The notes under the pieces were generated by a model. That model searched no databases and was not told where the DNA came from. It was given only the letters and a program-made list of their open reading frames with translations. A DNA stretch of 64,000 nucleotides. It comes from Humidesulfovibrio sp. (GTDB taxonomy: Bacteria > Desulfobacterota > Desulfovibrionia > Desulfovibrionales > Desulfovibrionaceae). The stretch covers positions 1 to 64,000 of the forward strand of contig NZ_JAVHLD010000009.1 in assembly GCF_031082295.1 (NCBI RefSeq), in the 5' to 3' direction. Every line of letters starts with the position of its first letter. Position 1 is the first letter of the stretch. Below, in pieces: positions 1-64,000 of this stretch. The position numbers and the translations under genes are program-made.

Positions 1-97
1 TCTTCCGCGAATCTTACGGCTGTCGACAGCATAGATGGGCCTCAGGCCACCGGCGAGGTCCAGGGGCAGCGCCCCCGGCCTCCAGAGGCATCCCAGG
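1..97. other. Window edge, no assignable gene
   Basis: This stretch lies downstream of queF on the minus strand. A minus-strand frame stays open to the left edge but has no ATG, GTG or TTG start here, and I cannot assign it. A weak GC-rich hairpin surrounds positions 60-90 without a T-run. I make no call. Confidence 0.3.
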
Positions 98-541
98 CTA
101 GAAGCGTGTTTCGATGGGAGCGGAGTCGTCCTTCATGTATTCGGCGGTGACGGTGAGGCTGGTGCCGCCACGCGGATTGAACAGGGCCACCACCTGCATG
201 CGCCGGGGCTGGCACACGCTGACGAGGTCGTCCAGGATCTTGTTGGTGATGGTCTCCATGAACGAGCCATGGTTGCGGTAAGCGGTGAAATAGAGCTTGA
301 GCGACTTGGTCTCGATGCAGAGCTGGTCGGGGACGTAGGTGATCTCGATGGTGGCGAAGTCCGGCTGGCCGGTCTTGGGGCACAGGCTGGTGAACTCCGG
401 ATGCTCGAAGCAGATCTGGTAGTCACGGTCCGGGTACTTGTTGGGAAAGGCTTCCAGGATGGCGGCGGTTGGTTCCTCGAAGGCGTAGCTGGTCTTGCCG
501 GACCCCAGGTGCTTCAGCCCAGTGGTGTCGTCTATGCTCAT
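98..541 (-). CDS. queF: NADPH-dependent 7-cyano-7-deazaguanine reductase QueF
   Basis: The 147-aa product matches the short (YkvM-type, unimodular) QueF family, which reduces the nitrile preQ0 to preQ1 with NADPH in cytoplasmic queuosine-tRNA synthesis. Visible motifs are a FTSLCPKTGQPDF segment with the candidate catalytic Cys that forms the thioimide, and IETKSLKLYF, the QueF signature. An FNPRGGT segment follows near the C-terminus. I chose the ATG at 541 because an AAGGAG Shine-Dalgarno sits 6 nt upstream; the frame also opens further upstream at 592 without a ribosome site. It is the last gene of a minus-strand run below the hybrid kinase, about 100 nt away, and probably monocistronic in function. 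Length is normal for the family. Confidence 0.95.
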   Translation of the reverse strand: MSIDDTTGLKHLGSGKTSYAFEEPTAAILEAFPNKYPDRDYQICFEHPEFTSLCPKTGQPDFATIEITYVPDQLCIETKSLKLYFTAYRNHGSFMETITNKILDDLVSVCQPRRMQVVALFNPRGGTSLTVTAEYMKDDSAPIETRF

Positions 542-642
542 GGGATGCTCCTTGATTGTTGGTGCTTGCCGCGGCATGTGCGCGGTGCGCAAAGCCGCTT
601 AGCGCAATCGGCCAGACAGGCCAAGCCTTTTCCTTGCTGGAT

Positions 643-3600
643 TTACGCCCGGCGGCGCACCTTGCCCAGGGCGCGCTGCAGATCCCCCAGGGCGACCGGC
701 TTCGTCACATAGTCGTCCATGCCCGCAGCCAGGAACTTTTCACGATCGCCTTCAAGGGCATAGGCGGTCAGCGCGATGATGGGGATGTTGGCTCGCTCTC
801 CCAGGCTCGCGTCCTTGCGGATGGCATGGGTGGCATCCACGCCGTTCAGCACCGGCATCTGGATGTCCATGAGGATGGCGTCGTAGACTCCATTTCGGAA
901 TTCCTCCAGGGCCGCCTGGCCGTTGGAGACGGCCAGCACGCTGTGCCCCATGCGCTGGAGCATCACGCGCATGGCGAACTGGCTGATGGTTTCGTCCTCG
1001 GCCAGGAGTATGCGCAGGGGCGTGGTGACGGAAACCGAAACATCCTCCATATCATGGTGCGGAAGCTGTTTTGGGGCGCTCCCAGCGGTGACGGGCAGGA
1101 CAACGAGCATGGTGGTCCCATGCCCCTGTTCGCTCTCCACGCAGATGTCGCCGCCCATGAGGTCCAGAATGCGCCGCACGATGGCCAGTCCGAGTCCGGC
1201 GCCCTCGTAGGGCTTGGAGTAGGATGCGTCGGACTGTGTGAAGCGGTCGAAGATGGAGGCGAGCTTGTCCTCGGCGATGCCGACGCCGGTGTCCGAAATG
1301 CTCAGGTAAAGCCAAATGCCATCAGGCCCGCGCCCGGAGCGCGACCAGGCCTGCACCCGCACCGAGCCGGAGGCGGTAAACTTCACGGCATTCCCCACAA
1401 GGTTGAAGAGAATCTGGCGAATGCGCGCGTCATCGCCCATGAGCCGCTCTGGCACATGCCTGTCGATGTCCAGGCGCAGGGAAACGCCTTTCTTCATGGC
1501 TCCGCTGCCGAGAACGTTTGAGACCATCTCGAATACGTCCTTAAGGGCGAAAGGGGCCGTGCGCAACGCCAGCTTGCCCGCTTCGATCTTGGAGAAGTCG
1601 AGGATATCGCTCAGCAGGGACAGGAGCCTCCTGGCCGCGTCATGGGCCTTGTCCACGTAGCCGCCCTGCTCCAGGTCCATGGGAGTGCCCTTGAGCAGTT
1701 GGAGCATGCCCAGGACTCCGTTCAGGGGCGTGCGGATCTCATGGCTCATGTTGGCGAGGAATTCGCTTTTGGAGCGGTTGGCGTCCTCGGCCCTGACCTT
1801 GGCAAGGGCGAGCGCCTGCTCGGCCAGCACGCGCTCGGTGATGTCCGGGGAGGTGCTGAAGGCCGCGATGAGATCACCTTCCGGTCCATACACTGGCGCG
1901 CCGCTGACCAATTCCCAGCGCACGCTTCCGTCCTTGCGCACGATCCGGTACAGCTCGCCCTTGGTGGTTATGCCCTTCATGGCCTTGGCCAGGGGCAGCT
2001 CCGCCATGGGAACAGGCTGCCCGTCCGCGTCGTATTCCTGCCATGACTGGGGTATCTCAAGCAGCGGCCGACCGACATACTCCGGCTCATCCTCGATACC
2101 CAGGAACTCCTTGCAAGCCTTGTTGGCGAAGCGGAGCGCCCCATCGGGCACAGTGGCCAGGGCCATGGGTATGGGATTCTGTTCGATGGCCGCGTCGAGC
2201 ATGGCCTTGGCCTTTGCCAGTTCCGCCGTGGCCGCCTTGTTCGCGCTGATGTCCTCAAGGACGCCAACGAAGTAGGCGGCCTGGCCGGAGCGGTCGTACA
2301 CCATGCTCACGCTCAAATGCACCCAGATGACAGCGCCGTCCTTGCGGAGATAGCGCTTCTCCATGTCGAAGCCTGTCGCCTTGCCGCTCATGACCTCGCG
2401 CACATGGCTCAAGTCCACGGCCAAGTCGTCGGGGTGTGTGATGTCACGGAAGTTCAGCTTCAGCAGATCTGCCTCGGAGTAGCCGAGAATCTCCACCATC
2501 TTGCGGTTCACGCGCTGGAAATTGCCCTCCAAGGAACAATGGCAGATGCCCACTGCGGCCTGCTCAAAGATGCCCCGGAACTGTGCCTCGCTCGCGCGCA
2601 GGGTTTCTTCCGCCTCCCTGCTGGCGGTGATGTCGCGTGCCGAGGCGTAGATGGCCTTGCCCACAGGAAACGAACGCCACTCGATCCAGCGATAGCTGCC
2701 GTCCCGCGCCCGGTAGCGGTTGACGAAGTTGCCGATGCTGTTCTGTCCGGCAAGGCTCTGGACCACCTCGAGCGTGGCCGGCAAGTCGTCCGGATGCACG
2801 AAATCGAGGAAGCGCCGCCCCTCAAGCTCGCTCACAGGGTAGCCCAGCACGGCCTCCCACTCAGGGTTCAAACGGCGGAAGTAGCCGTCCGTGTCTGCGA
2901 TGCACAGCAGGTCCAGGGTGTTGTTGAAGTAGCGTTCCAGCTCCTGGGTCTTGGCGGAGAGAGCCTGTTCGGCCAGTTTGCGGTCCGTGATGTCCGCGAA
3001 GATGGTGGCGAAACCGTCCGCGCCCCAGGGGGTGACCGAAATGACGAAATGCCGCCCCATGTGCGGATAATAAGTTTCAAATCCGTAGGCGCGCCCGGTT
3101 TCGACCACCTCGGCATAGCGATCCAGGTAGGGCGCCTCGGAAACCCCGTAGGCCTCCGTGGCCAGCCGCGCGCAGACGTCCTGTTTCGACTGTCCGAGGA
3201 TGCGGCAGAAGCTGGGGTTCACGTCCTCGATGCGGTAGTCGACCGCCACGCCGGAGGAATCGCGCACCAGGCTGTGCAAGGCCACACCTTCCTCCATGTT
3301 CTCGAACAGGGAATGAAAGCGCTGCTCGCTTTCACTCAAGGCAAGGTCTGTGGTCTTACGGTCGGTGATGTCCGTCCCAACTCCGATGATCGCAACGACC
3401 TCCCCGTTCGGCCCAAGGATGCTGGAATCCCGCCATCCAAACCAGCGCCAGCCGTTTACGGTCATTGCGCGCTGCTCGAGATAGGCCACGTGGGGCGGAA
3501 CGAAGAGGCTGCGCATGGCGTCCTCCGTGGAGGCGCGGTCGTCCTCATGCACCAGGGGCATGAAGGTCTGCCCCAGCAATTCGGCCTCGCTCTTCCCAAA

Positions 3601-4902
3601 AACACGGCAATAGGACGGACTCACGTAAAGAAAACGCCCCTCGGGGTCCACCTTGACCAAGAGGTCTGTCTGATGTTCCACTAGAAGGCGGTACTTTTCC
3701 TCGTTTGCCGCAAGGTCCGCGGTACGCAGCCCCACCTCCGTGCGCAGGCGCCGATTGAAGAGATACAGGCCAATCCCCACCACGGAACCGAACAGGAAAA
3801 GGATGCCCGCCACGCCTGCGCCAAGCCAGACCATGCGGCGCTCCCTGGCCGTCATGGAAGCCCGCACATTCTGATAGAGCAGGTCATCCACGGGAAAACC
3901 CGGCGCAAGCAGGCCGAGCTTCTCATAGTCCGCCGCCATCCTGCGCCAGCGCTCCGGATTCACATGGCCCAGTTCCACCAGTTCCGGCTGGATGAGCTCA
4001 CGCATGGCTTCAGCCTCGTACACCAGGTCATCCACAGATTTGTCCTGGCTGTGACGAGAATATATCAGCTCGGCCATCTCCTGCGGGTGGGCCATGGCAT
4101 AACGCCAGCCCCGCTGCGTCGCACGGACGAACCGCTCGACAAGGCCCGGGTTATCGCGGACCATCCTCTCGGTGGTTGTCAGGCAATCGCCATAAAAATC
4201 CGAGGAATAATTCAGGGGCCGCATGATTGCCGGCGCAACGCCGCGCTTGACCATCTCATGGGGCTCGTCGGTCAGATCGGCGGTCTGGGCGTCAACCCTG
4301 CGCTGAAGGAGATCGTCGAGCGTCCAGGTATGCGGCACGATGGTGTAGGACTCCGCGGCAAGGCCTTCGTTGGCCAGCATGACCATCAACTCCGGGTCCG
4401 TGGCAGGATCGGCCATGATGCGCTTGCCGCGCAAATCTTGCGGGGTCAAAATGCCGGAGTCCTTGCGTGTGAGGACAATGTTCGGCGAATGCTGGAAAAT
4501 GGCGGCGATGACGACGACAGGTCTGCCCTTCTGGCGTTCGAGCATCACCCCGGCGCCATCCACCGCAAAGTCGGCGTCTGCGTCCACAAGAGCCTGAGTC
4601 GGCACGATGCCCCGGCGGCCCTCGATGAAGGTGACGCCCAGCCCCTCATCCGCATAAAAGCCCATCTCGGCGGCAGCGTAGTATCCTGCGGAATGAAACT
4701 GGTGCCGCCGCTTCAGCTGCAGGCGGACTTTGTCGAGTTGGGGCCCCGTGGAGGCGGCGGGAGAGGCGCCCAAGGCAGGTTCGAGCGGGTTGAGCAAAAC
4801 GCCGAAGGCGAGCACCAAGCACAGCATGATGCCCATGCGGCAAAGCATCACCATGTGTCTGGAGACCTTGCCAGCAAAGGCCGCCTCGTCAGAAATGGAC
4901 AT
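643..4902 (-). CDS. Hybrid histidine kinase with NMT1-like periplasmic domain, five PAS domains and receiver
   Basis: The 1419-aa protein is a membrane-bound multi-sensor hybrid kinase. In order: an N-terminal membrane anchor (about 17-37); a periplasmic NMT1/THI5-like solute-binding domain (about 55-345, with the typical [16 protein letters not shown] opening); a second membrane helix (about 355-380); five PAS domains, several with PAC-like tails (about 390-1010); HisKA with phospho-acceptor His1054 in [10 protein letters not shown]; HATPase_c with DTGVGI and GAGLGLAI boxes; and a C-terminal receiver with phospho-acceptor Asp1346 in MDIQMPV and a conserved KP. The ATG at 4902 has a GGGGGG ribosome site and avoids overlap with the upstream gene; the open frame extends to 5310 but overlaps the PilZ coding sequence. 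The ligand is unknown; NMT1 domains bind pyrimidine, nitrate or sulfonate-like solutes. No DNA-binding partner is adjacent. Confidence 0.9.
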
Positions 4903-5038
4903 CAACCCCCCTGGCACGACGAGAATGAAAGGGTTCTCCCAACTTGGCACCAACCTAGCACCGGCAGTGACATCTGACAACTGCGAGAGTCCGCGCTCGT
5001 CGCCTTCGCCAAATGGGCACTGCCGGAGACGGCCAAGG

Positions 5039-6193
5039 CTAGAGGCCGCCCCCCTGCTCAAGCTCCACAAGACGCACCAGGGCTCGGCGCAAGTCTTCCC
5101 CGAGCCCTTCGAAGGAGAGCGCAATTTCATAAGGCCCGCCCTCGCTCTCGCGCTCCAGCCGGACCACAAGGCAGACCAGGCGCAACGCCGGCGCGCCGGG
5201 GTGGTCGCCAGCCAGCACGACCTCAACCCGGGTGCCGGGCAGAACGGCCTCGGACGACTGGCAGAGCATGCCGCCGAAGCTGATGTTCCGCACCCTGAGC
5301 GCCAGGCCATGGTGCGCAGGGCTCGCGAACAGCATCGTCAGGCCCAGGGGCGCACGCGGGAACTGGCGGCTCTTTTCCGTGTAGGAGCAGGCCCTGTTGC
5401 GGGTGATCTTGGCCTCGTACAAGGCCTCGTCGGCGCGGCCGACCATGTCGCGGGCGTTGATGGCGTCCTCCGGGAAGGTCGCCGTGCCGAGGCTCACGGT
5501 CAACGGCACAGCCGTGCCTTGCACCTGCACAGGCTTCCGCTCCACGGCCTGGCGCAGGCGCTCCGCAGCCGCCCTGGCCTGCTCCGCGTCGGTATGCGGC
5601 AGGATCAAGGCGAACTCCTCACCACCGTAGCGGACCACATGGTCAAAGGTTCGCGCGGTGTCTCGCAGGACCCCCGCCACCGACTGCAAGGCGTCGTCGC
5701 CAGCGAGATGGCCGTAGGTGTCGTTGAAGCGTTTGAAATGGTCCACATCGACCATCAGCAGCGAGAACCGCTGCCCGAAGCGCTTGAAGCGCTCCACCTC
5801 GCGCTGGATGGCGTCGTTGAAGTAGCGGCGGTTGTAGAGTCCGGTGAGTTCGTCCACCAGTGCGCCGCGCTCTTTCTGCAGCAGCACCTGGACTTCGACG
5901 ATGACCGGCTCGCGCATGCGGGGGTGCAGGTTCATGAAATAGTCGCACACCGCCACGCGCAGGCCCACATCCCGGCCCAAGGCCAGGGCCAGGCCCTCCT
6001 TGTGGCTTATTATCTCGCTCCAGTAGCAGCGTGACTCCGAATCATCAAATCGCATGCGGGTCAGCAGGTACAAGGCGTCCGCAAAGGCCTGTTCGCCCTG
6101 GCCCAGTTCGCTGTTCAGAGTGCCCTCGCTCAGCCCGGCCTGAAGCAACTGCTCCCGCACCTCGAAAGACTGGCACACCCTCTGCTCGCTCAT
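5039..6193 (-). CDS. Diguanylate cyclase with C-terminal PilZ domain
   Basis: The 384-aa cytoplasmic protein has no membrane helix. An N-terminal helical region of unknown type (about 1-110) precedes a GGDEF domain that starts at DELTGLYNRRYF and carries an intact active site GGEEF at 190-194. An RTFD motif five residues before it matches the RxxD product-inhibition site, so the cyclase is probably active and feedback-inhibited. The C-terminal part holds RxxxR (RQFPR) followed by NISFGG, the two halves of a PilZ c-di-GMP-binding site. The protein may thus make and sense c-di-GMP. The ATG at 6193 with GGGGGTG upstream is preferred to a TTG at 6214. It lies 136 nt upstream of the hybrid kinase on the same strand and may be co-transcribed with it. 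Confidence 0.9.
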   Translation of the reverse strand: MSEQRVCQSFEVREQLLQAGLSEGTLNSELGQGEQAFADALYLLTRMRFDDSESRCYWSEIISHKEGLALALGRDVGLRVAVCDYFMNLHPRMREPVIVEVQVLLQKERGALVDELTGLYNRRYFNDAIQREVERFKRFGQRFSLLMVDVDHFKRFNDTYGHLAGDDALQSVAGVLRDTARTFDHVVRYGGEEFALILPHTDAEQARAAAERLRQAVERKPVQVQGTAVPLTVSLGTATFPEDAINARDMVGRADEALYEAKITRNRACSYTEKSRQFPRAPLGLTMLFASPAHHGLALRVRNISFGGMLCQSSEAVLPGTRVEVVLAGDHPGAPALRLVCLVVRLERESEGGPYEIALSFEGLGEDLRRALVRLVELEQGGGL

Positions 6194-6262
6194 AACACCC
6201 CCATCGACTCTCAAAATACCAAGACCAATTACTAAGTATTACTATTTGGGGTCCACAATGCA

Positions 6263-6297
6263 AGCAAAAGCAAACGGCCCGGAAACCGGGCCGTTTG
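6263..6297 (-). terminator. Intrinsic terminator at the end of the lactate operon
   Basis: An 11-bp GC-rich perfect stem (AAACGGCCCGG, loop AAA, CCGGGCCGTTT) is followed on the minus strand by TTTTGCTTG. It lies 22 nt past the Dabb stop codon and upstream of the GGDEF-PilZ gene, so it marks the end of the lactate transcription unit. Confidence 0.85.
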
Positions 6298-6319
6298 CGT
6301 TGCGGGAGACGCCAGGCGC

Positions 6320-6622
6320 CTATATCTCGTAGTCGACCACGCTGCGCGAGGCTACGACCTGCTTCACAAAGCCCACCACCTTCTGGTGCTGAGGGTGGGC
6401 CTGGTACAGGTCGAGGTCGGCACGGGTTTCAAAAGCGGTGTAAAGGACGACGTCGCAGGCGGGGCTGGCCGCGAACACGTCCACGCCCACTTCGAGCTCG
6501 CGGATGACGGGGATGAGCGGCGGCAGCGCAGAGAGCAGTTCCTTCATCTTCCGCGCGTTGGCGGCCTTGTCCGCGCCTTCGGCCTCATCCTTGAGGGTCC
6601 ACATGACGATGTGCTTGATCAT
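6320..6622 (-). CDS. Dabb-family (stress-responsive A/B barrel) protein
   Basis: The 100-aa product opens MIKHIVMWTLKDEA and contains the spaced hydrophobic strands and a YTAFETRADLDLYQAHPQHQ segment typical of the Dabb dimeric alpha-beta barrel fold. Members are small cytoplasmic dimers, in a few cases with enzymatic roles in aromatic or polyketide metabolism, but mostly of unknown function. It is the last gene before the terminator at 6263-6297, 48 nt after the chemoreceptor stop, so it is probably the distal gene of the lactate operon. I do not assign a reaction. Confidence 0.85.
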   Translation of the reverse strand: MIKHIVMWTLKDEAEGADKAANARKMKELLSALPPLIPVIRELEVGVDVFAASPACDVVLYTAFETRADLDLYQAHPQHQKVVGFVKQVVASRSVVDYEI

Positions 6623-6670
6623 TCTGGTGCGCTCCTTGAGTGGTCGTTCACTATGGTTGTGCAGCCTGCC

Positions 6671-8185
6671 TCAGCAAGTCTGCATCTTGGTGATGATATC
6701 GGTCAAGTCGTCCGCCAGCCGCGCCAGTTCTTCCACGGCCAGAGTCGCCTCGGCCATGTCGCGGGCTGCCCGGTCGGAAACCTCGCGCACCAGCCCGACG
6801 GAACGTGAGATTTCCTCGGCCGAGGCGGACTGCTCTTCCGAGGCCGTGGCGATATTGCGCACCTGGTCCGCGGACCCCTGGGATATGCGCAGGATCTCCC
6901 GCAGGGCCTGTCCGGCGGAGTCGGCAAGGGAGGTGCTGCGTTCCACAGCCTCGGCGGCTCCGCCCATGCCCTCGGAAGCACGGCGCGCGCCGTCGCGCAC
7001 GGCGTTGATGCCCGTCGCCACCTGCTGGGTGGCCTGCACGGTCTTCTCGGCGAGCTTGCGGACCTCGTCGGCCACCACGGCGAAGCCGCGCCCGGCATCT
7101 CCCGCGCGCGCGGCCTCGATGGCGGCATTCAGCGCCAGCAGGTTTGTCTGGTCGGCGATGTCGTTGATGACGTTCAGGATTTGGCCGATACCTTCCACCT
7201 GCACGCCGAGTTCGGCAAGGCGCTCCTGCATGGTCTGTGTGCGCTCGGACACGCTGCGTATGGCCGAAATGACATCGCCCACCACGCGGGCGCCCTGCTC
7301 TGCCTGCTGGCGCGCGGTGTCCGCGCCCTGGGCGGCGGAGGAGGCGTTCTTGGCCACCTCCACAACGGCAACGCCCATCTGCTCCATGGAGGCGCTGATC
7401 TCGCCCACGCGCGATTTCTGGGCCTCGCTGCCGCGTGCGGTCTGCCCGATGCCAGCCGAGAGCTGGACCGAAGCCTCGCGCAGGCGGGCGCACAGGGCGT
7501 TGGCGTCAAGCGCGGTCCTGCTGATGCCCTGGTCCTTCTCCACCAGGGTCTGCTCCTTCTGCTTCAGCGCGGTCATGTCCAGGTACAGGCACAGGCCGCC
7601 GATGCAGTGGCGATCTGTGTCGTACAGCGGAAAGACGTTGGCAAGGACGTGGCGCGTGCCGCCCCTGTGGCCCTTGATGGCGACCTCCAGGTTGCGGAAG
7701 ACCTCGCCGTCCTTGATGCTGCGGGCCACAGCGGTTTTTCGGCCCGGCTCGTTGTAGAATATCTGGGCCAGCGTCTGGCCGTAGTAGTCCTCCGGGCGGC
7801 CCGAGAGCTCCAGCATGTCCAGGCATTCCTTGTTGGAGAACACGGCGCGCTCCTGCTCGTCCACAAGCAGGAAAGGCACGGGCAGGCCGCCCAGGATGCC
7901 CTGGGCAAGCCCGGTCTGGTGCTTCAGCTCGGCAGCAGTCTTCGCCTCCTCCGCGGCGAGCATCCCCAGGCGCCCGGCCAGGGCGCGCTCTCGCAGGGCC
8001 GCCGCCAGCACCACCGCGCCGGAAAAAAGAAGGGCCACCGCAACATGCGGCAGCCCCAGCCGGAAGGCATCGGCTGAACGAAAGAATTCAAGCCCCGCCA
8101 CAAGCGACAAGGCCAGCGCCAAGGCGGCGGCACCAGTCACGGTCAGCCCTCGCGGGCCGAGGGTCAAGCTTACTGGCGCTGCCAT
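6671..8185 (-). CDS. Methyl-accepting chemotaxis protein with PAS domain
   Basis: The 504-aa protein has two N-terminal membrane helices (about 15-35 and 45-63) with almost no periplasmic loop, then a PAS/PAC domain (about 95-215) and a cytoplasmic MCP signalling domain. The hairpin tip is intact ([20 protein letters not shown] followed by the [12 protein letters not shown] region), so it should bind CheW and CheA. There is no HAMP domain and no periplasmic ligand domain, so the signal is probably sensed by the PAS domain or through the membrane, as in energy- or redox-taxis receptors. It starts 9 nt after the alpha-hydroxy-acid oxidase gene stop, which places it in the lactate operon. That suggests chemotaxis tied to lactate metabolism; the ligand is an inference. 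Confidence 0.92.
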
Positions 8186-8194
8186 AAAAGCCTC

Positions 8195-9208
8195 CTAGGC
8201 TCCGAACAGGATATCCCGTCCGGCGTCGGCCACGCTCGCGCAGCCGGTCAAAATCATTGCCTGGGCAAGTTCACCGCGCACCTGCTCCAGGTACTTGCCC
8301 ACGCCCTCGCGCAGGCCGCCCAGCGCGGCCGTGCAGAAGGGCCGACCGATCATCACGGCGTCCGCGCCCAGGGCCAGCATTTTCAGCACATCGCCGCCGG
8401 TGCGCACGCCGCCGTCCACAAGGATGGCCACCTGGCCCTTCACCGCGGAGGCAACGTAAGGCAGAACCTCCGCGGTGCCGGGGGTATGGTCCAGCACGCG
8501 GCCGCCGTGGTTGGAGACAACGATGCCCGCGGCTCCGGCGTCCACCGCACGCTTGGCGTCGTCCGGCGTCATGACGCCCTTGAGCACGAACTTGGCGGGC
8601 ACGTGGCTGATGATGTCCTTGAGCTTGTCCAGAGGCTTGGGCCCCACGGGCCGCCCCATGAGGCGCAGGGTCACGAGCCCTGCGGCGTCGATGTCCATGC
8701 CCACGATGTCCGTGCCGGTGGCGACGGCCTTGTCGAGCTTTTCATAAAGCTCCTTGTCGTCCCAGGGCTTGATGAACGCAATGCCCGCGCCGCCGAGAGC
8801 CTCAATGGCCGCGAAACCGGATTCGTGGATGAAGGGAGGCACGCCGTCGCCGGTGCAGCCCAACACGCCCTTGTCCACGCACCCGCCCAGAACCGCGTCG
8901 CAGTATTCCTGCTCGGTGATCTTGCCGCCCATGTTGAAGGACACGCCGCCTATGGGCGCGGCCAGCACCGGCATGGACAGCTTGCGGCCCAGGAGCGTGG
9001 TGGAGGTGTCCGGCAGCTCGGCCCCGTGGATAAGGCGCATGTTGAAGCGCACCTGGGCCAGGGCCGCGACGTTGTTCATGAACGAGGAGCCGGTGCCCAG
9101 GCCGCCCATGCCGGGCACTTCCCCGGCGCAGGCCTTGCCGTTGCAGATGGGGCACACCTTGCAATAGCCCGCCATGAGATCGCGTGCCTTCTTGCGAACT
9201 TCCTTCAT
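8195..9208 (-). CDS. FMN-dependent alpha-hydroxy-acid oxidase/dehydrogenase-like protein
   Basis: The 337-aa protein has the FMN_dh TIM barrel of the lactate/glycolate oxidase family: VLAAPIGG near the start, the SNHGGR motif that supplies the catalytic His and Arg, and the phosphate-binding ILVDGGVRTGGDV and ADAVMIGRPF segments. It is shorter than classical LldD (about 380 aa). It carries an unusual N-terminal cluster of four Cys (CKVCPICNGKAC, then GEVPGMGG), which could hold a metal centre or a disulfide. It sits 31 nt downstream of the fused LldEF gene and 9 nt upstream of the chemoreceptor gene. Lactate or a related 2-hydroxy acid is the likely substrate, by context. The SNHGGR motif is intact, so catalysis is plausible. 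Confidence 0.85.
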   Translation of the reverse strand: MKEVRKKARDLMAGYCKVCPICNGKACAGEVPGMGGLGTGSSFMNNVAALAQVRFNMRLIHGAELPDTSTTLLGRKLSMPVLAAPIGGVSFNMGGKITEQEYCDAVLGGCVDKGVLGCTGDGVPPFIHESGFAAIEALGGAGIAFIKPWDDKELYEKLDKAVATGTDIVGMDIDAAGLVTLRLMGRPVGPKPLDKLKDIISHVPAKFVLKGVMTPDDAKRAVDAGAAGIVVSNHGGRVLDHTPGTAEVLPYVASAVKGQVAILVDGGVRTGGDVLKMLALGADAVMIGRPFCTAALGGLREGVGKYLEQVRGELAQAMILTGCASVADAGRDILFGA

Positions 9209-9239
9209 GTCCCAGCCCTCCTTGGTGCAGTTGGTGCGG

Positions 9240-11390
9240 CTACTTCAGCCGTTCGGCCAGGACTTCGGCCACGTGCCGCACCTGCATGCGGCTGCCCTTG
9301 GCCTCAAGCCCGCCCCGCAGCTGCATGATGCAGCCGGGGCAATCCGTGAGCAACACTTCTGCGCCAGTCTTCTCGGCGTTCGCAAGCTTTTTCTTCAGCA
9401 ATTCCGCGGAAAGCTCCGGGAACTTCATGGAATACGTGCCGCCAAAGCCGCAGCAGACGTCCTCTTCCTCGGCCGGCAGATAGGTCAACCCGCCGATGTT
9501 GATGAGCTCGCGCGGGGCCTCGGTAACGCCCAGGCCACGGCAAAGGTGGCAGGGAGCGTGGTACGTGGCCTTTTTCCCGTCGGCGCGGAATTCGGCCGAC
9601 TTGACCTTGAGCACATCGTGCACGAAGGAGCTGAAGTCGATGACGCGGTCCGCGAACTGCTGCACCTTCACCGCAAGCTTGGGGTCCTTGCCGAGAATGT
9701 TCGGGTAGCCGTGCTTCAGATGCGAGGCGCAGGAGGCGCACAGGGTGAGGATATAGTCGTAGGCCGCGGGATCGAACGCGGTGACGTTCTGGGCCGCGAC
9801 CGAGCGGGAAGCCTCGCGCTCGCCCATCATCTGCACGGGCAGCCCGCAGCAGGACTGGTCCATGGGGAAGTCCACGGCCACGTTGTGGCTGGCGAGGATC
9901 TTCACCGCGGCCACGGCCTGCTCCGGGTAGACGAAGTCCTGCACGCAGCCGGAGAACAGCGCCACGCGCAGCTTCGGGGTGGCCACCCTGGGCTTGATGG
10001 CGTCGAACTGGTCGCGGAAAGGCTTCTCGGCGATGGCCGGAAGCGCCCGGAACTCCTGACCGCGCGCAAAGATCATGGGCAGGTGGCGCAGGTACGGGGT
10101 GCCGCCGGTGACGGGCTTCTGCACGGCCCGGGCCGAGCGCAGCAGCGCATGGAACATCTTGCGGCTCTTGAGCACCATGCCCAGCAGCTGGCTCTGCATC
10201 GGGTGTCCTTCCTCGTCCTGGATGCGGGCGTGGACCTCCTTGATGAGCCTCGGCAGGTCGATGCCGCCCACGCACACGGCCTTGCAGGCCCCGCAGTTGA
10301 TGCAGTTCTGAACAAGGTTCTTGGCCTTTTCGCGGCCATGGTAGAAATAGGTCAGAATGAGACCGATGGCCCCGATGTAAATGTGGCCGTACTGGTGCCC
10401 GCCCACCAGGCGGTACACCGGGCAGACGTTGGCGCAGGCGCCGCAGCGCACGCACCGGAGCACCTGCGAGAACACGGGATCCTTGGCAAGGGCGCGCCGC
10501 CCGTTGTCCAGGAACACCACGTGCATCTCCTTCTTGCCGTCCGGAGAGGCCTGGCACTCGCCCGGCCCGGTGATCCAGGTGACGTAGGAGGTGATGGCCT
10601 GGCCAGTGGCGTTCCTGGGCAGGGCCTTGATGACGCGCAGGGCGTCGGTGAGCTTCGGGGTGAGCTTGTCCAGGCCGACCAGGGCCACGTGCACGCGCGG
10701 CAGGGTCGTCACCAGACGGGCGTTGCCCTCGTTGGTGCACAGGGCGATAGTGCCGGTCTCGGCGATGGCGAAGTTGCCGCCGGAGATGCCCATCTCGGCC
10801 TGCACGTACTTGGCGCGCAGCTCCCGCCGGGCCACCTTCACCAGCTTTTGGATGTCGTTGTCCTGCTTGGCGCCGGTGACTTCGCTGAACAGATCGGCCA
10901 CCTGGTTGCGGGAAAGGTGGATGGCGGGCATGACCATGTGGGTCGGACCTTCGTGCCGCAGCTGGATGATCCACTCGCCCAGGTCGGTCTCCGTGACCTC
11001 CAGGCCCAGGTCCTCCAGGTGGTGGTTAAGGAGCGTCTCCTCGGCGGTCATGGACTTGGACTTGACGACGCGCTTGACGTTCGCCTTCTCCGCTATGCGG
11101 CCGATGATCTCGTTTGCCTCCTGCCCGGTCTTGGCAAGATGCACGGTGATGCCCATGCGCTCGGCGTTCTTCTTGAACTCCTCGAAGAGCTCGTCCATAT
11201 GGGCCATGGCCTGGTCCTTGGCCTGGGCGATCTCTCGCACCAGCCCCGCCACATCCATGCCGGCGAAGGCCTTGGCCCGACTGGCGCGATAGGCCACGGC
11301 GAAGTTGTCCATGGCCGTGCGCAAAAATTCATTGCCCAGCGCGCCGGAAAGCTCGCCCCGATATTCTTTGAGGTCGCGTGCGTTCTGCAT
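9240..11390 (-). CDS. Fused LutB/LutA-type L-lactate dehydrogenase Fe-S subunit (LldEF-like)
   Basis: The 716-aa protein joins three modules usually split between LutB and LutA. An N-terminal LUD domain (about 50-300) is followed by two 4Fe-4S motifs (CVRCGACANVCPVYR and CINCGACKAVC, about 310-390) and a C-terminal pair of CCG (heterodisulfide-reductase-like) domains with SCCGLPVQ and VCCGFGGTYS. This is the arrangement of the D. vulgaris lactate dehydrogenase subunit encoded next to a small LUD protein. It should act at the inner face of the membrane, passing electrons from L-lactate to the quinone pool or soluble carriers. The start lies 3 nt after the stop of the LutC-like gene, so the two are coupled. 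Confidence 0.93.
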   Translation of the reverse strand: MQNARDLKEYRGELSGALGNEFLRTAMDNFAVAYRASRAKAFAGMDVAGLVREIAQAKDQAMAHMDELFEEFKKNAERMGITVHLAKTGQEANEIIGRIAEKANVKRVVKSKSMTAEETLLNHHLEDLGLEVTETDLGEWIIQLRHEGPTHMVMPAIHLSRNQVADLFSEVTGAKQDNDIQKLVKVARRELRAKYVQAEMGISGGNFAIAETGTIALCTNEGNARLVTTLPRVHVALVGLDKLTPKLTDALRVIKALPRNATGQAITSYVTWITGPGECQASPDGKKEMHVVFLDNGRRALAKDPVFSQVLRCVRCGACANVCPVYRLVGGHQYGHIYIGAIGLILTYFYHGREKAKNLVQNCINCGACKAVCVGGIDLPRLIKEVHARIQDEEGHPMQSQLLGMVLKSRKMFHALLRSARAVQKPVTGGTPYLRHLPMIFARGQEFRALPAIAEKPFRDQFDAIKPRVATPKLRVALFSGCVQDFVYPEQAVAAVKILASHNVAVDFPMDQSCCGLPVQMMGEREASRSVAAQNVTAFDPAAYDYILTLCASCASHLKHGYPNILGKDPKLAVKVQQFADRVIDFSSFVHDVLKVKSAEFRADGKKATYHAPCHLCRGLGVTEAPRELINIGGLTYLPAEEEDVCCGFGGTYSMKFPELSAELLKKKLANAEKTGAEVLLTDCPGCIMQLRGGLEAKGSRMQVRHVAEVLAERLK

Positions 11391-11393
11391 GGC

Positions 11394-12020
11394 CTAGTCC
11401 TCCAGCAGCAGGATGTGCAATTCAAGGGGGCCGTGCACGCCGATGGCCAGCACGCGCTCGATGTCTGCCGTGCGCGAGGCGCCGGTGACAAAGGCGACAT
11501 AGCCCGGAGCGTCCTTGCACAGCTCGCGCAGCAGCCCCTCCACCTCGAAGCTCGTCTCGCGGATGACCGAGAGCGGCACCACGCAGACGTGCACCTCGCA
11601 GATCATGGTGGCTAGGCGCAGTTCCTCGCTCCTGGAGTCGATGACGCAGGTGCCGGTCTCGGCGATGGCCGCCTGGGCCATGGTGAAGCCGATGTCGACC
11701 CCTGCCAGGTGCTTGCGCATGCCGCTGGTGATGAAGGTGACCCCCTTCGCGGCGCAGGCGTCGCCCAGAGCCTTGGCGGACTCGGCTGGCAGGCCCGGCG
11801 CGGCGATGATCTTGCCGAGCTTGGCATCGCAAAGCGCCCCGGCATCGCTGGAGAGGTCCGACTCGCAGCCCGAGGGCAATAGCTGGCAGGCCTCCTTCTT
11901 GTCACAAACATCCAGGGTATAGGCGTACGCCTCTTCCATGGTCTTGACTCGGGAGACGATGGCCGAGACGAGTCCGGCCTTCTCAGTCAGAAGATCTGCA
12001 AGCCGTGCTTTGTCGCTCAT
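11394..12020 (-). CDS. LutC/LldG-type LUD-domain lactate utilisation protein
   Basis: The 208-aa protein is a stand-alone LUD domain, with a TGTCVIDS-like core (AIAETGTCVIDSRSEELR) and a C-terminal GVHGPLELHILLLED segment typical of LutC. Together with the downstream fused LldEF protein it should make the Fe-S L-lactate dehydrogenase. ATG at 12020 has CGAGGT upstream. It is 76 nt downstream of the lactate permease stop, across a strong stem-loop. An internal cluster of Cys (CDKKEACQLLPSGC, about 39-52) is not part of a standard 4Fe-4S motif. Confidence 0.9.
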   Translation of the reverse strand: MSDKARLADLLTEKAGLVSAIVSRVKTMEEAYAYTLDVCDKKEACQLLPSGCESDLSSDAGALCDAKLGKIIAAPGLPAESAKALGDACAAKGVTFITSGMRKHLAGVDIGFTMAQAAIAETGTCVIDSRSEELRLATMICEVHVCVVPLSVIRETSFEVEGLLRELCKDAPGYVAFVTGASRTADIERVLAIGVHGPLELHILLLED

Positions 12021-12061
12021 GATGGTACCTCGAAATATGGTCGGAGCATATATAATGAGGA

Positions 12062-12088
12062 GGGGGGCGCGGCCATGCCACGCCCCCC
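12062..12088 (-). other. Intercistronic stem-loop between lldP and lutC-like gene
   Basis: GGGGGGCG pairs with CGCCCCCC over an 11-nt loop that can itself add three pairs. There is no T-run on the minus strand (CTCCTCATTATAT follows), so it is more likely an mRNA-stabilising or attenuating structure in the operon than a full terminator. Confidence 0.6.
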
Positions 12089-12096
12089 TTTGCTAT

Positions 12097-13776
12097 TTAG
12101 AACCCAAGGTTCATGGAAATGGCCAGAGTGCCGAGAATGCCTGCCATAATGACATAGTAGGTCATGGGGATAAGGGCCAACTTGATGAGCTTGCCCTCTA
12201 CGCCGACCAGGCCAACGGTTGCGCAAGCCGCAACAACGTTATGCACGCAGATCATGTTGCCGGCAGCACCGCCGACAGCCTGAAGCGCGACGACAAGGGT
12301 GGGGGCTGCACCGATCTTGTCGGCAACGCCATACTGGAAGAGGGAGAACATCATGTTGGAAACCGTGTTGCTGCCTGCGATGAACGCGCCCAGCGCACCA
12401 ATGACGGACGCAAAGGCCGGCCAGGTGCTTCCAGCAATATCGGCCACGCCGCTAGCCAGGGTCAGGGGCATGCTGGCAAGCTCTGCACCATTGGTGGCGG
12501 AGTTGATGAAGATACGCACCATGGGTACGGCAAAGCCCAGCGCCACGCTGGCGCCAACCATGGTCTTGGCGGAAAGCCCGATGGCCTTGGTCATGTCCGC
12601 GACCTTCATCTTCTGGATGAAGAAGGTAAAGGCCACAGCCACCAGGAAGATGGTGCCGGGGAGGTACAAGAACTGGGCGTTGGTGCTCAGCTTGGTGCCG
12701 AGAATCTGCGTGTAGGTGATGGTCACAGCGGGAGAGGTCAGCATGGACTTAAGCGCAGGCCAGGTGCGGCTCAAAACGAGCAGGCCCGCCACGATCAGGT
12801 AAGGCACCCAGGCGCTGAACAGATTGATGTGACACTTCTCTTCCGTGCAATGGGTGTCGGCCTTGAGAGCGCCCATCCAGTCGGGTGCCCACTGGGACTC
12901 GGGGGGGAAATCCCACACGTGCTTGGGGACGAGGAAACCTTTCTTGGCAGCAGTGATAACGATGGGCAGGGCGATAAGCGGGCTGATAAGGGACGGGAAG
13001 TCGGGGCCAAGCGTGACGCCAACGATCATGTACGGAATGGTGAAGCACAGCGCGGCGAAGATTGCGAAGGGGGCACACTCAAGCCCTTCCTTCCAGGATT
13101 TGCTCTTTCCGAAGAAACGGGTGAGCATCAGGCACAGGGCCAGAGGGATAAATGTTCCGATAATGCCGTGCATCACGGCGACGTTGGCGCCGATTCTGTA
13201 CAGATATTCCATGAATGCGGGATCAGAGAATTTGGCGGTGCCAAGCATGGTGTGAATGATCGGTGCGTCAAGACCAGTGCGGACGCCAAGCAGAATGGGC
13301 GTTCCAACCGCGCCGAAGGAGACGGGGGTGCTCTGGATGATGAGTGCCATCAAGACTGCTGCGATGGCCGGGAAGCCCAGCACAACCAGCAGCGGCGCAG
13401 CGACGGCGGCGGGTGTACCAAAGCCGGCGGCACCTTCGATAAAGGCGCCAAAGAGGAAGGCCACGATGATCGCCTGAATTCTGCGGTCTGGACTGATATC
13501 CATGAAACCACGCCGAATCGTGGTGACTGCGCCGCTGAACGTAAGCGTGTTCAACATCAGGATGGCGCCAAATACGATGTAGAGAATTGTGATGGCGATG
13601 CATACGCCCTGAATGCTGGAAGCGGCGACCAATGTCAGGTCCATCTTCCAGGCGAGCATACCCATTACCGCAGTGTAGAGCCAGGCAACGGGCATGGCGC
13701 GTTTTGCGGGCCACCGCATGAGCACCAACAAAACAAAGACCACCAAAATCGGCGTAAAAGCCATAAATGCATACAT
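12097..13776 (-). CDS. lldP: L-lactate permease (LctP family)
   Basis: The 559-aa protein is a polytopic inner-membrane transporter with 12 or more hydrophobic segments. Typical LctP features are a [16 protein letters not shown]-like stretch ([15 protein letters not shown] here) and the C-terminal [20 protein letters not shown] block. It imports lactate (and possibly glycolate) with protons. The start has a strong AGGAGG site 6 nt upstream. It lies 238 nt downstream of ackA, a larger gap than elsewhere in the operon, so an internal promoter is possible. I see only one TCAGACA half-site (13870-13876) resembling the activator sites upstream of the operon, and no -24/-12 element in that gap. Gene order differs from D. 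vulgaris, where the permease precedes the FAD dehydrogenase. Confidence 0.95.
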
Positions 13777-14014
13777 TTCTCAAACTCCTCCTGAGTAAAG
13801 TTTAGCGCACTTCTCTATCACTAAACCATCCCCAGTCAGTCACACGGGCACCAGGAAATGGTATTGTTTTCAGACAAGTATTAACAAGGATCAATGCAAG
13901 CCGGCTCCGAGGTCTCCACAAGTCACTATCCTTGCCAACATCACGCGCGCCATCCTTCCCCAGATGCATGCCGCCTGCGGAGCCCGCTCCGCGAAACGCC
14001 CCTGCGCTGGTTGC

Positions 14015-15226
14015 TTATGAGGCGCGCAGCACCTCGGCGGTTTGCCTGGCGATCTCCAACTCCTCGTTGGTGGGAATCACCAGCACGCGCACCCTGGAGC
14101 CCTTGGCGCCGATGTCACGCGCCCCACGCTCCATTGACAGGTTGCGCTCATGGTCAAGCTCCACGCCAAGGGCGGACAGCCCCCGGCAGGACAGCTCGCG
14201 CGAGACGGGGTCGTTCTCGCCGATGCCGGCCGTGAACACGATGGCGTCCACGCGGCCGAGCACCGCCATGTAAGAACCGATGTACTTGCGGTTGCGATAG
14301 CCGAACATGTCCAGGGCCAGCCTGGCCTGCGAGTCGCCCTCGGCCACGGCCTTGTGGATGTCGCGCATGTCGTTCATGCCGCAGATGCCCTTGAGCCCGC
14401 TCTTCTTGTTCAAAATGTCGTCGATCTCTTGCAGCGAATACCCCTTGCGTTCCGCCAGGTAGAAGATGATTGCCGGGTCGATGTCGCCGCTCCTGGTGCC
14501 CATGATGACCCCTGCCAGGGGCGTCATGCCGAGCGAGGTGTCCACGCTCTTCCCGTCCTTCACGGCGCAGATGCTGGAGCCGTTGCCCAGGTGCACGGTG
14601 ATGAGGTTGGTCTCCTCGGGGTTCTTGCCGAGCATCATGGCGGCCTCGCGCGCAACATAGCGGTGCGAGGTGCCGTGGAAGCCGTAACGGCGGACGTTGA
14701 GGTCCGTATAAAGCTCGTACGGGAGGGCGTAGAGGAAGGCCTTGGGCGGCATGGTCTGGTGGAACGCCGTGTCGAAAACGGCCACCTGCGGCACGCCCGG
14801 GAACAGGGCCTGCGCGGTCTCGATGCCTGTAAGGTTGGCCGGATTGTGCAACGGCGCCAGGGGCACGCAGGCGCGGATGGCCGCCATCACGTCCGCGTCC
14901 ACCAGGGTGGAGGCGTGGAAACGTTCGCCGCCGTGCACCACGCGGTGGCCAACGGCGCTGATCTCGGAAGCGTCCTTGATGACGCCGTGCTCCTTGTCGG
15001 TCAGCAGGGCGATGACCGCGCGCATTGCCGCGCCGTGGTCGCCCATGGCCTCCTCGCGGTTCACAAGCCCCTCGCCGTCCTGGCCGGGGCGCTTCTTGTG
15101 CATGAGGCGGGCGCGCTCGTCGCCGATGCGCTCCACCAGCCCCGAGGCCATGACCACAGGCCCGTCCATGTTGAAGAGCTGGTACTTGAGCGAAGAGCTG
15201 CCGGTGTTGATGACAAGTATGTTCAT
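14015..15226 (-). CDS. ackA: Acetate kinase
   Basis: The 403-aa protein has the acetate kinase signatures: MNILVINTGSSSLKYQL at the N-terminus (phosphate 1 region), VGHRVVHGG, the substrate Arg region, NLITVHLGNGSS and the adenosine loop near FTAGIGEN. It converts acetyl-phosphate and ADP to acetate and ATP, the substrate-level phosphorylation step of incomplete lactate oxidation. It starts 10 nt after the pta stop, so the two are translationally linked. Length is standard (about 400 aa). Confidence 0.98.
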   Translation of the reverse strand: MNILVINTGSSSLKYQLFNMDGPVVMASGLVERIGDERARLMHKKRPGQDGEGLVNREEAMGDHGAAMRAVIALLTDKEHGVIKDASEISAVGHRVVHGGERFHASTLVDADVMAAIRACVPLAPLHNPANLTGIETAQALFPGVPQVAVFDTAFHQTMPPKAFLYALPYELYTDLNVRRYGFHGTSHRYVAREAAMMLGKNPEETNLITVHLGNGSSICAVKDGKSVDTSLGMTPLAGVIMGTRSGDIDPAIIFYLAERKGYSLQEIDDILNKKSGLKGICGMNDMRDIHKAVAEGDSQARLALDMFGYRNRKYIGSYMAVLGRVDAIVFTAGIGENDPVSRELSCRGLSALGVELDHERNLSMERGARDIGAKGSRVRVLVIPTNEELEIARQTAEVLRAS

Positions 15227-15236
15227 GGCTGTTCCG

Positions 15237-17342
15237 CTATCCCTTCTTCACTGCCTGGGCCTGGATGGCGGTGATGGCCACGGTGTTGACGATGTCGGGC
15301 ACGGTGCACCCGCGCGAGAGGTCGTTGATGGGCTTGTTCAGACCCTGGAGCACGGGGCCGATGGCCACTGCCTGCGCAGAGCGCTGCACGGCCTTGTAGG
15401 TGTTGTTGCCGGTGTTCAGGTCGGGGAAGATGAACACGGTGGCGCGACCGGCCACGGCGCTGTCGGGCATCTTGGTGTGGGCGACCTCGATGTCAACGGC
15501 GGCGTCGTACTGCAGCGGGCCTTCCAGCAGCAGGTGGGGGGCGCGCTCGTGGGCGATGGCGGTGGCCTTGATGACCTTCTCCACATCCAGGCCCTTGCCC
15601 GAGTCGCCTGTGGAGTAGGACAGCATGGCGATGCGCGGCTCGATGCCGAACAGTTGCGCGGTTTCGGCGCTGGAGAGCGCGATCTCGGCCAGTTCCTCCG
15701 CCGTGGGGTTCGGGTTCACGGCGCAGTCGCCGTAGACCAGCACGCGGTCCTTCAAGCACATGAAGAACACGCTGGAGACGATGGAGGAGCCCGGCCTGGT
15801 CTTGATGATCTCAAAAGCCGGGCGGATGGTCTGCTGCGTGGTTGTGATGGAACCGGAGACCATGCCGTCGGCGTGGCCCTTGTGCACCATCATGGTCGAG
15901 TAGAAGGTCGGATCGAGCATGCGGTCGCGGGCGTCCTCTTCGCGGATGCCCTTGTGCTTGCGCAGCTCGTAGTAGGTGTTGACGTAGTCCTCGTAATTCT
16001 CAGACTTGCCGGGCTCGACGATCCTCACGCCATCCAGCTCCAGGTTCAGCTGGCTCATCTTGGTGCGGATGTCGCTCTCCTTGCCGAGCAGGGTCAGGTC
16101 GACCACGCCGCGCCGGAGCAGGATGTCGGCGGCGCGCATGATGCGCTCACCGGTGCCCTCGGGCAGGACGATGTGCTGCTTCTTGGCCTTGGCCTTGAGG
16201 ATGAGGCTGAACTCGAACATCTTCGGCGTGACGGTGGTGGGCTTGGCTGCCACCAGCTTGGTGCGCAGCTCGGGCAGGTCCACATGCTCCTCGAACACGC
16301 GCAGTGCCGACTGGATCTTGTTCTGGTCGCCGGGTTCGATGCGCCCGTACAAGTCGTAGAGGATGCGGGCGGTCTTGTAGGTGTGGCCCTCGGCGATGAG
16401 GATGGGAATGGGCGCGCCGACCCAGCCCTCGATGAGCTTGCGCACGGACTCGGAGGGGTCGAGCCCGCCTGTGAGCAGGATGCCCGAGATGTCCGGGTAG
16501 TTGGTGGAGAGCCTGGAAGCCAGGGAGCCCAGAATGATGTCGGACCGGTCGCCGGGGGTGATGACCAGGCTGCCGCGCTCGATGTAGTTGAGGAAGTTGC
16601 CAAGCTGCATGGCGGCGATGACGTAGGTGTCAACGAGGTTTGAGAGCATGTCGCCGCCGTAGAGCACGCGGGCGTCGAGCCACTTGACCACGTCGGACAC
16701 GGTGGGCTTGCCGAGCTTCGGCTCCTCCGGGATGACATAGATGGGGAAGCATTCCGGGCAGCGGATCTTCTGGCGGAGCTCCTCCACCATGTTGGTGCCG
16801 TCCACGTCCTCAACGCGGTTGATGACGGCGGCCAGGATGTCCAGCCCCTTGTCCTCGAAGGATTCGATGGTCAGCAGGGAGGAGGCGACGATCTCTTCCT
16901 GGGTCTTCTTTTGCGCGTTGCACACAAGCAGCACGGGGCAGCCCAGGTTGGCGGCGATGTCGGCGTTGATGTCGAACTCGAACGCGGGGTCGCTGCCGAG
17001 GAAGTCCGTCCCCTCGCACAGAATGAAATCAAAGCGCGACTGAAGCGAGCTGAAATCGTTCAGGATCTTTTCAAGCAAGGCCTCGTGCTGGCCCTGGTTG
17101 ATCATCTCCCTGGCCTTCTGCATGGTGAAGGAGAAGGTCTCGGAATAGCGCATGTCCAGGTTGAACTGGTTCAGCACGAGATTAATGTCATGATCCTTGG
17201 CTGAGCTCTCGGAGGAATTAATGATGGGCCGGAAAAAGGCCACCTTCTGGATGTCGCGCAACAGGAGTTGCATGAGTCCCAACACAATGGCTGATTTGCC
17301 GCTGCGCGGTTCCACCCCTGTGACGAATAAGTTGTCTGCCAC
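15237..17342 (-). CDS. pta: Phosphate acetyltransferase (long form)
   Basis: The 701-aa protein is the long Pta type. It has an N-terminal BioD-like P-loop module (VEPRSGKSAIVLG, about 8-20), a central DRTGG domain (about 215-330) and a C-terminal PTA_PTB catalytic domain (about 375-700) with VLPEGTGERI and a YGDCAVNPNPTAEELA region. It interconverts acetyl-CoA and acetyl-phosphate, feeding AckA 10 nt downstream. The N-terminal regions in enterobacterial Pta mediate allosteric control by pyruvate and NADH, so similar control is possible here. Upstream is a large inverted repeat (17378-17437) within the operon. Confidence 0.98.
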   Translation of the reverse strand: MADNLFVTGVEPRSGKSAIVLGLMQLLLRDIQKVAFFRPIINSSESSAKDHDINLVLNQFNLDMRYSETFSFTMQKAREMINQGQHEALLEKILNDFSSLQSRFDFILCEGTDFLGSDPAFEFDINADIAANLGCPVLLVCNAQKKTQEEIVASSLLTIESFEDKGLDILAAVINRVEDVDGTNMVEELRQKIRCPECFPIYVIPEEPKLGKPTVSDVVKWLDARVLYGGDMLSNLVDTYVIAAMQLGNFLNYIERGSLVITPGDRSDIILGSLASRLSTNYPDISGILLTGGLDPSESVRKLIEGWVGAPIPILIAEGHTYKTARILYDLYGRIEPGDQNKIQSALRVFEEHVDLPELRTKLVAAKPTTVTPKMFEFSLILKAKAKKQHIVLPEGTGERIMRAADILLRRGVVDLTLLGKESDIRTKMSQLNLELDGVRIVEPGKSENYEDYVNTYYELRKHKGIREEDARDRMLDPTFYSTMMVHKGHADGMVSGSITTTQQTIRPAFEIIKTRPGSSIVSSVFFMCLKDRVLVYGDCAVNPNPTAEELAEIALSSAETAQLFGIEPRIAMLSYSTGDSGKGLDVEKVIKATAIAHERAPHLLLEGPLQYDAAVDIEVAHTKMPDSAVAGRATVFIFPDLNTGNNTYKAVQRSAQAVAIGPVLQGLNKPINDLSRGCTVPDIVNTVAITAIQAQAVKKG

Positions 17343-17377
17343 GATGCGCTCCTTGTGATTTTTGACATTCCATGGAG

Positions 17378-17437
17378 TCTCCCGGCGCCGACGTTTTTGA
17401 GGGGGGGTGTGGGGGGCGAGACCCCGGCGCCGGGAGA
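17378..17437 (-). repeat. Large intercistronic inverted repeat between Fe-S subunit and pta genes
   Basis: A perfect 13-bp repeat TCTCCCGGCGCCG (17378-17390) is mirrored at 17425-17437, with a 34-nt G-rich/C-rich loop. It fills the 105-nt gap between two genes that are otherwise tightly packed. There is no T-run on the minus strand after the stem. Differential mRNA processing or stability is a plausible role. Confidence 0.65.
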
Positions 17438-17447
17438 GGACCTTCCG

Positions 17448-18737
17448 CTAGAGTGACTCTGCGTAGATCTCCATGGGGTGCCTCACGGCAATCTGGTCGC
17501 CGGAGCGTGAGAGCATATCGGAGATCTGCAGCATGCAGGCGGGACAGCCCGTGGCCACAACCTGGGCCTTGGAGCCCACGATATTGTCCCGTTTCTGCAT
17601 ACCTATCTTGGCCGAGATCTCCGCGTGCTGCAAGGTGAAGCTGCCTCCGCAACCACAACATGTGTCGGGGGCGGCCATTTCAACGACATTATAGGCCGGG
17701 TTCATGCGCAGCACGGTTCGCGGCTGGGCGGAAACCCCAAGGGACTTCTTGAGGTGGCAGGGGTCGTGCACGGTGACGCTCACCGCACCGGCCTTGGGCT
17801 GCGGCGCCTTAAGCCCCAGCTTGTCCACCACGAAGGCGTTGACGTCCATGACCTTGGCCGAAAGCTCGACGATGCGCTGCTGATCGCTTTGGCTCATGCC
17901 GGAGGCCATGGTCGGCCAGATCTTCTTCATGGTCGAGGTGCAGGTGGCGCACGGCGTCACCAGCGCGTCGAACTTGCCGCGCGCGAACACGTCGAGGTTG
18001 GCGCGCACGAGCTTTTCGTAGCTCTGCTTGTCGCCCGAGGACAGTGCCGGGATGCCGCAACAGGCCTGGCCAGCGGGCAGGTATACGCCCACGCCGTGGT
18101 GCTTCAACACCTTGAGCACGGCGTGCCCCACGCGCGGAAATATCTTGTCCGCCAGGCATCCGGGGAAGAAGGCCACCTTGAGCCCGCTCTTGCCGGCCGG
18201 GGTGTCCAGGCTCGGCACTTCTGAATGCAGCGGCGTCTTGGCCAGCAGCATCAGGTGGCGGTCGCCCAGCACGGGCGAGAGGAACTTGGAACAGGACGAG
18301 CCGATGATGTCGTTCACCGGAGAGGTAAACAGGCCCTGGAACTTGCTGGCCACGCCGAGCATGGTGTTGAACAGCCCGGGCTTGGTCAGCATGCCCCGGA
18401 AGATGACCTGCTTGACCTTGGACAGGCCGAGGTAGCCGGTGAGGATGACCCGCGCCTTGAGGAAGATGTCCAGGGCCTTCACGCCGCTGGGACAGTTGGC
18501 CGCGCAGGAGCCGCACAGCAGGCAGCGGGTAACCTTGTCCTGAACGCCCTGGGGGTCCTTGACGAGTTCCTTGGCCAGTCCTTCCAGCAGGGAAATCTTG
18601 CCGCGCGCCACGTCGCCCTCGCGGCCGGTCTGCCCGTAGATGGGGCACACGGCCTGGCACATGCCGCAACGCATGCAGCTCACCAGCTGGTCGTCGAGCT
18701 CGCCAAGAAGGCGAAGGAGTTCGTGCATGTCGGCCAT
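17448..18737 (-). CDS. GlcF-like Fe-S subunit of lactate/glycolate dehydrogenase
   Basis: The 429-aa protein has two 4Fe-4S motifs near the N-terminus (CMRCGMCQAVCPIYG at about 21-35 and CLLCGSCAANCPSG at about 72-85) and two CCG domains (CCGIPALSSG and CCGCGGSFTLQH). This is the GlcF/LutA-like electron-transfer partner of the FAD subunit encoded 13 nt upstream. It probably accepts electrons from the flavin and passes them to the quinone pool or soluble carriers. ATG at 18737 with AGGGGGCGG upstream is preferred; an internal ATG at 18728 is possible. It corresponds by context to the Fe-S protein between glcD-like and pta genes in D. vulgaris. Confidence 0.93.
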   Translation of the reverse strand: MADMHELLRLLGELDDQLVSCMRCGMCQAVCPIYGQTGREGDVARGKISLLEGLAKELVKDPQGVQDKVTRCLLCGSCAANCPSGVKALDIFLKARVILTGYLGLSKVKQVIFRGMLTKPGLFNTMLGVASKFQGLFTSPVNDIIGSSCSKFLSPVLGDRHLMLLAKTPLHSEVPSLDTPAGKSGLKVAFFPGCLADKIFPRVGHAVLKVLKHHGVGVYLPAGQACCGIPALSSGDKQSYEKLVRANLDVFARGKFDALVTPCATCTSTMKKIWPTMASGMSQSDQQRIVELSAKVMDVNAFVVDKLGLKAPQPKAGAVSVTVHDPCHLKKSLGVSAQPRTVLRMNPAYNVVEMAAPDTCCGCGGSFTLQHAEISAKIGMQKRDNIVGSKAQVVATGCPACMLQISDMLSRSGDQIAVRHPMEIYAESL

Positions 18738-18750
18738 GACGATCCGCCCC

Positions 18751-20130
18751 CTACTCGCCGATGATCTTGCCGGGATTCAGGATGCCCTTGGGGTCAAGGG
18801 CCTTCTTGAGGCGGCGTGAATACAGGATGGTGGCGCGGCTGGTCTCCTTCTCCATGTACTTGCTCTTGGCCAGGCCGATGCCGTGCTCGCCGGAAAGGGT
18901 GCCGCCGAGGCTCAAGGCCACGTCGAAGATCTCGTCGATGGCGGCCTCCACGCGGTGCCACTCCTCGGTGTTGCGGCGGTCGGTCAGGATGGTCGGGTGC
19001 AGGTTGCCGTCGCCCGCGTGGCCGAAGGTGCCGATGGTCAGCTTGTACTTGCCGGCGATGCCCTCAAGGGCGTGCATCATGGCCGGGATCTGGCTGCGGG
19101 GCACGGTGGCGTCCTCCAGGACGGTGGTGGGGGAAACGCGCGCCAGGGCGGAAAGAGCCGCGCGGCGGGCCTCCCAGACCTTGTTGCGCTCTTCGGCGTC
19201 CTTGGCCACCTGGATGCGCGTGGCGCCAAGCCTCTTGCAGATGGTCTCGACCTTCTCGGCCTCGTCCGCTACCTGGCCGGGGTGGCCGTCCACCTCGATG
19301 AGAAGCAGCGCCTTGGCGTCGACGGGAAGACCGGCGTGGGCGAAGTCCTCCACGGTGCGGATGGTGAAATTATCCATGAACTCAAGGGTGGCAGGCACGA
19401 TCTTGGCGGCGATGATGGCGGCCACGGTCTCGCTGGCCTTGTTCACGTCGTCGAAAATGGCCATCATGGCCTTGGCGGCCAGGGGCGGCGGGGTCAGCTT
19501 CAGGATGAGCTTCTCGAACACGCCGAGTGTGCCCTCGCTGCCCACCATGAGCCCGGCCAGGTTCAGGCCGGTGACGCACTTCACCGTGCGGGAGCCGCTC
19601 TTCACGATCTCGCCGTCCACGTCGAAGAAGTCCACGCCCATGACGTAGTCCTTGGTGACGCCGTACTTGAGCCCGCGCAGGCCGCCCGCGTTCTCGGCCA
19701 CGTTGCCGCCCAGGGTGGAGACGGCCTGGCTGCCGGGGTCCGGGGGATAGAACAGCCCGCGCGCGGCCACTTCGGCTGCGAACTTGGCGGTAATGACGCC
19801 GGGCTCGACCACGGCGTAGAGATCGGCCTCGTTGATTTCAATAATCTTGTTGAGGGCGTTGGTCAGGACCACCACTCCACCCTTGCTGGGAATGACGCCG
19901 CCGGAGAGGTTGGTGCCACTGCCGCGCACAGTGAGAGGCAGGCCATGCTCGTTGCAGAGCTTGACGATCTTGCCCAGGACCTCGCGAGACTGGGGGCGGA
20001 CCACAAGGCCGGGCAGCACGGGCTCAAGAACCGCTGCGTCATAGGCGTAGGAAAAGCGATCAGCCTCGCTCTCCATGACATTGTCCTTGCCCACCAGAGC
20101 CTGGAAGTCTTTGAGCAGCGCGTCGTTCAT
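18751..20130 (-). CDS. FAD-binding lactate/glycolate dehydrogenase subunit (GlcD/Dld-like)
   Basis: The 459-aa protein has an N-terminal FAD_binding_4 (PCMH-type) domain with VRGSGTNLSGG and the DPGSQAVSTLGGNVAENAGG region, and a C-terminal FAD-oxidase domain with GTFGHAGDGNLHPTI and GEHGIGLAK. It oxidises D-lactate or glycolate and hands electrons to the Fe-S subunit downstream. It is the first gene of the operon; the start is about 50 nt downstream of the transcription start predicted from the -24/-12 element at 20193-20207. Glycolate versus D-lactate cannot be separated from sequence alone; context favours lactate. Confidence 0.95.
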   Translation of the reverse strand: MNDALLKDFQALVGKDNVMESEADRFSYAYDAAVLEPVLPGLVVRPQSREVLGKIVKLCNEHGLPLTVRGSGTNLSGGVIPSKGGVVVLTNALNKIIEINEADLYAVVEPGVITAKFAAEVAARGLFYPPDPGSQAVSTLGGNVAENAGGLRGLKYGVTKDYVMGVDFFDVDGEIVKSGSRTVKCVTGLNLAGLMVGSEGTLGVFEKLILKLTPPPLAAKAMMAIFDDVNKASETVAAIIAAKIVPATLEFMDNFTIRTVEDFAHAGLPVDAKALLLIEVDGHPGQVADEAEKVETICKRLGATRIQVAKDAEERNKVWEARRAALSALARVSPTTVLEDATVPRSQIPAMMHALEGIAGKYKLTIGTFGHAGDGNLHPTILTDRRNTEEWHRVEAAIDEIFDVALSLGGTLSGEHGIGLAKSKYMEKETSRATILYSRRLKKALDPKGILNPGKIIGE

Positions 20131-20192
20131 GCGTTGATCTCCTGGATGCGGTATGAGCCCACGTGCGGGCTTTGATTGCTGATCGGCCTATC

Positions 20193-20207
20193 GCAACTAG
20201 CGTGCCA
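20193..20207 (-). promoter_or_regulatory. Sigma-54 (-24/-12) promoter of the lactate operon
   Basis: On the minus strand the sequence is TGGCAC-N5-TTGC, a perfect match to the sigma-54 consensus with the invariant GG and GC ten bases apart. Predicted transcription start is near 20181, about 50 nt before the FAD dehydrogenase ATG. The upstream gene is a sigma-54 activator with a GAFTGA loop, so activator and promoter are paired. Confidence 0.93.
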
Positions 20208-20282
20208 TTACTGAATAACATCATTTCAAAACAGAGAGATACACTATATTCTACGCTCCAGCCAGGGCTTCGCGGATATATT

Positions 20283-20300
20283 TGTCCACTATTTCAGACG
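20283..20300. promoter_or_regulatory. Putative activator-binding site 1 (UAS)
   Basis: TGTCCACTATTTCAGACG is an imperfect inverted repeat (TGTC/GAC arms, 10-nt spacing). It shares TGTCC at the left and TCAGAC at the right with a second site 123 bp further upstream. It lies about 75-105 bp upstream of the -24 element, a normal distance for a sigma-54 activator site. Inference from sequence only. Confidence 0.6.
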
Positions 20301-20405
20301 AGAGAATCCGACCAGATTGGGAGGATGGAGGACAACGGGCGAGCGCTCACCCCTGGCAAAGGGGTTTCGAGACAAATAGTCAGGGGAAAGCGGGACGGAA
20401 GGGGG

Positions 20406-20423
20406 TGTCCGAGAAATCAGACA
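20406..20423. promoter_or_regulatory. Putative activator-binding site 2 (UAS)
   Basis: TGTCCGAGAAATCAGACA is a better inverted repeat than site 1 (TGTC-C-GA ... TC-A-GACA). It overlaps the last codons and stop of the activator gene, about 200-215 bp upstream of the promoter. A pair of such sites fits cooperative binding of a dimeric activator and DNA looping. Confidence 0.6.
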
Positions 20424-21931
20424 GACCCGGAGGAACCCACGGGATCAGCGGAACCGACCCCTGGGCCATCGGCCGAGAGATTCCATTTCTTGAGCAGGGC
20501 GTAAAGATGGGAGCGCGACAGCCCGGAGGCCTCCATGGCCTTTTGCATGTCGCCCCCGGTGCGCCGGAGCAGGGTCTCCAGGTAGCGGCGCTCCAACACG
20601 TCCTTGCAGGACTTGAGGGTGTCGTTCATGGCCTGGGTGAGCTCCGGCCAGGTGTCGCAACAAGGCGGTTCGACCGGCTCTTGTGGTTGACCATTCTGCT
20701 GAAGTGAGAGCGGCTGGGCGGCCGGCTCGGGGGAAGCGTCGGAAGCCGGACGCCGCAGGGAGGCCTTGGCGACCTTGATGCGGATGTCCTGCGGCAGATG
20801 CATGGAATAGAGCGTGCGCGCCGCGCCGGAGGCCACGAAGGCCTGTTCCAGCACGTTGAACAGTTCGCGCACGTTTCCCGGCCAGGGATATCCCTCCAGC
20901 ACATGGAAAAAGTCCTGGTCGAAGCCCTTGAGCGGCAGTCCGTACTGCTCGCACAGCTGCCCCACGCGGAACACGCACAGGGGCTTGATGTCCTCAAGAC
21001 GCTCGCGCAGGGGCGGCAAGGATATGGGGATGGTCTTGATGCGGTACAGCAGGTCGCTGCGGAAGCCCCCCTGCTCCACCATGGCGTCCAGGTCGCGGTT
21101 GGTGGCGGACATGAGCCGGAAGTCGCTTTCGACCTCCTGGCTGGCTCCCACGGGCCGGAAGCGGCGCTCTTGCAGCACGCGCAGGAAGGCCTTCTGAAGA
21201 TTGAGCGGCATCTCCCCCACCTCGTCCAGGAAAAGGGTGCCGCCGTCGGCCAGCTTGACCAGGCCGACGCGGTCGCTGTCGGCGCCGGTGAACGCGCCCT
21301 TCCGGTGGCCGAACAGGGTGCTCTCCACCAGGGTCTCGGTGAGGGCCGCGCAGTCCACCACGACAAAGGGCTTGTTGGCGCGCGGGCTGTTGCGGTGGAT
21401 GGTGCGGGCGAAAAGCTCCTTGCCGGTGCCCGTCTCCCCGGTGATGAGCACGCTTGAGACCGCGCCCGCCGCGCCCGCCACGGCGTCGAAGCAGACGCGC
21501 ATGGCCCTGCTCCTGCCCACCACGTCCTCCATGACGAGGGCCACGGGGCCGCACGTTCCGCGCTTGCCCGCGCGATACTTGAGCGCGCGCTCAAGGGCCA
21601 GAATGGTCTCCTTGATGGGCGAGGGCTTGAGCAGATAGTCCCAGACGCCGCCCTGGATGGCCAGCTCCGCGCCGTCCGGGTCGCCCCGGCCCGTGAGGAT
21701 GATGACCTCGGGCGAGTCGTGCAGGGCCTTGATCTCCGAGAGCGCGTCCAGGCCGTTGCCGTCGGGCAGGGTCACATCCAGAAAGACGATGTCCACCCCG
21801 CCCTCGCGCAGGCGCGCAAGACCGGCGGCGATGGAGCCCACCGCCTCTCCCGCATGGCGCGTGCGCCGCGTGAGGGAGAGCAGGGTCTCGCGGACCTCGG
21901 CATCGTCGTCTATGATGAGAATGTTGCCCAT
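20417..21931 (-). CDS. Sigma-54-dependent response regulator, probable activator of the lactate operon
   Basis: The 504-aa protein is NtrC-like. A receiver domain (about 1-120, ILIIDDDAEVRE, phospho-acceptor in VFLDVTLPDGNG) is followed by an AAA+ domain (about 145-380) with Walker A GETGTGKE, an intact GAFTGA loop that contacts sigma-54, and FLDEVGEM. A Fis-type HTH at the C-terminus ends LSRSHLYALLKKWN. ATG at 21931 with GGAG upstream is preferred; the frame opens at 21982. It lies directly upstream of the lactate operon and its -24/-12 promoter, in the position of the D. vulgaris lactate-utilisation regulator. No histidine kinase gene is adjacent; the orphan hybrid kinase at 643-4902 is too far to pair confidently. 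Confidence 0.94.
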   Translation of the reverse strand: MGNILIIDDDAEVRETLLSLTRRTRHAGEAVGSIAAGLARLREGGVDIVFLDVTLPDGNGLDALSEIKALHDSPEVIILTGRGDPDGAELAIQGGVWDYLLKPSPIKETILALERALKYRAGKRGTCGPVALVMEDVVGRSRAMRVCFDAVAGAAGAVSSVLITGETGTGKELFARTIHRNSPRANKPFVVVDCAALTETLVESTLFGHRKGAFTGADSDRVGLVKLADGGTLFLDEVGEMPLNLQKAFLRVLQERRFRPVGASQEVESDFRLMSATNRDLDAMVEQGGFRSDLLYRIKTIPISLPPLRERLEDIKPLCVFRVGQLCEQYGLPLKGFDQDFFHVLEGYPWPGNVRELFNVLEQAFVASGAARTLYSMHLPQDIRIKVAKASLRRPASDASPEPAAQPLSLQQNGQPQEPVEPPCCDTWPELTQAMNDTLKSCKDVLERRYLETLLRRTGGDMQKAMEASGLSRSHLYALLKKWNLSADGPGVGSADPVGSSGSV

Positions 21932-22115
21932 GCGGCACTCCGATGGAAGGCTTTGCGCATGCATTAGCAAACTGTGGGCCAAATAGCCAAATGGCCGCTC
22001 AAGAGGGGGGATCTCTCCCCCCTCAGGGCGGCTGGTATTCTGGACTAGGCCATGTGCGTCCCGGCGTCAATGGCAGGTTGTGCCGACTCCGGAGGCGATG
22101 AGGCGGGGTTTTGGA

Positions 22116-23675
22116 CTAGCGGTTGCCGGAGCCGGAGCCCTGGCCGCCCTGCGGGCGGGCGCCCTGGGGGCGGTTGCCCTGGTAGCCGGTGCCCTGCGGA
22201 CGGGCGCCCTGGGAACGCGCAGCCTGCGGACGGCCGTAGCCGGGACGGTCGGAGCGGGGGCGGTCGCCGTAGGGGCGGTCGCCGCGCGGACGGTCGCCGC
22301 CGCTTCTGTCGGAGTTGTAGATGTCGTCGCCGGGCTGCATGGGGCGGTTGGAGTAGCCCACGGCGGGCCTGTCCGAATTTCCGGACGAGCTGCCATAGGA
22401 GTTGCCGCCTCCGGAATTGCCCTGGGACGAACCGCCGTAGGAACGCTGAGGACGGCCCTGGCCCTGCGGGCGGTTGCCGTACGGACGGCCCCGGGGCTCC
22501 AGCGGCGGACGGTGGAATTCCTTCTCGCCGGCGGGCACGGGCTGGTTGTAGTCGAAGCCTTCCAGCTTCATGCGGGTCAGCGGCTCGCGCAGCAGCCGTT
22601 CGATGGCGCGCACCATGGAGACGTCTTCGCCGGTGACGAAGGTGTGGGCGGAGCCGGTGCGCGAGGCGCGGCCGGTGCGGCCGATGCGGTGCGTGTAGGT
22701 CTCAGGCGTGCTCGGCACGTCGTAGTTGACCACGTGCTCGATCTGGCTGACGTCAATGCCGCGGGCGGCGATGTCGGTGGCCACCAGCACGCGGAAGCGG
22801 CCGGAACGGAAGCCGTCCATGGCGTACTTGCGCTGGTTCTGCGACAGGTTGCCCTGGATGGACGTGGCCGAATGGCCGATCTTGGCCAAGGTCTCGGCCA
22901 GGCGCTTGGCGCGGTGCTTGGTGCGCGTGAACACCAGCACGGCGCCGGCCTTGTTGCGCTCAAGCAACTCCTGCAACAGGCGGGTCTTCAGGTGCTGGGC
23001 GATGGGGTAGATGGCGTGGCTGACGGTCTCGACCGGGTTGCTGTTGCCAGCGCGCACGATCTCGGGATCGGTCAGGCACTCCGCGGCCAGGCCGCGGATG
23101 GCGTCGGGCATGGTGGCCGAGAAGAGCATGTTCTGGCGCTCTTTGGGCAGGGCCGCCAGGATCTTCTTGATGCCGGGCAGAAAGCCCATGTCGAACATCT
23201 GGTCGGCCTCGTCCAGCACGAGCATTTCCACGCCGGAGAGGTCAACGGTGCGCTGGCTCATGTGGTCCAGCAGGCGGCCCGGGCAGGCCACGACGATGTC
23301 CGTGCCCTGGCGCAGGGCCTGGAGCTGACGGCTCATGGCGCAACCGCCGTAAATGGTGGTGCTGCGGATGCCGGTGGCGCGGGCGAGGTCCATGGCGGAC
23401 TCGTGGATCTGCTCGGCCAGCTCGCGGGTGGGGGCAAGGATCAGCGCGCGGATCTTGCGGCGCGGGCCGGCGGGCTTGTTGGCCAGCAGGCGGTTCAGGA
23501 TGGGCAGCAGGAAGGCCGCCGTCTTGCCGGTGCCGGTCTGGGCCAGGCCCATGAGGTCGCGGCCCTGCATGACCGAGGGCATGGCCTGGGTCTGGATGGG
23601 GGTGGGGGTCGTGTAACCCAGGGCTTTGATGTTGGACAGGATCAGGGTCGGAAAACCGAAAGAATCAAAGGTCAA
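22116..23675 (-). CDS. DEAD-box RNA helicase, RhlE-like, with RG/G-rich tail
   Basis: The 519-aa protein has all helicase motifs: a Q motif (GYTTPTPIQTQ), AQTGTGKT, PTRELAEQ, DEAD, SAT, and HRIGRTGRAS in the second RecA domain (to about residue 370). The last 140 or so residues are low-complexity, rich in Gly, Arg, Pro, Gln and Asn (repeats such as GDRPRGDRPYGDRP and RPQGARPQG), a flexible RNA-binding tail typical of RhlE/CsdA relatives. Such helicases act in ribosome assembly and mRNA decay, often after cold shock. It has a long leader (see promoter at 23896-23924). Convergent long frames on the opposite strand of the tail are composition artefacts. Confidence 0.94.
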   Translation of the reverse strand: MTFDSFGFPTLILSNIKALGYTTPTPIQTQAMPSVMQGRDLMGLAQTGTGKTAAFLLPILNRLLANKPAGPRRKIRALILAPTRELAEQIHESAMDLARATGIRSTTIYGGCAMSRQLQALRQGTDIVVACPGRLLDHMSQRTVDLSGVEMLVLDEADQMFDMGFLPGIKKILAALPKERQNMLFSATMPDAIRGLAAECLTDPEIVRAGNSNPVETVSHAIYPIAQHLKTRLLQELLERNKAGAVLVFTRTKHRAKRLAETLAKIGHSATSIQGNLSQNQRKYAMDGFRSGRFRVLVATDIAARGIDVSQIEHVVNYDVPSTPETYTHRIGRTGRASRTGSAHTFVTGEDVSMVRAIERLLREPLTRMKLEGFDYNQPVPAGEKEFHRPPLEPRGRPYGNRPQGQGRPQRSYGGSSQGNSGGGNSYGSSSGNSDRPAVGYSNRPMQPGDDIYNSDRSGGDRPRGDRPYGDRPRSDRPGYGRPQAARSQGARPQGTGYQGNRPQGARPQGGQGSGSGNR

Positions 23676-24028
23676 AGTAGGTCCTTTGTAAAAGAGGGGC
23701 CGCGCGGCGCAAAATGCGCCAGACGGCGGCGAAGAGCGTATCGAGATGCGGATGCTGCGGGCCGGGATTCAGGACGGCTCAATCGGGGCAGTGGTCGATT
23801 CGGCAGGGGAACTGAGGTGTTGGTGGCGGGCTATGCAGCAGTGCCGCGCCTCTCAAGATCGTATGCCGCGCCGGGGATTGCCCCCGGACTCGGGGTAAGT
23901 AAGGGGGATGGGAGGGGTTGTCAAGGTTTTTATATACCGGACCTAACGATTAACTGGAGGCGGCTCCTTTACAGGCAAGCCCTCTTGCACTATCAAATAC
24001 AACAAATCGCAATAAGGAGTTGGCGGTT
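23676..24028. other. Divergent intergenic region with long rhlE leader
   Basis: This 353-bp gap separates rhlE (minus) from the low-GC membrane protein (plus). It holds a good minus-strand sigma-70 promoter at 23896-23924, implying a leader of about 210 nt for rhlE. I see no gene in it. The part next to 24028 becomes AT-rich, matching the composition of the downstream orphan. Confidence 0.6.
23896..23924 (-). promoter_or_regulatory. Sigma-70-type promoter for rhlE-like gene
   Basis: On the minus strand TTGACA (23919-23924) is followed after exactly 17 nt by TACTTA (23896-23901). The predicted start near 23889 leaves a 5' leader of about 210 nt before the ATG at 23675, reminiscent of cold-shock helicase mRNAs. 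Confidence 0.65.
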
Positions 24029-24427
24029 ATGACTGAACAGTTCAAAATCAGTTTTTCTCAGCTATCACAGTCTAAAGCCTACCAAATCCAAGCAGCAAAT
24101 TGGTGCAAAGCACACCTATTCGTAGTCGTTGCGGTCGCCGGTGCAATATCATTATTTAGTGATACTAGGCTTGGATTCAAGTGGGTGTGGGTTTTTCCAT
24201 CTTTGTTTTTTGGCATCCCGATCATCGTTTCGCTCCCCACAATGCTAATCTTCGTTTGGCTTGTGGTCCAGCAATCTGGCCATATGAAGTACGAACCTTT
24301 CCAACCGCCCATGCCAGCAGACACCATTGGCCGCGCCCTGAATATCATCAAATCGGGATGGTCTTGGATAAGTATGGCACTATCCGGCTACGTGGCATTC
24401 TTATTCATAAAGTGGGCGGGCTCTTAA
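24029..24427 (+). CDS. Orphan small membrane protein of unusual base composition
   Basis: I do not recognise this 132-aa protein. It has three likely membrane segments: about 32-48 (LFVVVAVAGAISLF), a long or double segment about 55-87 (WVFPSLFFGIPIIVSLP then MLIFVWLVVQQ), and about 111-130 (WISMALSGYVAFLFIKW). A hydrophilic N-terminal tail of about 30 residues precedes them. ATG at 24029 has AAGGAG 9 nt upstream; a TTG at 24020 is an alternative. Its GC content (roughly half) and codon use are clearly lower than all neighbours, which suggests recent acquisition or an orphan gene. It is convergent with the HD gene, with a 10-nt gap. Confidence 0.7.
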   Translation: MTEQFKISFSQLSQSKAYQIQAANWCKAHLFVVVAVAGAISLFSDTRLGFKWVWVFPSLFFGIPIIVSLPTMLIFVWLVVQQSGHMKYEPFQPPMPADTIGRALNIIKSGWSWISMALSGYVAFLFIKWAGS

Positions 24428-24437
24428 GCCACCCTCA

Positions 24438-25154
24438 TCACTCTCCCAACTCCGCCCCCAACTCCGCCAAATACCCCCGCATGACCTCCACCCGGCGCTC
24501 GGCCTCGGCGCGGCCCGCGGCGGTCTGCATGGTGGCGGCGGTCTTGAAGAGCTTGCGGTAGAAGTGGTCCACGGTGAACAGGCCGTCGTCCGGTTCGCGG
24601 TGCGCGCAGAAGGGGTCGACAGCGCTGTAAAAGGGCCGGTTCATGGTGCCGGAGCACGCGAAGCAGCGCGCGATGCCGATGGCCCCGATGCCGTCCAGCC
24701 GGTCGGCGTCCTGCACCACCTTGGCCTCCAGCGTCTGCGGCGCGATGTTCGCGCTGAAGCTGTGCGCCTCGATGGCGTGGGCGATGGCGACAAGCATGGC
24801 CTTGGCGTCGCGCCTGGGCGAGTTCGGGACGGCGGGCGCGTGGGGGTTGGCGGCGGCGGGCGGGTAGCCGATGCTTAAGAGGTACGCCCGCGCAGCCTGG
24901 GCCGCCAGGCGCGAGGCCTGGTTGCGCAGGGGGTCGTCCTTGGCCACCACGACGTAGTCGTGCAGCCAGGCCGCAGGGATGACGATGGCGGGGTCCGCGC
25001 CCTCTGCGGCGCAGATCTTCTTGGCTGATGCCACCACGCGCTCCAGGTGCAGGATGTCGTGGGCCGGGTCGCAGGCCCCGGCAACGGCCAGCCGCGCGGT
25101 CAGGTGCGCGCGCAGGGTGGTTTCCAGCTCGACCAGGTCCCGCGCAAGGGGCAT
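24438..25154 (-). CDS. HD-domain phosphohydrolase-like protein
   Basis: The 238-aa protein has an HD-superfamily pattern: HDILHLERVV (about 29-38), AAWLHDYV with the HD pair, and a later VVQDADRLDGIGAIGIAR with the metal-binding Asp. This resembles the YedJ/YpgQ-type HD hydrolases, which act on nucleotides or related phosphate esters. The ATG at 25154 lies 2 nt beyond the stop of the upstream D-lactate dehydrogenase gene, so translation is coupled. The open frame upstream of it is out-of-context overlap. Substrate unknown; the coupling with an oxidoreductase might indicate metabolite repair, but that is a guess. Confidence 0.85.
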   Translation of the reverse strand: MPLARDLVELETTLRAHLTARLAVAGACDPAHDILHLERVVASAKKICAAEGADPAIVIPAAWLHDYVVVAKDDPLRNQASRLAAQAARAYLLSIGYPPAAANPHAPAVPNSPRRDAKAMLVAIAHAIEAHSFSANIAPQTLEAKVVQDADRLDGIGAIGIARCFACSGTMNRPFYSAVDPFCAHREPDDGLFTVDHFYRKLFKTAATMQTAAGRAEAERRVEVMRGYLAELGAELGE

Positions 25155-25156
25155 GG

Positions 25157-28100
25157 CTATTTGCCCCCGTCCACGATGACCAGCTTGCCCTTCTTCTCGC
25201 CGCGCTCGATCATGCGCTTCAAGTCCTTCTGCCACTTCGGCCCGCCGAGCTTCCCGGCCAGGTGCTCCGTGGTGTGCAGCACATCGTTTGGCCTGTGCAT
25301 CTGCATCAGGCAGCGCTTCACGCCGATCTTGCACGAGGGGCAGCCCACCAGCACGGGCGTGTCGCGGTAGGCCTTTCTGGAGTCGGGCCGGGCCAGGTCC
25401 AGCGCCAGCTGCTCCTTCTTGCGGTCGCGGATGCGGTTGTAGATGGCCGGGCTGGTCAGCGCGCCCAGGCCGGACTCGCCGCAGCAGCCGGGCGAGAGCC
25501 GGACCTTGCCGCCCAGCGCGTCAGAAAGCGCCTTGCGGTAGATCTCCGGGGCCTTGACCTTGGGCACGTCCACCCACTCCGCGTGGCAGGCCGCGTGGTA
25601 GAGCACTTCGTCGTCACCCTTCGGGACATCCAGGCGGCCCAGCAGGAACTGCACGATGTCCTGGTGGCGCAGCGGCTCGGAGAGCTCCTGGGAGAAGTCG
25701 TAGGTCTCGATGGCCTCGCGGCAGGTGCCGCAGCTGGTCACCAGGGTGGTGGCCTTCATGCCCGCGCGGCCGGTCTGGATGAGGGTGTCCAGGATGGCCT
25801 GGATGGTGCGGTGGCGGTTGGTGCCGTAGGCCTCTGTGCAGCCGCTCGCCAGCAGCGGGTAGCCGCAGCACAGGTGGCGGTCGGGCAGCACCACGTTCAC
25901 CCCGGCCTTGAGCAGCAGGTACACCCCGGCCAGGCCGATGTCGTGGCTGAACAGCCCCGCGCCGCAGCCGGGGAAGTACAACACGGTGTCGTCATAGGCC
26001 GCGGCGGAGGACCGGAACAGCGAGTGGTCCTCAAGTCCCAGCTCCTGCGACAGGTTGCGCAGGTCGATGAGCGGGCCGGGGCCTTGCAGGGCCGGGCTTT
26101 CCAGCCGCTTGCGGAAATGCCCCGGCACCAGGCCCAGCACGCTGTTGGCAGCGGCCTGGCCGAGCGACAGGAACTTCGCCACCTTGGGCAGGCGGTTCGA
26201 GGGGTCCTCGGCAAGGTGCGACAAAAGCGCCGTCTTGATGGGATGCCCGCCCTTGCCCTTGTACTCGAGGAAGGAGCGTATCTGCAGCGCGGCCCCGGCG
26301 GAGTCGATCTTCACCGGGCACACGCCCTGGCATTTGCCGCAGGCGGTGCAGTGGTCCATGATGCGCCGCAGCTCGTCGAGCAGGGCCGGGGCGGGCTCGC
26401 CGCCCTGCACCTGGGAATAGTAGATGGCCTCGGTGAGCGCGCCCAGGCTCAGGTTCTTGTTGCGCGGGTGGAACAGCAGGCCGCGCGCGGGCGAGTACAT
26501 GGGGCACACCTGCTTGCACTTGCCGCAGCGCGTGCAGGTCTGCACATGCTTCAGCAGGTCGATGAGGGTCTCCTTGTCCTTCAGCGCGGTCTTCTGCAAG
26601 TCGCCGATGAGCCGGTTAAAGGAGAAGGTGTAGGGCTCCACGGGCAGCGCGCGGCGGGTCAGCTTGCCGGGGTTCAGCACGTCCGCCGGGTCCACGATGC
26701 GCTTGTAGGCGGCCAGGGCGTCGATCTTCTTCTGGCCCAGGAAGGCGATCTTGGTGATGCCGATGCCGTGCTCGCCGGAGATCTCGCCGCCCAGGCGCAG
26801 CACCTCGGCAAAGACCTCGTCCACGGCCTCATAGGCCTGGGCCAGCATCTCCGGGTCGTTGGAGTTCACCGGCACGTTGACGTGGCAGTTGCCGTCGCCC
26901 GCGTGCATGTGGTTGGCGATAATGATGCGCCGGGCCTGGGCGTCCTGGTACAGGGCCTCGATGTCGCGCTCCAGGCGCGGGTAGCGGTCCTTCAGTTCGT
27001 GGAACAGCAGGCGCACGCCGCTTGCCAGCTCCTCGTCGGAGAGCTCGCCGGCCGTGGTGCGCTTCTGCAGGATGTACAGGCAGCGGTCGAGCCCGAACTC
27101 GATGTCCGGGTCGTCGACGTGGACTCCAGGCAACTCACGGACAGCCAAAAGGGCCTTGCGCGCCACCTTGGCCATGTAGATGAGGTTCAGGTTCTCCAAA
27201 AACTCCGCAAAGCCGGGGATGGCCCGCATGGGGATGACCACGTCCTCGTTGACCTTGAAGCCCGAGGTGCGCCGGGCGATGGCCGAGAGCTTGTGCCGGT
27301 CCTCCCAGAACAGCTCGGCCTCGCGTTCGTCGCGCGCGGCGAAGATGTCCACGCCCGGATACGGCCTCGCGATGGCCAGCACCGCGTCAACGGCGTCGTT
27401 CAGCGCGTCCTCAACGTCGGAGTCAAGCTGCAGGATGAGCACGCTAATGGGGTCGCCCTCGTACTGCTCCGACTTCTTCTTGTACTCGATGGCCTGCACG
27501 TACTTGGTGCCGAACTCCTCCAGGGCCGAGATCTTCACCAGGTCGCCCTGGGCGCGGATGGTGTCGCGCAGGCCCACCACGTCGCCGATGACGAACATGG
27601 CGTTCTTCATGCTGCGTCCGAAGAACTCCAGCACCAGCACGCGCGAGTATTTGGGCTTGTGGTGCAGGGTGAAGGTGCATTCGGTGATGATGCCGTCCAC
27701 GCCCTCCTTCTGCACGCCGGGCAGCCCGCCCAGGTACTTGTTCGACACGTCCTTGCCCAGGCCCGTGCCGCGCACGTCGGTCCCCGCGAGGATCACGGCG
27801 TCCTTCACCTCTCCACGCTCGTCCAGAATCTCGAAGGCCGCGGTCTCGCCCTCGAAAATCTTGTGGCCGGGGTGGTTGTTGCGGCGCACGGTGATGACCT
27901 CGCCACGGGGGGTGACCATGGTGAAGGAGGCGATGTTGTCGATGGTGGTGCCGTACTCGAAGGCGAACGGCCCGCCGGAGTTCTCGGAAATGTTGCCGCC
28001 GAGGGTCGAGGCCGCCTTGGAGGCCGGGTCCACGGTGAACAGCAGGTCCTGCTCGGCCGCGGCCTTGATGGCGTCCAGCGTGATGACGCCCGCCTGCGCG

Positions 28101-28729
28101 GTGAGCAGCATGCGGTCGGGGTCGATGTCGATGATCTTCTTGAAGCGCGCCAGCGACAGGACCACGGAGCGCGAGAACATGGGGATGGCCCCGCCGGTCA
28201 AGCCCGTGCCGCCGCCGCGCGGGATGATGCCGAAGGAAAGCTCGTTGGCCAGCTTGACGATCTTCTGCACCTGCTCCGTGGTCTCGGGGAACAGCACGAA
28301 CAGCGGCAGCTCCAGGCGCAGGTCGGTGGCGTCGGTGGCGCACTCGATGCGCGTGTTGGCATGCGCGCCGATGAGCTCGTCGGACAGGAATTCCTGAAGC
28401 CGCGCCTTGAGCACCTGGGCAAAAGCCTGATCGGCGTCGTAGCGCTCCCAGAAGCTCGCAACGGCCCCCGCCAGCACGCGGGGGAACTCGCCGGACAGGC
28501 TGGGACGAGCGATGGACAGCTTGCGGTCCACGCTCTGGCGCACCAGCTCCGCATCCACAAAAGGATTGTAGCGCACCAGGAACAGCTCGGCGGCCAGGCT
28601 CACGGCCAGCTCGCGCACGCCGTCGGGCCATTGGGCGAAACCGCCCTCCTCGGGCGAGGCCTCCAGGCCCAGCACCCGTGTCAGGATGCGTTCATCGGAA
28701 ATGGAAATATGCGGACCGATCAGCGGCAT
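25157..28729 (-). CDS. Giant FAD/Fe-S D-lactate dehydrogenase-type oxidoreductase
   Basis: The 1190-aa protein fuses a PCMH-type FAD module (about 150-400; GGGTGLTGGAIP and DPASKAASTLGGNISENSGG), a FAD-oxidase C-terminal domain (about 480-750; HMHAGDGNCHVNVPVN and GEHGIGITK), two 4Fe-4S motifs (CTRCGKCKQVCPMYSP and CTACGKCQGVCPVK) and two CCG domains (LCCGYPLLASGC and GCCGESGLG). This is the single-chain equivalent of a GlcD-GlcF pair, matching Desulfovibrio D-lactate dehydrogenases. It probably oxidises D-lactate at the inner membrane face. An N-terminal region of about 140 residues precedes the flavin domain. The ATG at 28729 has TGGAG about 10 nt upstream. It is transcribed with the HD gene. 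Confidence 0.92.
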   Translation of the reverse strand: MPLIGPHISISDERILTRVLGLEASPEEGGFAQWPDGVRELAVSLAAELFLVRYNPFVDAELVRQSVDRKLSIARPSLSGEFPRVLAGAVASFWERYDADQAFAQVLKARLQEFLSDELIGAHANTRIECATDATDLRLELPLFVLFPETTEQVQKIVKLANELSFGIIPRGGGTGLTGGAIPMFSRSVVLSLARFKKIIDIDPDRMLLTAQAGVITLDAIKAAAEQDLLFTVDPASKAASTLGGNISENSGGPFAFEYGTTIDNIASFTMVTPRGEVITVRRNNHPGHKIFEGETAAFEILDERGEVKDAVILAGTDVRGTGLGKDVSNKYLGGLPGVQKEGVDGIITECTFTLHHKPKYSRVLVLEFFGRSMKNAMFVIGDVVGLRDTIRAQGDLVKISALEEFGTKYVQAIEYKKKSEQYEGDPISVLILQLDSDVEDALNDAVDAVLAIARPYPGVDIFAARDEREAELFWEDRHKLSAIARRTSGFKVNEDVVIPMRAIPGFAEFLENLNLIYMAKVARKALLAVRELPGVHVDDPDIEFGLDRCLYILQKRTTAGELSDEELASGVRLLFHELKDRYPRLERDIEALYQDAQARRIIIANHMHAGDGNCHVNVPVNSNDPEMLAQAYEAVDEVFAEVLRLGGEISGEHGIGITKIAFLGQKKIDALAAYKRIVDPADVLNPGKLTRRALPVEPYTFSFNRLIGDLQKTALKDKETLIDLLKHVQTCTRCGKCKQVCPMYSPARGLLFHPRNKNLSLGALTEAIYYSQVQGGEPAPALLDELRRIMDHCTACGKCQGVCPVKIDSAGAALQIRSFLEYKGKGGHPIKTALLSHLAEDPSNRLPKVAKFLSLGQAAANSVLGLVPGHFRKRLESPALQGPGPLIDLRNLSQELGLEDHSLFRSSAAAYDDTVLYFPGCGAGLFSHDIGLAGVYLLLKAGVNVVLPDRHLCCGYPLLASGCTEAYGTNRHRTIQAILDTLIQTGRAGMKATTLVTSCGTCREAIETYDFSQELSEPLRHQDIVQFLLGRLDVPKGDDEVLYHAACHAEWVDVPKVKAPEIYRKALSDALGGKVRLSPGCCGESGLGALTSPAIYNRIRDRKKEQLALDLARPDSRKAYRDTPVLVGCPSCKIGVKRCLMQMHRPNDVLHTTEHLAGKLGGPKWQKDLKRMIERGEKKGKLVIVDGGK

Positions 28730-28966
28730 GTGGCGTCAGCTCCAGGCGGATGGGTTTTCTGCGTGTTGGTTTCAGGCGTTGCGGGGACGGCTTGCTCATG
28801 GTGCGTGCGCGAACTGGGACTATAGGTCCGGGCCAGACGCTTGGCAAGTGTGGCTGACACAGGTTTCCCGCGCCGCTTTACAGGCAGGGGCAGTCCGAGT
28901 ATGGGACTGGTTTCGCGCGCCGCCCGGCGCACGCTGAACATTCTTCTACCACGAGGTGATTCGCCC

Positions 28967-30100
28967 ATGAGCACCCAGGATTTTGCCGAACTGCAACTGT
29001 TCATCACCGGCCCGACGTTTATTCGCCCGGAGGTCCGCCAGGCGGGCCTGCTGCCCGAATTCGGCCACCGCGACTCCGAGAACAACAAGCGCTTCAAGCC
29101 CGTCATGGAAAACCTGAAGAAGCTTGCGGGCTGCGGCGACGACTACAACGTCATCATCTTCAACGGCTCCGGCTCCAGCGCCATGGAGGCCACGGTGCGC
29201 TCCCTGGTGGCCGACGACGAGACCGTGCTGAACGTGTCCGTGGGCGCCTTCGGCGACCTGTACCACAAGATGGCCGTGGTCAACGGCAAAAAGGCCGTGC
29301 AGCTCAAGTTCGCCGCGGGCGAGGCCATCGACCTGGGCAAGCTTGAGGCCGCGCTCGCCGAGCACAAGCCGGCCTGCGTCACCTTCACCCACAACGAGAC
29401 CTCCACCGGCGTCACCAACGACATGAAGGCCGTGTGCGCTCTCGTGCGCAAGTTCGGTGCCCTGCCCCTGGTCGACGGCGTGAGCATCTTCGGCGGCGCG
29501 GCCATCGACCTGACGGGTTCCGGCGCGGCCACCTACGCCACCAGCACCCAGAAGTCCCTGGCCCTGCCCGCCGGCTTCGGCCTGCTCTTCGCCACGCCCG
29601 AGGCCATCGAAAAGGCCAAGACCGTGAAGAACAAGGGCTTCGCCACAGACATCGTGGCCCAGCTTGGCCGCGCTTCCAAGAACCAGACCCTGACCACCCC
29701 CAACTGCACCCTGGCCAACCAGATGTGCGTGCAGCTGGACTACATCGTGAACACCGAAGGCATCGCCAACCGCTTCGCCCGCCACGAGAAGATGCGCGGC
29801 ATGGTGGCGGACTTCGTGGCCAGCCTGCCCGGCTTCGAGCTGCTGGCTCCGGAAGGCCACCGCTCGGCCACCCTGACCGCCGTGCGCGTGCCCGCTGGCG
29901 TCACCGTGGCGGAACTGAAGAAGGTCAAAGAGGCCATGCGCGCCAAGGGCTACCTCTTCGACCCCGGCTACGGCAAGCTGAACACCGAGCTTGAGGAAAA
30001 GGGCCAGCGCGTGCTCATCCGCCTCGGCCACATGGGCGACATCACTCCGGAGATGCTCGCCAAATACCTCGAGGCGCTCAAGCCTGAACTGGTCAAATAG
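28967..30100 (+). CDS. Class V PLP-dependent aminotransferase, likely phosphoserine-type
   Basis: The 377-aa protein is a class V aminotransferase (alanine-glyoxylate/serine-glyoxylate type). It shows FNGSGSSAMEA (phosphate-binding loop), HNETSTGV, the DGVSIFGG Asp region, and STQKSLALPAGFG with the probable PLP Lys. It lies 13 nt upstream of serA, so by context it is likely to supply the phosphoserine transamination step of serine synthesis in place of canonical SerC. A glyoxylate-linked role cannot be excluded. ATG at 28967 has GAGGTG upstream; the frame opens earlier at 28841 but without a better site. Length is typical. Confidence 0.88.
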   Translation: MSTQDFAELQLFITGPTFIRPEVRQAGLLPEFGHRDSENNKRFKPVMENLKKLAGCGDDYNVIIFNGSGSSAMEATVRSLVADDETVLNVSVGAFGDLYHKMAVVNGKKAVQLKFAAGEAIDLGKLEAALAEHKPACVTFTHNETSTGVTNDMKAVCALVRKFGALPLVDGVSIFGGAAIDLTGSGAATYATSTQKSLALPAGFGLLFATPEAIEKAKTVKNKGFATDIVAQLGRASKNQTLTTPNCTLANQMCVQLDYIVNTEGIANRFARHEKMRGMVADFVASLPGFELLAPEGHRSATLTAVRVPAGVTVAELKKVKEAMRAKGYLFDPGYGKLNTELEEKGQRVLIRLGHMGDITPEMLAKYLEALKPELVK

Positions 30101-30113
30101 GGGGAGATGACAC

Positions 30114-31298
30114 ATGCGTATTCTTGCCAATGACGGACTGAACGAAGAAGCCGTCGCCCTGCTCAAGAAGGAAGGCTTCACCGTCGAGACGGAAAAGCGC
30201 AGCACCGAGGACCTCCTCGGCGAGATCGGCGACTTCGACGCCCTGCTCGTGCGCAGCGCCACCAAGGTCACCCGCGCAGTCATCGAGGCGGGCACCAAGA
30301 ACGGCGGCAAGCTCAAGATCGTGGGCCGCGGCGGCGTGGGCACGGACAACATCGACCTCGAGGCCGCGAAGGAATGCGGCGTCATCGTCAAGTTCGCGCC
30401 CAACGGCAACACCAACGCCACCGCCGAGCACGCCCTGGGCCTGATGTTCGCCATTGCGCGGCGGGTGCCCATGGCCCACCACTGCCTGAAGAGCGGCGTG
30501 TGGCACAAGAAGCGCTTCGCCGGAAACGAGCTGCACGGCAAGACCCTCGGCGTCATCGGCTGCGGCCGCATCGGCCAGTCCCTGGCGGGCAAGGCGCTGG
30601 GCATCGGCATGAAGGTCGTCGGCTATGACCTGTACCGCATGCAGGACTCCAACGTGGAGTACCTGGACAGCATCGACGACGTGCTGAAGGTCTCCGACTT
30701 CATCAGCCTGCACACTGGCGGCAAGACCGCCATCATCACCGAGCGCGAGTTCGCCCTGATGAAGCCCACCGCCTACCTCATCAACGCCTCCCGCGGCGGC
30801 AACGTGACCGAAGCCGCCCTGTACAACGCGCTGAAGAACGGCATCATCGCCGGTGCCGCGCTGGACTGCTACGAGAAGGAGCCCAAGCTTGAGGGCGAGG
30901 CCTTCGCCTGCTCCCTGCACGAGCTCGACAACATCGTCATGAGCGCGCACCTGGGCGCCAGCACCAAGAACGCCGTGCGCAAGACGGGCCTGGAGATCGC
31001 CGAGGTGGTCACCAAGTACCTGCGCCGCGGCGACTTCGGCAACTCGGTGAACGTGGGCGAGACGGTCGAGGAAGAAGGCAAGCGCATCTACTCGCTGTTC
31101 ATCACCCACGAGGACAAGCCGGGCATGTTCGGCAAGTTCGGCACCGCCCTGGGCGACCTCGGCATCAACATCCGCGAGAACAACTCCCGCTTCCTGTCCG
31201 ACTCCGTGCAGACCGTGTACGTGGTGCACCAGGAGCCCACGGAGGCCGTGCGCGAGAAGCTCATGGCCATCCCCGGCGTGAAGCGCGTCACCTTCTAG
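30114..31298 (+). CDS. serA: D-3-phosphoglycerate dehydrogenase with ACT domain
   Basis: The 394-aa protein catalyses the NAD-dependent first step of serine synthesis. It has an N-terminal substrate-binding half, a Rossmann domain with GVIGCGRIGQ (about 145-155), catalytic Arg in NASRGGNV and His in MSAHLGAST, and a C-terminal ACT domain (about 320-394; ITHEDKPGMFGKFGTALG) for serine feedback. It is the compact form without the intervening domain of long SerA proteins. It forms a two-gene operon with the aminotransferase and ends before a clear terminator. Confidence 0.95.
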   Translation: MRILANDGLNEEAVALLKKEGFTVETEKRSTEDLLGEIGDFDALLVRSATKVTRAVIEAGTKNGGKLKIVGRGGVGTDNIDLEAAKECGVIVKFAPNGNTNATAEHALGLMFAIARRVPMAHHCLKSGVWHKKRFAGNELHGKTLGVIGCGRIGQSLAGKALGIGMKVVGYDLYRMQDSNVEYLDSIDDVLKVSDFISLHTGGKTAIITEREFALMKPTAYLINASRGGNVTEAALYNALKNGIIAGAALDCYEKEPKLEGEAFACSLHELDNIVMSAHLGASTKNAVRKTGLEIAEVVTKYLRRGDFGNSVNVGETVEEEGKRIYSLFITHEDKPGMFGKFGTALGDLGINIRENNSRFLSDSVQTVYVVHQEPTEAVREKLMAIPGVKRVTF

Positions 31299-31321
31299 TC
31301 CAGTCGGGACGAATCGCCAAG

Positions 31322-31355
31322 GCCCCTGCCCGGTTAGCCAGGCGGGGGCTTTTTT
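31322..31355 (+). terminator. Intrinsic terminator after serA
   Basis: GCCCCTGCC pairs with GGCGGGGGC (one G-U) across a 10-nt loop and is followed by six T. It lies 24 nt after the serA stop. Confidence 0.88.
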
Positions 31356-31431
31356 GCGCCCACGATCATTCCTGTGGACTCCGACCACAAGTTATCATGC
31401 AGCGCCCTGATATGCCGGAGAATCACCTGCT

Positions 31432-31453
31432 CTTGTGTCAACTTCTGCACAAG
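31432..31453. promoter_or_regulatory. Inverted repeat upstream of second sigma-54 promoter (site A)
   Basis: CTTGTG (31432-31437) and CACAAG (31448-31453) form a perfect 6-bp repeat around 10 nt, about 100 bp upstream of the -24 box. The spacing is two bases wider than a CRP site. It could be an enhancer site for a sigma-54 activator. Confidence 0.45.
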
Positions 31454-31461
31454 TGCGCAAT

Positions 31462-31488
31462 CATATCCGCTCATTTTGGTCGGATATG
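31462..31488. promoter_or_regulatory. Inverted repeat upstream of second sigma-54 promoter (site B)
   Basis: CATATCCG (31462-31469) and CGGATATG (31481-31488) form a perfect 8-bp inverted repeat around 11 nt, about 70 bp upstream of the -24 box. The location fits an activator-binding site; the sequence differs from the lactate-operon sites, so a different activator is expected. Confidence 0.55.
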
Positions 31489-31554
31489 TGCGATAAATTG
31501 CACACGCCCACATGCAGAGAATATGAACCAACTGAATTAACAGAATAAAACGTA

Positions 31555-31569
31555 TGGCACGGCGTCTGC
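31555..31569 (+). promoter_or_regulatory. Sigma-54 (-24/-12) promoter of the His-Met/ZraP-like cassette
   Basis: TGGCAC-N5-CTGC matches the sigma-54 consensus with a single mismatch (C for the first T of TTGC) and correct GG-to-GC spacing. The predicted start near 31581 gives a leader of about 55 nt. Known parallel: enterobacterial zraP is driven by sigma-54 and ZraR. Confidence 0.72.
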
Positions 31570-31636
31570 AAAGTAGAGAGTAACCAACGTCGCCATCCGC
31601 TTTCCTGGCAGGACGGCCAGACCAAGGAGAAATCTC

Positions 31637-31969
31637 ATGAAGCGCACTACCCGAATCCTCGCCGCAGCCGTGGCCACTCTTGCCCTGACCGCCTCCCTCG
31701 CCCTCGCAGCCGAGGTCGCGACTCCTCGAACCGACGCCAGCCCGACTTCGACCTGGCAGCACATGAGGGACACCGCCTCCGGCTACATGGGCCAAATCGG
31801 CTTCGGCCACATGGGCGGCAATGGCCACATGGGCGGCAACGGCTACGGCCACATGACCAAGGCCGACTTCGACGCCATGCACCAGAACGGCATCGGCCAC
31901 ATGCGCGCCAGTGGCCACATGGGCGGCAACGGCTACGGCCACATGAACAACCCGGACCGCTCTTTCTAA
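31637..31969 (+). CDS. Periplasmic His-Met-Gly repeat protein, unrecognised family
   Basis: The 110-aa precursor has a clean Sec signal peptide (MKRTTRILAAAVATLALTAS, cleavage likely after ALA about residue 24). The mature part of about 85 residues contains seven His-Met pairs within Gly/Asn-rich repeats: GHMGGNGHMGGNGYGHM and, 20 or so residues later, GHMRASGHMGGNGYGHM. There is no Cys. His-Met pairs bind Cu(I)/Ag(I) in known periplasmic carriers, so a metal buffer or chaperone is the obvious inference, but I recognise no family. AAGGAG precedes the ATG. It lies 67 nt after the -24/-12 promoter and upstream of a ZraP-like gene with a similar signal peptide. Confidence 0.8.
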   Translation: MKRTTRILAAAVATLALTASLALAAEVATPRTDASPTSTWQHMRDTASGYMGQIGFGHMGGNGHMGGNGYGHMTKADFDAMHQNGIGHMRASGHMGGNGYGHMNNPDRSF

Positions 31970-31981
31970 AAATATTAACCC

Positions 31982-32023
31982 ACAAGCCTCGGCGATGCCT
32001 TTCCAAAGGTCGCCGAAGCTTGT
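31982..32023 (+). other. Stem-loop between His-Met gene and ZraP-like gene
   Basis: ACAAGC and CTCGGCGA pair with TCGCCGA and GCTTGT over an inner CTTT/AAAG stem. No T-run follows (ATTGTGTTC), so partial termination or mRNA stabilisation is more likely than full termination; read-through would couple the two genes. Confidence 0.6.
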
Positions 32024-32128
32024 ATTGTGTTCAAAGCTCGATCATTGTCAGCAACAACCGCAAGCGGCAAAGAGTCGAACGTGCCAGGCTTATCTGGCGA
32101 AAACCCTCAATCCAAGAGAGCCAAACAC

Positions 32129-32722
32129 ATGAAGCGTTTCCCCACAATCCTCGCCGCAACCTGCACCGCCCTGCTTTTGAGTTCCTCGCTGGCCCTGGCT
32201 GCACAGGCCCCCAAAAAGGCCAAGGCTGTCCCTGCTGAGCCTGCTCACGCCACCCATCAGCAGCACGGCGCCATGGGCGGCCAGATGGGCCTGGCCGGGC
32301 TTTCCCCGGAAAAACAGGAGCTGGCCCGAACCATCATGAACGCTCACCGCGACGCCCTGTTCCCGCTGCAGCAGAGCCTGTACGCCAAGAACGTCGAACT
32401 GGAGGCCCTGAACGCCGCGGGCAACGGCGAGTCCGAAAAGGCCAAGTCCGTCATCCGCGAGATCGGCGACCTGAACGCCAAGGTGCTCATCGAGAACGGC
32501 GCGTTCCGCACCCGCCTTGTCAAGGAAACCGGCCTGCGCACGGCTCCCAAGGGCCACGGCATGATGGGCGGCGGAATGATGGGCGGCGGAATGATGGGCG
32601 GCGAAATGAAGTGCCCCATGATGGAGAAGATGATGGGCGGCATGCAGCACGGCGCTGCCCCGGCCGCTCCCGCTGGCAAGGCTCCGGCCAAGGCCGCGGC
32701 GCACGACACCCACGCAAACTAG
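32129..32722 (+). CDS. ZraP/Spy-like periplasmic heavy-metal-responsive protein
   Basis: The 197-aa protein has a Sec signal peptide (MKRFPTILAATCTALLLSSS, ending ALAAQA). A helical core follows (about 60-140; GLSPEKQELARTIMNAHRDAL, then QQSLYAKNVELEAL), as in ZraP/CpxP/Spy-type LTXXQ-like proteins. The C-terminal part is Met-rich (GMMGGGMMGGGMMGG, then KCPMMEKMMGG) with His residues and one Cys. ZraP members bind zinc and act as periplasmic chaperones. The ATG at 32129 is chosen because it begins the signal peptide; the upstream frame is unlikely. It probably reads from the sigma-54 promoter at 31555 through the His-Met gene. A two-component pair like ZraSR is not visible nearby. Confidence 0.82.
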   Translation: MKRFPTILAATCTALLLSSSLALAAQAPKKAKAVPAEPAHATHQQHGAMGGQMGLAGLSPEKQELARTIMNAHRDALFPLQQSLYAKNVELEALNAAGNGESEKAKSVIREIGDLNAKVLIENGAFRTRLVKETGLRTAPKGHGMMGGGMMGGGMMGGEMKCPMMEKMMGGMQHGAAPAAPAGKAPAKAAAHDTHAN

Positions 32723-32807
32723 CCCAGCCCAGTAAAGTTCAGCATAATGCAGGCGGCTCCACCGAAAGGGGGGGGGCCGCCTTCTCGTTCAGACGAGACG
32801 AAACGAC

Positions 32808-32842
32808 AAAGCCCCCCCAGGAACGACCTGGACGGGGGCTTT
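32808..32842. terminator. Bidirectional intrinsic terminator
   Basis: AAAGCCCCC (32808-32816) and GGGGGCTTT (32834-32842) enclose an inner CCAGG/CCTGG stem. T-rich sequence follows on the plus strand; A-residues on the left give a short T-run on the minus strand. It separates the convergent ZraP-like gene and the unknown gene at 32871. Confidence 0.75.
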
Positions 32843-32870
32843 CATTTCTTGTGTGACGGGCCTTAGGCCG

Positions 32871-33125
32871 TCAGGCCGCCTGGAGATGCCCGCCGCAGAC
32901 AAGGCTGCGTCCCTGCTTGAGCGCCAACTCAAAGGCCTCTTCCTTGTCAACGCAGGTGGAGTCCAGGGCGATGACCGTGCCCGTGTCTGCCCCTGCGCGA
33001 TGACGCCGAGCGGAAAGGCCGGGCGAGAACAGCCCCCCGGCCAGCTTTATGGCAAACGGACGGATCTCCCAGCCATCAAAGAGCTGCATCCGGCCCGTGA
33101 ACACTTTTCTGCCGAATTGTCTCAT
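32871..33125 (-). CDS. Small hypothetical protein
   Basis: I do not recognise this 84-aa protein. It opens MRQFGRKVFTGRMQLFDGWE and contains LAGGLFSPGL and VIALDSTCVDKEEAFELALKQG. The ATG at 33125 has CGGGAG 8 nt upstream, and third-position GC supports coding on this strand. It is convergent with the ZraP-like gene and ends 28 nt from the shared terminator. No signal peptide or membrane helix. Function unknown. Confidence 0.55.
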   Translation of the reverse strand: MRQFGRKVFTGRMQLFDGWEIRPFAIKLAGGLFSPGLSARRHRAGADTGTVIALDSTCVDKEEAFELALKQGRSLVCGGHLQAA

Positions 33126-33312
33126 GACGCGCTCCCGAGAGTTTGCGGGGCGGCTTGGGCCACCGCCCCCTGGTTTCCCGTGCCCGCTTTCCAACGGGCT
33201 GCACCCGGCACCGGCCTGCGGACAGCGTTCTTCAGAGTGGGGGGAGCGTAACCTCCGGCTGTCCTGCTAAGATGGAAGCCCTGGCCGTTCCAGGCATCGA
33301 CCTTGTCGCAGG

Positions 33313-33597
33313 TCAGGACAGCTGCGGCGCAATGCTCAGGCAGTCGGAGCGGTAGGCGCAACCGCCCTGGTCGCAGTAGCCGTCCCTGGCCGTGGCGAAG
33401 CAGTCGAAGTGGCCTTCCTGGCGCTGAGCCAGACGCACGGTTTCGACACGTGCCAGCAGCGCTTCACGCCCCTTCCGGCCGGACGACGGTTTGGCCGCAG
33501 GCGCCCTCTTTGGCTGCGTCCCTGCCGAGGCTTTCGGCTTCGCGGCAGATGAGGGCCTCCTGGCCGGAGGTGATGTGCTCATTTGGGCTCTGTTCAT
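33313..33597 (-). CDS. Small hypothetical protein with basic N-terminus and Cys-rich C-terminus
   Basis: The 94-aa product has a Lys/Ala/Pro/Ser-rich first half (PPARRPSSAAKPKASAGTQP) like a flexible basic tail. A C-terminal segment has four Cys (FDCFATARDGYCDQGGCAYR then SDC), which could bind a metal or form disulfides. The ATG at 33597 follows AGGGGGG; an ATG at 33582 is an alternative. It lies 56 nt downstream of the Hsp20 gene and may be co-transcribed. No family recognised. Confidence 0.55.
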   Translation of the reverse strand: MNRAQMSTSPPARRPSSAAKPKASAGTQPKRAPAAKPSSGRKGREALLARVETVRLAQRQEGHFDCFATARDGYCDQGGCAYRSDCLSIAPQLS

Positions 33598-33653
33598 GAT
33601 CGTTCCCCCCCTGTTCCGGTTTCACTGACCACAGCGCGAACAATGGCGCCCAA

Positions 33654-34136
33654 CTATCCTTCGATCTTGATCTTCTGCGCGGGCGGGGAGGGCTCGGCCT
33701 TGGGCAGGGTGACGTGCAGCACGCCCTTCTCGAACTTGGCCTTGATGCCCTTGGGGTTCACCTTGGACGGCAGGGGCACCGCCCGGGAGAAGCTGCCATA
33801 ACTTCGTTCGATGCGGTGGTAGTTGTCCTTCTTCTCCTCGCCCTCGAATTTCTTCTCGCCCTTGATGAGCAGCGTGCCGTTTTCCAGGCACACGTCCACG
33901 TCCTTGGCCTCCATGCCGGGCAGTTCGGCGTCCACCCTGATCTCCTTCTCGGTTTCCGAGACGTTGACCACAGGGTACGCGGCCTTGCCGCCGAAGAAGT
34001 TTTTCTGGAAGTCCTCCATGAACGGAGAGAGGCCAAAGGGCTTGCGCCAGAAGTCTTCCATCATGTCGGCGATGCTCACGGGGCGCAGGGCCTCTTCCGA
34101 GCGCCGACGCAGGCTGGGCAACCACTCTTTCAACAT
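33654..34136 (-). CDS. Hsp20/alpha-crystallin small heat-shock protein
   Basis: The 160-aa protein has an alpha-crystallin domain (about 55-150) with VDAELPGMEAKDVDVCLENG, GSFSRAVPLP and the final GVLHVTLPK strand, and a C-terminal IKI-like tail (KIKIEG) that mediates oligomerisation. It is an ATP-independent holdase in the cytoplasm. The start has a perfect AGGAGGTG site. I looked for a sigma-32-type promoter upstream on the minus strand and found no convincing match. Confidence 0.95.
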   Translation of the reverse strand: MLKEWLPSLRRRSEEALRPVSIADMMEDFWRKPFGLSPFMEDFQKNFFGGKAAYPVVNVSETEKEIRVDAELPGMEAKDVDVCLENGTLLIKGEKKFEGEEKKDNYHRIERSYGSFSRAVPLPSKVNPKGIKAKFEKGVLHVTLPKAEPSPPAQKIKIEG

Positions 34137-34494
34137 AACAACACCTCCTGCTTCAGGTTACCAGAATTGACCGGAATAAAAGGACATTCCAGCAAGACCA
34201 ATAGTCCCGACACGAGCGGGGGGCATCTCTGATTGTGAAATTAATTATTTTCAGAAATTAGGCAAGATGTGTTTATTGGGCGCAAAAGCACTGCGGCATA
34301 ACAGCCTGCAGGCAAAGAATAAATATTTTCGGGCAACGCGTCGCCAGCTTGGCCCGAGCACATGGACGGCTTCGGCCGTTCTTTCCAGCCCGGCTCAAGC
34401 AAAAAAAACGGCGACGCCCATCAGGACGTCACCGCTCGGATCCCACTCCCGCCAACCCGCACCCGCCCAGTGCTGGAAACGGAAACCTGCCTGC
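34137..34494. other. Intergenic region between hsp20 and L,D-transpeptidase genes
   Basis: This 358-bp gap has AT-rich sequence at 34230-34330 that probably carries the hsp20 promoter, and the terminator of the L,D-transpeptidase gene at 34403-34435. No gene is supported. Confidence 0.5.
34403..34435 (-). terminator. Intrinsic terminator after L,D-transpeptidase gene
   Basis: On the minus strand CGGTGACGTCC, loop TGAT, GGGCGTCGCCG (two G-U pairs) is followed by eight T (34403-34410). It lies 60 nt past the stop. Confidence 0.85.
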
Positions 34495-35289
34495 CTAGGG
34501 TCGCGGCTCCGGCAGATTCCAGGACGGACCGTAGCGCAAAAGCTCCTGGCGCGGCAGCTGCGCCAGCACCGGGGCGCGCCCCGCGTCCAGCCAGCGCAGC
34601 ACCTCCAGCATGGCCTGGGGGTCCATGCTGGTGCAACCGGCCGTGCCCATGCCCTGCCCCTTCCAGATGTGCATGAAGATGCAGGATCCGCCGCCGGGCG
34701 CAACGGGATCCAGGTTGTGCCGCACCAGCGCGCCCAGGCGGTACTGGCCATCGGCGCGGAGCATGTCCTCGGCGCTGGTCCAGTCCGGCTGCGCCACAGC
34801 GCTCTTTTCGACGAAAAGGTTGTAGTGGCGCGACTGGACGTCGTCCACGCAGACGAGGTTCGCATCCGCACGGAGCATGGGCAGGCGCGTGGGTCCGGCC
34901 TCTGCCGGATCATAGGCGAAGCCGGTGCCCACCGCGAACAGTCCCGCGGGCGCGCGGCCATCGCCCTCGCGCTTCACCGGGCCTGGCCCCAGGGCCACGC
35001 CGTGCAGGCCGCGCCCCCAGCCAAGCCCCTTGCGGCCCAGGTTCACAGAAACGGGAGCGCCCACCTGAACCCAAGTCCCGCCGGCTTCCGCGCGTTCATA
35101 TCGGCGCAGCTCGCCGGTTACGGAGTCCCAGCCGTCGGCGGTGACGAGCAGCAGCTGCCGGGCTGGGCCGGTCATGTCCGCGCCGCCGAAGGGACGGGGC
35201 TGTCCCCCCGCGCAGCCGGGGCAAAGCACTGCGATCACCAGAAGCACCAGCATCACGCGAAACGAGGCGTTGGCATTGTGCGCAATCAT
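34495..35289 (-). CDS. L,D-transpeptidase (YkuD-like) lipoprotein or anchored protein
   Basis: The 264-aa protein has an N-terminal hydrophobic signal (about 12-29) ending in CPGC, a weak lipobox, and a C-terminal catalytic block CIFMHIWKGQGMGTAGCTSM. This provides the His and the Cys of the HxnG(T)xGC(T/S)S signature of L,D-transpeptidases. Such enzymes cross-link peptidoglycan or attach proteins to it in the periplasm. ATG at 35289 is preferred to 35301 because GGAGAG lies just before it. It is the last gene of the run beginning with the amino-acid ABC transporter and is followed by a terminator. The substrate and exact subfamily are uncertain. Confidence 0.85.
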   Translation of the reverse strand: MIAHNANASFRVMLVLLVIAVLCPGCAGGQPRPFGGADMTGPARQLLLVTADGWDSVTGELRRYERAEAGGTWVQVGAPVSVNLGRKGLGWGRGLHGVALGPGPVKREGDGRAPAGLFAVGTGFAYDPAEAGPTRLPMLRADANLVCVDDVQSRHYNLFVEKSAVAQPDWTSAEDMLRADGQYRLGALVRHNLDPVAPGGGSCIFMHIWKGQGMGTAGCTSMDPQAMLEVLRWLDAGRAPVLAQLPRQELLRYGPSWNLPEPRP

Positions 35290-35319
35290 CGCTCTCTCCA
35301 TCTCGACGGTCGGGGTCGG

Positions 35320-35760
35320 CTATTTGGGCAGGATGAGGTTGCCCTCTGGGCCGTGCTCAAAGAAGGGCACGTTGACGGCCTCCCAGAGGTGTCCGTCAGG
35401 GTCTTCAAAATATCCGGAATAGCCGCCCCAGAAAGCCTCCTGTGCGGGCTTGGCAATGCGCGCGCCAGCGGCCTCGGCCCTGGCCATGAGCTCGTCCACG
35501 GCCTGGCGCGTGGCGCAATTGCAGGCCAGGGTCACGCCATCGAACAGGGCGGGATCGCCAACACGCTCCGGGGGCAGGCAGGCGTCCTCGGCCAGGGCTT
35601 GGCGCGGATACAACGCCAGCACCATGAGCCCACATTGGTAGAAGCTGATGTGCTCGTTGCTCGCGCTGGACGGAGCCAGGCCCAGGCCCTGCTCGTAGAA
35701 GGCGCGGGAGCGGGCCAAATCGGCCACTCCCAGGGTCACGGTGGACAGGTGCAGGTTCAT
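35320..35760 (-). CDS. VOC-superfamily (glyoxalase/bleomycin-resistance) protein
   Basis: The 146-aa protein shows the paired beta-alpha-beta-beta-beta modules of the VOC fold: VTLGVADLARSRAFYEQGLG at the start and GYFEDPDGHLWEAVNVP near the end. Metal ligands would come from the His and Glu in these segments. Members include glyoxalases, dioxygenases and antibiotic-binding proteins; the specific role cannot be read. It lies 15 nt downstream of cbiC and 30 nt upstream of the L,D-transpeptidase gene. Confidence 0.9.
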   Translation of the reverse strand: MNLHLSTVTLGVADLARSRAFYEQGLGLAPSSASNEHISFYQCGLMVLALYPRQALAEDACLPPERVGDPALFDGVTLACNCATRQAVDELMARAEAAGARIAKPAQEAFWGGYSGYFEDPDGHLWEAVNVPFFEHGPEGNLILPK

Positions 35761-35775
35761 GCGGACCTCCCAGGA

Positions 35776-36450
35776 CTATTTGGCGGACAGCACCATCTCG
35801 GCCAGGGCGTTCACGGCGCTGGCGGCCAGGGCCGAGCCGCCCTTGCGGCCCTCAATCGTAATGTAGGGGGCGATGTAGGGGATCTTCGCTTGGGCCATGA
35901 GCAAGGCCTTGGACTCCGCGGCGTTGACGAAGCCCACGGGCATGCCCACGATAAGCGCGGGTTCGGCACGTCCAGCCTCAATATGCTCCAGCAGGCGCAA
36001 CAGCGCGGTGGGCGCGTTGCCGATGACCCAGATTGCCGGCCCCTTGGGGGCGTCCAGCCGCTCCACGGCGAAGTCCACGGCGGCGCGGGCGCGGGTGGTG
36101 CCCTGGGCCTGCGACAGCGCCAGGACCCCGGGGTCGCGCATGAGGCAGCGCACGGTGCAGCCAAGCGCGCTCATGCGGCGGTCGGGAATGCCCGCCCGGG
36201 CCATTTCCGTGTCGGTGATGAGCGTGCAGCCGCCAGCCAGGACGCGTTTGCCCGCCTCCACGGCCTTCGGGTGGAAGCGCACCAGGTCCAGCAGGCCGAA
36301 GTCCGCCGTTGTGTGGATCATGCGCCGCACCACCAGCCACTCGTCGCCCGCAAAGGCGCGCGGCTCCGGCACCTCGGACTCGATGATGCGCATGCTCTCC
36401 GCCTCGATGTCCTCGCCCCTGCGGATGTCCATGATCTCTGGGCCAGTCAT
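35776..36450 (-). CDS. cbiC: Precorrin-8X/cobalt-precorrin-8 methylmutase
   Basis: The 224-aa protein matches CbiC/CobH, which moves a methyl group from C-11 to C-12 in cobalamin synthesis. MIHTTADFGL carries the catalytic His; other family marks are DTEMARAGIP, VIGNAPTALLRLLE and VGMPVGFVNAAESK. ATG at 36450 overlaps the deoC stop by 4 nt (ATGA), so translation is coupled. No other corrin-ring gene is in the window. Because Desulfovibrio use the anaerobic route, cbiC is the better symbol than cobH. Confidence 0.95.
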   Translation of the reverse strand: MTGPEIMDIRRGEDIEAESMRIIESEVPEPRAFAGDEWLVVRRMIHTTADFGLLDLVRFHPKAVEAGKRVLAGGCTLITDTEMARAGIPDRRMSALGCTVRCLMRDPGVLALSQAQGTTRARAAVDFAVERLDAPKGPAIWVIGNAPTALLRLLEHIEAGRAEPALIVGMPVGFVNAAESKALLMAQAKIPYIAPYITIEGRKGGSALAASAVNALAEMVLSAK

Positions 36451-37148
36451 GCGCCGCCTCCCGTGGTCAGTTCGGAAATCATCCGCACCGAAGCCGAAGC
36501 CCCGAGACGGTTCGCCCCGGCGGCCAGCATGCGCAGGGCGTCGCCAAGGGTCTTGAGGCCGCCGCTGGCCTTGACGCCGACCTGGGGGCCGACGACGCTG
36601 CGCATCAGGCGGATGTCGGCCTCTGTGGCCCCGCCGGGACCGAAGCCCGTGCTCGTTTTGACGAAGGCCGCGCCCGCGTCGACAGCCAGGCGGCAGGCCA
36701 GCTCCTTCTCGGCGTCGGTGAGCAGGCAGGTCTCCAGGATGACCTTCACCGGGGCAGGCCCGCAAGCCCGCACGACCTCAAAGATATCCTGGCGCACGGT
36801 GGCCAGGTCACCGGCCTTGAGCGCGCCGATGTTCTGCACCATGTCCACCTCCGCCGCGCCCTGCTCCACGGCCAGCCCGGCCTCGCGGGCCTTGATGAGT
36901 GTCTGCGCGGCGCCGAGCGGAAATCCGGCCACGGTGATGGCCAGCACCGGGGAACCGCGCAGCGTGCGCGCGGCCAGGGGCAGGTGCCAGGGGTTCACGC
37001 ACACGGACTTGAAGCCGTGGCGCACGGCCTGGGCGCACAACCGCTCGATGTCGTCGGGCGTGGCGTCGGCCTTGAGCAGGGTGTGGTCGATGCAGGCGGC
37101 CAAGGCCGCCGCCGTGGGCGGAACCGGCTGGTCCGGTGAAGCATCCAT
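36447..37148 (-). CDS. deoC: Deoxyribose-phosphate aldolase
   Basis: The 233-aa TIM-barrel protein splits 2-deoxyribose-5-phosphate to glyceraldehyde-3-phosphate and acetaldehyde. Visible are CIDHTLLKADAT, the Schiff-base Lys in AFVKTSTGFGPGG and the second Lys in GVKASGGLKT. ATG at 37148 shares its A with the TGA of the upstream ABC permease, so translation is coupled. ATGA coupling links it in turn to cbiC. The reading frame is open well upstream into the permease gene but that part is out-of-frame shadow. Confidence 0.95.
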   Translation of the reverse strand: MDASPDQPVPPTAAALAACIDHTLLKADATPDDIERLCAQAVRHGFKSVCVNPWHLPLAARTLRGSPVLAITVAGFPLGAAQTLIKAREAGLAVEQGAAEVDMVQNIGALKAGDLATVRQDIFEVVRACGPAPVKVILETCLLTDAEKELACRLAVDAGAAFVKTSTGFGPGGATEADIRLMRSVVGPQVGVKASGGLKTLGDALRMLAAGANRLGASASVRMISELTTGGGA

Positions 37149-37843
37149 CAGCGGCCCCTGGCCTGATAGCGCGCCAGATGCCGCTCCATGCGGCGGCTGA
37201 AGGCCGTAAGCACCCAGCAGATGAGGAAATAGAGCACGGCGATGGCCAGGAAGATTTCGGCCGGGGCCACCACCTCGCGGTTGTTGATCTGGGTGGCGGC
37301 CTTGGTCAGCTCGTTCACGCCGATGATGTACGCAAGCGAGGTGTCCTTGGTCAGGCTCACGAACTGGTTTACAAAGGACGGGATCATGTTGCGCAGGGCC
37401 TGGGGCAGGATCACATACCGCATGGCCTGGCCGCGCGTCAGTCCTGAGCAGCGGGCTGCCTCCATCTGCCCTTTCGGCAGGGCGATGACGCCGGCGCGAA
37501 CGATCTCGGCCACGTAGGCCCCGGTGAAGACGATGAAGGCCATGAGCGCGCTGTGGAACTCCGGCAGGTTGTAGTCGAAGACCACCGGCCCGAGAAAATA
37601 GAACCAGAAAATGACCATCAAGAGCGGCGTTCCGCGAACGACCTCCACGTAGATCATGGAGACGACTCGCAGCAGACGGCGCTTGGACAGGCGCATGAGC
37701 CCGAAGCCAAGCCCGAGCCAGAAGGCCCCGAAGATGCCGAGAACGGCCAGCATGATGCTCGCGGCGATGCCGCCCAGCGGCCCGTTCGGATAGCTGCCCC
37801 AGAGCAGGTAGTCCAGATTGTTGTAAACGATATCCCAACGCAC
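37148..37843 (-). CDS. Polar amino-acid ABC transporter permease
   Basis: The 231-aa protein is a HisM/GltK-type inner-membrane permease with about five helices and the cytoplasmic EAA loop EAARCSGLTRGQAMRYVILPQ, which docks the ATPase. It follows the other permease by 10 nt and overlaps deoC by one base. Together with the binding protein and ATPase upstream it makes a polar amino-acid (glutamate/aspartate/glutamine-type) importer; specificity is not readable. Confidence 0.93.
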   Translation of the reverse strand: MRWDIVYNNLDYLLWGSYPNGPLGGIAASIMLAVLGIFGAFWLGLGFGLMRLSKRRLLRVVSMIYVEVVRGTPLLMVIFWFYFLGPVVFDYNLPEFHSALMAFIVFTGAYVAEIVRAGVIALPKGQMEAARCSGLTRGQAMRYVILPQALRNMIPSFVNQFVSLTKDTSLAYIIGVNELTKAATQINNREVVAPAEIFLAIAVLYFLICWVLTAFSRRMERHLARYQARGR

Positions 37844-37853
37844 GACGTTCCGC

Positions 37854-38555
37854 CTAGTACCTGAGCTGATGCAGGAAATGCTTGTTGTACATGGTGATGG
37901 AGAAGGACACGGCCAGCGACACGGCCAGATACAACATGGTCGCCACGGTGAAGGCCTCGAACCCGTGGAAGGTGAAGCTCTCCACCTGGCGCGCCTGGTA
38001 GGTGAGCTCCATGACCCCGATGGTCATGACCAGGGACGAGTTCTTGAGCAGGTTCAGCATCTGCGAGATGAGCGGTGGAATGACGATGCGGAAGGCCTGG
38101 GGCAGAATCACGAAGCGGTAGGCCTGGAAGAAGTTCAGGCCCGTGGCTCGGGAGGCCTCAAGCTGGTTCTTGGGGATGGAGAAGATGCCCGAGCGCAACT
38201 CCTCGGCGATGAAGGCCGAGGAATACACCGTGAGCGCGATGGTGCCCGCCGCGAACTCGAAGTCCTGCTTGTAGAGCCACTGGTTCACGGCCTTTGGCAG
38301 AAAGGCCTCGCTGCCGAAATACCAGAAGAAGATCTGCACCAGCAGCGGCGTGTTGCGGAAGAACTCGGTAAAGGCGAGGCTCAGCCACTCCAGCGGCTTC
38401 ACCCTGGACAGGCGCATGACCGCAACCAGGGTGCCAAGGGCAAGGGCGCAGATGCCCGCGATGCCGGAAATCTTGAGCGTCAGGACGAAGCCGTCCAGCA
38501 GCCAATCCCGGTACTCGCCCGTGAGCACAAGGCTCCAGTTGAATTGATATCCCAC
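37854..38555 (-). CDS. Polar amino-acid ABC transporter permease
   Basis: The 233-aa protein is the GltJ-type partner of the next permease. It has five likely helices, an EAA loop at LEASRATGLNFFQAYRFVILP, and the usual N-terminal FVLTLKISGIAGICALALGT segment. It lies 84 nt downstream of the binding-protein gene, across a strong hairpin at 38577-38602. Confidence 0.93.
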   Translation of the reverse strand: MGYQFNWSLVLTGEYRDWLLDGFVLTLKISGIAGICALALGTLVAVMRLSRVKPLEWLSLAFTEFFRNTPLLVQIFFWYFGSEAFLPKAVNQWLYKQDFEFAAGTIALTVYSSAFIAEELRSGIFSIPKNQLEASRATGLNFFQAYRFVILPQAFRIVIPPLISQMLNLLKNSSLVMTIGVMELTYQARQVESFTFHGFEAFTVATMLYLAVSLAVSFSITMYNKHFLHQLRY

Positions 38556-38576
38556 GAACTCTCCGCAATTATGAAC

Positions 38577-38602
38577 GCGGGGCGCGGCCAGCCGCGCCCC
38601 GC
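38577..38602 (-). other. Attenuating stem-loop between binding-protein and permease genes
   Basis: A perfect 11-bp stem GCGGGGCGCGG/CCGCGCCCCGC has a 4-nt loop and no T-run. Such structures commonly stabilise upstream mRNA so that the binding protein is made in excess over the permeases. Confidence 0.7.
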
Positions 38603-38639
38603 AAGTGCATCACACAGGTCTAAATTGGCCGCCAGGCCG

Positions 38640-39497
38640 TTACGGCCAAAGCTCCATCTTCCAGGTCAGGGGGATGTGGTACTTGGTGTTGGGTCCCATC
38701 CACTTCTCATACAGCTTGGCGTACTCGCCGCTGCGCCACATCTCGATCAGGGTGTTGTTGACGAAGTTGCGGAACTTGGAGTCGTTCTGGGGAACGCCCA
38801 TGCCGTAGGGCTCCTCGGTGAAGGTGCCGCCCACGATCTCCCAGGCGTCAGGGTTCTCGTCCTTGTTCTTCAGGCCCACCAGGATGGAGGAGTCGGTGGT
38901 GACGGCCTCGACCTTGCCCTGCTTGAGCGCCAGGAAGGCCGGGGGGTAGTCCTCAAAGGAGAGCACCTGGGCCTGGGGGTTGGCCTTCATGACGTTTTTC
39001 TCGGAGGTTGAGCCCTTGGCGGTGCCGACCTTCTTTCCGGAAAGGTCCTTGACGCTCTTGATGGAGCTGCCCTTCTTCACGAGCAGCGACTGGCCGTCCA
39101 TGAAGTGGGTGATGGTGAAGTCGATCTGGCTCTCGCGCTCCTGCTTGTGGGTCATGGTGGCGGCGACGATGTCAACCGAACCCTGGGTCAGCATGGGAAT
39201 GCGCGTGGAGGAGGTCACGGGCTTGAGTTCAAGCTTCACGCCCATCTTGTCGGCGATGTACTTCAGGAGGTCGATCTCAAAGCCGACGAGCTGTTTGTTG
39301 TCGTCCACGAAGCCGAAAGGCGGGGTGGCGTCCTTGACGCCGGCAACGAGCACGCCGCGCTTCTTCACTTCATCGAGCCGACTGGTCTGGGCGCTGTCCG
39401 CCTTCTTCTCGCCGGATTTGCTGCCGCCGCAGCCGGTAACGCCCAGGGCCAGGGCCAGGGTCAGGGCCAGGGCCACAAGCAAGGTCTGCTTTTTCAC
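38640..39497 (-). CDS. Polar amino-acid ABC transporter substrate-binding lipoprotein
   Basis: The 285-aa protein is an SBP_bac_3-type binding protein. It has a lipoprotein signal ending GVTGC (Cys about 24), KKRGVLVAGVKDATPPFGFVD at the start of the mature domain and the ligand-contact pattern SRIPMLTQGSVDIVAATMT. A Lys/Ser linker follows the lipid anchor. It captures an acidic or amide amino acid in the periplasm for the two permeases downstream. It lies 33 nt after the ATPase gene. Confidence 0.94.
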   Translation of the reverse strand: MKKQTLLVALALTLALALGVTGCGGSKSGEKKADSAQTSRLDEVKKRGVLVAGVKDATPPFGFVDDNKQLVGFEIDLLKYIADKMGVKLELKPVTSSTRIPMLTQGSVDIVAATMTHKQERESQIDFTITHFMDGQSLLVKKGSSIKSVKDLSGKKVGTAKGSTSEKNVMKANPQAQVLSFEDYPPAFLALKQGKVEAVTTDSSILVGLKNKDENPDAWEIVGGTFTEEPYGMGVPQNDSKFRNFVNNTLIEMWRSGEYAKLYEKWMGPNTKYHIPLTWKMELWP

Positions 39498-39530
39498 ATC
39501 CGTCTCCTTCGTTTGTCTGGTTTGTGTGCG

Positions 39531-40259
39531 CTACAGGATTTCCTTCAAGAACATCCTGGTTCGTTCGTGGGTCGGGTTGGTGAAGAACTCCGCGGGCGGC
39601 CCCTGCTCGAGCACCTCGCCCCCGTCCATGAAGATGACGCGGTCGGCAACCTCACGGGCGAAGCCCATCTCGTGGGTCACGCAGAGCATGGTCATGCCGT
39701 CGCGCGCCAGGTCCTTCATGACGTTCAGCACCTCGTTGATCATCTCCGGGTCGAGCGCGCTGGTGGGCTCGTCGAAGAGCATGGCCTTGGGCTTCATGGC
39801 CAAGGCCCGTGCGATGGCCACGCGCTGCTGCTGGCCGCCGGAGAGCTCCGCCGGATACTTGTGGGCCTGGTCGTGAATGCCGACGCGCTCAAGCAGCGCC
39901 AGCCCGGTCTCCTCGGCCTCGGCCCTGGGCACACCCCGGACCTTGATGGGCGCCAGGGTGATGTTCTTGAGCACCGTCAGGTGCGGGTACAGGTTGAACT
40001 GCTGGAACACGATGCCGATCTCCGCGCGCAGGCTGTTCACGTCCATGGCCGGATCGTGGACATCGCGCCCGTCGAAGTGGATGGTGCCCTTCTGATATTC
40101 CTCCAGGCGATTGACGCACCGGATGAGCGTGCTCTTGCCCGAGCCGCTGGGGCCGCATATGACCAGCACCTCGCCCTTTTCAACGTTCTCGGTGATGCCC
40201 CGCAATACGTGGAAGCTGCCGTACCACTTGTGCAGCCCCTTGATCTCGATAAACGCCAT
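39531..40259 (-). CDS. Polar amino-acid ABC transporter ATPase
   Basis: The 242-aa cytoplasmic ATPase has Walker [10 protein letters not shown] (about 36-44), the LSGGQQQR signature, Walker [12 protein letters not shown] and the switch His in CVTHEMGF. It is closest in style to GlnQ/GltL. ATG at 40259 with TGGAG upstream is preferred to the frame opening at 40289. First gene of a minus-strand run continuing through the binding protein and permeases to deoC, cbiC, the VOC protein and L,D-transpeptidase. Confidence 0.95.
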
Positions 40260-40427
40260 GCTTACTCCAGAGGCGACCCGGCGAGCCAAAACTGGCCGGG
40301 GCGCAGATGTTGCCGGTGGACCCGGCCGGATTTGCTTTCACCTTGTAGCCTCACACCAAACGTCGGGTCAAGGTGGCTCTGGGACTTCATGGTGTAGGCG
40401 ATTGAACACTTGCTTTGGAATTGCGCG

Positions 40428-40445
40428 CATGTTAAACATGTGTTT
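40428..40445. promoter_or_regulatory. Palindromic operator upstream of RND efflux operon
   Basis: Two nested palindromes occur: CATGTT-A-AACATG (40428-40440) and AAACA-TG-TGTTT (40434-40445). The second has the same arms and spacing as the palindrome at 62407-62422 upstream of another exporter. A TetR-type repressor is the likely reader. It lies 27-44 nt upstream of the adaptor ATG. Confidence 0.6.
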
Positions 40446-40471
40446 CAATCCCGAAATGCCGGAGCAAGCCT

Positions 40472-41686
40472 ATGCGCAACCCGCTGTACACGCTCACCTT
40501 GTCCATATTCCTTGGCACGGTCATGCTCATCTCCGGTTGCGGCCGGGGCAAACCCGAGGCAAAACATCCGGCTCCGGTTGTCACCGCCAAGGCGGTGGTA
40601 AGGGACGCGCCGTACGTTCTCCCCTCAGTGGGCACCATCAAGGCGGCCCTGTCGGTGAACATCAAATCCAGGTTCGCCGCGAACATCAAGAAGGTGCACT
40701 TTGTCGAGGGCAGCCTGGTCAAGGCCGGGCAGGTGCTCTACACCATCGATCCAGCGGTCAACGCCCTGACCGAGCAGCAGGCCGGGGCCACCTACCAGCG
40801 CGACCGCGCCGACTACGAGCAACTTGAGCGCGACCTTGTGCGCTACAAGACCCTTGCGGACCAGGGCGTCATCAGCCGCGAACAATATGAAGAGAAGCAA
40901 ACCGCCACCGTACGCGCCAAGAACGCCATGCGCGCCAGCGGCGCCGGGGCCTCCATCGCCCGCCAGACGCTCTCCTACAACACCATCACCTCACCCATCG
41001 ACGGACGCATCGGCGCCACGGCCTTCGACGAGGGCAGCTTCGTCAAGGACAAGGACGACACCCTGACCGTGGTCAACAGCATCACCCCGCTCGACGTGAG
41101 CTTCTCCCTGCCGGAGCGCTACCTGGCCGAACTGCGGAAGCAGTACAGCCTTGGTCCCATTGCCGTTGAGGCCGCGCCCCCAGGCATGGAGGCCCACCCT
41201 GAGCTTGGGCGCCTCACCTTCATGAACAACCAGGTGGACCCCGGCACCGGCTCCATCCTCCTCAAGGCGCGCTTCGACAACCCCGAGGGACGCCTCTGGC
41301 CCGGGCAGTTCGTCACTGTCGGCCTGGTGCTCAAGACCATCAAGGACGCCGTGCTTGTGCCCGCCGACGCCATCCAGAACGGTCCGGAGGGGACGTACGT
41401 CTTTGTGGTCAAGGACGGCCACGCCCAGATGCAGCCTGTGCGCGCGAGCGTGCGCGTGCATGACGACATCATCATTGAGAAGGGCTTGGCCGGCGGCGAG
41501 ACTGTGGTCACAGCCGGGCACCTGCGACTGTTCCCGGGCGCGCCCGTTGCTGAAGTCGACGCCAAGGGCGAGGAGTCCGGCAAGAAGCCCGGCGCGCCTG
41601 CTGGGCAAGAATCTGGCCAGAAGCCCGCGGCGGCGCCCGCCCCGGCGGCCAGAACCGGCAACGAAACCGAGTCGAGCGCAAAATGA
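40472..41686 (+). CDS. RND efflux periplasmic adaptor (AcrA/MdtA-like lipoprotein)
   Basis: The 404-aa protein has a lipoprotein signal (LISGC, Cys about 23), a barrel-sandwich domain split by a helical hairpin (about 60-195, DRADYEQLERDLVRYKTLAD), a beta-barrel and a membrane-proximal domain. It links the RND pump to an outer-membrane channel. An Ala/Pro/Gly-rich C-terminal tail of about 40 residues follows. The ATG is preceded by GGAG and lies just downstream of a palindromic operator. It overlaps the pump gene by 4 nt. No TolC-type gene is adjacent, so the outer-membrane channel is elsewhere. Confidence 0.94.
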   Translation: MRNPLYTLTLSIFLGTVMLISGCGRGKPEAKHPAPVVTAKAVVRDAPYVLPSVGTIKAALSVNIKSRFAANIKKVHFVEGSLVKAGQVLYTIDPAVNALTEQQAGATYQRDRADYEQLERDLVRYKTLADQGVISREQYEEKQTATVRAKNAMRASGAGASIARQTLSYNTITSPIDGRIGATAFDEGSFVKDKDDTLTVVNSITPLDVSFSLPERYLAELRKQYSLGPIAVEAAPPGMEAHPELGRLTFMNNQVDPGTGSILLKARFDNPEGRLWPGQFVTVGLVLKTIKDAVLVPADAIQNGPEGTYVFVVKDGHAQMQPVRASVRVHDDIIIEKGLAGGETVVTAGHLRLFPGAPVAEVDAKGEESGKKPGAPAGQESGQKPAAAPAPAARTGNETESSAK

Positions 41687-44600
41687 ACACCAAGCTCTTC
41701 ATCACCCGCCCGGTGATGACCACGCTGGTCATGCTGGGCCTGCTCTTCTTCGGCATCGCCAGCTACTACAACCTGCCCGTGAGCTACCTGCCGGCGGTGG
41801 ACTTCCCCGTCATCCAGGTCACGGCCACGCTTCCCGGCGCGAGCCCCAAGACCATGTCCTCCTCCGTGGCATCGCCCATGGAGCGCCAGTTCTCCGCCAT
41901 CTCCGGGCTCCAGGCCATGAGCTCCACCAGCAGCCAGGGCATGACCACGGTCACGCTCATGTTTGAGCTGGACAAGGACATCGACAAGGCCGCCATGGAC
42001 GTACAGGCGGCCATCACCAAGGCGCGCGGCAGCCTGCCCAACACCATGACCGACGAGCCCACCTACGACAAGGTGAACCCGGCGGACTCGCCCATCCTCT
42101 ACCTCGCCATCAAGTCCAAGACGCTGCCGCTCTCGACCGTCAACGACTACGCCACGACCTTCGTCACCCAGACGCTGTCCATGGTGCCGGGCGTGGCCCA
42201 GGTGCTCATCTACGGCGAGCAGAAGTACGCCGTGCGCATCCAGGTGGACCCGCGCAAGCTGGCCTCCCTGGGCATCGGCCTGGACCAGGTGTCCGGGGCG
42301 GTCACGTCGCAGAACGTGAACCTGCCCATGGGCAGCCTGGACGGGCGGCACAGAAGCATCACCATCGACGCCGACGGCCAGCTCAAGCGCGCCGAACACT
42401 ACGGCCCCGTCATCGTCGACTACAAGAACGGCATGCCCATACGCATTCAGGACTTGGGAGAGGTCAAGGACAGCACCCTGGCCGTCAAGAGCGGTTCCTG
42501 GCTCAACGACGAGCGCACCATGGTCATCGCCATCAAGCGCCAGCCAGGATCAAACACCATTGAGGTCGTTGACCGCATCAACCAGCTCCTGCCCACCATC
42601 CGCAAGCAGCTCCCGGCCAGCATCGAGCTGCAGGAGCTCTTCGACCGCAGCAAGCCCATCCGCGAGTCCGTGGAGGACGTGAAGTTCACCCTGGCCCTGG
42701 CCATCGCCCTTGTGGTGCTCGTGGTCTTTCTGTTCTTGCGCAACATCCCCGGCACCATCATCACCGCGGTGGCCATCCCCTTCTCCATCGTGTCCACCTT
42801 CGCGGTCATGCATTTCATGGGCTTCACCCTGGACAACTTCTCGCTCATGGCCCTGACCTTGGCGGTGGGCTTCGTGGTGGACGACGCCATCGTCATGCTG
42901 GAGAACGTGGTGCGCCACATGGAAATGGGCAAAACCCCCATGGAGGCGTCCCTCGACGGAGCCAAGGAGATCGGCCCCACCATCATCTCCATGACCTTGT
43001 CGCTCGCGGTGGTGTTCATCCCCATCCTCTTCATGCCCGGGATCATCGGCCGCATCCTGAACGAGTTCGCGGTGGTCATCACCGCAGCCATCATCGTTTC
43101 CGGCGTGGTTTCCTTAAGCCTTACGCCCATGCTCTGCTCGCGCTGGCTCAAGAGCGGCTCGCACCTTGAGCACTCCGACCCCATTTTCGACCGGGCGCTG
43201 GCTTTCTATCGCCGCACGCTGCACTTCGTCCTCGACCACCGCCGGGCGACCATGATCTCCTCCGGCCTGCTCTTCCTCCTGACCATCGCGCTGTTCATCA
43301 TCGTGCCCAAAGGCTTCCTGCCCTCAGACGACATGGGCGTGCTTTTCGGCATCGTGCAAGGCCCGGAGGGAAACTCTTTCGAGGACCAGGCCAAGTCGCA
43401 GAACGCGCTGACCCCGCTGCTCCTCTCGGACAAGGACGTGCGCGACGTGCTCCAGGTGGCGGGCATCGGCACCACCAACCAGGGCTACACCATCGTGTTC
43501 CTGAACGAGCACCGCAAGTCCACCACGGATGGGGTGCTGGCGCGCTTGCAGCCCAAGCTGCAATCCCAGCCGGGGCTGCTGGCCTTTGTGCAGAACCCGC
43601 CCATGATCCGCATGGGCGGCAAGCCCACAAAGGGCGACTACCAGTTCACCCTGCTCTGCCCGGACACCACCGTTCTGTACGAGGCCACCCGAGAGCTGGT
43701 GGCGGCCCTGAACAAAGTGCCGGGGCTGCTGCGCGTGGCCACGGACCTGCAGGTGAACTCCCCCCAGGTGGACCTGAAGATCAACCGCGACCTCGCCGCA
43801 AGCCTTGGCGTCACCGCAGAGGCCATCGAGAACGCCATGTACTCGGCCTATGGCTCGCGCCAGATCTCCACCATCTACGCCGAGAACGACTCGTACAAGG
43901 TCATCCTTGAGCTGCTGCCGCAACACCGCAGCAACCCGCTGGCGTTGTCCATGCTCTACGTGCGCTCCTCGTCGGGCAAGCTTGTGCGCCTGGACACCCT
44001 GGTGGACGTGACCGAAGGCACCGGCCCCATGACCGTGAACCACTCGGGCCAGCTTCCCTCGGTGACCATCTCCTTCGACCTCGCGCCGGGCGTTGCGCTG
44101 GACCAGGCCATGGCCAAGGTGCAGCAGACCGCCCACCAACACCTGCCCGACACGGTGAATGCCGACTTCGAGGGAACGGCCAGCTCCTTCAAGAGCTCCA
44201 TGGGCACAGCCGGCTTCCTGCTCATCATCGCCATCGTGGTCATCTACATCATCCTGGGCTGCCTGTACGAAAGCTTCATCCACCCGCTGACGATCCTCTC
44301 GGGCCTGCCCTCGGCGGCCATGGGCGGGCTGCTCTCGCTCCTGCTCTTCCGCCAGGAGCTGCACCTTTACGGCTTCGTGGGCATCATCATGCTCATCGGC
44401 ATCGTGAAGAAGAACGCCATCATGGTTGTCGACTTCGCCATTGAGGCGGAAAAAAGCGGCATGACTCCAGCCGAGGCGGCATTCGAGGGTTGCCTGGTGC
44501 GCTTCCGGCCCATCATGATGACCACCGTTGCGGCCATCATGGGCGCCCTGCCCATCGCGCTGGGCATCGGCGCCGGCGCGGAGGCCAGACGGCCGCTCGG

Positions 44601-45066
44601 CCTTGTGGTTGTGGGCGGTCTCATCCTCTCCCAGGTCGTCACGCTCTACCTGACGCCGGTCTATTACACCTACATGGACGACTTCCAGGACTTCATGCGC
44701 CACCGCGGCGTGGTCGGCCTGTATCGTCACCTGCGCGAGAACCCGCGCCTTCATAGGGTGGCCGAGCTGTTCTGCATGGCTGCGGGTCGGCTTGACGCCC
44801 TGCTGTCGCACCTCCCGCTGTACCGCAAGCTCATCGACCGCTTGCCCGGCCTGCGCGAGCGGATTCTGCTCGACGCCGCGCGTACCCGAAACGCCCTTCG
44901 CGAGCGCATGGACAGACTTCGCAGGCGACACAGCGAGCCGGAAGACATGGCCCAAGGCCTGCGCAAGGTGATCCTGAAGGACCGCAAGGATGACGAGCCG
45001 GCGCCCAAGGAGACGCCAAAGGCTGAGGCGCAAGGCGGCATGAAGGAAACCACCCTCGACGAATAG
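41683..45066 (+). CDS. RND efflux pump (AcrB/MdtB-type, HAE1-like)
   Basis: The 1127-aa inner-membrane pump has the duplicated RND layout: helix 1 at about 12-30, large periplasmic loops (about 40-335 and 565-870) and two blocks of six helices. Conserved GFVVDDAIVMLENVVRHME in helix 4 carries the Asp pair for proton relay, and IGIVKKNAIMVVDFAIE is the matching second-half motif. After the last helix (about 1005) there is an unusually long charged tail of about 120 residues, Arg/Lys/Glu-rich, versus some 10-40 in usual homologues. Start overlaps the adaptor stop (ATGA). Drugs, dyes or metabolites are possible substrates; the ligand cannot be read. Confidence 0.95.
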   Translation: MNTKLFITRPVMTTLVMLGLLFFGIASYYNLPVSYLPAVDFPVIQVTATLPGASPKTMSSSVASPMERQFSAISGLQAMSSTSSQGMTTVTLMFELDKDIDKAAMDVQAAITKARGSLPNTMTDEPTYDKVNPADSPILYLAIKSKTLPLSTVNDYATTFVTQTLSMVPGVAQVLIYGEQKYAVRIQVDPRKLASLGIGLDQVSGAVTSQNVNLPMGSLDGRHRSITIDADGQLKRAEHYGPVIVDYKNGMPIRIQDLGEVKDSTLAVKSGSWLNDERTMVIAIKRQPGSNTIEVVDRINQLLPTIRKQLPASIELQELFDRSKPIRESVEDVKFTLALAIALVVLVVFLFLRNIPGTIITAVAIPFSIVSTFAVMHFMGFTLDNFSLMALTLAVGFVVDDAIVMLENVVRHMEMGKTPMEASLDGAKEIGPTIISMTLSLAVVFIPILFMPGIIGRILNEFAVVITAAIIVSGVVSLSLTPMLCSRWLKSGSHLEHSDPIFDRALAFYRRTLHFVLDHRRATMISSGLLFLLTIALFIIVPKGFLPSDDMGVLFGIVQGPEGNSFEDQAKSQNALTPLLLSDKDVRDVLQVAGIGTTNQGYTIVFLNEHRKSTTDGVLARLQPKLQSQPGLLAFVQNPPMIRMGGKPTKGDYQFTLLCPDTTVLYEATRELVAALNKVPGLLRVATDLQVNSPQVDLKINRDLAASLGVTAEAIENAMYSAYGSRQISTIYAENDSYKVILELLPQHRSNPLALSMLYVRSSSGKLVRLDTLVDVTEGTGPMTVNHSGQLPSVTISFDLAPGVALDQAMAKVQQTAHQHLPDTVNADFEGTASSFKSSMGTAGFLLIIAIVVIYIILGCLYESFIHPLTILSGLPSAAMGGLLSLLLFRQELHLYGFVGIIMLIGIVKKNAIMVVDFAIEAEKSGMTPAEAAFEGCLVRFRPIMMTTVAAIMGALPIALGIGAGAEARRPLGLVVVGGLILSQVVTLYLTPVYYTYMDDFQDFMRHRGVVGLYRHLRENPRLHRVAELFCMAAGRLDALLSHLPLYRKLIDRLPGLRERILLDAARTRNALRERMDRLRRRHSEPEDMAQGLRKVILKDRKDDEPAPKETPKAEAQGGMKETTLDE

Positions 45067-45106
45067 GGTTCGTTCGACCCGGAGCCCCTTAGATGTAGGG
45101 CTTGAT

Positions 45107-45144
45107 GCGGCCATCAGCGCGAGCGCTGGTGGCCGCTGTCTTTT
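45107..45144 (+). terminator. Intrinsic terminator after RND operon
   Basis: GCGGCCATCAGCGC, loop GA, GCGCTGGTGGCCGC makes a 14-bp stem with one G-U-type pair, followed by TGTCTTTT. It lies 40 nt past the pump stop. Confidence 0.9.
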
Positions 45145-45381
45145 GCGCGCGCACCTGGACGCTGAAGCATCACTCCGTTTTTGCCACCTCGACATCCTTG
45201 GCCTAGCGACCGGGCTTGATGGCGGAGGAAGCAGGAGCAGACGAACAAGGTGTTGGCGGGCAAAGAGTGGTGGAGAGGATGAGAGTATTTGTTGGCCGCG
45301 ACGAACCTGACACCACAATAGAGGTATGGAGCAGCGCAAGGCGGCAAGGACAGGCATGGGGTGGTGCTCAGGCTGCACGTC

Positions 45382-45413
45382 AAAAAAAGAGCCCGGCCTT
45401 GCGGCCGGGCTCT
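45382..45413 (-). terminator. Intrinsic terminator after qrc operon
   Basis: On the minus strand AGAGCCCGGCC, loop GCAA, GGCCGGGCTCT is followed by a seven-base T-run. It lies 24 nt past the qrcD stop. Confidence 0.93.
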
Positions 45414-45436
45414 GTCGTTCTTGCGAGGGCACTAGC

Positions 45437-46666
45437 CTACTTGTTCAGGCTGTGCTCCTGGGGGAACACGGGCAGGTAGCGGTAGGAGAGGCTCATGACC
45501 AGGAAGCCATAGGCGACGATCATGCCGCTGGTGGCCCATTCAGCCCAGTTGGGGGCGTAGGTCTGCCAAGCGTCGAAGGGCAGCACCGGGATGGCGATGG
45601 CCTGGACGGTGAACAGGTAGCGGTTCAGGGTCACGCCGATGCAATCGAGGATGCCCGCGGTGTAGAGCAGCGTCGGGTTGTTGCGGATGCTCGGGGTGAT
45701 GAGCATCAGCGCCGGGACAAGACCGCAGAGGATGATCTCGGTGAACATGAGCCACTTGCCGTAGATCACGCCGTAGAACATCTGGTCGAAGGTCATGCCG
45801 ACGCTCGGCAAGTAGTTGTTGGCCCAGGCGTACGTGTCCAGAATCTTGAAGAAGATGTAGACGGTCAGCATGGTGCCGGCGATTTTACCCATCAGGGCCT
45901 TGGTCTTGAAGTCCACCAGCTTGCGGCCGGTGAGCTTCTCCATGAAGGTCGCAACCAGGACCGTGAAGATGGGGCCGCAACCGACAGCGGACAGGACGAA
46001 CAGGAAGAACGTCCACGGCCAGATGAAGAAGCCTTCGCGGAAGGCGTACGGACGGCCCTGCAGGACGCCGTACATGCCGCCCAGGGAGCCCTGGTGGAAG
46101 GTGGACAGGAAGGCGCCGATACCAGCGAACAAAGCCATGTTCACGTGCATGTTGTGCGCCAGGTGGTGCAGGAAGGGGATCTTGTTCAGCTGCTTCTGCT
46201 CAAGGATCAGGGGCACGAACTCGATGACGAGCACCAGGCAGTAGCAGGTGATGCAGAAGATGACTTCCGTCAGCATGGAGTGGACGTTGGGGTGCCAGTA
46301 GCCGAACCATGCGCGGATCGGCTGGCCGATGTCCATGGTCAGGACCAGCATGGCGCCCGAGTAGCAGATGAACCCGACAATGACGGTCAGGTTGATGATG
46401 TTTTTAAGCTGGTCGATCTTCAGGATGTACTTCAGGAAGCCCGTGAAGAACGCGCCCGCGCCCAAGGCGATGACCGCCAGGTCGAAGGTGATCCAGAGGC
46501 CGAATCCGAAGTAGTTGTCCAGGCCGGTGACCACGATGCCCTTCGCGAAGATGAGCAGCATGGCGTAAAGCCCGAACAGGAAGAAGGCCGAAATGAAACC
46601 CATCCACAGAACGAATTTGCCGAAGGAGCAACGCTCCAGGCCTTCGGGAAAGAGTGCTCTATCCAT
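45437..46666 (-). CDS. qrcD: Menaquinone reductase integral membrane subunit QrcD
   Basis: The 409-aa protein is an NrfD/PsrC-type membrane subunit with about ten helices (first at about 17-40, WMGFISAFFLFGLYAMLLIF). It should hold the menaquinone site of the Qrc complex, which passes electrons from periplasmic hydrogenases and formate dehydrogenases through type I cytochrome c3 to menaquinone. It is the last of four packed genes (10 nt after qrcC) and precedes a strong terminator. Family and order match D. vulgaris qrcABCD. Confidence 0.95.
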   Translation of the reverse strand: MDRALFPEGLERCSFGKFVLWMGFISAFFLFGLYAMLLIFAKGIVVTGLDNYFGFGLWITFDLAVIALGAGAFFTGFLKYILKIDQLKNIINLTVIVGFICYSGAMLVLTMDIGQPIRAWFGYWHPNVHSMLTEVIFCITCYCLVLVIEFVPLILEQKQLNKIPFLHHLAHNMHVNMALFAGIGAFLSTFHQGSLGGMYGVLQGRPYAFREGFFIWPWTFFLFVLSAVGCGPIFTVLVATFMEKLTGRKLVDFKTKALMGKIAGTMLTVYIFFKILDTYAWANNYLPSVGMTFDQMFYGVIYGKWLMFTEIILCGLVPALMLITPSIRNNPTLLYTAGILDCIGVTLNRYLFTVQAIAIPVLPFDAWQTYAPNWAEWATSGMIVAYGFLVMSLSYRYLPVFPQEHSLNK

Positions 46667-46675
46667 TTGCGCCCC

Positions 46676-47455
46676 CTAGGAATGCTTCTTGGCGGCACCG
46701 GGCTTGCCGGTGGCGGCGTAGTTGTCGCCCAGTTTGCGCACCCACTCGCGCTTGCTCACGTAGTAGACCTGAGGATTCAGGCCCAGCTTCTCAAGCAGGC
46801 GGAAGGCGTCTTTGCCCTGAGCCAGTTCGAACACCTTGTGTTCCTTGTTCTTCACGTCGCCGAAGCTGATGGCGCCCGTGGGGCAGATCTCAGCGCAGGC
46901 GGGCATGTAAGCGCCATCAGGCAGGGACTCGGGATTGCCGCCTTCCTGGCGGGCCTTGTCCTTGGCCTGCATGAAGCGGGTGTGGCAGAAGTTGCACTTC
47001 TCGACAACACCACGCGGACGCGTGGAAGTGCTCGGGGAGAGCGCCTTCTCCATACCCTTCGGGAAGACGGGATCTTCCCAGTTGAAGTAGCGGGCATGGT
47101 ACGGGCACGCCGCCATGCAGTACCGGCATCCGATGCAGCGAGGGTAGATCTGGCTGACGATGCCGCCTTCCTCGTTCTTGTCCGTGGCGATGACCGGGCA
47201 GACGGGCACGCAGGCGGGGTTGCCGCACTGCATGCACGGGCGAGGCAGGTAGGCAACTTCAGCCTCGGCGCCGGACTTCTTGTTGGACAATTCATACACC
47301 AGCATCCAGCTCAAGGTACGCATCTTGTTGGACGCATCAACCATGGGCGCGATGTTGTTCTCAACCTGGCAGGCGGTCATGCACGCGCCGCAGCCCGTGC
47401 ACTTGTCCAGGTCGACGACCATACCCCACGTGACTTTGAATTCTTTGGCTTTCAT
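46676..47455 (-). CDS. qrcC: Menaquinone reductase iron-sulfur subunit QrcC
   Basis: The 259-aa protein is a DmsB/PsrB-like ferredoxin subunit with four Cys clusters: CTGCGACMTACQ, CMQCGNPACVPVCP, CIGCRYCMAACPYHAR and CNFCHTR with a distal CAEICPTGAI. This gives up to four Fe-S clusters that connect the catalytic-like subunit and hemes to QrcD. No signal peptide is present; it is presumably carried out with QrcB by the Tat system. It lies 10 nt after qrcB. Confidence 0.95.
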   Translation of the reverse strand: MKAKEFKVTWGMVVDLDKCTGCGACMTACQVENNIAPMVDASNKMRTLSWMLVYELSNKKSGAEAEVAYLPRPCMQCGNPACVPVCPVIATDKNEEGGIVSQIYPRCIGCRYCMAACPYHARYFNWEDPVFPKGMEKALSPSTSTRPRGVVEKCNFCHTRFMQAKDKARQEGGNPESLPDGAYMPACAEICPTGAISFGDVKNKEHKVFELAQGKDAFRLLEKLGLNPQVYYVSKREWVRKLGDNYAATGKPGAAKKHS

Positions 47456-47465
47456 CGTTGTCCCC

Positions 47466-49523
47466 CTAAACCTTGGCGACGGTGACGGTGGAGCCAGCCC
47501 ACACCTTCAGGCCCGTGCCTGCTTCGTCGCTCACCGTGAGGATCTTGTAGACGTTATCGCCCTTGCCCTTGGTGAACTCGTCCCAAGCGCTGCGGCCAAA
47601 GCCCAGGAGCACACCCACAGTGCCGGGGGCAACGCCCTCGTTCAGGTGCACACGGGCTTTCATCTCGCCCTTGCCGCCGGTCAGCTTGACCTTGGCGCCA
47701 GCGGTGACTCCGATCTTCTTGGCGGTGGCGGCGTTCATCTGCACGAGGAGGTCCTTGCCGGACAGTTCCTTGTCGCTGATGACCAGCAGGTTGGCGGGCG
47801 GCGTTGCCAGGGTGGCGCTGCCGAATGCCTGGTTGCTCATCAGGGCCACGGCCAGGGTCTTGTCGTCGGCAGCGGGAACGGCGACCTTGGCCAGGGCGCT
47901 CGCGCCCAGGTTCAGGGAACCGCCCTTGGCGTCTCCGGTCCAGATGCCACCGGCCACAAGCGCGTCGAAGTCGGCGCCCAGAGCCTTGGCCTTGGCCTTG
48001 ATGACGTCGGCGTAGGTGTCGTAGCCCAGGGACAGGCCGAGCTTGCTGGCGGCAGCAAGAAGCACGTCCACGGGGTCCTTGCAGTCCATGGCGGGCTGCT
48101 TCACCACCGGCTTGCCAGCGAGGTACGTGGACTTCGCGACGCCGTAGGGATTCAGGGCGTCGTCGAAGCGCTCGTACGAGTGCGGGGCAGGCAGGATGAG
48201 GTCGCACAGGGCGGCGGTCTCGTCCATATAGGTGCTGAAGGAGACCTTGAAGGCGATGTTGCCCAGGGCCTTGGCCATTTCATCGGCCTGGGGCAGGGCG
48301 TAGGCCGGGTTGGCCTCGTACACCAGGAGCGCGCCCGGAGCGGCCTTGCCGGTGGCCACCTCGGAGAGGAAGCTCGCGGCGTCCTTCTCGGAAGCGGCGG
48401 CGCCAGCCACGGCCTTGGGAGCCGCGGGCAGGAGCGTCATGCCGGAGCCGACGCGGCCCAGAAGCACGTTCAGGGAGGCGCCAGCCACGAAGTCAAGCGC
48501 GCCGCCGCCCTGGCCGAAGGAGGCCCCGGCGATGACGACCGGGGACTTGGCGGCCTTGATCATGGCAGCCAGTTCCTTCATGGTCTCGGCCTTGAGGCCG
48601 GTGGCCTTCTCCACTTCCTCGGGCGTGTACTTGGCGGCCAGGGCCTTGTACTCGGCGAAGTCGGAAGCGGAGGAAACCGCGCCATCATTGATGAGCAGGT
48701 TCGCCAGGCCCAGCGCAAAGGCCGCGGTGGCCTGGGGCGGAACCGGCAGGAACTTGTCGCTCACGCCAGCGGAGTGGTTCAGCACCGGCCCGGCGTAGAC
48801 GAACTTGGCGGTGGCCGCAGCGCCCGTGGGGCGAGTGGCGGCGAAGGCCTTCTGGTTGGCCACGGTGGCGCCCCAGGAGTCGAGCGCGTCCGCGCCGATC
48901 ATGAGCACCAGGTCGGAACCGGCGATGTCGAAGCCGGGCTGGCCGGAGCCGCCCATGAGCTTGACGCCCTTCTCGGCCACGAACTTCTCGCCGGGCATCA
49001 TGTAGTAGCCGGAGTTGCCCAGGCCCGACAGCAGGCCGGAGATGACCTCGCCGGCGGTGCCGGTCTCGTCGCCGCAGATGGCGGCGATTTTGCCGTTCTG
49101 GCCCTTGAGGGCGGTCAGCTTCTCAACCAGGAGCGCCTCGGCGTCCTCCCACTTGATGGCCTCGAACTTGCCCTCGCCGACCTTCTTCATGGGCGACTTG
49201 ACGCGGGCGGGGCTGTACATGAGCTGGGCGCCTGCCGCGCACACGGGGCACACGCCGCCCTGGCTCATGGGGTTGGCCGTGTTGCCCACGACTGCAAAAG
49301 GCAACCCGCCGACGGTCTTGACCTTGACGGCGCAACCGGCGGGGCAAAGTTTACTCAAAGCGGCGTTGGCTTTCACCTCGCCCTTGTTCAGGCGGGGAAT
49401 CCACGACCAGTTCTGGGACCAGATGGACACATCGTCCAAGCTCTTCCAGATGACAGGCGTGAACAGGGTGCCTGCAACGCCCCCCACGACGATTTTGACG
49501 AATCCTCTACGATCCAAACCCAT
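47466..49523 (-). CDS. qrcB: Menaquinone reductase molybdopterin-oxidoreductase-like subunit QrcB
   Basis: The 685-aa protein has a Tat signal (MGLDRRGFVKIVVGGVAGTLF) and the fold of the molybdopterin oxidoreductase family, but relatives in Qrc are reported to lack molybdenum. N-terminal Cys (LCPAGCAVKV and GVCPVC) replace the standard CxxC-x3-C cluster motif and appear incomplete. A C-terminal molydop_binding-like domain follows (about 560-685). ATG at 49523 starts the Tat signal; the frame opens at 49598 but the upstream part overlaps the end of qrcA. Length is near the D. vulgaris protein. Confidence 0.94.
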   Translation of the reverse strand: MGLDRRGFVKIVVGGVAGTLFTPVIWKSLDDVSIWSQNWSWIPRLNKGEVKANAALSKLCPAGCAVKVKTVGGLPFAVVGNTANPMSQGGVCPVCAAGAQLMYSPARVKSPMKKVGEGKFEAIKWEDAEALLVEKLTALKGQNGKIAAICGDETGTAGEVISGLLSGLGNSGYYMMPGEKFVAEKGVKLMGGSGQPGFDIAGSDLVLMIGADALDSWGATVANQKAFAATRPTGAAATAKFVYAGPVLNHSAGVSDKFLPVPPQATAAFALGLANLLINDGAVSSASDFAEYKALAAKYTPEEVEKATGLKAETMKELAAMIKAAKSPVVIAGASFGQGGGALDFVAGASLNVLLGRVGSGMTLLPAAPKAVAGAAASEKDAASFLSEVATGKAAPGALLVYEANPAYALPQADEMAKALGNIAFKVSFSTYMDETAALCDLILPAPHSYERFDDALNPYGVAKSTYLAGKPVVKQPAMDCKDPVDVLLAAASKLGLSLGYDTYADVIKAKAKALGADFDALVAGGIWTGDAKGGSLNLGASALAKVAVPAADDKTLAVALMSNQAFGSATLATPPANLLVISDKELSGKDLLVQMNAATAKKIGVTAGAKVKLTGGKGEMKARVHLNEGVAPGTVGVLLGFGRSAWDEFTKGKGDNVYKILTVSDEAGTGLKVWAGSTVTVAKV

Positions 49524-49539
49524 CTTAAGCACCCCTCTT

Positions 49540-50088
49540 TTACTTGTGGCAGACGTGACAGGCGTTGCTGACGCCGTTCTCTGCATGGCAGCGCTCACAC
49601 TGCCACATCTTCATGGTCTGCTTGCTGTACCCAGACAGCCTGTTCTCGTAGTAGACCGGCGGAGTGTCCATCTTGCCAACTTCGAGGTGGCATTCCTTGC
49701 ACTCGAACGACTCGTGGGCCTTGTGGCTGAAGTAGACGTTGTCCGGCTGGTACTGGTAGACGAGCCAAGGAACTTCCTTGCCCTTCTGCGCGTACTGCTC
49801 AACATAGATCTTCTCAGCCGGGTCGCTGCCGACCACGTCAGCATGGCACTCCATGCATTTTTCGTTGTTCGGCAGGCCAGCGTACGATCCATCGTCGCGG
49901 AAGGTATGGCAGCTTGCGCATTCCATGCCCTGCTCCTGGTGGACCTTGTGGCTGAACCGGACGGGTTGAACCTTCTTGCTATAGAGCAAGTTAGGGAAAA
50001 GCACCCAGCCCGCGATCACTGCGGCAACGAAGCCGATCAAGAAGGGAAGAGCCCCTCCACACCCCTTGCACTGTTTCTTTTCCTCCAT
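49540..50088 (-). CDS. qrcA: Menaquinone reductase multiheme cytochrome c subunit QrcA
   Basis: The 182-aa protein has one N-terminal membrane helix (about 14-34) and a periplasmic domain with five CxxCH heme motifs (CASCH, CMECH, CKECH, CERCH, CHVCH). Extra His residues (FSHKVH, FSHKAH) serve as distal ligands. A CKGC pair without His lies before the helix. QrcA is described as binding six hemes; only five canonical motifs are visible here. It accepts electrons from cytochrome c3. I prefer ATG at 50088 (GCGAGG upstream); ATG at 50124 is an in-frame alternative giving 194 aa. Confidence 0.92.
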   Translation of the reverse strand: MEEKKQCKGCGGALPFLIGFVAAVIAGWVLFPNLLYSKKVQPVRFSHKVHQEQGMECASCHTFRDDGSYAGLPNNEKCMECHADVVGSDPAEKIYVEQYAQKGKEVPWLVYQYQPDNVYFSHKAHESFECKECHLEVGKMDTPPVYYENRLSGYSKQTMKMWQCERCHAENGVSNACHVCHK

Positions 50089-50147
50089 AACCTCGCCCCA
50101 TAGCTCCTGTAGTTTCTGGTCCATATTTCGCCACGGAAAACTGCGTT

Positions 50148-50177
50148 CTCATACTGGACAGCGCTTTTGCGTGTCAA
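50148..50177 (-). promoter_or_regulatory. Sigma-70-type promoter of the qrc operon
   Basis: On the minus strand TTGACA (50172-50177) and TATGAG (50148-50153) are 18 nt apart. The predicted start near 50141 gives a leader of about 53 nt to the preferred qrcA ATG, or 17 nt to the ATG at 50124. Confidence 0.65.
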
Positions 50178-50205
50178 GAGCTTACGAAAAAATTCACGAG
50201 TTCTC

Positions 50206-51672
50206 CTACTTCACCCTGCCATACACGTCGTCAAACCGGACAATGTCGTCTTCTTCCAGGTACGGTCCACTCTGAATCTCAATGATTTCAAGCGGTACCT
50301 TGCCAGGGTTGGCCAGGCGATGTGTTGTCGCCTTACCGATATCGACCGCCTGATTTTCCACCAAAAGTCGCTCTTCCCCCCCTATTTCCACCAAAGCCGT
50401 GCCCCCGATGACCACCCAATGCTCGCTTCTGTGGTGGTGCATCTGCAGGCTCAGGCGCGCTCCGGGCAGCACTTCGATGCGCTTGATCTTGTAAAATTGC
50501 CCCTCCTCCAGCACGCTGTAACTGCCCCAGGGGCGCTTCACGGTCAGGTGGTTCTCCACCAGCTGGCTGCCCTGGGCCTTCAGCAGGGCGACGATCTCCT
50601 TGACCCGCTGCACCCCTTCGTGCGGACAAGCCAGGGTGGCGTCGCGGGTCTGCACCATGATCATGTTCGACATGCCCACGGCCGCGAGCTTGCCGCCCTT
50701 GGAAATCAGCAGGCAGTCGCGGCAGTCAAGCGCCAGCACGTCGCCCTGGATGACGTTTCCGTCAGCATCCTTTTTGCCCAGCCGGTACACGGCCTCCCAG
50801 TTGCCCAGGTCATCCCAGTCGAACTGCGCCTGGACAACTGCGATGCCGGAAATCTTCTCCACGATGCCGTAGTCCACGGAAATATTCGGCAACGCGGCGT
50901 AGCCCTCGACCATGGGCCGCTCGGTCCGGTCCGCCCACCAGTCCCAGAGCCTGGACTCGAATTGCTGCACGGCCGACAGAAACTCTCCTGCCCGGAACAC
51001 GAACATTCCGCTGTTCCAGTAGTGCCGTCCGCTTTTGACGAACTCCAGCGCCTTCTCCAGGCGCGGCTTTTCCAGAAAGCGCACCACGTCAAACGCGCCG
51101 CCCCCAAGGGCGTTGCCTCGCTCGATGTAGCCATAGCCGGTTTCCGGCTTGGTCGGGGTGACGCCAAAGGTGACGAAGCTGCCACCGGCGGCCAGGGCCA
51201 GCCCCTGCTCGACGGAACGCTCCCAGGCCTGCTGGTCGGCGATGAGGTGGTCCGAGGGGAACACCCCCACCAGGGCGCTTGCGTCATGCCCCCCTGCCGT
51301 GCCGCCGCCCTCCGCCGCGCCTGGCTGGACAATGCGGTCCAGCGCCAGCAGTATGGCCGGAAGGGTGTTCCGGGCCATGGGTTCGGCCAAAATGTGGGCG
51401 CCCAGGTCTTCGTTGATGGCCCTGATCTGGCTGCGCACCTCGAAGACGTGCTCCTCGTTGGTCACCACCCAGACGTTTTCCGGGGCAAAAGCGCCAAGCA
51501 CGCGGGTCACCGTCTGCTGCAGCAGGGTCAGGTCGCCGTTCAGGGCCAAGAGCTGCTTTGGAAAAAGCGTGCGCGACAGCGGCCAAAGCCGTGTGCCCGA
51601 ACCGCCAGCCAGGATCACCGCGTAGCGGGTCTGCTTGGGGTCGTTATCCTGCGCGCTCTGTTTCTTCGGCAA
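50206..51672 (-). CDS. manC: Mannose-1-phosphate guanylyltransferase/mannose-6-phosphate isomerase
   Basis: The 488-aa bifunctional enzyme makes GDP-mannose from mannose-6-phosphate, via a nucleotidyltransferase domain (about 12-300; VILAGGSGTRLWPLSR and FPKQ) and a C-terminal cupin-type isomerase (about 345-485; VKRPWGSYSVLEEG, QMHHHRSEHW). The start is TTG at 51672, supported by AAAGGAGAG 7 nt upstream; extending to 51711 would overlap the rfbC stop without a ribosome site. It follows rfbC by 35 nt, so both serve surface-polysaccharide sugar supply. Confidence 0.95.
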   Translation of the reverse strand: MPKKQSAQDNDPKQTRYAVILAGGSGTRLWPLSRTLFPKQLLALNGDLTLLQQTVTRVLGAFAPENVWVVTNEEHVFEVRSQIRAINEDLGAHILAEPMARNTLPAILLALDRIVQPGAAEGGGTAGGHDASALVGVFPSDHLIADQQAWERSVEQGLALAAGGSFVTFGVTPTKPETGYGYIERGNALGGGAFDVVRFLEKPRLEKALEFVKSGRHYWNSGMFVFRAGEFLSAVQQFESRLWDWWADRTERPMVEGYAALPNISVDYGIVEKISGIAVVQAQFDWDDLGNWEAVYRLGKKDADGNVIQGDVLALDCRDCLLISKGGKLAAVGMSNMIMVQTRDATLACPHEGVQRVKEIVALLKAQGSQLVENHLTVKRPWGSYSVLEEGQFYKIKRIEVLPGARLSLQMHHHRSEHWVVIGGTALVEIGGEERLLVENQAVDIGKATTHRLANPGKVPLEIIEIQSGPYLEEDDIVRFDDVYGRVK

Positions 51673-51707
51673 GGCGGCTCTCCTTTCACTTGAGTTTGCG
51701 GGCGGCC

Positions 51708-52277
51708 TCAACTGGCGTCCGCAGCACCGTAGACAAAAGGCGTTTCGAAATCCTTCAGGGTCGGCAGCGTACGATCCTTCGCCGAGAGCACTGGCTCGTG
51801 GGCGGGCCAGGGCACGGCCAGCTCCGGGTCGTTCCAGAGAATGCCCGCGTCGCTTGCGGCGTCGTAAGGGGCATCGACCTTATAGATAAACTCCGTGTCC
51901 GGCTCCAGGGTCATATAGCCGTGGGCGAAGCCGCGCGGAATGAACAGACGCTTGAAATTCTCGGCGGAGAGCTCGACGCAGTAGCTCCGGCCAAAGGTCG
52001 GCGAGCCGCGTCGGAGGTCCACCGCCACGTCCAGCACCCGCCCGCGCACCACCCAGACGAGCTTGGCCTGGGTGAAGGGCGGCTTCTGGAAATGCAGCCC
52101 GCGCAAAACGAAGGGAGTGGCTGAATACGCGTGATTATCCTGAACGAAATCGGCATGGATGCCCAGCGAGGCGAAGGCCGCCCGACTGTACATCTCCAGA
52201 AAAAAACCGCGCTCATCCCGAAAGACCTTCGGCTCAAGCAGCGCCAGTCCAGGCAGGCCAGTCTCGATCAGCCGCAT
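51708..52277 (-). CDS. rfbC: dTDP-4-dehydrorhamnose 3,5-epimerase
   Basis: The 189-aa cupin enzyme epimerises dTDP-4-keto-6-deoxyglucose in dTDP-L-rhamnose synthesis. Markers are VFRDERGFFLEMY, QDNHAYS, VLRGLHFQ with catalytic His, and IPRGFAHGY. The other rml genes (A, B, D) are not in the window. It is the first gene of a pair with manC. Confidence 0.95.
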   Translation of the reverse strand: MRLIETGLPGLALLEPKVFRDERGFFLEMYSRAAFASLGIHADFVQDNHAYSATPFVLRGLHFQKPPFTQAKLVWVVRGRVLDVAVDLRRGSPTFGRSYCVELSAENFKRLFIPRGFAHGYMTLEPDTEFIYKVDAPYDAASDAGILWNDPELAVPWPAHEPVLSAKDRTLPTLKDFETPFVYGAADAS

Positions 52278-52464
52278 CCGTGTCCCCTCGCCCCAGCATG
52301 AATTCGCACAGCCCTATCCGAAATCCATGGCCAGCACAACAGCCACGTGCGTCGCCAGGGCCAGCGCCGAGGCTTCCCTTTCCGGCCGCCCTCTGCTAGT
52401 GGTGCGCGCAACGGGCCTGATTTATCGGCCCGGGCTCAAGCGACAACGGGAACGCTGAGGTGCC

Positions 52465-53040
52465 ATGAACGCCCTGGACATCGTCATCATCGCCATCATC
52501 TGCCTGATAGGCTTCCGCGGCTACACCCGCGGCCTCATCAAGGAGGCCGTGTCGCTGGTGTCGGTGTTTGTGGGGTTGTTCATGGCCGCGCATCTTCACA
52601 CCATCTTCGTGCCGCACCTCAAGGTCTACTTCGCCAATCCCGGCACCGTGCTGGCCCTGAGCTACCTCATCACCTTCCTCGGCACCCTGGTGGCCCTGTG
52701 GTTCCTGGTGAAGTTCCTCCAGGGCGTGCTCAAGCTGGCCATGCTCACGCTTGTGGACAAGGCGGCGGGCGCGGCCTTCGGCGTTGTGGAGGGCATGCTG
52801 CTGTCGATGGTGCTTCTTCTGCTGCTGAAGGCCATGCTGCCGGGAACGGCGGCGGTGAGGAACTCCGTCTTCGCCCAAAAGACCGAGCCAGCCCTGGTGC
52901 TGCTCGCGAACTTCACCCCCGCGCCCATCCGCGAGACGCTGGAAGAGGGCGGCTTCACCCTGCCCAAGCCGGCCGAGCTGCCGCCGCCCAAGCCTTCGCG
53001 CCGCCCGCCGCCCGCGAAGAAGGGCCCCCAGACCATCTAG
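52465..53040 (+). CDS. CvpA-family membrane protein
   Basis: The 191-aa protein has four membrane helices in the first 125 residues, with MNALDIVIIAIICLIGFRGY and GLIKEAVSLVSVFVGLFMAA typical of CvpA (colicin V production accessory/envelope protein). The C-terminus is a Pro/Lys-rich cytoplasmic tail (PPPKPSRRPPPAKK). Members affect envelope homeostasis; molecular role not settled. It lies 59 nt upstream of mazG. Confidence 0.9.
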   Translation: MNALDIVIIAIICLIGFRGYTRGLIKEAVSLVSVFVGLFMAAHLHTIFVPHLKVYFANPGTVLALSYLITFLGTLVALWFLVKFLQGVLKLAMLTLVDKAAGAAFGVVEGMLLSMVLLLLLKAMLPGTAAVRNSVFAQKTEPALVLLANFTPAPIRETLEEGGFTLPKPAELPPPKPSRRPPPAKKGPQTI

Positions 53041-53099
53041 TAGGCCCCCCCTGCGGGCCTTAAGCCCCCCCTCAATCCCAAATGACAGGAGACACGCCC

Positions 53100-53897
53100 G
53101 TGAACACGGACAGCCTTTCCCTCGTGAAAATGCAGGAGGTCATCGACGCCCTGCTCGGCCCGGACGGTTGCCCCTGGGACCGCAAGCAGACGCCGCTTAC
53201 GCTCTGCGACTACATCATCGAGGAAGCCTTCGAGCTGGTCTCGGCCATCCGCTCGGGCGACATCGCCGAGACTGCCGAGGAACTGGGCGACGTGCTCTTC
53301 CTGCTGCTCTTCGTCACCACCCTGCACGCCCGGGCCGGCCAGTTCGACCTGGACGAGGTGGTGACCACCAACGCGGCCAAGATGATCCGCCGCCACCCGC
53401 ACGTCTTCGGCGACACCAAGGTGGCCGACCAGGAAGAGCTGTTGCGCAACTGGGAACGCATCAAGCGCGGCGAGAAATCGGACAAGGCCGAGGACGGCAG
53501 GCAGCCCGGAGCCTTCGACTCGCTGCCCAAGGGCCTGCCGCCACTGCTGAAGGCCTACCGCATCCACTCCAAGGCCGCGCGCCTGGACTTCACCTGGGCC
53601 ACGGACGAGGACGCCCGCGCCCAGTACGACGCCGAGTGGCAGGAATACGAGGCGGCCTGCGAAAGCGGCAGCCAGGAGCGGATGGAGGAGGAATTCGGGG
53701 ACGCGCTGTTCACGCTGATCGAGCTGGGACGCCGCAAGGGCATCAAGGCCAACGCGGCCCTGGACCGGGCCAACCTGAAGTTTCTGGCGCGCTACGAACG
53801 CATGGAGGCCCTGGCCAGGGAGCGCGGCATGGACCTTGTGGACATGCCCATGGCGGACAAGGACCGCCTCTGGGCCGAGGTGAAGGCCGGAGCCTAG
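53100..53897 (+). CDS. mazG: Nucleoside triphosphate pyrophosphohydrolase MazG
   Basis: The 265-aa protein has two MazG domains. The first (about 15-105) has the metal-binding EEAFELVSAI and EELGDVLFLLLF helices; the second (about 165-250) has WQEYEAACES and EEEFGDALFTLIELG. It hydrolyses (d)NTPs to monophosphates, limiting damaged nucleotides or (p)ppGpp-linked toxicity. I chose the GTG at 53100, since AGGAG sits 8 nt upstream; the ATG at 53082 is an alternative with no ribosome site. Its end overlaps the ComFB-like gene, convergent, by 4 nt. Confidence 0.93.
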   Translation: MNTDSLSLVKMQEVIDALLGPDGCPWDRKQTPLTLCDYIIEEAFELVSAIRSGDIAETAEELGDVLFLLLFVTTLHARAGQFDLDEVVTTNAAKMIRRHPHVFGDTKVADQEELLRNWERIKRGEKSDKAEDGRQPGAFDSLPKGLPPLLKAYRIHSKAARLDFTWATDEDARAQYDAEWQEYEAACESGSQERMEEEFGDALFTLIELGRRKGIKANAALDRANLKFLARYERMEALARERGMDLVDMPMADKDRLWAEVKAGA

Positions 53898-54190
53898 CCC
53901 GCCTCGCGATCCGTGGGGGAAAGCTCCACGTGGTTCACCGCGTTGCGTAGCTCGCGGATGATCTCCTCGTCGCTCACAGACTCATGAATGATGATGGTGC
54001 CCTGCTGCCGATAGCGCGGGGGCAGGTTGTTCAGCGTCAGGGCGTAGATGTCCTGAATATCAAGATAGCTGGGGTGGTAGTCGAGATGCTCGGCCAGCAC
54101 CTGCGGCAAGAGCTTGATGACACGAAGCTCGTTGCGGTTGCGGATGTTGTCCAACGGAACGCCCGCCACTTCATACTTCTTCTGCGCCAT
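53894..54190 (-). CDS. ComFB-family protein
   Basis: The 98-aa protein resembles the ComFB (late competence development) family: RNRNELRVIKLLPQVLAEH, then YLDIQDIYALTLNNLPPRY with the conserved D-I-x-A-L-x-L-N-x-L-P-P pattern. The usual Cys pair before it is missing. ComFB members in other bacteria have been linked to competence and c-di-GMP sensing; the function here is open. Convergent with mazG. Confidence 0.82.
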   Translation of the reverse strand: MAQKKYEVAGVPLDNIRNRNELRVIKLLPQVLAEHLDYHPSYLDIQDIYALTLNNLPPRYRQQGTIIIHESVSDEEIIRELRNAVNHVELSPTDREAG

Positions 54191-54294
54191 GCCGAGCCCT
54201 CCGTGGGGTTTCGTTGCGCCAAGGCCCGACCCGCGAGATGCGGGCCGGGCGGTGTTGCCTTGAATCTAGCTCATGCGCCGGGAGCGCGCAAGCC

Positions 54295-55293
54295 CTAGGC
54301 GCCGGAACTGATGAAGCTTGCGGGGAATTCCATCTTCAGATTGCGCAGGGCCTCTTCGGCCTTCTCGCGTTCCGTGAAGGAGGCCTGCACGGCCATGAGC
54401 TCGCGCCCATCACGCACGACACGGGTGATCTTGGCGCTGCCGTAGCCGGACTGCACGAGGCGCTTCTGTACGCGGCGGGCGTTGTCGTCCTGCGAGAAGG
54501 CGCCGACCTGCACGGCGTACTTGCCGCCGTCGGCCTTCAGCTCGGCCTGGCTGGCGGGGTTTGACTTGGGCTGCACGCGGGCGGTGTTCTCGGCCACCTG
54601 GACCTGGCGCTCGGGCTTGGCCTGGGGCCTGGCGGGCTCCTCAACGATATTTCTTTCGACGATCCGCGGCTTGGAGCTGCGTGCGGGCGCGGACGCGGGC
54701 GCCTCGGCGGAGGCCAGCATGGCCTTGTTTCTGGCGTGGGCGGCGACGATGACCGGGTTGTCGGCGATGCCGTCCACGCGCACCTTGGCCACGCCGTTGT
54801 CGGCCATGCCGAGCATGCGCGCCGAAGCATAGGACAGGTCGATGATGCGTCCGTCCACGAAGGGACCACGATCGTTGACCGTCATATCCAGCTCGCGCCC
54901 GTTCTCGAGGTTGGTCACGCGGACCTTGGTGCCCAGGGGCAGGGTCTTGTGCGCGGCGGACACGCTGAACATGTCGTAGATCTCGCCGGTGGCCGTCTTC
55001 TTTCCGTGGAAGTCCCGGCCGTACCAGGAGGCGATGCCGACCTCGCTGTAGCCAAGGCCGGACTGGATGGGCCAGTAGGTGATGCCCTTGATGGAATAGG
55101 GCTGGATCTTGGGATCGACCGCGCCGGGGATTTTTGGGTAGCTCACGTTGCTGCGCCCCGCATCGGCCACCTGGGTCGACCGGGTGTTCTTCGGCGGCTC
55201 GGAGTAGATCCGCTCAAGCGAACCGGTGGGCAGATAGGCGCACCCGGTCAGGGCGAGCAGGGACAACATGGCGAAGATTCTGGGCAGCTTCAT
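54295..55293 (-). CDS. rlpA: Septal ring lytic transglycosylase RlpA family lipoprotein
   Basis: The 332-aa protein has a lipoprotein signal (LLALTGC), a double-psi beta-barrel (about 80-170; GIASWYGRDFHGKKTATGE, LPLGTKVRVTNL and VNDRGPFVDGRIIDLS), an Ala/Pro/Arg-rich linker and a C-terminal SPOR domain (about 255-330; KYAVQVGAFSQ) that binds denuded glycan at the septum. RlpA cleaves peptide-free glycan during daughter-cell separation. The ATG at 55293 opens the signal peptide; the upstream frame from 55395 is not supported. Confidence 0.94.
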   Translation of the reverse strand: MKLPRIFAMLSLLALTGCAYLPTGSLERIYSEPPKNTRSTQVADAGRSNVSYPKIPGAVDPKIQPYSIKGITYWPIQSGLGYSEVGIASWYGRDFHGKKTATGEIYDMFSVSAAHKTLPLGTKVRVTNLENGRELDMTVNDRGPFVDGRIIDLSYASARMLGMADNGVAKVRVDGIADNPVIVAAHARNKAMLASAEAPASAPARSSKPRIVERNIVEEPARPQAKPERQVQVAENTARVQPKSNPASQAELKADGGKYAVQVGAFSQDDNARRVQKRLVQSGYGSAKITRVVRDGRELMAVQASFTEREKAEEALRNLKMEFPASFISSGA

Positions 55294-55610
55294 GAACGGC
55301 CTCCGTGCGGACGTAGTATACGTCTCCCCTCCCAGGGTCCCCGCCAGGGTCCAGGTCTCCTCCCGGACTTGATGCGCGTCATGGCAGGTACGCACGTTTG
55401 CTCAATCGTCAGATCGAGCCAAAACTTTAGACGCTATTTTAGCGACTTTGGCTACAAAAATCTTATTCGCTTCGAGGCCATATTTTTCCTTGACATTCCA
55501 AGAGCGAGCGCTCAAAGCTAGCCCTCAATTGTCGTGAAGACCGGAAGCTTGTTGCCCCGGACAGAACACGACGCGAACGTCTTATCATCATTTCAGGAGC
55601 TTAGATTTTT
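55294..55610. other. Divergent promoter region of rlpA and RRM gene
   Basis: This 317-bp gap has an AT-rich centre (about 55405-55500) that should carry promoters for both directions. On the plus strand TTGACA occurs at about 55490 without a convincing -10 at standard spacing. No gene is supported. Confidence 0.45.
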
Positions 55611-55880
55611 ATGCCTAAGTCTATCTATGTCGGCAACATCCCCTTCAGCGCCTCTGAGGAAGACCTCCGCTCCATGTTCGGCCAGTACGGCGAGGTTATC
55701 TCCGTGAAGTTCATCAACGACCGCGAGACCGGTCGCTTCCGCGGCTTCGGCTTCGTGGAGATGGACGACGCTTCCGCCAAGCAGGCCATCGACGCGCTCA
55801 ATGGCAAGGAGATCTCCGGCCGCGCCCTTCGGGTCAACGAGGCCCAGGAGCGTCAGCCCCGCCCCCGTCGCGACTACTAG
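55611..55880 (+). CDS. RRM-type RNA-binding protein
   Basis: The 89-aa protein is a single RNA-recognition motif. RNP2 is IYVGNI (about 5-10) and RNP1 is RGFGFVEM (about 44-51), both with the aromatic residues that stack on RNA bases. A short Arg/Pro tail (RQPRPRRDY) ends it. Such small RRM proteins occur widely in deltaproteobacteria and cyanobacteria, often cold-responsive. It is followed by a strong terminator. Confidence 0.95.
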   Translation: MPKSIYVGNIPFSASEEDLRSMFGQYGEVISVKFINDRETGRFRGFGFVEMDDASAKQAIDALNGKEISGRALRVNEAQERQPRPRRDY

Positions 55881-55922
55881 TCGTCACGGCACGCCGGCAA
55901 TAGAAATACCCGGCTACCAGCG

Positions 55923-55953
55923 CCCCGTCCCGCCCCTGCGGGACGGGGTTTTT
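55923..55953 (+). terminator. Intrinsic terminator after RRM gene
   Basis: CCCCGTCCCGC, loop CCCT, GCGGGACGGGG is followed by TTTTT. It lies 42 nt past the stop. Confidence 0.95.
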
Positions 55954-56096
55954 CCTTTCATACGGAGCCCATGCAAGAGCCGTTTGAGCAGACGTCACAG
56001 CCTGCCGCGACACTGTTGCTCCAAAACAATTGTCCAGTTACATTGTCCCAAAGGTAATTCTCACCCCGTAACGCCCGCCCAAAGGAATCCTCTCCC

Positions 56097-57944
<1,848 letters not shown>

Positions 57945-57965
57945 CGTCAAACCGGAAGGACAGCC

Positions 57966-58916
57966 ATGAACCCGCTGCACCTGCTGCTGAAGCCCTCGGC
58001 CAAACGCTTCTTCGAAGAGGCGGACAAGATCCCGGGCTTCACCAACGGCAACAAGCTGCACGGGTACATCTACCTGCGCTGGCCCTACTTCTACATCGGC
58101 ATGGCCACGGGTGAGCATCCGCTTGCCCGTGGCCTTGCCCGTTTCTCACGCCTGCTGGACAGGGCCTTCCCCTCCCGCGTGGAGAAGCGCCGCAAGGCCC
58201 GCCGCGCGCAGAAGGCCAGCGGGGGCCTCCGCTTCGCGGACACCTACCACGGCAAGGTGCTGCCCACCGAGGAGGCCACCAAGCTCGTCAAGATCGGACG
58301 CGAGGTGAAGCTCACCGCGCCCGAATCCGTGGTGCCCTACCAGCTCGCCCGCGACATCGTGCTCAAGAACCCGGACCATATCGTGGTCTTCGACTGCCCC
58401 TGCCGCGCCTCCCGCAAGACCCCCTGCTCGCCCATGGACGTCTGCCTCGTCATGGGCGAACCCTTCGCCAGCCTGGTGCTGGAGCACAACGGCAAGCGCG
58501 CACGGCGCATCAGCGTGGACGAGGCGGCGGACATCCTCAAGGCCGAGCACGCGCGCGGCCACGTGCACCACGCATTCTTCAAGGACGTGGCGCTGGGCCG
58601 CTTCTACGCCATCTGCAACTGCTGCGGCTGCTGCTGCGGGGCCATGCAGGCCCAGCGAAACGGCGTGGAGATGCTCGCCAGTTCCGGCTATGTCGCCCAG
58701 GTGGACGCCGAGGCTTGCGTGGGTTGCGGCAACTGCGTGAAGTATTGCCAGTTCGGCGCGCTCAAGGCCCGCGACCGCTCCCTCCAGATCAAAAGCGCGC
58801 GCTGCATGGGCTGCGGGGCCTGCGTGAGCAAATGCCCCAAACAGGCCCTCACGCTCAAGGCCGACCCCTCGCGCGGGATGCCGCTGCTGGTCGAAGAATT
58901 GAGCAAACATGCCTGA
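57966..58916 (+). CDS. 4Fe-4S binding protein with unusual Cys cluster
   Basis: The 316-aa protein has CPCRASRKTPCSPMDVC (about 144-160), a striking CNCCGCCCGAMQ run (about 219-230) and two ferredoxin 4Fe-4S motifs (CVGCGNCVKYCQ and CMGCGACVSKCP) near the C-terminus. The N-terminal third is basic with no membrane helix. Similar proteins occur in sulfate reducers but I know no assigned function; electron transfer or a hydrophobic-substrate reductase module are possible. It follows typA closely, so it may be co-transcribed. Confidence 0.85.
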   Translation: MNPLHLLLKPSAKRFFEEADKIPGFTNGNKLHGYIYLRWPYFYIGMATGEHPLARGLARFSRLLDRAFPSRVEKRRKARRAQKASGGLRFADTYHGKVLPTEEATKLVKIGREVKLTAPESVVPYQLARDIVLKNPDHIVVFDCPCRASRKTPCSPMDVCLVMGEPFASLVLEHNGKRARRISVDEAADILKAEHARGHVHHAFFKDVALGRFYAICNCCGCCCGAMQAQRNGVEMLASSGYVAQVDAEACVGCGNCVKYCQFGALKARDRSLQIKSARCMGCGACVSKCPKQALTLKADPSRGMPLLVEELSKHA

Positions 58917-59040
58917 ACCGGCGGCCCTGACCGGCCGCCCCGCAGGGCTGAAGCTCGTGGCCCTGCTGGAGCTGCTGAAAAGGGAGCCGGGGCGCAACGC
59001 CCGGAACCTGCAAGACCGAGCGCCGCACCCCGGCTATTGA
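58909..59040 (+). CDS. Possible 43-aa coupled small ORF
   Basis: ATG at 58909 overlaps the stop of the Fe-S gene by 8 nt and opens a 43-residue frame starting MPEPAALTGRPAG, with LVALLELLKREPG in the middle. There is no ribosome site other than coupling. It could be translated by re-initiation, or be noise. No family recognised. Confidence 0.25.
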   Translation: MPEPAALTGRPAGLKLVALLELLKREPGRNARNLQDRAPHPGY

Positions 59041-59064
59041 GGGGCGGATTAGGAGGCGTCGCGG

Positions 59065-59331
59065 CTAGTCGATGTAGTCGCCGCCAGGCACATTGGCCTT
59101 GGCGCTCAGGGGGTGCACGTCCTTGAGCTGGGCCTGCATGTACTCCACGCGAGCATGAAGTTCCTGCATGCGCTCGGTCTCGATGGCCTGGGCCTGCTCG
59201 CTGGTGAGGCCGCCGCGAACATCGGCGGCTGCGCTCTCCTGAAGCTGGCTGTCCTTCTTGCTACAGGCGGCGCCCACGATCAGCATGGCGACAAAAGCGA
59301 CCCTGACGATGATCTGCATGGCGGTGTTCAT
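59065..59331 (-). CDS. Small lipoprotein of unknown function
   Basis: The 88-aa protein has a lipoprotein signal (MQIIVRVAFVAMLIVGAAC, Cys at about 23) followed by SKKDSQLQES and a helical, coiled-coil-like segment (about 45-72, QAQAIETERMQELHARVEYM). The ATG at 59331 has AGGAAG upstream. It is divergent from the LysR gene. Function unknown. Confidence 0.7.
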   Translation of the reverse strand: MNTAMQIIVRVAFVAMLIVGAACSKKDSQLQESAAADVRGGLTSEQAQAIETERMQELHARVEYMQAQLKDVHPLSAKANVPGGDYID

Positions 59332-59543
59332 GTTCCTGCTTCCTTTCGCGCCGGTGGCGCGGCGGTTTTGACTTCCGATGCGGACCCGCGAAAACTGCGG
59401 GAGCGCGCTCTCCATGGCTGCACACTGATCTCGCCCGGTTTGGTTGTAAATGCGGAAGATTTTGAGTATGCCTTCGGCTGAGGCGAAGGCTCAAGCCTGA
59501 CGCCGCGGCCCGCAAATGCACGCCCCTGCTGGAGGAACACCAG

Positions 59544-60446
59544 ATGTCCTTTGACCTCACGGACTTGCGCTTGTTCCTGCACGTGGTGGAAAGCGGCAGC
59601 ATCACCAGCGGGGCGGAGCGCTCCTATCTGGCCCTGGCCTCGGCCAGCGCGCGCATCAGGAACATGGAAGACGCGTTGGGAGTTCCGCTGCTCACGCGCG
59701 GACGGCGCGGCGTGGCCCCCACCGAGGCCGGGCAGGCCCTCATCCGCCACGCACAGAGCATCATGCAGGAATGGGAGCGCATGGTGGGCGACGTAAGCGA
59801 GTACGGCCAGGGGCTCAAGGGCCACATCCGGCTGCTCTGCAACACCGCCACCATCACCGAGTACCTGCCCGAAGTGCTCAGCACCTACCTCAACGCGCAC
59901 CCCAACGTGGGCATCGACGTGCAGGAGCGCGTCAGCGCCGAGATCGTGCAGAGCCTGCTGGACGACAAGGCCGATGTGGGCGTGGTGGCCAGGAATTCCG
60001 ATGTGGGCGACCTTGCCACCTTCCCCTTCCGCACGCTCCAGCTTGTGCTGGTGGTCTCGCCCAAACATCCGCTGGCGGCCCGGCGCGCCGTGTCCTTCGT
60101 CGACACCCTCGACTACGAGTTCGTGGGCCTGGGCGAGGGCAGCTCCATCCAGAAGTACCTTGAAGCCCACGCCAGCCGCGCGGGCAAGCGCATCAACTAC
60201 CGGGTGCGCCTGCGCGGGTTCATGGCCGCCTCGCGCCTGGTGGAGAACAACGTGGGCATCGCCGTCATTCCCGAAAGCGCCGCCCTGCGCTGCAAGAAGA
60301 CCATGAACCTGCGCGTGGTGCGCCTCGCGGACGACTGGGCCACGCGCCAGCTCATGCTCTGCGTGCGGGACTTTGACCGCCAGCCCCTGCACATCCGCGA
60401 GTTCATCGAGCACATCCGCGAGCCCGCAACGCCCCAGGAGCCCTGA
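59544..60446 (+). CDS. LysR-family transcriptional regulator
   Basis: The 300-aa protein has an N-terminal winged HTH (about 3-62; LRLFLHVVESGSITSGAERS then ALGVPLLTRGRRGVAPTEAG) and a periplasmic-binding-like effector domain (about 90-295). It resembles the LysR group next to transporter or metabolic genes, but here the only near neighbours are a divergent lipoprotein gene and the cobalamin-riboswitch cassette 70 nt downstream. Its target is unknown. Confidence 0.95.
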   Translation: MSFDLTDLRLFLHVVESGSITSGAERSYLALASASARIRNMEDALGVPLLTRGRRGVAPTEAGQALIRHAQSIMQEWERMVGDVSEYGQGLKGHIRLLCNTATITEYLPEVLSTYLNAHPNVGIDVQERVSAEIVQSLLDDKADVGVVARNSDVGDLATFPFRTLQLVLVVSPKHPLAARRAVSFVDTLDYEFVGLGEGSSIQKYLEAHASRAGKRINYRVRLRGFMAASRLVENNVGIAVIPESAALRCKKTMNLRVVRLADDWATRQLMLCVRDFDRQPLHIREFIEHIREPATPQEP

Positions 60447-60479
60447 GCGCGAATCATGGCCCACTTGGGCAGCCTTGGC

Positions 60480-60509
60480 TTGACGCCAACAGCCCGGCTT
60501 GTGTATATT
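60480..60509 (+). promoter_or_regulatory. Sigma-70 promoter of the riboswitch-peptide operon
   Basis: TTGACG (60480-60485) and TATATT (60504-60509) are 18 nt apart, both close to consensus. Predicted start is near 60516, right at the beginning of the cobalamin aptamer, 33 nt after the LysR stop. Confidence 0.75.
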
Positions 60510-60515
60510 TTTCGG

Positions 60516-60672
60516 ACTGAGGCAACATCTCAGAACACGGTTGAAGTCCGTGACGGTCCCGCCGCTGTAACCGGGGACGCCGTGCGCAAGGCGAGAGCCG
60601 CCACTTTCAGGTCAAAACCTGGGGGGAAGGTCGCGCACAGGCGGATGATCCGGAAGTCAGAAGATCTGTTGC
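60516..60672 (+). ncRNA. Cobalamin riboswitch aptamer
   Basis: The conserved core is recognisable: GAAGTCCGTGACGGTCCCGC, then CGCTGTAA, a variant B12 box around GCCACTTTCAGG, GGGAAGGT, and the final GGATGATCCGGAAGTCAG. It is followed by a strong terminator (60706-60745), so adenosyl- or methylcobalamin probably switches the operon off by premature termination. Unusually, the gene it controls is not a B12 synthesis, transport or isozyme gene but a small peptide and a radical SAM enzyme. Confidence 0.92.
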
Positions 60673-60705
60673 TTCAATAATTTTCAAGGAATCTGATGGC
60701 AAAGG

Positions 60706-60745
60706 ATTCCGGCCGCTCTGCATGGGGCGGCCGGAATCCTTTTTT
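60706..60745 (+). terminator. Riboswitch expression-platform terminator
   Basis: GGATTCCGGCCGC (60706-60718) and GCGGCCGGAATCC (60727-60739) form a perfect 13-bp stem with an 8-nt loop, followed by six T. It lies between the aptamer and the peptide ATG (60770), so it can control read-through. Confidence 0.93.
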
Positions 60746-60769
60746 ATTACCCTTAATTCGGAGGTCGAC

Positions 60770-60907
60770 ATGGAGACGAAGAAAGACGCCCAGAAGAAGA
60801 CGAGCACGGCCAAGGACAAGGACATCATCGCCTTCCGCAAGAAATGCTCCGCCGACGGCACGGGCCTTTCGCACTACATCCTCGTCAGCGAGAAGGCGAA
60901 GCCCTAG
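60770..60907 (+). CDS. Short Lys-rich peptide, probable RiPP precursor (CbpA-like)
   Basis: The 45-aa peptide starts METKKDAQKKTSTAKDKD and continues IIAFRKKCSADGTGLSHYIL. It has a Lys/Thr/Ser-rich leader-like half, a single Cys (26) and a conserved-looking core around CSADGTGLSHY (26-36). CGGAGG sits 5 nt before the ATG; the frame also opens at 60722 but that start has no ribosome site and overlaps the terminator. It lies downstream of the cobalamin riboswitch and 2 nt before a radical SAM gene. This agrees with what I recall of the CbpA family of modified peptide precursors named for cobalamin-riboswitch control; exact family membership is from memory. Confidence 0.8.
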   Translation: METKKDAQKKTSTAKDKDIIAFRKKCSADGTGLSHYILVSEKAKP

Positions 60908-60909
60908 CC

Positions 60910-62319
60910 ATGACCGCAAAGAGTTCCGCAAGCGGGGCGGCCCTCGCGGGCCGCTTCGCCAACACCGGCGACGGCCCGCAGCTCATCCCCGTGGACATCG
61001 GCCACAAGACGCACATGGCGCTCATCGAGCCGGACACGGCCTTCTGGTCCCTGGTGCGCAAAAGCTCCCTGGCCAAAACGCTGCGCTCGCCCGAGTTCCT
61101 TGACCAGGTCCGCGCCAATTCGGGCGCCTTCGCCAAGGAGATGCACGACCTGCGCTTCGGCCTCACGCCCTCGGCGGTGTATTTCAACCCCACAGCGCGC
61201 TGCAACCTGAACTGCGGCTACTGCTACATCCCCACCGAGATGCGCCGCAACGGCGAGCACATGCCCACCGAGCGACTGCTCGACGCCCTGGGCAGGCTCA
61301 AGGACTGGTTCACCGCGCACCTGCCCGCGGGCCGCCTGCCGCAGATCGTCTTCCACGGGGCCGAGCCGCTGCTCAACCACGAGGCCGTGTTCGCAGGCAT
61401 CGAGCGCTATGCCGGAGACTTCAGCTTCGGCGTGCAGACCAACGCCACCAACCTGGACGAGGCCGCCATCGAGTTCCTGACCAGCCACAAGGTCGGCATT
61501 GGGCTGTCGCTGGACGCCGCCACCGCGCGCATCGCCAACCGCACGCGCACCACCTGGGGCGGCAAGGGCGTGTACGATGTCGTGGTCCAGGCCATGGAGC
61601 GCTTGAAGGGCTACCCGCTCTACAACGTCATCTGCACCGTCACCAAGGAGAACATGCGCACCCTGCCCCAGCTGGTGGAATTCTTCCACGGGCACGAGGT
61701 TCCGGTGACCATGCTGAACATCCTGCGCTGCACCATGCCCGCCTCCAGGGAGCTCAAGCCGGACGAGGCCGAGGCCGCCAAGCACTACACCGCCGCCCTG
61801 GACCGCTCCTACGAGTTGTACCAGAAGACCGGCCGCAAGCTTGTGGTGGCCAACTTCGCCAACATCCTGCTGTCCATCGTGGCGCCCACGGCCCGGCGCC
61901 TCATGTGCGACATCTCGCCTTGCGGCGGCGGACGCTGCTTCTTCGCCCTGGCCCCGGACGGGGGTCTCTTCCCGTGCAGCGAGTTCATCGGCCTGCCGGA
62001 TTACAACGGCGGCAACCTCTTCAAGGACAAACTTGACGACGTGCTGGTGTCCCCGGCCTTCAAGCGCGTGACGGGCCGCAAGGTGGAGGACATCGACTCC
62101 TGCCGGACCTGCGCCATTCGCCACTTCTGCGGCTCGCCCTGCCCGGCGGAAGCCCAGGAAATGAATGGCGGCATGGACAAGAAGGGGGCCTTCTGCGCCT
62201 TCTACGAGGAGCAGGTCCGCTACGCCTTCCGGCTCCTGGCCGACAAGAAGGCAGATGCCTTCCTCTTTGACGGCTGGGACAAGGACGTGGAGACCGTGTT
62301 CGACGTGAACCAGTCCTGA
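60910..62319 (+). CDS. Radical SAM/SPASM peptide-modifying enzyme (CbpB-like)
   Basis: The 469-aa enzyme has the radical SAM motif CNLNCGYC (about 98-105) for the SAM-bound 4Fe-4S cluster and the GGE-like IVFHGAEPLL. A Cys-rich SPASM-type C-terminus (about 335-425; CDISPCGGGRC, GLFPCSEF, CRTCAIRHFCGSPC, FCAFYEE) suits two auxiliary clusters. An N-terminal region of about 90 residues could recognise the leader. Such enzymes make thioether or C-C crosslinks or other changes in RiPP precursors. It starts 2 nt after the precursor stop and ends at a terminator, so peptide and enzyme form one closed operon. I call it CbpB-like from context and recall. Confidence 0.88.
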   Translation: MTAKSSASGAALAGRFANTGDGPQLIPVDIGHKTHMALIEPDTAFWSLVRKSSLAKTLRSPEFLDQVRANSGAFAKEMHDLRFGLTPSAVYFNPTARCNLNCGYCYIPTEMRRNGEHMPTERLLDALGRLKDWFTAHLPAGRLPQIVFHGAEPLLNHEAVFAGIERYAGDFSFGVQTNATNLDEAAIEFLTSHKVGIGLSLDAATARIANRTRTTWGGKGVYDVVVQAMERLKGYPLYNVICTVTKENMRTLPQLVEFFHGHEVPVTMLNILRCTMPASRELKPDEAEAAKHYTAALDRSYELYQKTGRKLVVANFANILLSIVAPTARRLMCDISPCGGGRCFFALAPDGGLFPCSEFIGLPDYNGGNLFKDKLDDVLVSPAFKRVTGRKVEDIDSCRTCAIRHFCGSPCPAEAQEMNGGMDKKGAFCAFYEEQVRYAFRLLADKKADAFLFDGWDKDVETVFDVNQS

Positions 62320-62367
62320 GGCAACCCCGCGCCGCTTCCGGGCAACCGGCGCGCGCAAGCCTTCTTG

Positions 62368-62408
62368 TGTGCGGATGACAGGAGCGCTTCTTGTCATCCG
62401 CACATTTC
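62368..62408 (+). terminator. Terminator after radical SAM gene
   Basis: TGTGCGGATGACA (62368-62380) and TGTCATCCGCACA (62392-62404) form a perfect 13-bp stem over an 11-nt loop, followed by TTTC. It closes the riboswitch operon and separates it from the exporter genes. Confidence 0.75.
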
Positions 62409-62422
62409 AAACATATGTTTGA
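62407..62422. promoter_or_regulatory. Perfect 16-bp palindromic operator upstream of ABC exporter
   Basis: TCAAACATATGTTTGA is a perfect palindrome 33 nt before the HlyD-type ATG. Its core AAACA-N2-TGTTT recurs at 40434-40445 before the RND efflux operon. A TTGACA-like -35 box overlaps its right end. A TetR-type repressor is a likely reader; no such gene is in the window. Confidence 0.65.
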
Positions 62423-62454
62423 CACAGCCTGCGCAGAAGGTGTAAGGCTGGGGC

Positions 62455-63483
62455 ATGGCCGCCATAACACAGCTCCTGCAACGCATCCCCGCCAAGGTCC
62501 GTCTGGGCGTGCTGGCGCTCGCCCTCGCGGGCGCGGCCTTCTACGGGGTTCGCCACTTCGTCCAGGCCGGAACGGCAACCTTCCAGGGCTACGTGGAGGC
62601 GGAATACGTCCATGTGGCCTCGCCCGTGGCCGGTGCGCTGGCGGAATTGCGCGTCAGCCGGGGCCAGGAGGTGGCGGCCGGTGCGCCGCTCTTCGTGCTG
62701 GAACAGGACTACGAGCGCGCCGCCCTGGCCGTGGCCACCTCAGCCCTCAAGCAGGCCGCCGACAGGCTGGCCAATGTGCAAAAGGGCCAGCGCCCCACCG
62801 AACTGACCGCCCTCAGCGCGCGGCTGGGCCAGGCCAGCACCGCACTGCGCCTGGCCGAGACCGAGTTCAAGCGCCGCCAGAAGCTCTATGCCGAGCGCAC
62901 CATCTCCGCCGAGGAGATGGACCGCGCCCGCGCTGACTACGACCTCAAGGCCCAGCAGGTGCGCGAGATGTCGGCCAACCTGTCCACGGCCAAGCTTGGC
63001 GGGCGCACGGACGAGATCTCCGCCGCCCAGGCCGAGGTGGAAGCGGCCAAGGGCCGCGTGGAGCAGGCGGCCTGGACACTTGCGCAAAAGTCCCAGGCCG
63101 CGCCCGCCGCCGCCCTGGTCTTCGACACGCTGTACACCCAGGGCGAATGGGTTCCCGCAGGCAAGGCCGTTGCCGTGCTTCTGCCCCCGCAGAACATCAA
63201 GGTGCGCTTTTTCGTGCCCGAGGAAAAAGTCGGCGCCCTCAGCGTGGGCCAGGAGGCCCAGGTGCGCTTCGACGGCGGCCCCGCTGGCGCGGCGGGCACC
63301 GTGCCCGTGCGCGTGAGCTACATCTCGGCCCAGGCCGAGTACACCCCGCCCATCCTCTACTCCAGCGACAACCGGGCCAAGCTGGTGTTCCTGGTGGAGG
63401 CCCGGCCAGCACCGGAACAGGCGCCGCTGCTGCACCCCGGCCAGCCTGTCGACGTTCGCCTGACCTTCGGCTCCGCGAAGTAG
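62455..63483 (+). CDS. HlyD/YbhG-type efflux adaptor
   Basis: The 342-aa membrane-fusion protein has an N-terminal anchor helix (about 16-32, LGVLALALAGAAFYG), a biotinyl-like barrel-sandwich domain (HVASPVAGALAELRVSRGQEV at about 52-72), a long helical hairpin (about 80-210, ALKQAADRLANVQKGQRPTE) and a beta-barrel C-terminus. It couples an ABC exporter to an outer-membrane channel, as YbhG does for YbhFSR. The ATPase gene follows 4 nt downstream. A palindromic operator lies just upstream. Confidence 0.9.
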   Translation: MAAITQLLQRIPAKVRLGVLALALAGAAFYGVRHFVQAGTATFQGYVEAEYVHVASPVAGALAELRVSRGQEVAAGAPLFVLEQDYERAALAVATSALKQAADRLANVQKGQRPTELTALSARLGQASTALRLAETEFKRRQKLYAERTISAEEMDRARADYDLKAQQVREMSANLSTAKLGGRTDEISAAQAEVEAAKGRVEQAAWTLAQKSQAAPAAALVFDTLYTQGEWVPAGKAVAVLLPPQNIKVRFFVPEEKVGALSVGQEAQVRFDGGPAGAAGTVPVRVSYISAQAEYTPPILYSSDNRAKLVFLVEARPAPEQAPLLHPGQPVDVRLTFGSAK

Positions 63484-63487
63484 CCGC

Positions 63488-64000
63488 ATGGACGCGGACA
63501 CGGACCATAGCCCCGGCGGCGGCAACGCCGAAAGCAACGGCATCCGCGACGCCAGCGCTCTCGGCGACGCCAGCGCCGGCGCCGAAACGGGCGCCCCGGG
63601 CAACGACAAGTCCAACGACGGCGGCAACGACAAGTCCAACGACGGCGACTACGTCATCGACGTCTCCGGGCTGACCAAGAGCTTCGGCGGCAAGGTCGTG
63701 GTCAACGGCCTGTCCATGCGCGTCAAGCGGGGCGAAATCTACGGCTTCCTCGGCCCCAACGGCTCCGGCAAGACAACCTTCATCCGCATGCTCTGCGGCC
63801 TGCTCAAGCCCGACTCCGGCTCCGGCACCTGCCTGGGCCTCGACGTGCTCACCCAGGCCGACGAGATCAAGCCCCACGTGGGCTACATGGCCCAGCGCTT
63901 CAGCCTCTACGAGGACCTGACCGTGCGCGAGAACCTGGACTTCACGGCGCGCATGTACGGCCTGCCCAACCGCGCCGAGGCCGTTGACGCCTGCCTCGCG
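63488..64000 (+). CDS. ABC exporter ATPase, truncated by the window edge
   Basis: The visible 171 residues run off the window. After a low-complexity, acidic N-terminal extension of about 53 residues, containing a tandem NDKSNDGG/NDKSNDGD repeat, the ABC domain begins (YVIDVSGLTKSFGGK) with Walker A GPNGSGKTT (about 89-97), a Q-loop (GYMAQRFSLYEDLTV) and ENLDF. This is the YbhF/CcmA-like subfamily that pairs with YbhG adaptors. Such an extension is unusual; a later start at the internal Met (about residue 73) is too far in to be likely. The signature and Walker B lie beyond the edge. Confidence 0.88.
   Translation, partial: MDADTDHSPGGGNAESNGIRDASALGDASAGAETGAPGNDKSNDGGNDKSNDGDYVIDVSGLTKSFGGKVVVNGLSMRVKRGEIYGFLGPNGSGKTTFIRMLCGLLKPDSGSGTCLGLDVLTQADEIKPHVGYMAQRFSLYEDLTVRENLDFTARMYGLPNRAEAVDACLA

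Follow-up and report, generated by a model that had tools for sequence, protein, structure and literature searches.

The operon at 60480-62405 (+) of the window, by which we mean the whole 64,000-nucleotide stretch of DNA analyzed, encodes a small peptide, CbpA, and a radical SAM/SPASM enzyme, CbpB, downstream of a cobalamin riboswitch. We propose that the modified CbpA product serves the assembly or salvage of cobamides (B12-type cofactors), and we give this reading a probability of about 0.78. Directly observed are the genes, the anatomy of the switch, the family membership, a conserved peptide motif and the placement of the gene pair among the cobamide genes of relatives. A first-pass annotation of this DNA had suggested corrinoid or cobalt handling as the role of the product, and both the riboswitch and the placement beside cobamide genes in relatives support a role in corrinoid handling.

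A two-gene operon behind a cobalamin riboswitch

The operon comprises, in this order, a promoter-like site, an aptamer, a terminator, cbpA, cbpB and a hairpin (Table 1). A sigma-70-like promoter, the cobalamin aptamer and the terminator proposed as switch element, all named in the first-pass annotation, were recovered. Promoter-like sites of this kind occurred twice in the 2-kb stretch scanned, compared to a mean of 0.2 in shuffled sequences, and in the covariance-model scan of the window the aptamer alone exceeded a gathering score. Three terminator-like sites were found, compared to 2.2 in shuffles, and the stem between aptamer and cbpA was by far the longest. Folding of the aptamer together with this terminator gave -110 kcal/mol (z -5.0). 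Judging from this anatomy and from known riboswitch behavior, the aptamer would favor the terminator when B12 is abundant, so that transcription stops, and cbpAB would be transcribed when B12 is scarce. The peptide with one Cys and the enzyme gene starting 2 nt past the cbpA stop codon were likewise as first described. The operon had also been described as closed by a terminator; the 17-pair hairpin downstream of cbpB is present, but since its T tail is short (TTT) and it is missing from the terminator scan output for the 2-kb stretch, a terminator at this position is likely yet uncertain.

Table 1. Features of the cbpAB operon in the window
Feature	Position	Strand	Basis and remarks
Sigma-70-like promoter, TTGACG-N18-TATATT	60480..60509	+	10/12 positions agree with the consensus; extends into the 5' edge of the Rfam hit
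Cobalamin riboswitch aptamer (RF00174, full model)	60506..60687	+	63.6 bits, gathering score 31.5, E 2.2e-13
Intrinsic terminator hairpin, 19 pairs then T-rich tail; presumed expression platform	60701..60742	+	Terminator scan, folding
GGAGG ribosome-binding site, 5 nt ahead of cbpA start	60760..60764	+	Sequence
cbpA, 45-aa precursor peptide	60770..60907	+	TIGR04164 match over residues 20-42 (60827-60895), takes in Cys26 and GLSHY
cbpB, radical SAM/SPASM peptide maturase, 469 aa	60910..62319	+	Profile scores, Pfam, structure model
17-pair hairpin 3' of cbpB, likely terminator	62367..62405	+	z -4.9; weak T tail (TTT)

In an HMM search, CbpA of the window scored 43.9 bits with TIGR04164 (curated cut-off 35) and CbpB scored 694.8 bits with TIGR04163 (curated cut-off 375). 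Since both proteins lie above the curated cut-offs, the pair is a member of the named CbpA/CbpB family, as had been suggested. CbpB matched Pfam PF04055 and PF13186 over their cut-offs, corresponding to a radical SAM domain with its CxxxCxxC motif and a SPASM domain. Cysteines 98, 102, 105, 333, 338, 356, 398, 401, 407, 411 and 429 were invariant in 35 CbpB sequences. The profile of the PapB ranthipeptide maturase (NF047865) gave 125.3 bits, which does not reach its cut-off of 340, and CbpB is therefore not filed under that family. Among the folds compared, the structure model of CbpB (mean pLDDT 89.3) had its closest solved relative in 5why (Z 34.5, rmsd 3.4, 377 aligned, model residues 24-445), followed by two tied folds, anSME (4k38: Z 32.9, rmsd 2.7, 347 aligned) and ChlB (9gmc: Z 32.5, rmsd 2.8, 346 aligned). 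A profile search of structures placed the same three on top, with 5wgg as the nearest; PqqE (6c8v) was more remote by fold (Z 20.1, rmsd 3.9, 279 aligned). We take 5wgg and 5why to be CteB. Because the alignment to 5why begins at model residue 24, ahead of the barrel, a peptide-recognition domain preceding the barrel of the CbpB model is plausible.

The single Cys of the window peptide is residue 26. CbpA-like peptides were found upstream of CbpB at 48 of 51 loci and at all 11 loci of a second set, with the gene order cbpA then cbpB being the same in the relatives; the peptide is thus kept among relatives of the enzyme, as the first-pass annotation had expected, and the three loci at which none was found (L042, L083, L085) start at contig ends. 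The initial motif missed 11 loci, and listing of open reading frames there gave a QVGLSHY variant. The constant part consists of Cys, 4-8 residues and [T/V/A/N]-G-L-[S/A]-H-[Y/F], extended in the fuller pattern to Arg-x-x-Cys, 4 to 8 residues, [TVAN]-GL-[SA]-H-[YF]; of 45 distinct peptides, 44 keep the Arg three residues before the Cys, and 43 each keep the Ser and the Tyr. Constancy of Cys, Gly, Leu and His is partly a matter of construction, since the searches demanded these letters in the 51-locus set and likewise parts of the motif in the 11-locus set; the informative point is that a motif peptide is present at every uncut CbpB locus. Cys and GL[SA]H[YF] are thus the constant elements, and the GTGLSHY core named in the first-pass annotation does not hold throughout, as its first G and T vary among relatives (QVGLSHY, NTGLSHY, GAGLSHY, ANGLSH). 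Peptide lengths range from 29 to 50 aa, with the start chosen by script, and the distance to cbpB varies among loci. In the core of six window-type loci, 14 sites were variable, 2, 1 and 11 of them at codon positions 1, 2 and 3, and this excess at third positions shows that the peptide is translated and constrained.

Cobamide genes and riboswitches around cbpAB

In the draw from the window's phylum, 36 of 395 genomes carry CbpB over the cut-off; for the window's own family the figure is 2 of 17, and for the draw from the phylum of locus L048 (Omnitrophica) it is 13 of 107. Further bins with CbpB in the contig collection are labeled Planctomycetota, Nitrospirae, Candidatus Magnetomicrobium and Syntrophaceae. 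The spread of CbpB is patchy, and most corrinoid makers are without CbpAB, an observation that goes against a role in cobamide assembly or salvage.

The genomic surroundings were tallied for 56 distinct genomes: the 36 carriers of the phylum draw (window and G040 included; two of the 36 are 67 and 79% complete), nine distant loci (L040, L042-L049) and 11 further loci of the Omnitrophota phylum (L110-L120). L047 (Syntrophaceae), tallied as distant, may belong to the window's phylum too. The window-like loci L036, L038, L039 and L041 were excluded, as was L037, taken by its length to be G040's contig. A cobalamin riboswitch or cobamide genes were present at cbpAB in 54 of the 56 genomes (36/36, 9/9 and 9/11, respectively).

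Among carriers of the window's phylum, 34 of 36 have a cobalamin riboswitch upstream of cbpA, and in the remaining two, G326 and G140, cbpAB lies within corrin gene clusters. The order in G140 (L054) is cobD-cobQ fusion, cobO, cbiA, cbiC, cbpA, cbpB, CbiX-like, cbiM, cbiN, thiC, cbiQ, cbiO and cbiD, where cobO was labeled by similarity, cbiA, cbiN and the CbiX-like gene are our reading, and CbiC matches lie under the cut-offs. In G060 (L055), the riboswitch is accompanied by a corrin cluster that lies just downstream on the opposite strand. For most of the 36 carriers, the window included, the riboswitch is the sole link to B12, with cobamide genes absent up to about 9 kb from cbpB; that the pair stands alone with its riboswitch so often also weighs against the proposed role. 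No riboswitch was found at L041, where the contig contains 62 N at that place.

Seven of the nine distant loci (L042, L044-L049) carry cbpAB inside cobamide operons. In L044-L049, the operons contain several of cobU, cobT, cobS, cbiB and cobD ahead of the pair, which follows an AsnB-like gene, and of DUF71, btuF, btuC, btuD and cobO behind it; in L048, the matches to BtuF and CobO lie under NCBIfam cut-offs, and BtuC and BtuD are our reading. L042, cut just ahead of cbpB, continues with CobQ, DUF71 and relatives of BtuFCD. Only L045 of these seven has a riboswitch, at the head of the operon; L042, L044 and L046-L049 gave none over the gathering score, in stretches or contigs that begin inside or near the operon. 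The other two distant loci, L040 and L043, have the riboswitch upstream. Cobamide genes are located beside cbpAB in 8 of the 11 further Omnitrophota loci; the pair leads the operon in L111, L112 and L114 and has a mid-operon position in L110 and L117-L120. Riboswitches are present at the operon head in L110 and L117-L120 and just before cbpA in L111, L112, L114 and L115. In the available stretches of L113 and L116, no riboswitch was detected and none of the cobamide genes tested for, and these unlinked loci are a further observation against the proposed role. DUF71 was also considered as a constant partner of cbpAB; this was rejected for the window's phylum, in which it was found with 1 of 36 carriers and 3 of 36 others.

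In other bacteria, genes for B12-independent isozymes can likewise be under the control of B12 riboswitches, and small modified peptides can be precursors of cofactors, as PqqA is for PQQ. When B12 is scarce, a B12-dependent function might accordingly be taken over by the modified peptide or by a cofactor excised from it. However, the location of cbpAB inside operons for cobamide assembly and uptake fits the making or recycling of B12 rather than its sparing, and among the annotated neighbor clusters no protease or target enzyme recurs beside cbpAB, which makes such a replacement very unlikely.

Secretion of the product, as a signal or an antimicrobial RiPP under B12 control, deserves even less credence. 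Radical SAM/SPASM maturases often make secreted RiPPs, and the first-pass annotation had mentioned a signal made when B12 is scarce, but we found nothing pointing to one. Among the annotated neighbor clusters there is no recurring exporter or immunity gene outside the cobamide operons, and the motif is much alike across phyla, unlike that of most antimicrobial peptides.

The stage of the pathway was approached using CbiD, a marker of de novo corrin synthesis. For CbiD, which may be missed in metagenome bins, 8 of the nine distant genomes (L040, L042-L049) gave no match, among them each of the seven whose cbpAB lies in a cobamide operon. Since it was not found there, these seven genomes appear to salvage corrinoids rather than make the corrin ring. 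In the window's phylum, CbiD was present in 35 of 36 carriers (two of the matches partial and under the cut-off), compared to 23 of 36 non-carriers (p 0.0006), the latter being hand-picked, 21 from carrier families and 15 from others, and all at least 95% complete. CbiD genes near cbpAB in L117-L119 show that the Omnitrophota carriers are mixed. Because carriers occur both with and without CbiD, their common ground is the late cobamide pathway and corrinoid uptake. CobT did not discriminate carriers (34/36) from non-carriers (29/36; p 0.15, not significant).

These data also bear on the cobalophore that had been suggested initially, a modified peptide that would bind cobalt and, as a cobalophore or cobalt chaperone, feed insertion into the corrin ring. 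Cys, His and Tyr are able to bind metals, a CbiM-type gene is located 2 to 5 kb downstream of cbpB in L053, L054 and L117-L119, with the CbiX-like gene (our reading) between cbpB and the CbiM gene in L054, and CbiD is present in nearly all carriers of the window's phylum. Cobalamin riboswitches, however, sense corrinoids and not cobalt, and cobalt insertion would be useless in the distant operon genomes, since CbiD was not found in them. The seven operon genomes thus provide the main argument against cobalt collection, which we consider quite unlikely, and they speak for late cobamide assembly or salvage.

Lower-ligand genes in carriers and non-carriers

BzaA, BzaB and BzaF are relatives of ThiC and act in the first step of the oxygen-independent pathway to benzimidazole lower ligands. 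In the accessible text of one study, bzaF, or bzaA plus bzaB, is the sign of that pathway, and the three are handled together (PMC6461909). Judged by copy number and tree, Bza-type ThiC paralogues were present in 0 of 36 carriers and in 11 of 23 non-carriers (p 5e-6), the comparison taking in only the CbiD-bearing members of the hand-picked set. Four single copies of carriers were placed on the tree (G000, G140, G390, G255), the other single copies being taken as ThiC by count alone, and three of the 36 carriers had no ThiC-family match. The extra copies of the non-carriers form three Bza-type clades apart from ThiC, each with 100/100 support, and are located at most 14 kb from CobT or CbiD in 9 of the 11 genomes (exceptions: G325, G015). 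Of ten proteins scanned, only L091 from G296 passed the BzaB cut-off (741.2, cut-off 700).

A second ThiC-family copy was present in only one of the 36 carriers, G278, where it groups with ThiC, long branches meeting. The window genome (G000) has one ThiC-family gene, which lies outside the Bza-type clades on a long branch. The thiC gene in the corrin cluster of L054 was considered as a lower-ligand gene and rejected: it scored 652.8 as ThiC (cut-off 460) and 615.7 as BzaB (cut-off 700), and it groups with another ThiC (support 85/85). Each of 16 further carriers had exactly one ThiC-family copy (16/16). A hand count across the phylum gave at least two copies for a single carrier (1/36) and for 83/359 other genomes (p 0.002). 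At the family level, one of the 12 families with carriers contains Bza-type copies (f91, in other genera), as do 9 of 10 other families. Within f91, the carriers G255 and G390 have one copy, three copies each are present in the non-carriers G296 and G371, with two located beside CobT, and a third non-carrier, G276, has one, like the carriers. When only the 13 CbiD-bearing non-carriers from carrier families were used, the difference was 0/36 to 2/13 (p 0.07). Since the counts follow clades, we treat the absence of Bza-type genes from CbpB carriers as a lead that is confounded by clade.

This lead would fit a special case of cobamide assembly, in which the base that CobT attaches, or some other lower-loop component, would be produced, released or delivered by CbpB and CbpA in place of the Bza and BluB routes. 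The contrasts at the family, phylum-wide and f91 levels, the single copies of the further carriers and the presence of CobT in 34 of 36 carriers all favor it. On the other side, the confounding by clade and the single copy of G276 weaken the contrast, the non-carriers were hand-picked and 12 of the 23 have neither CbpAB nor a Bza-type copy, BluB was found over the cut-off in one carrier (G263), and we know of no chemistry by which a base could be made from a peptide of this kind. We therefore regard supply of the lower ligand as unlikely. A bolder version would make CbpA the protein-encoded source or obligatory carrier of a cobamide part, with CbpB converting Cys...GLSHY into a corrinoid-contacting or lower-ligand unit; it would be a third route for anaerobes without Bza or BluB, switched on under B12 shortage, and we regard it as a long shot.

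Possible mode of action and relation to known systems

Assembly or salvage of cobamides as the role of the product leaves room for several mechanisms, and the one outlined here, in which the product contacts the corrinoid, is tentative and may well be wrong. CbpB would bind CbpA, perhaps via its N-terminal region, and a SAM-derived radical would most likely connect the only Cys of CbpA with a position in GL[SA]H[YF], much as CteB-like thioether maturases do. We propose this cross-link because the title of 5why refers to thioether-bond formation and because a single Cys is conserved in CbpA. The product would remain intracellular as a small factor that interacts with corrinoids, its constant His (and Tyr) meeting the corrinoid. 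It would probably act in the late half of the pathway, in adenosylation, attachment of the nucleotide loop or corrinoid intake, and its hosts would be organisms without benzimidazole lower-ligand synthesis.

If cobamide assembly or salvage is indeed served, the B12 biology of many anaerobes employs a radical-modified ribosomal peptide, a component that was not found in the pathway accounts examined. For part of the gap pointed out by Shelton et al., a peptide system under B12-riboswitch control, present in producers that lack benzimidazole genes, offers a concrete candidate that can be tested. In the open-licence PMC literature we found no paper on the CbpA product, in line with the first-pass remark that it is uncharacterized; relative to that literature, as far as searched, the operon context and the Bza pattern are additions to the CbpA/CbpB family.

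With this family (TIGR04164/TIGR04163) the window pair shares the passed cut-offs and the gene order, and no defining difference was seen. The DUF71-B12 salvage operons (PMC3541065) resemble L042, L044 and L046-L049, which likewise carry DUF71, BtuF and BtuC in one operon; in the accessible text of that paper 'radical SAM' is absent and 'peptide' occurs once, so that cbpAB apparently lies outside its account. In the PQQ system (PqqA/PqqE), a radical SAM/SPASM enzyme likewise acts together with a small peptide in a housekeeping-type role, but no peptide-processing genes were seen recurring beside cbpAB, and PqqE is farther by fold. CteB (5wgg/5why) is nearest by profile and fold and, like CbpB, combines radical SAM and SPASM domains. 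Unlike in CteB and PapB systems, the CbpA precursor has a single Cys, and the control of cbpAB, together with its neighbors in many relatives, belongs to B12.

Genes flanking cbpAB

Downstream of cbpB, the window carries a gene for an HlyD-type adaptor and one that, as read from its sequence, encodes a putative ABC ATPase. Both genes are retained only in the closest relatives of the window (BtuD-like matches), and the pair is not a general neighbour of cbpAB. At six distant loci where cbpAB lies within cobamide operons (L044-L049) and at a further Omnitrophota locus (L110), cbpA is preceded by AsnB-like relatives. In its cobamide operon, flanking cbpAB, the locus titled Omnitrophica (L048) encodes a short AsnB-like ATP-pyrophosphatase, in which the glutaminase domain is absent and a zinc-ribbon match is present but weak. 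The second radical SAM protein of this operon had no NCBIfam match at E 1e-8.

Features in the window and at other loci
Feature	Location	Remark
HlyD-type adaptor	window 62455-63483	
Putative ABC ATPase	window, from 63489	runs past window end
AsnB-like ATP-pyrophosphatase	L048:4848-5822	cobamide operon
DUF71 protein	L048:7372-8046	cobamide operon
Second radical SAM protein	L048:8053-8787	cobamide operon
CbiZ-type amidohydrolase	L046:3502-4257	PF01955
Cobalamin riboswitch	L080:1889-2074 (-)	102.7 bits
Two cobalamin riboswitches	C5	facing apart
Cobalamin riboswitch	C55	
Cobalamin riboswitch	C71	before cobT

Additional riboswitches and ThiC-family genes

At another cbpB locus (L080), a second, stronger cobalamin riboswitch was found downstream of cbpB on the operon's strand. 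The genome of the window contains four cobalamin riboswitches besides that of the window, on contigs C5, C55 and C71 (L087-L089). In four genomes of a single family of organisms in the phylum, f58 (G119, G197, G283 and G378), ThiC-family genes carry one in-frame stop (TAG, TAA, TGA and TAA, respectively).

CbiZ and DUF71

In the L046 cobamide operon, a gene for a CbiZ-type adenosylcobinamide amidohydrolase adjoins that for DUF71. PMC3541065 describes CbiZ and DUF71 as strictly anti-correlated in bacteria; an operon containing both is contrary to the anti-correlation as stated there.
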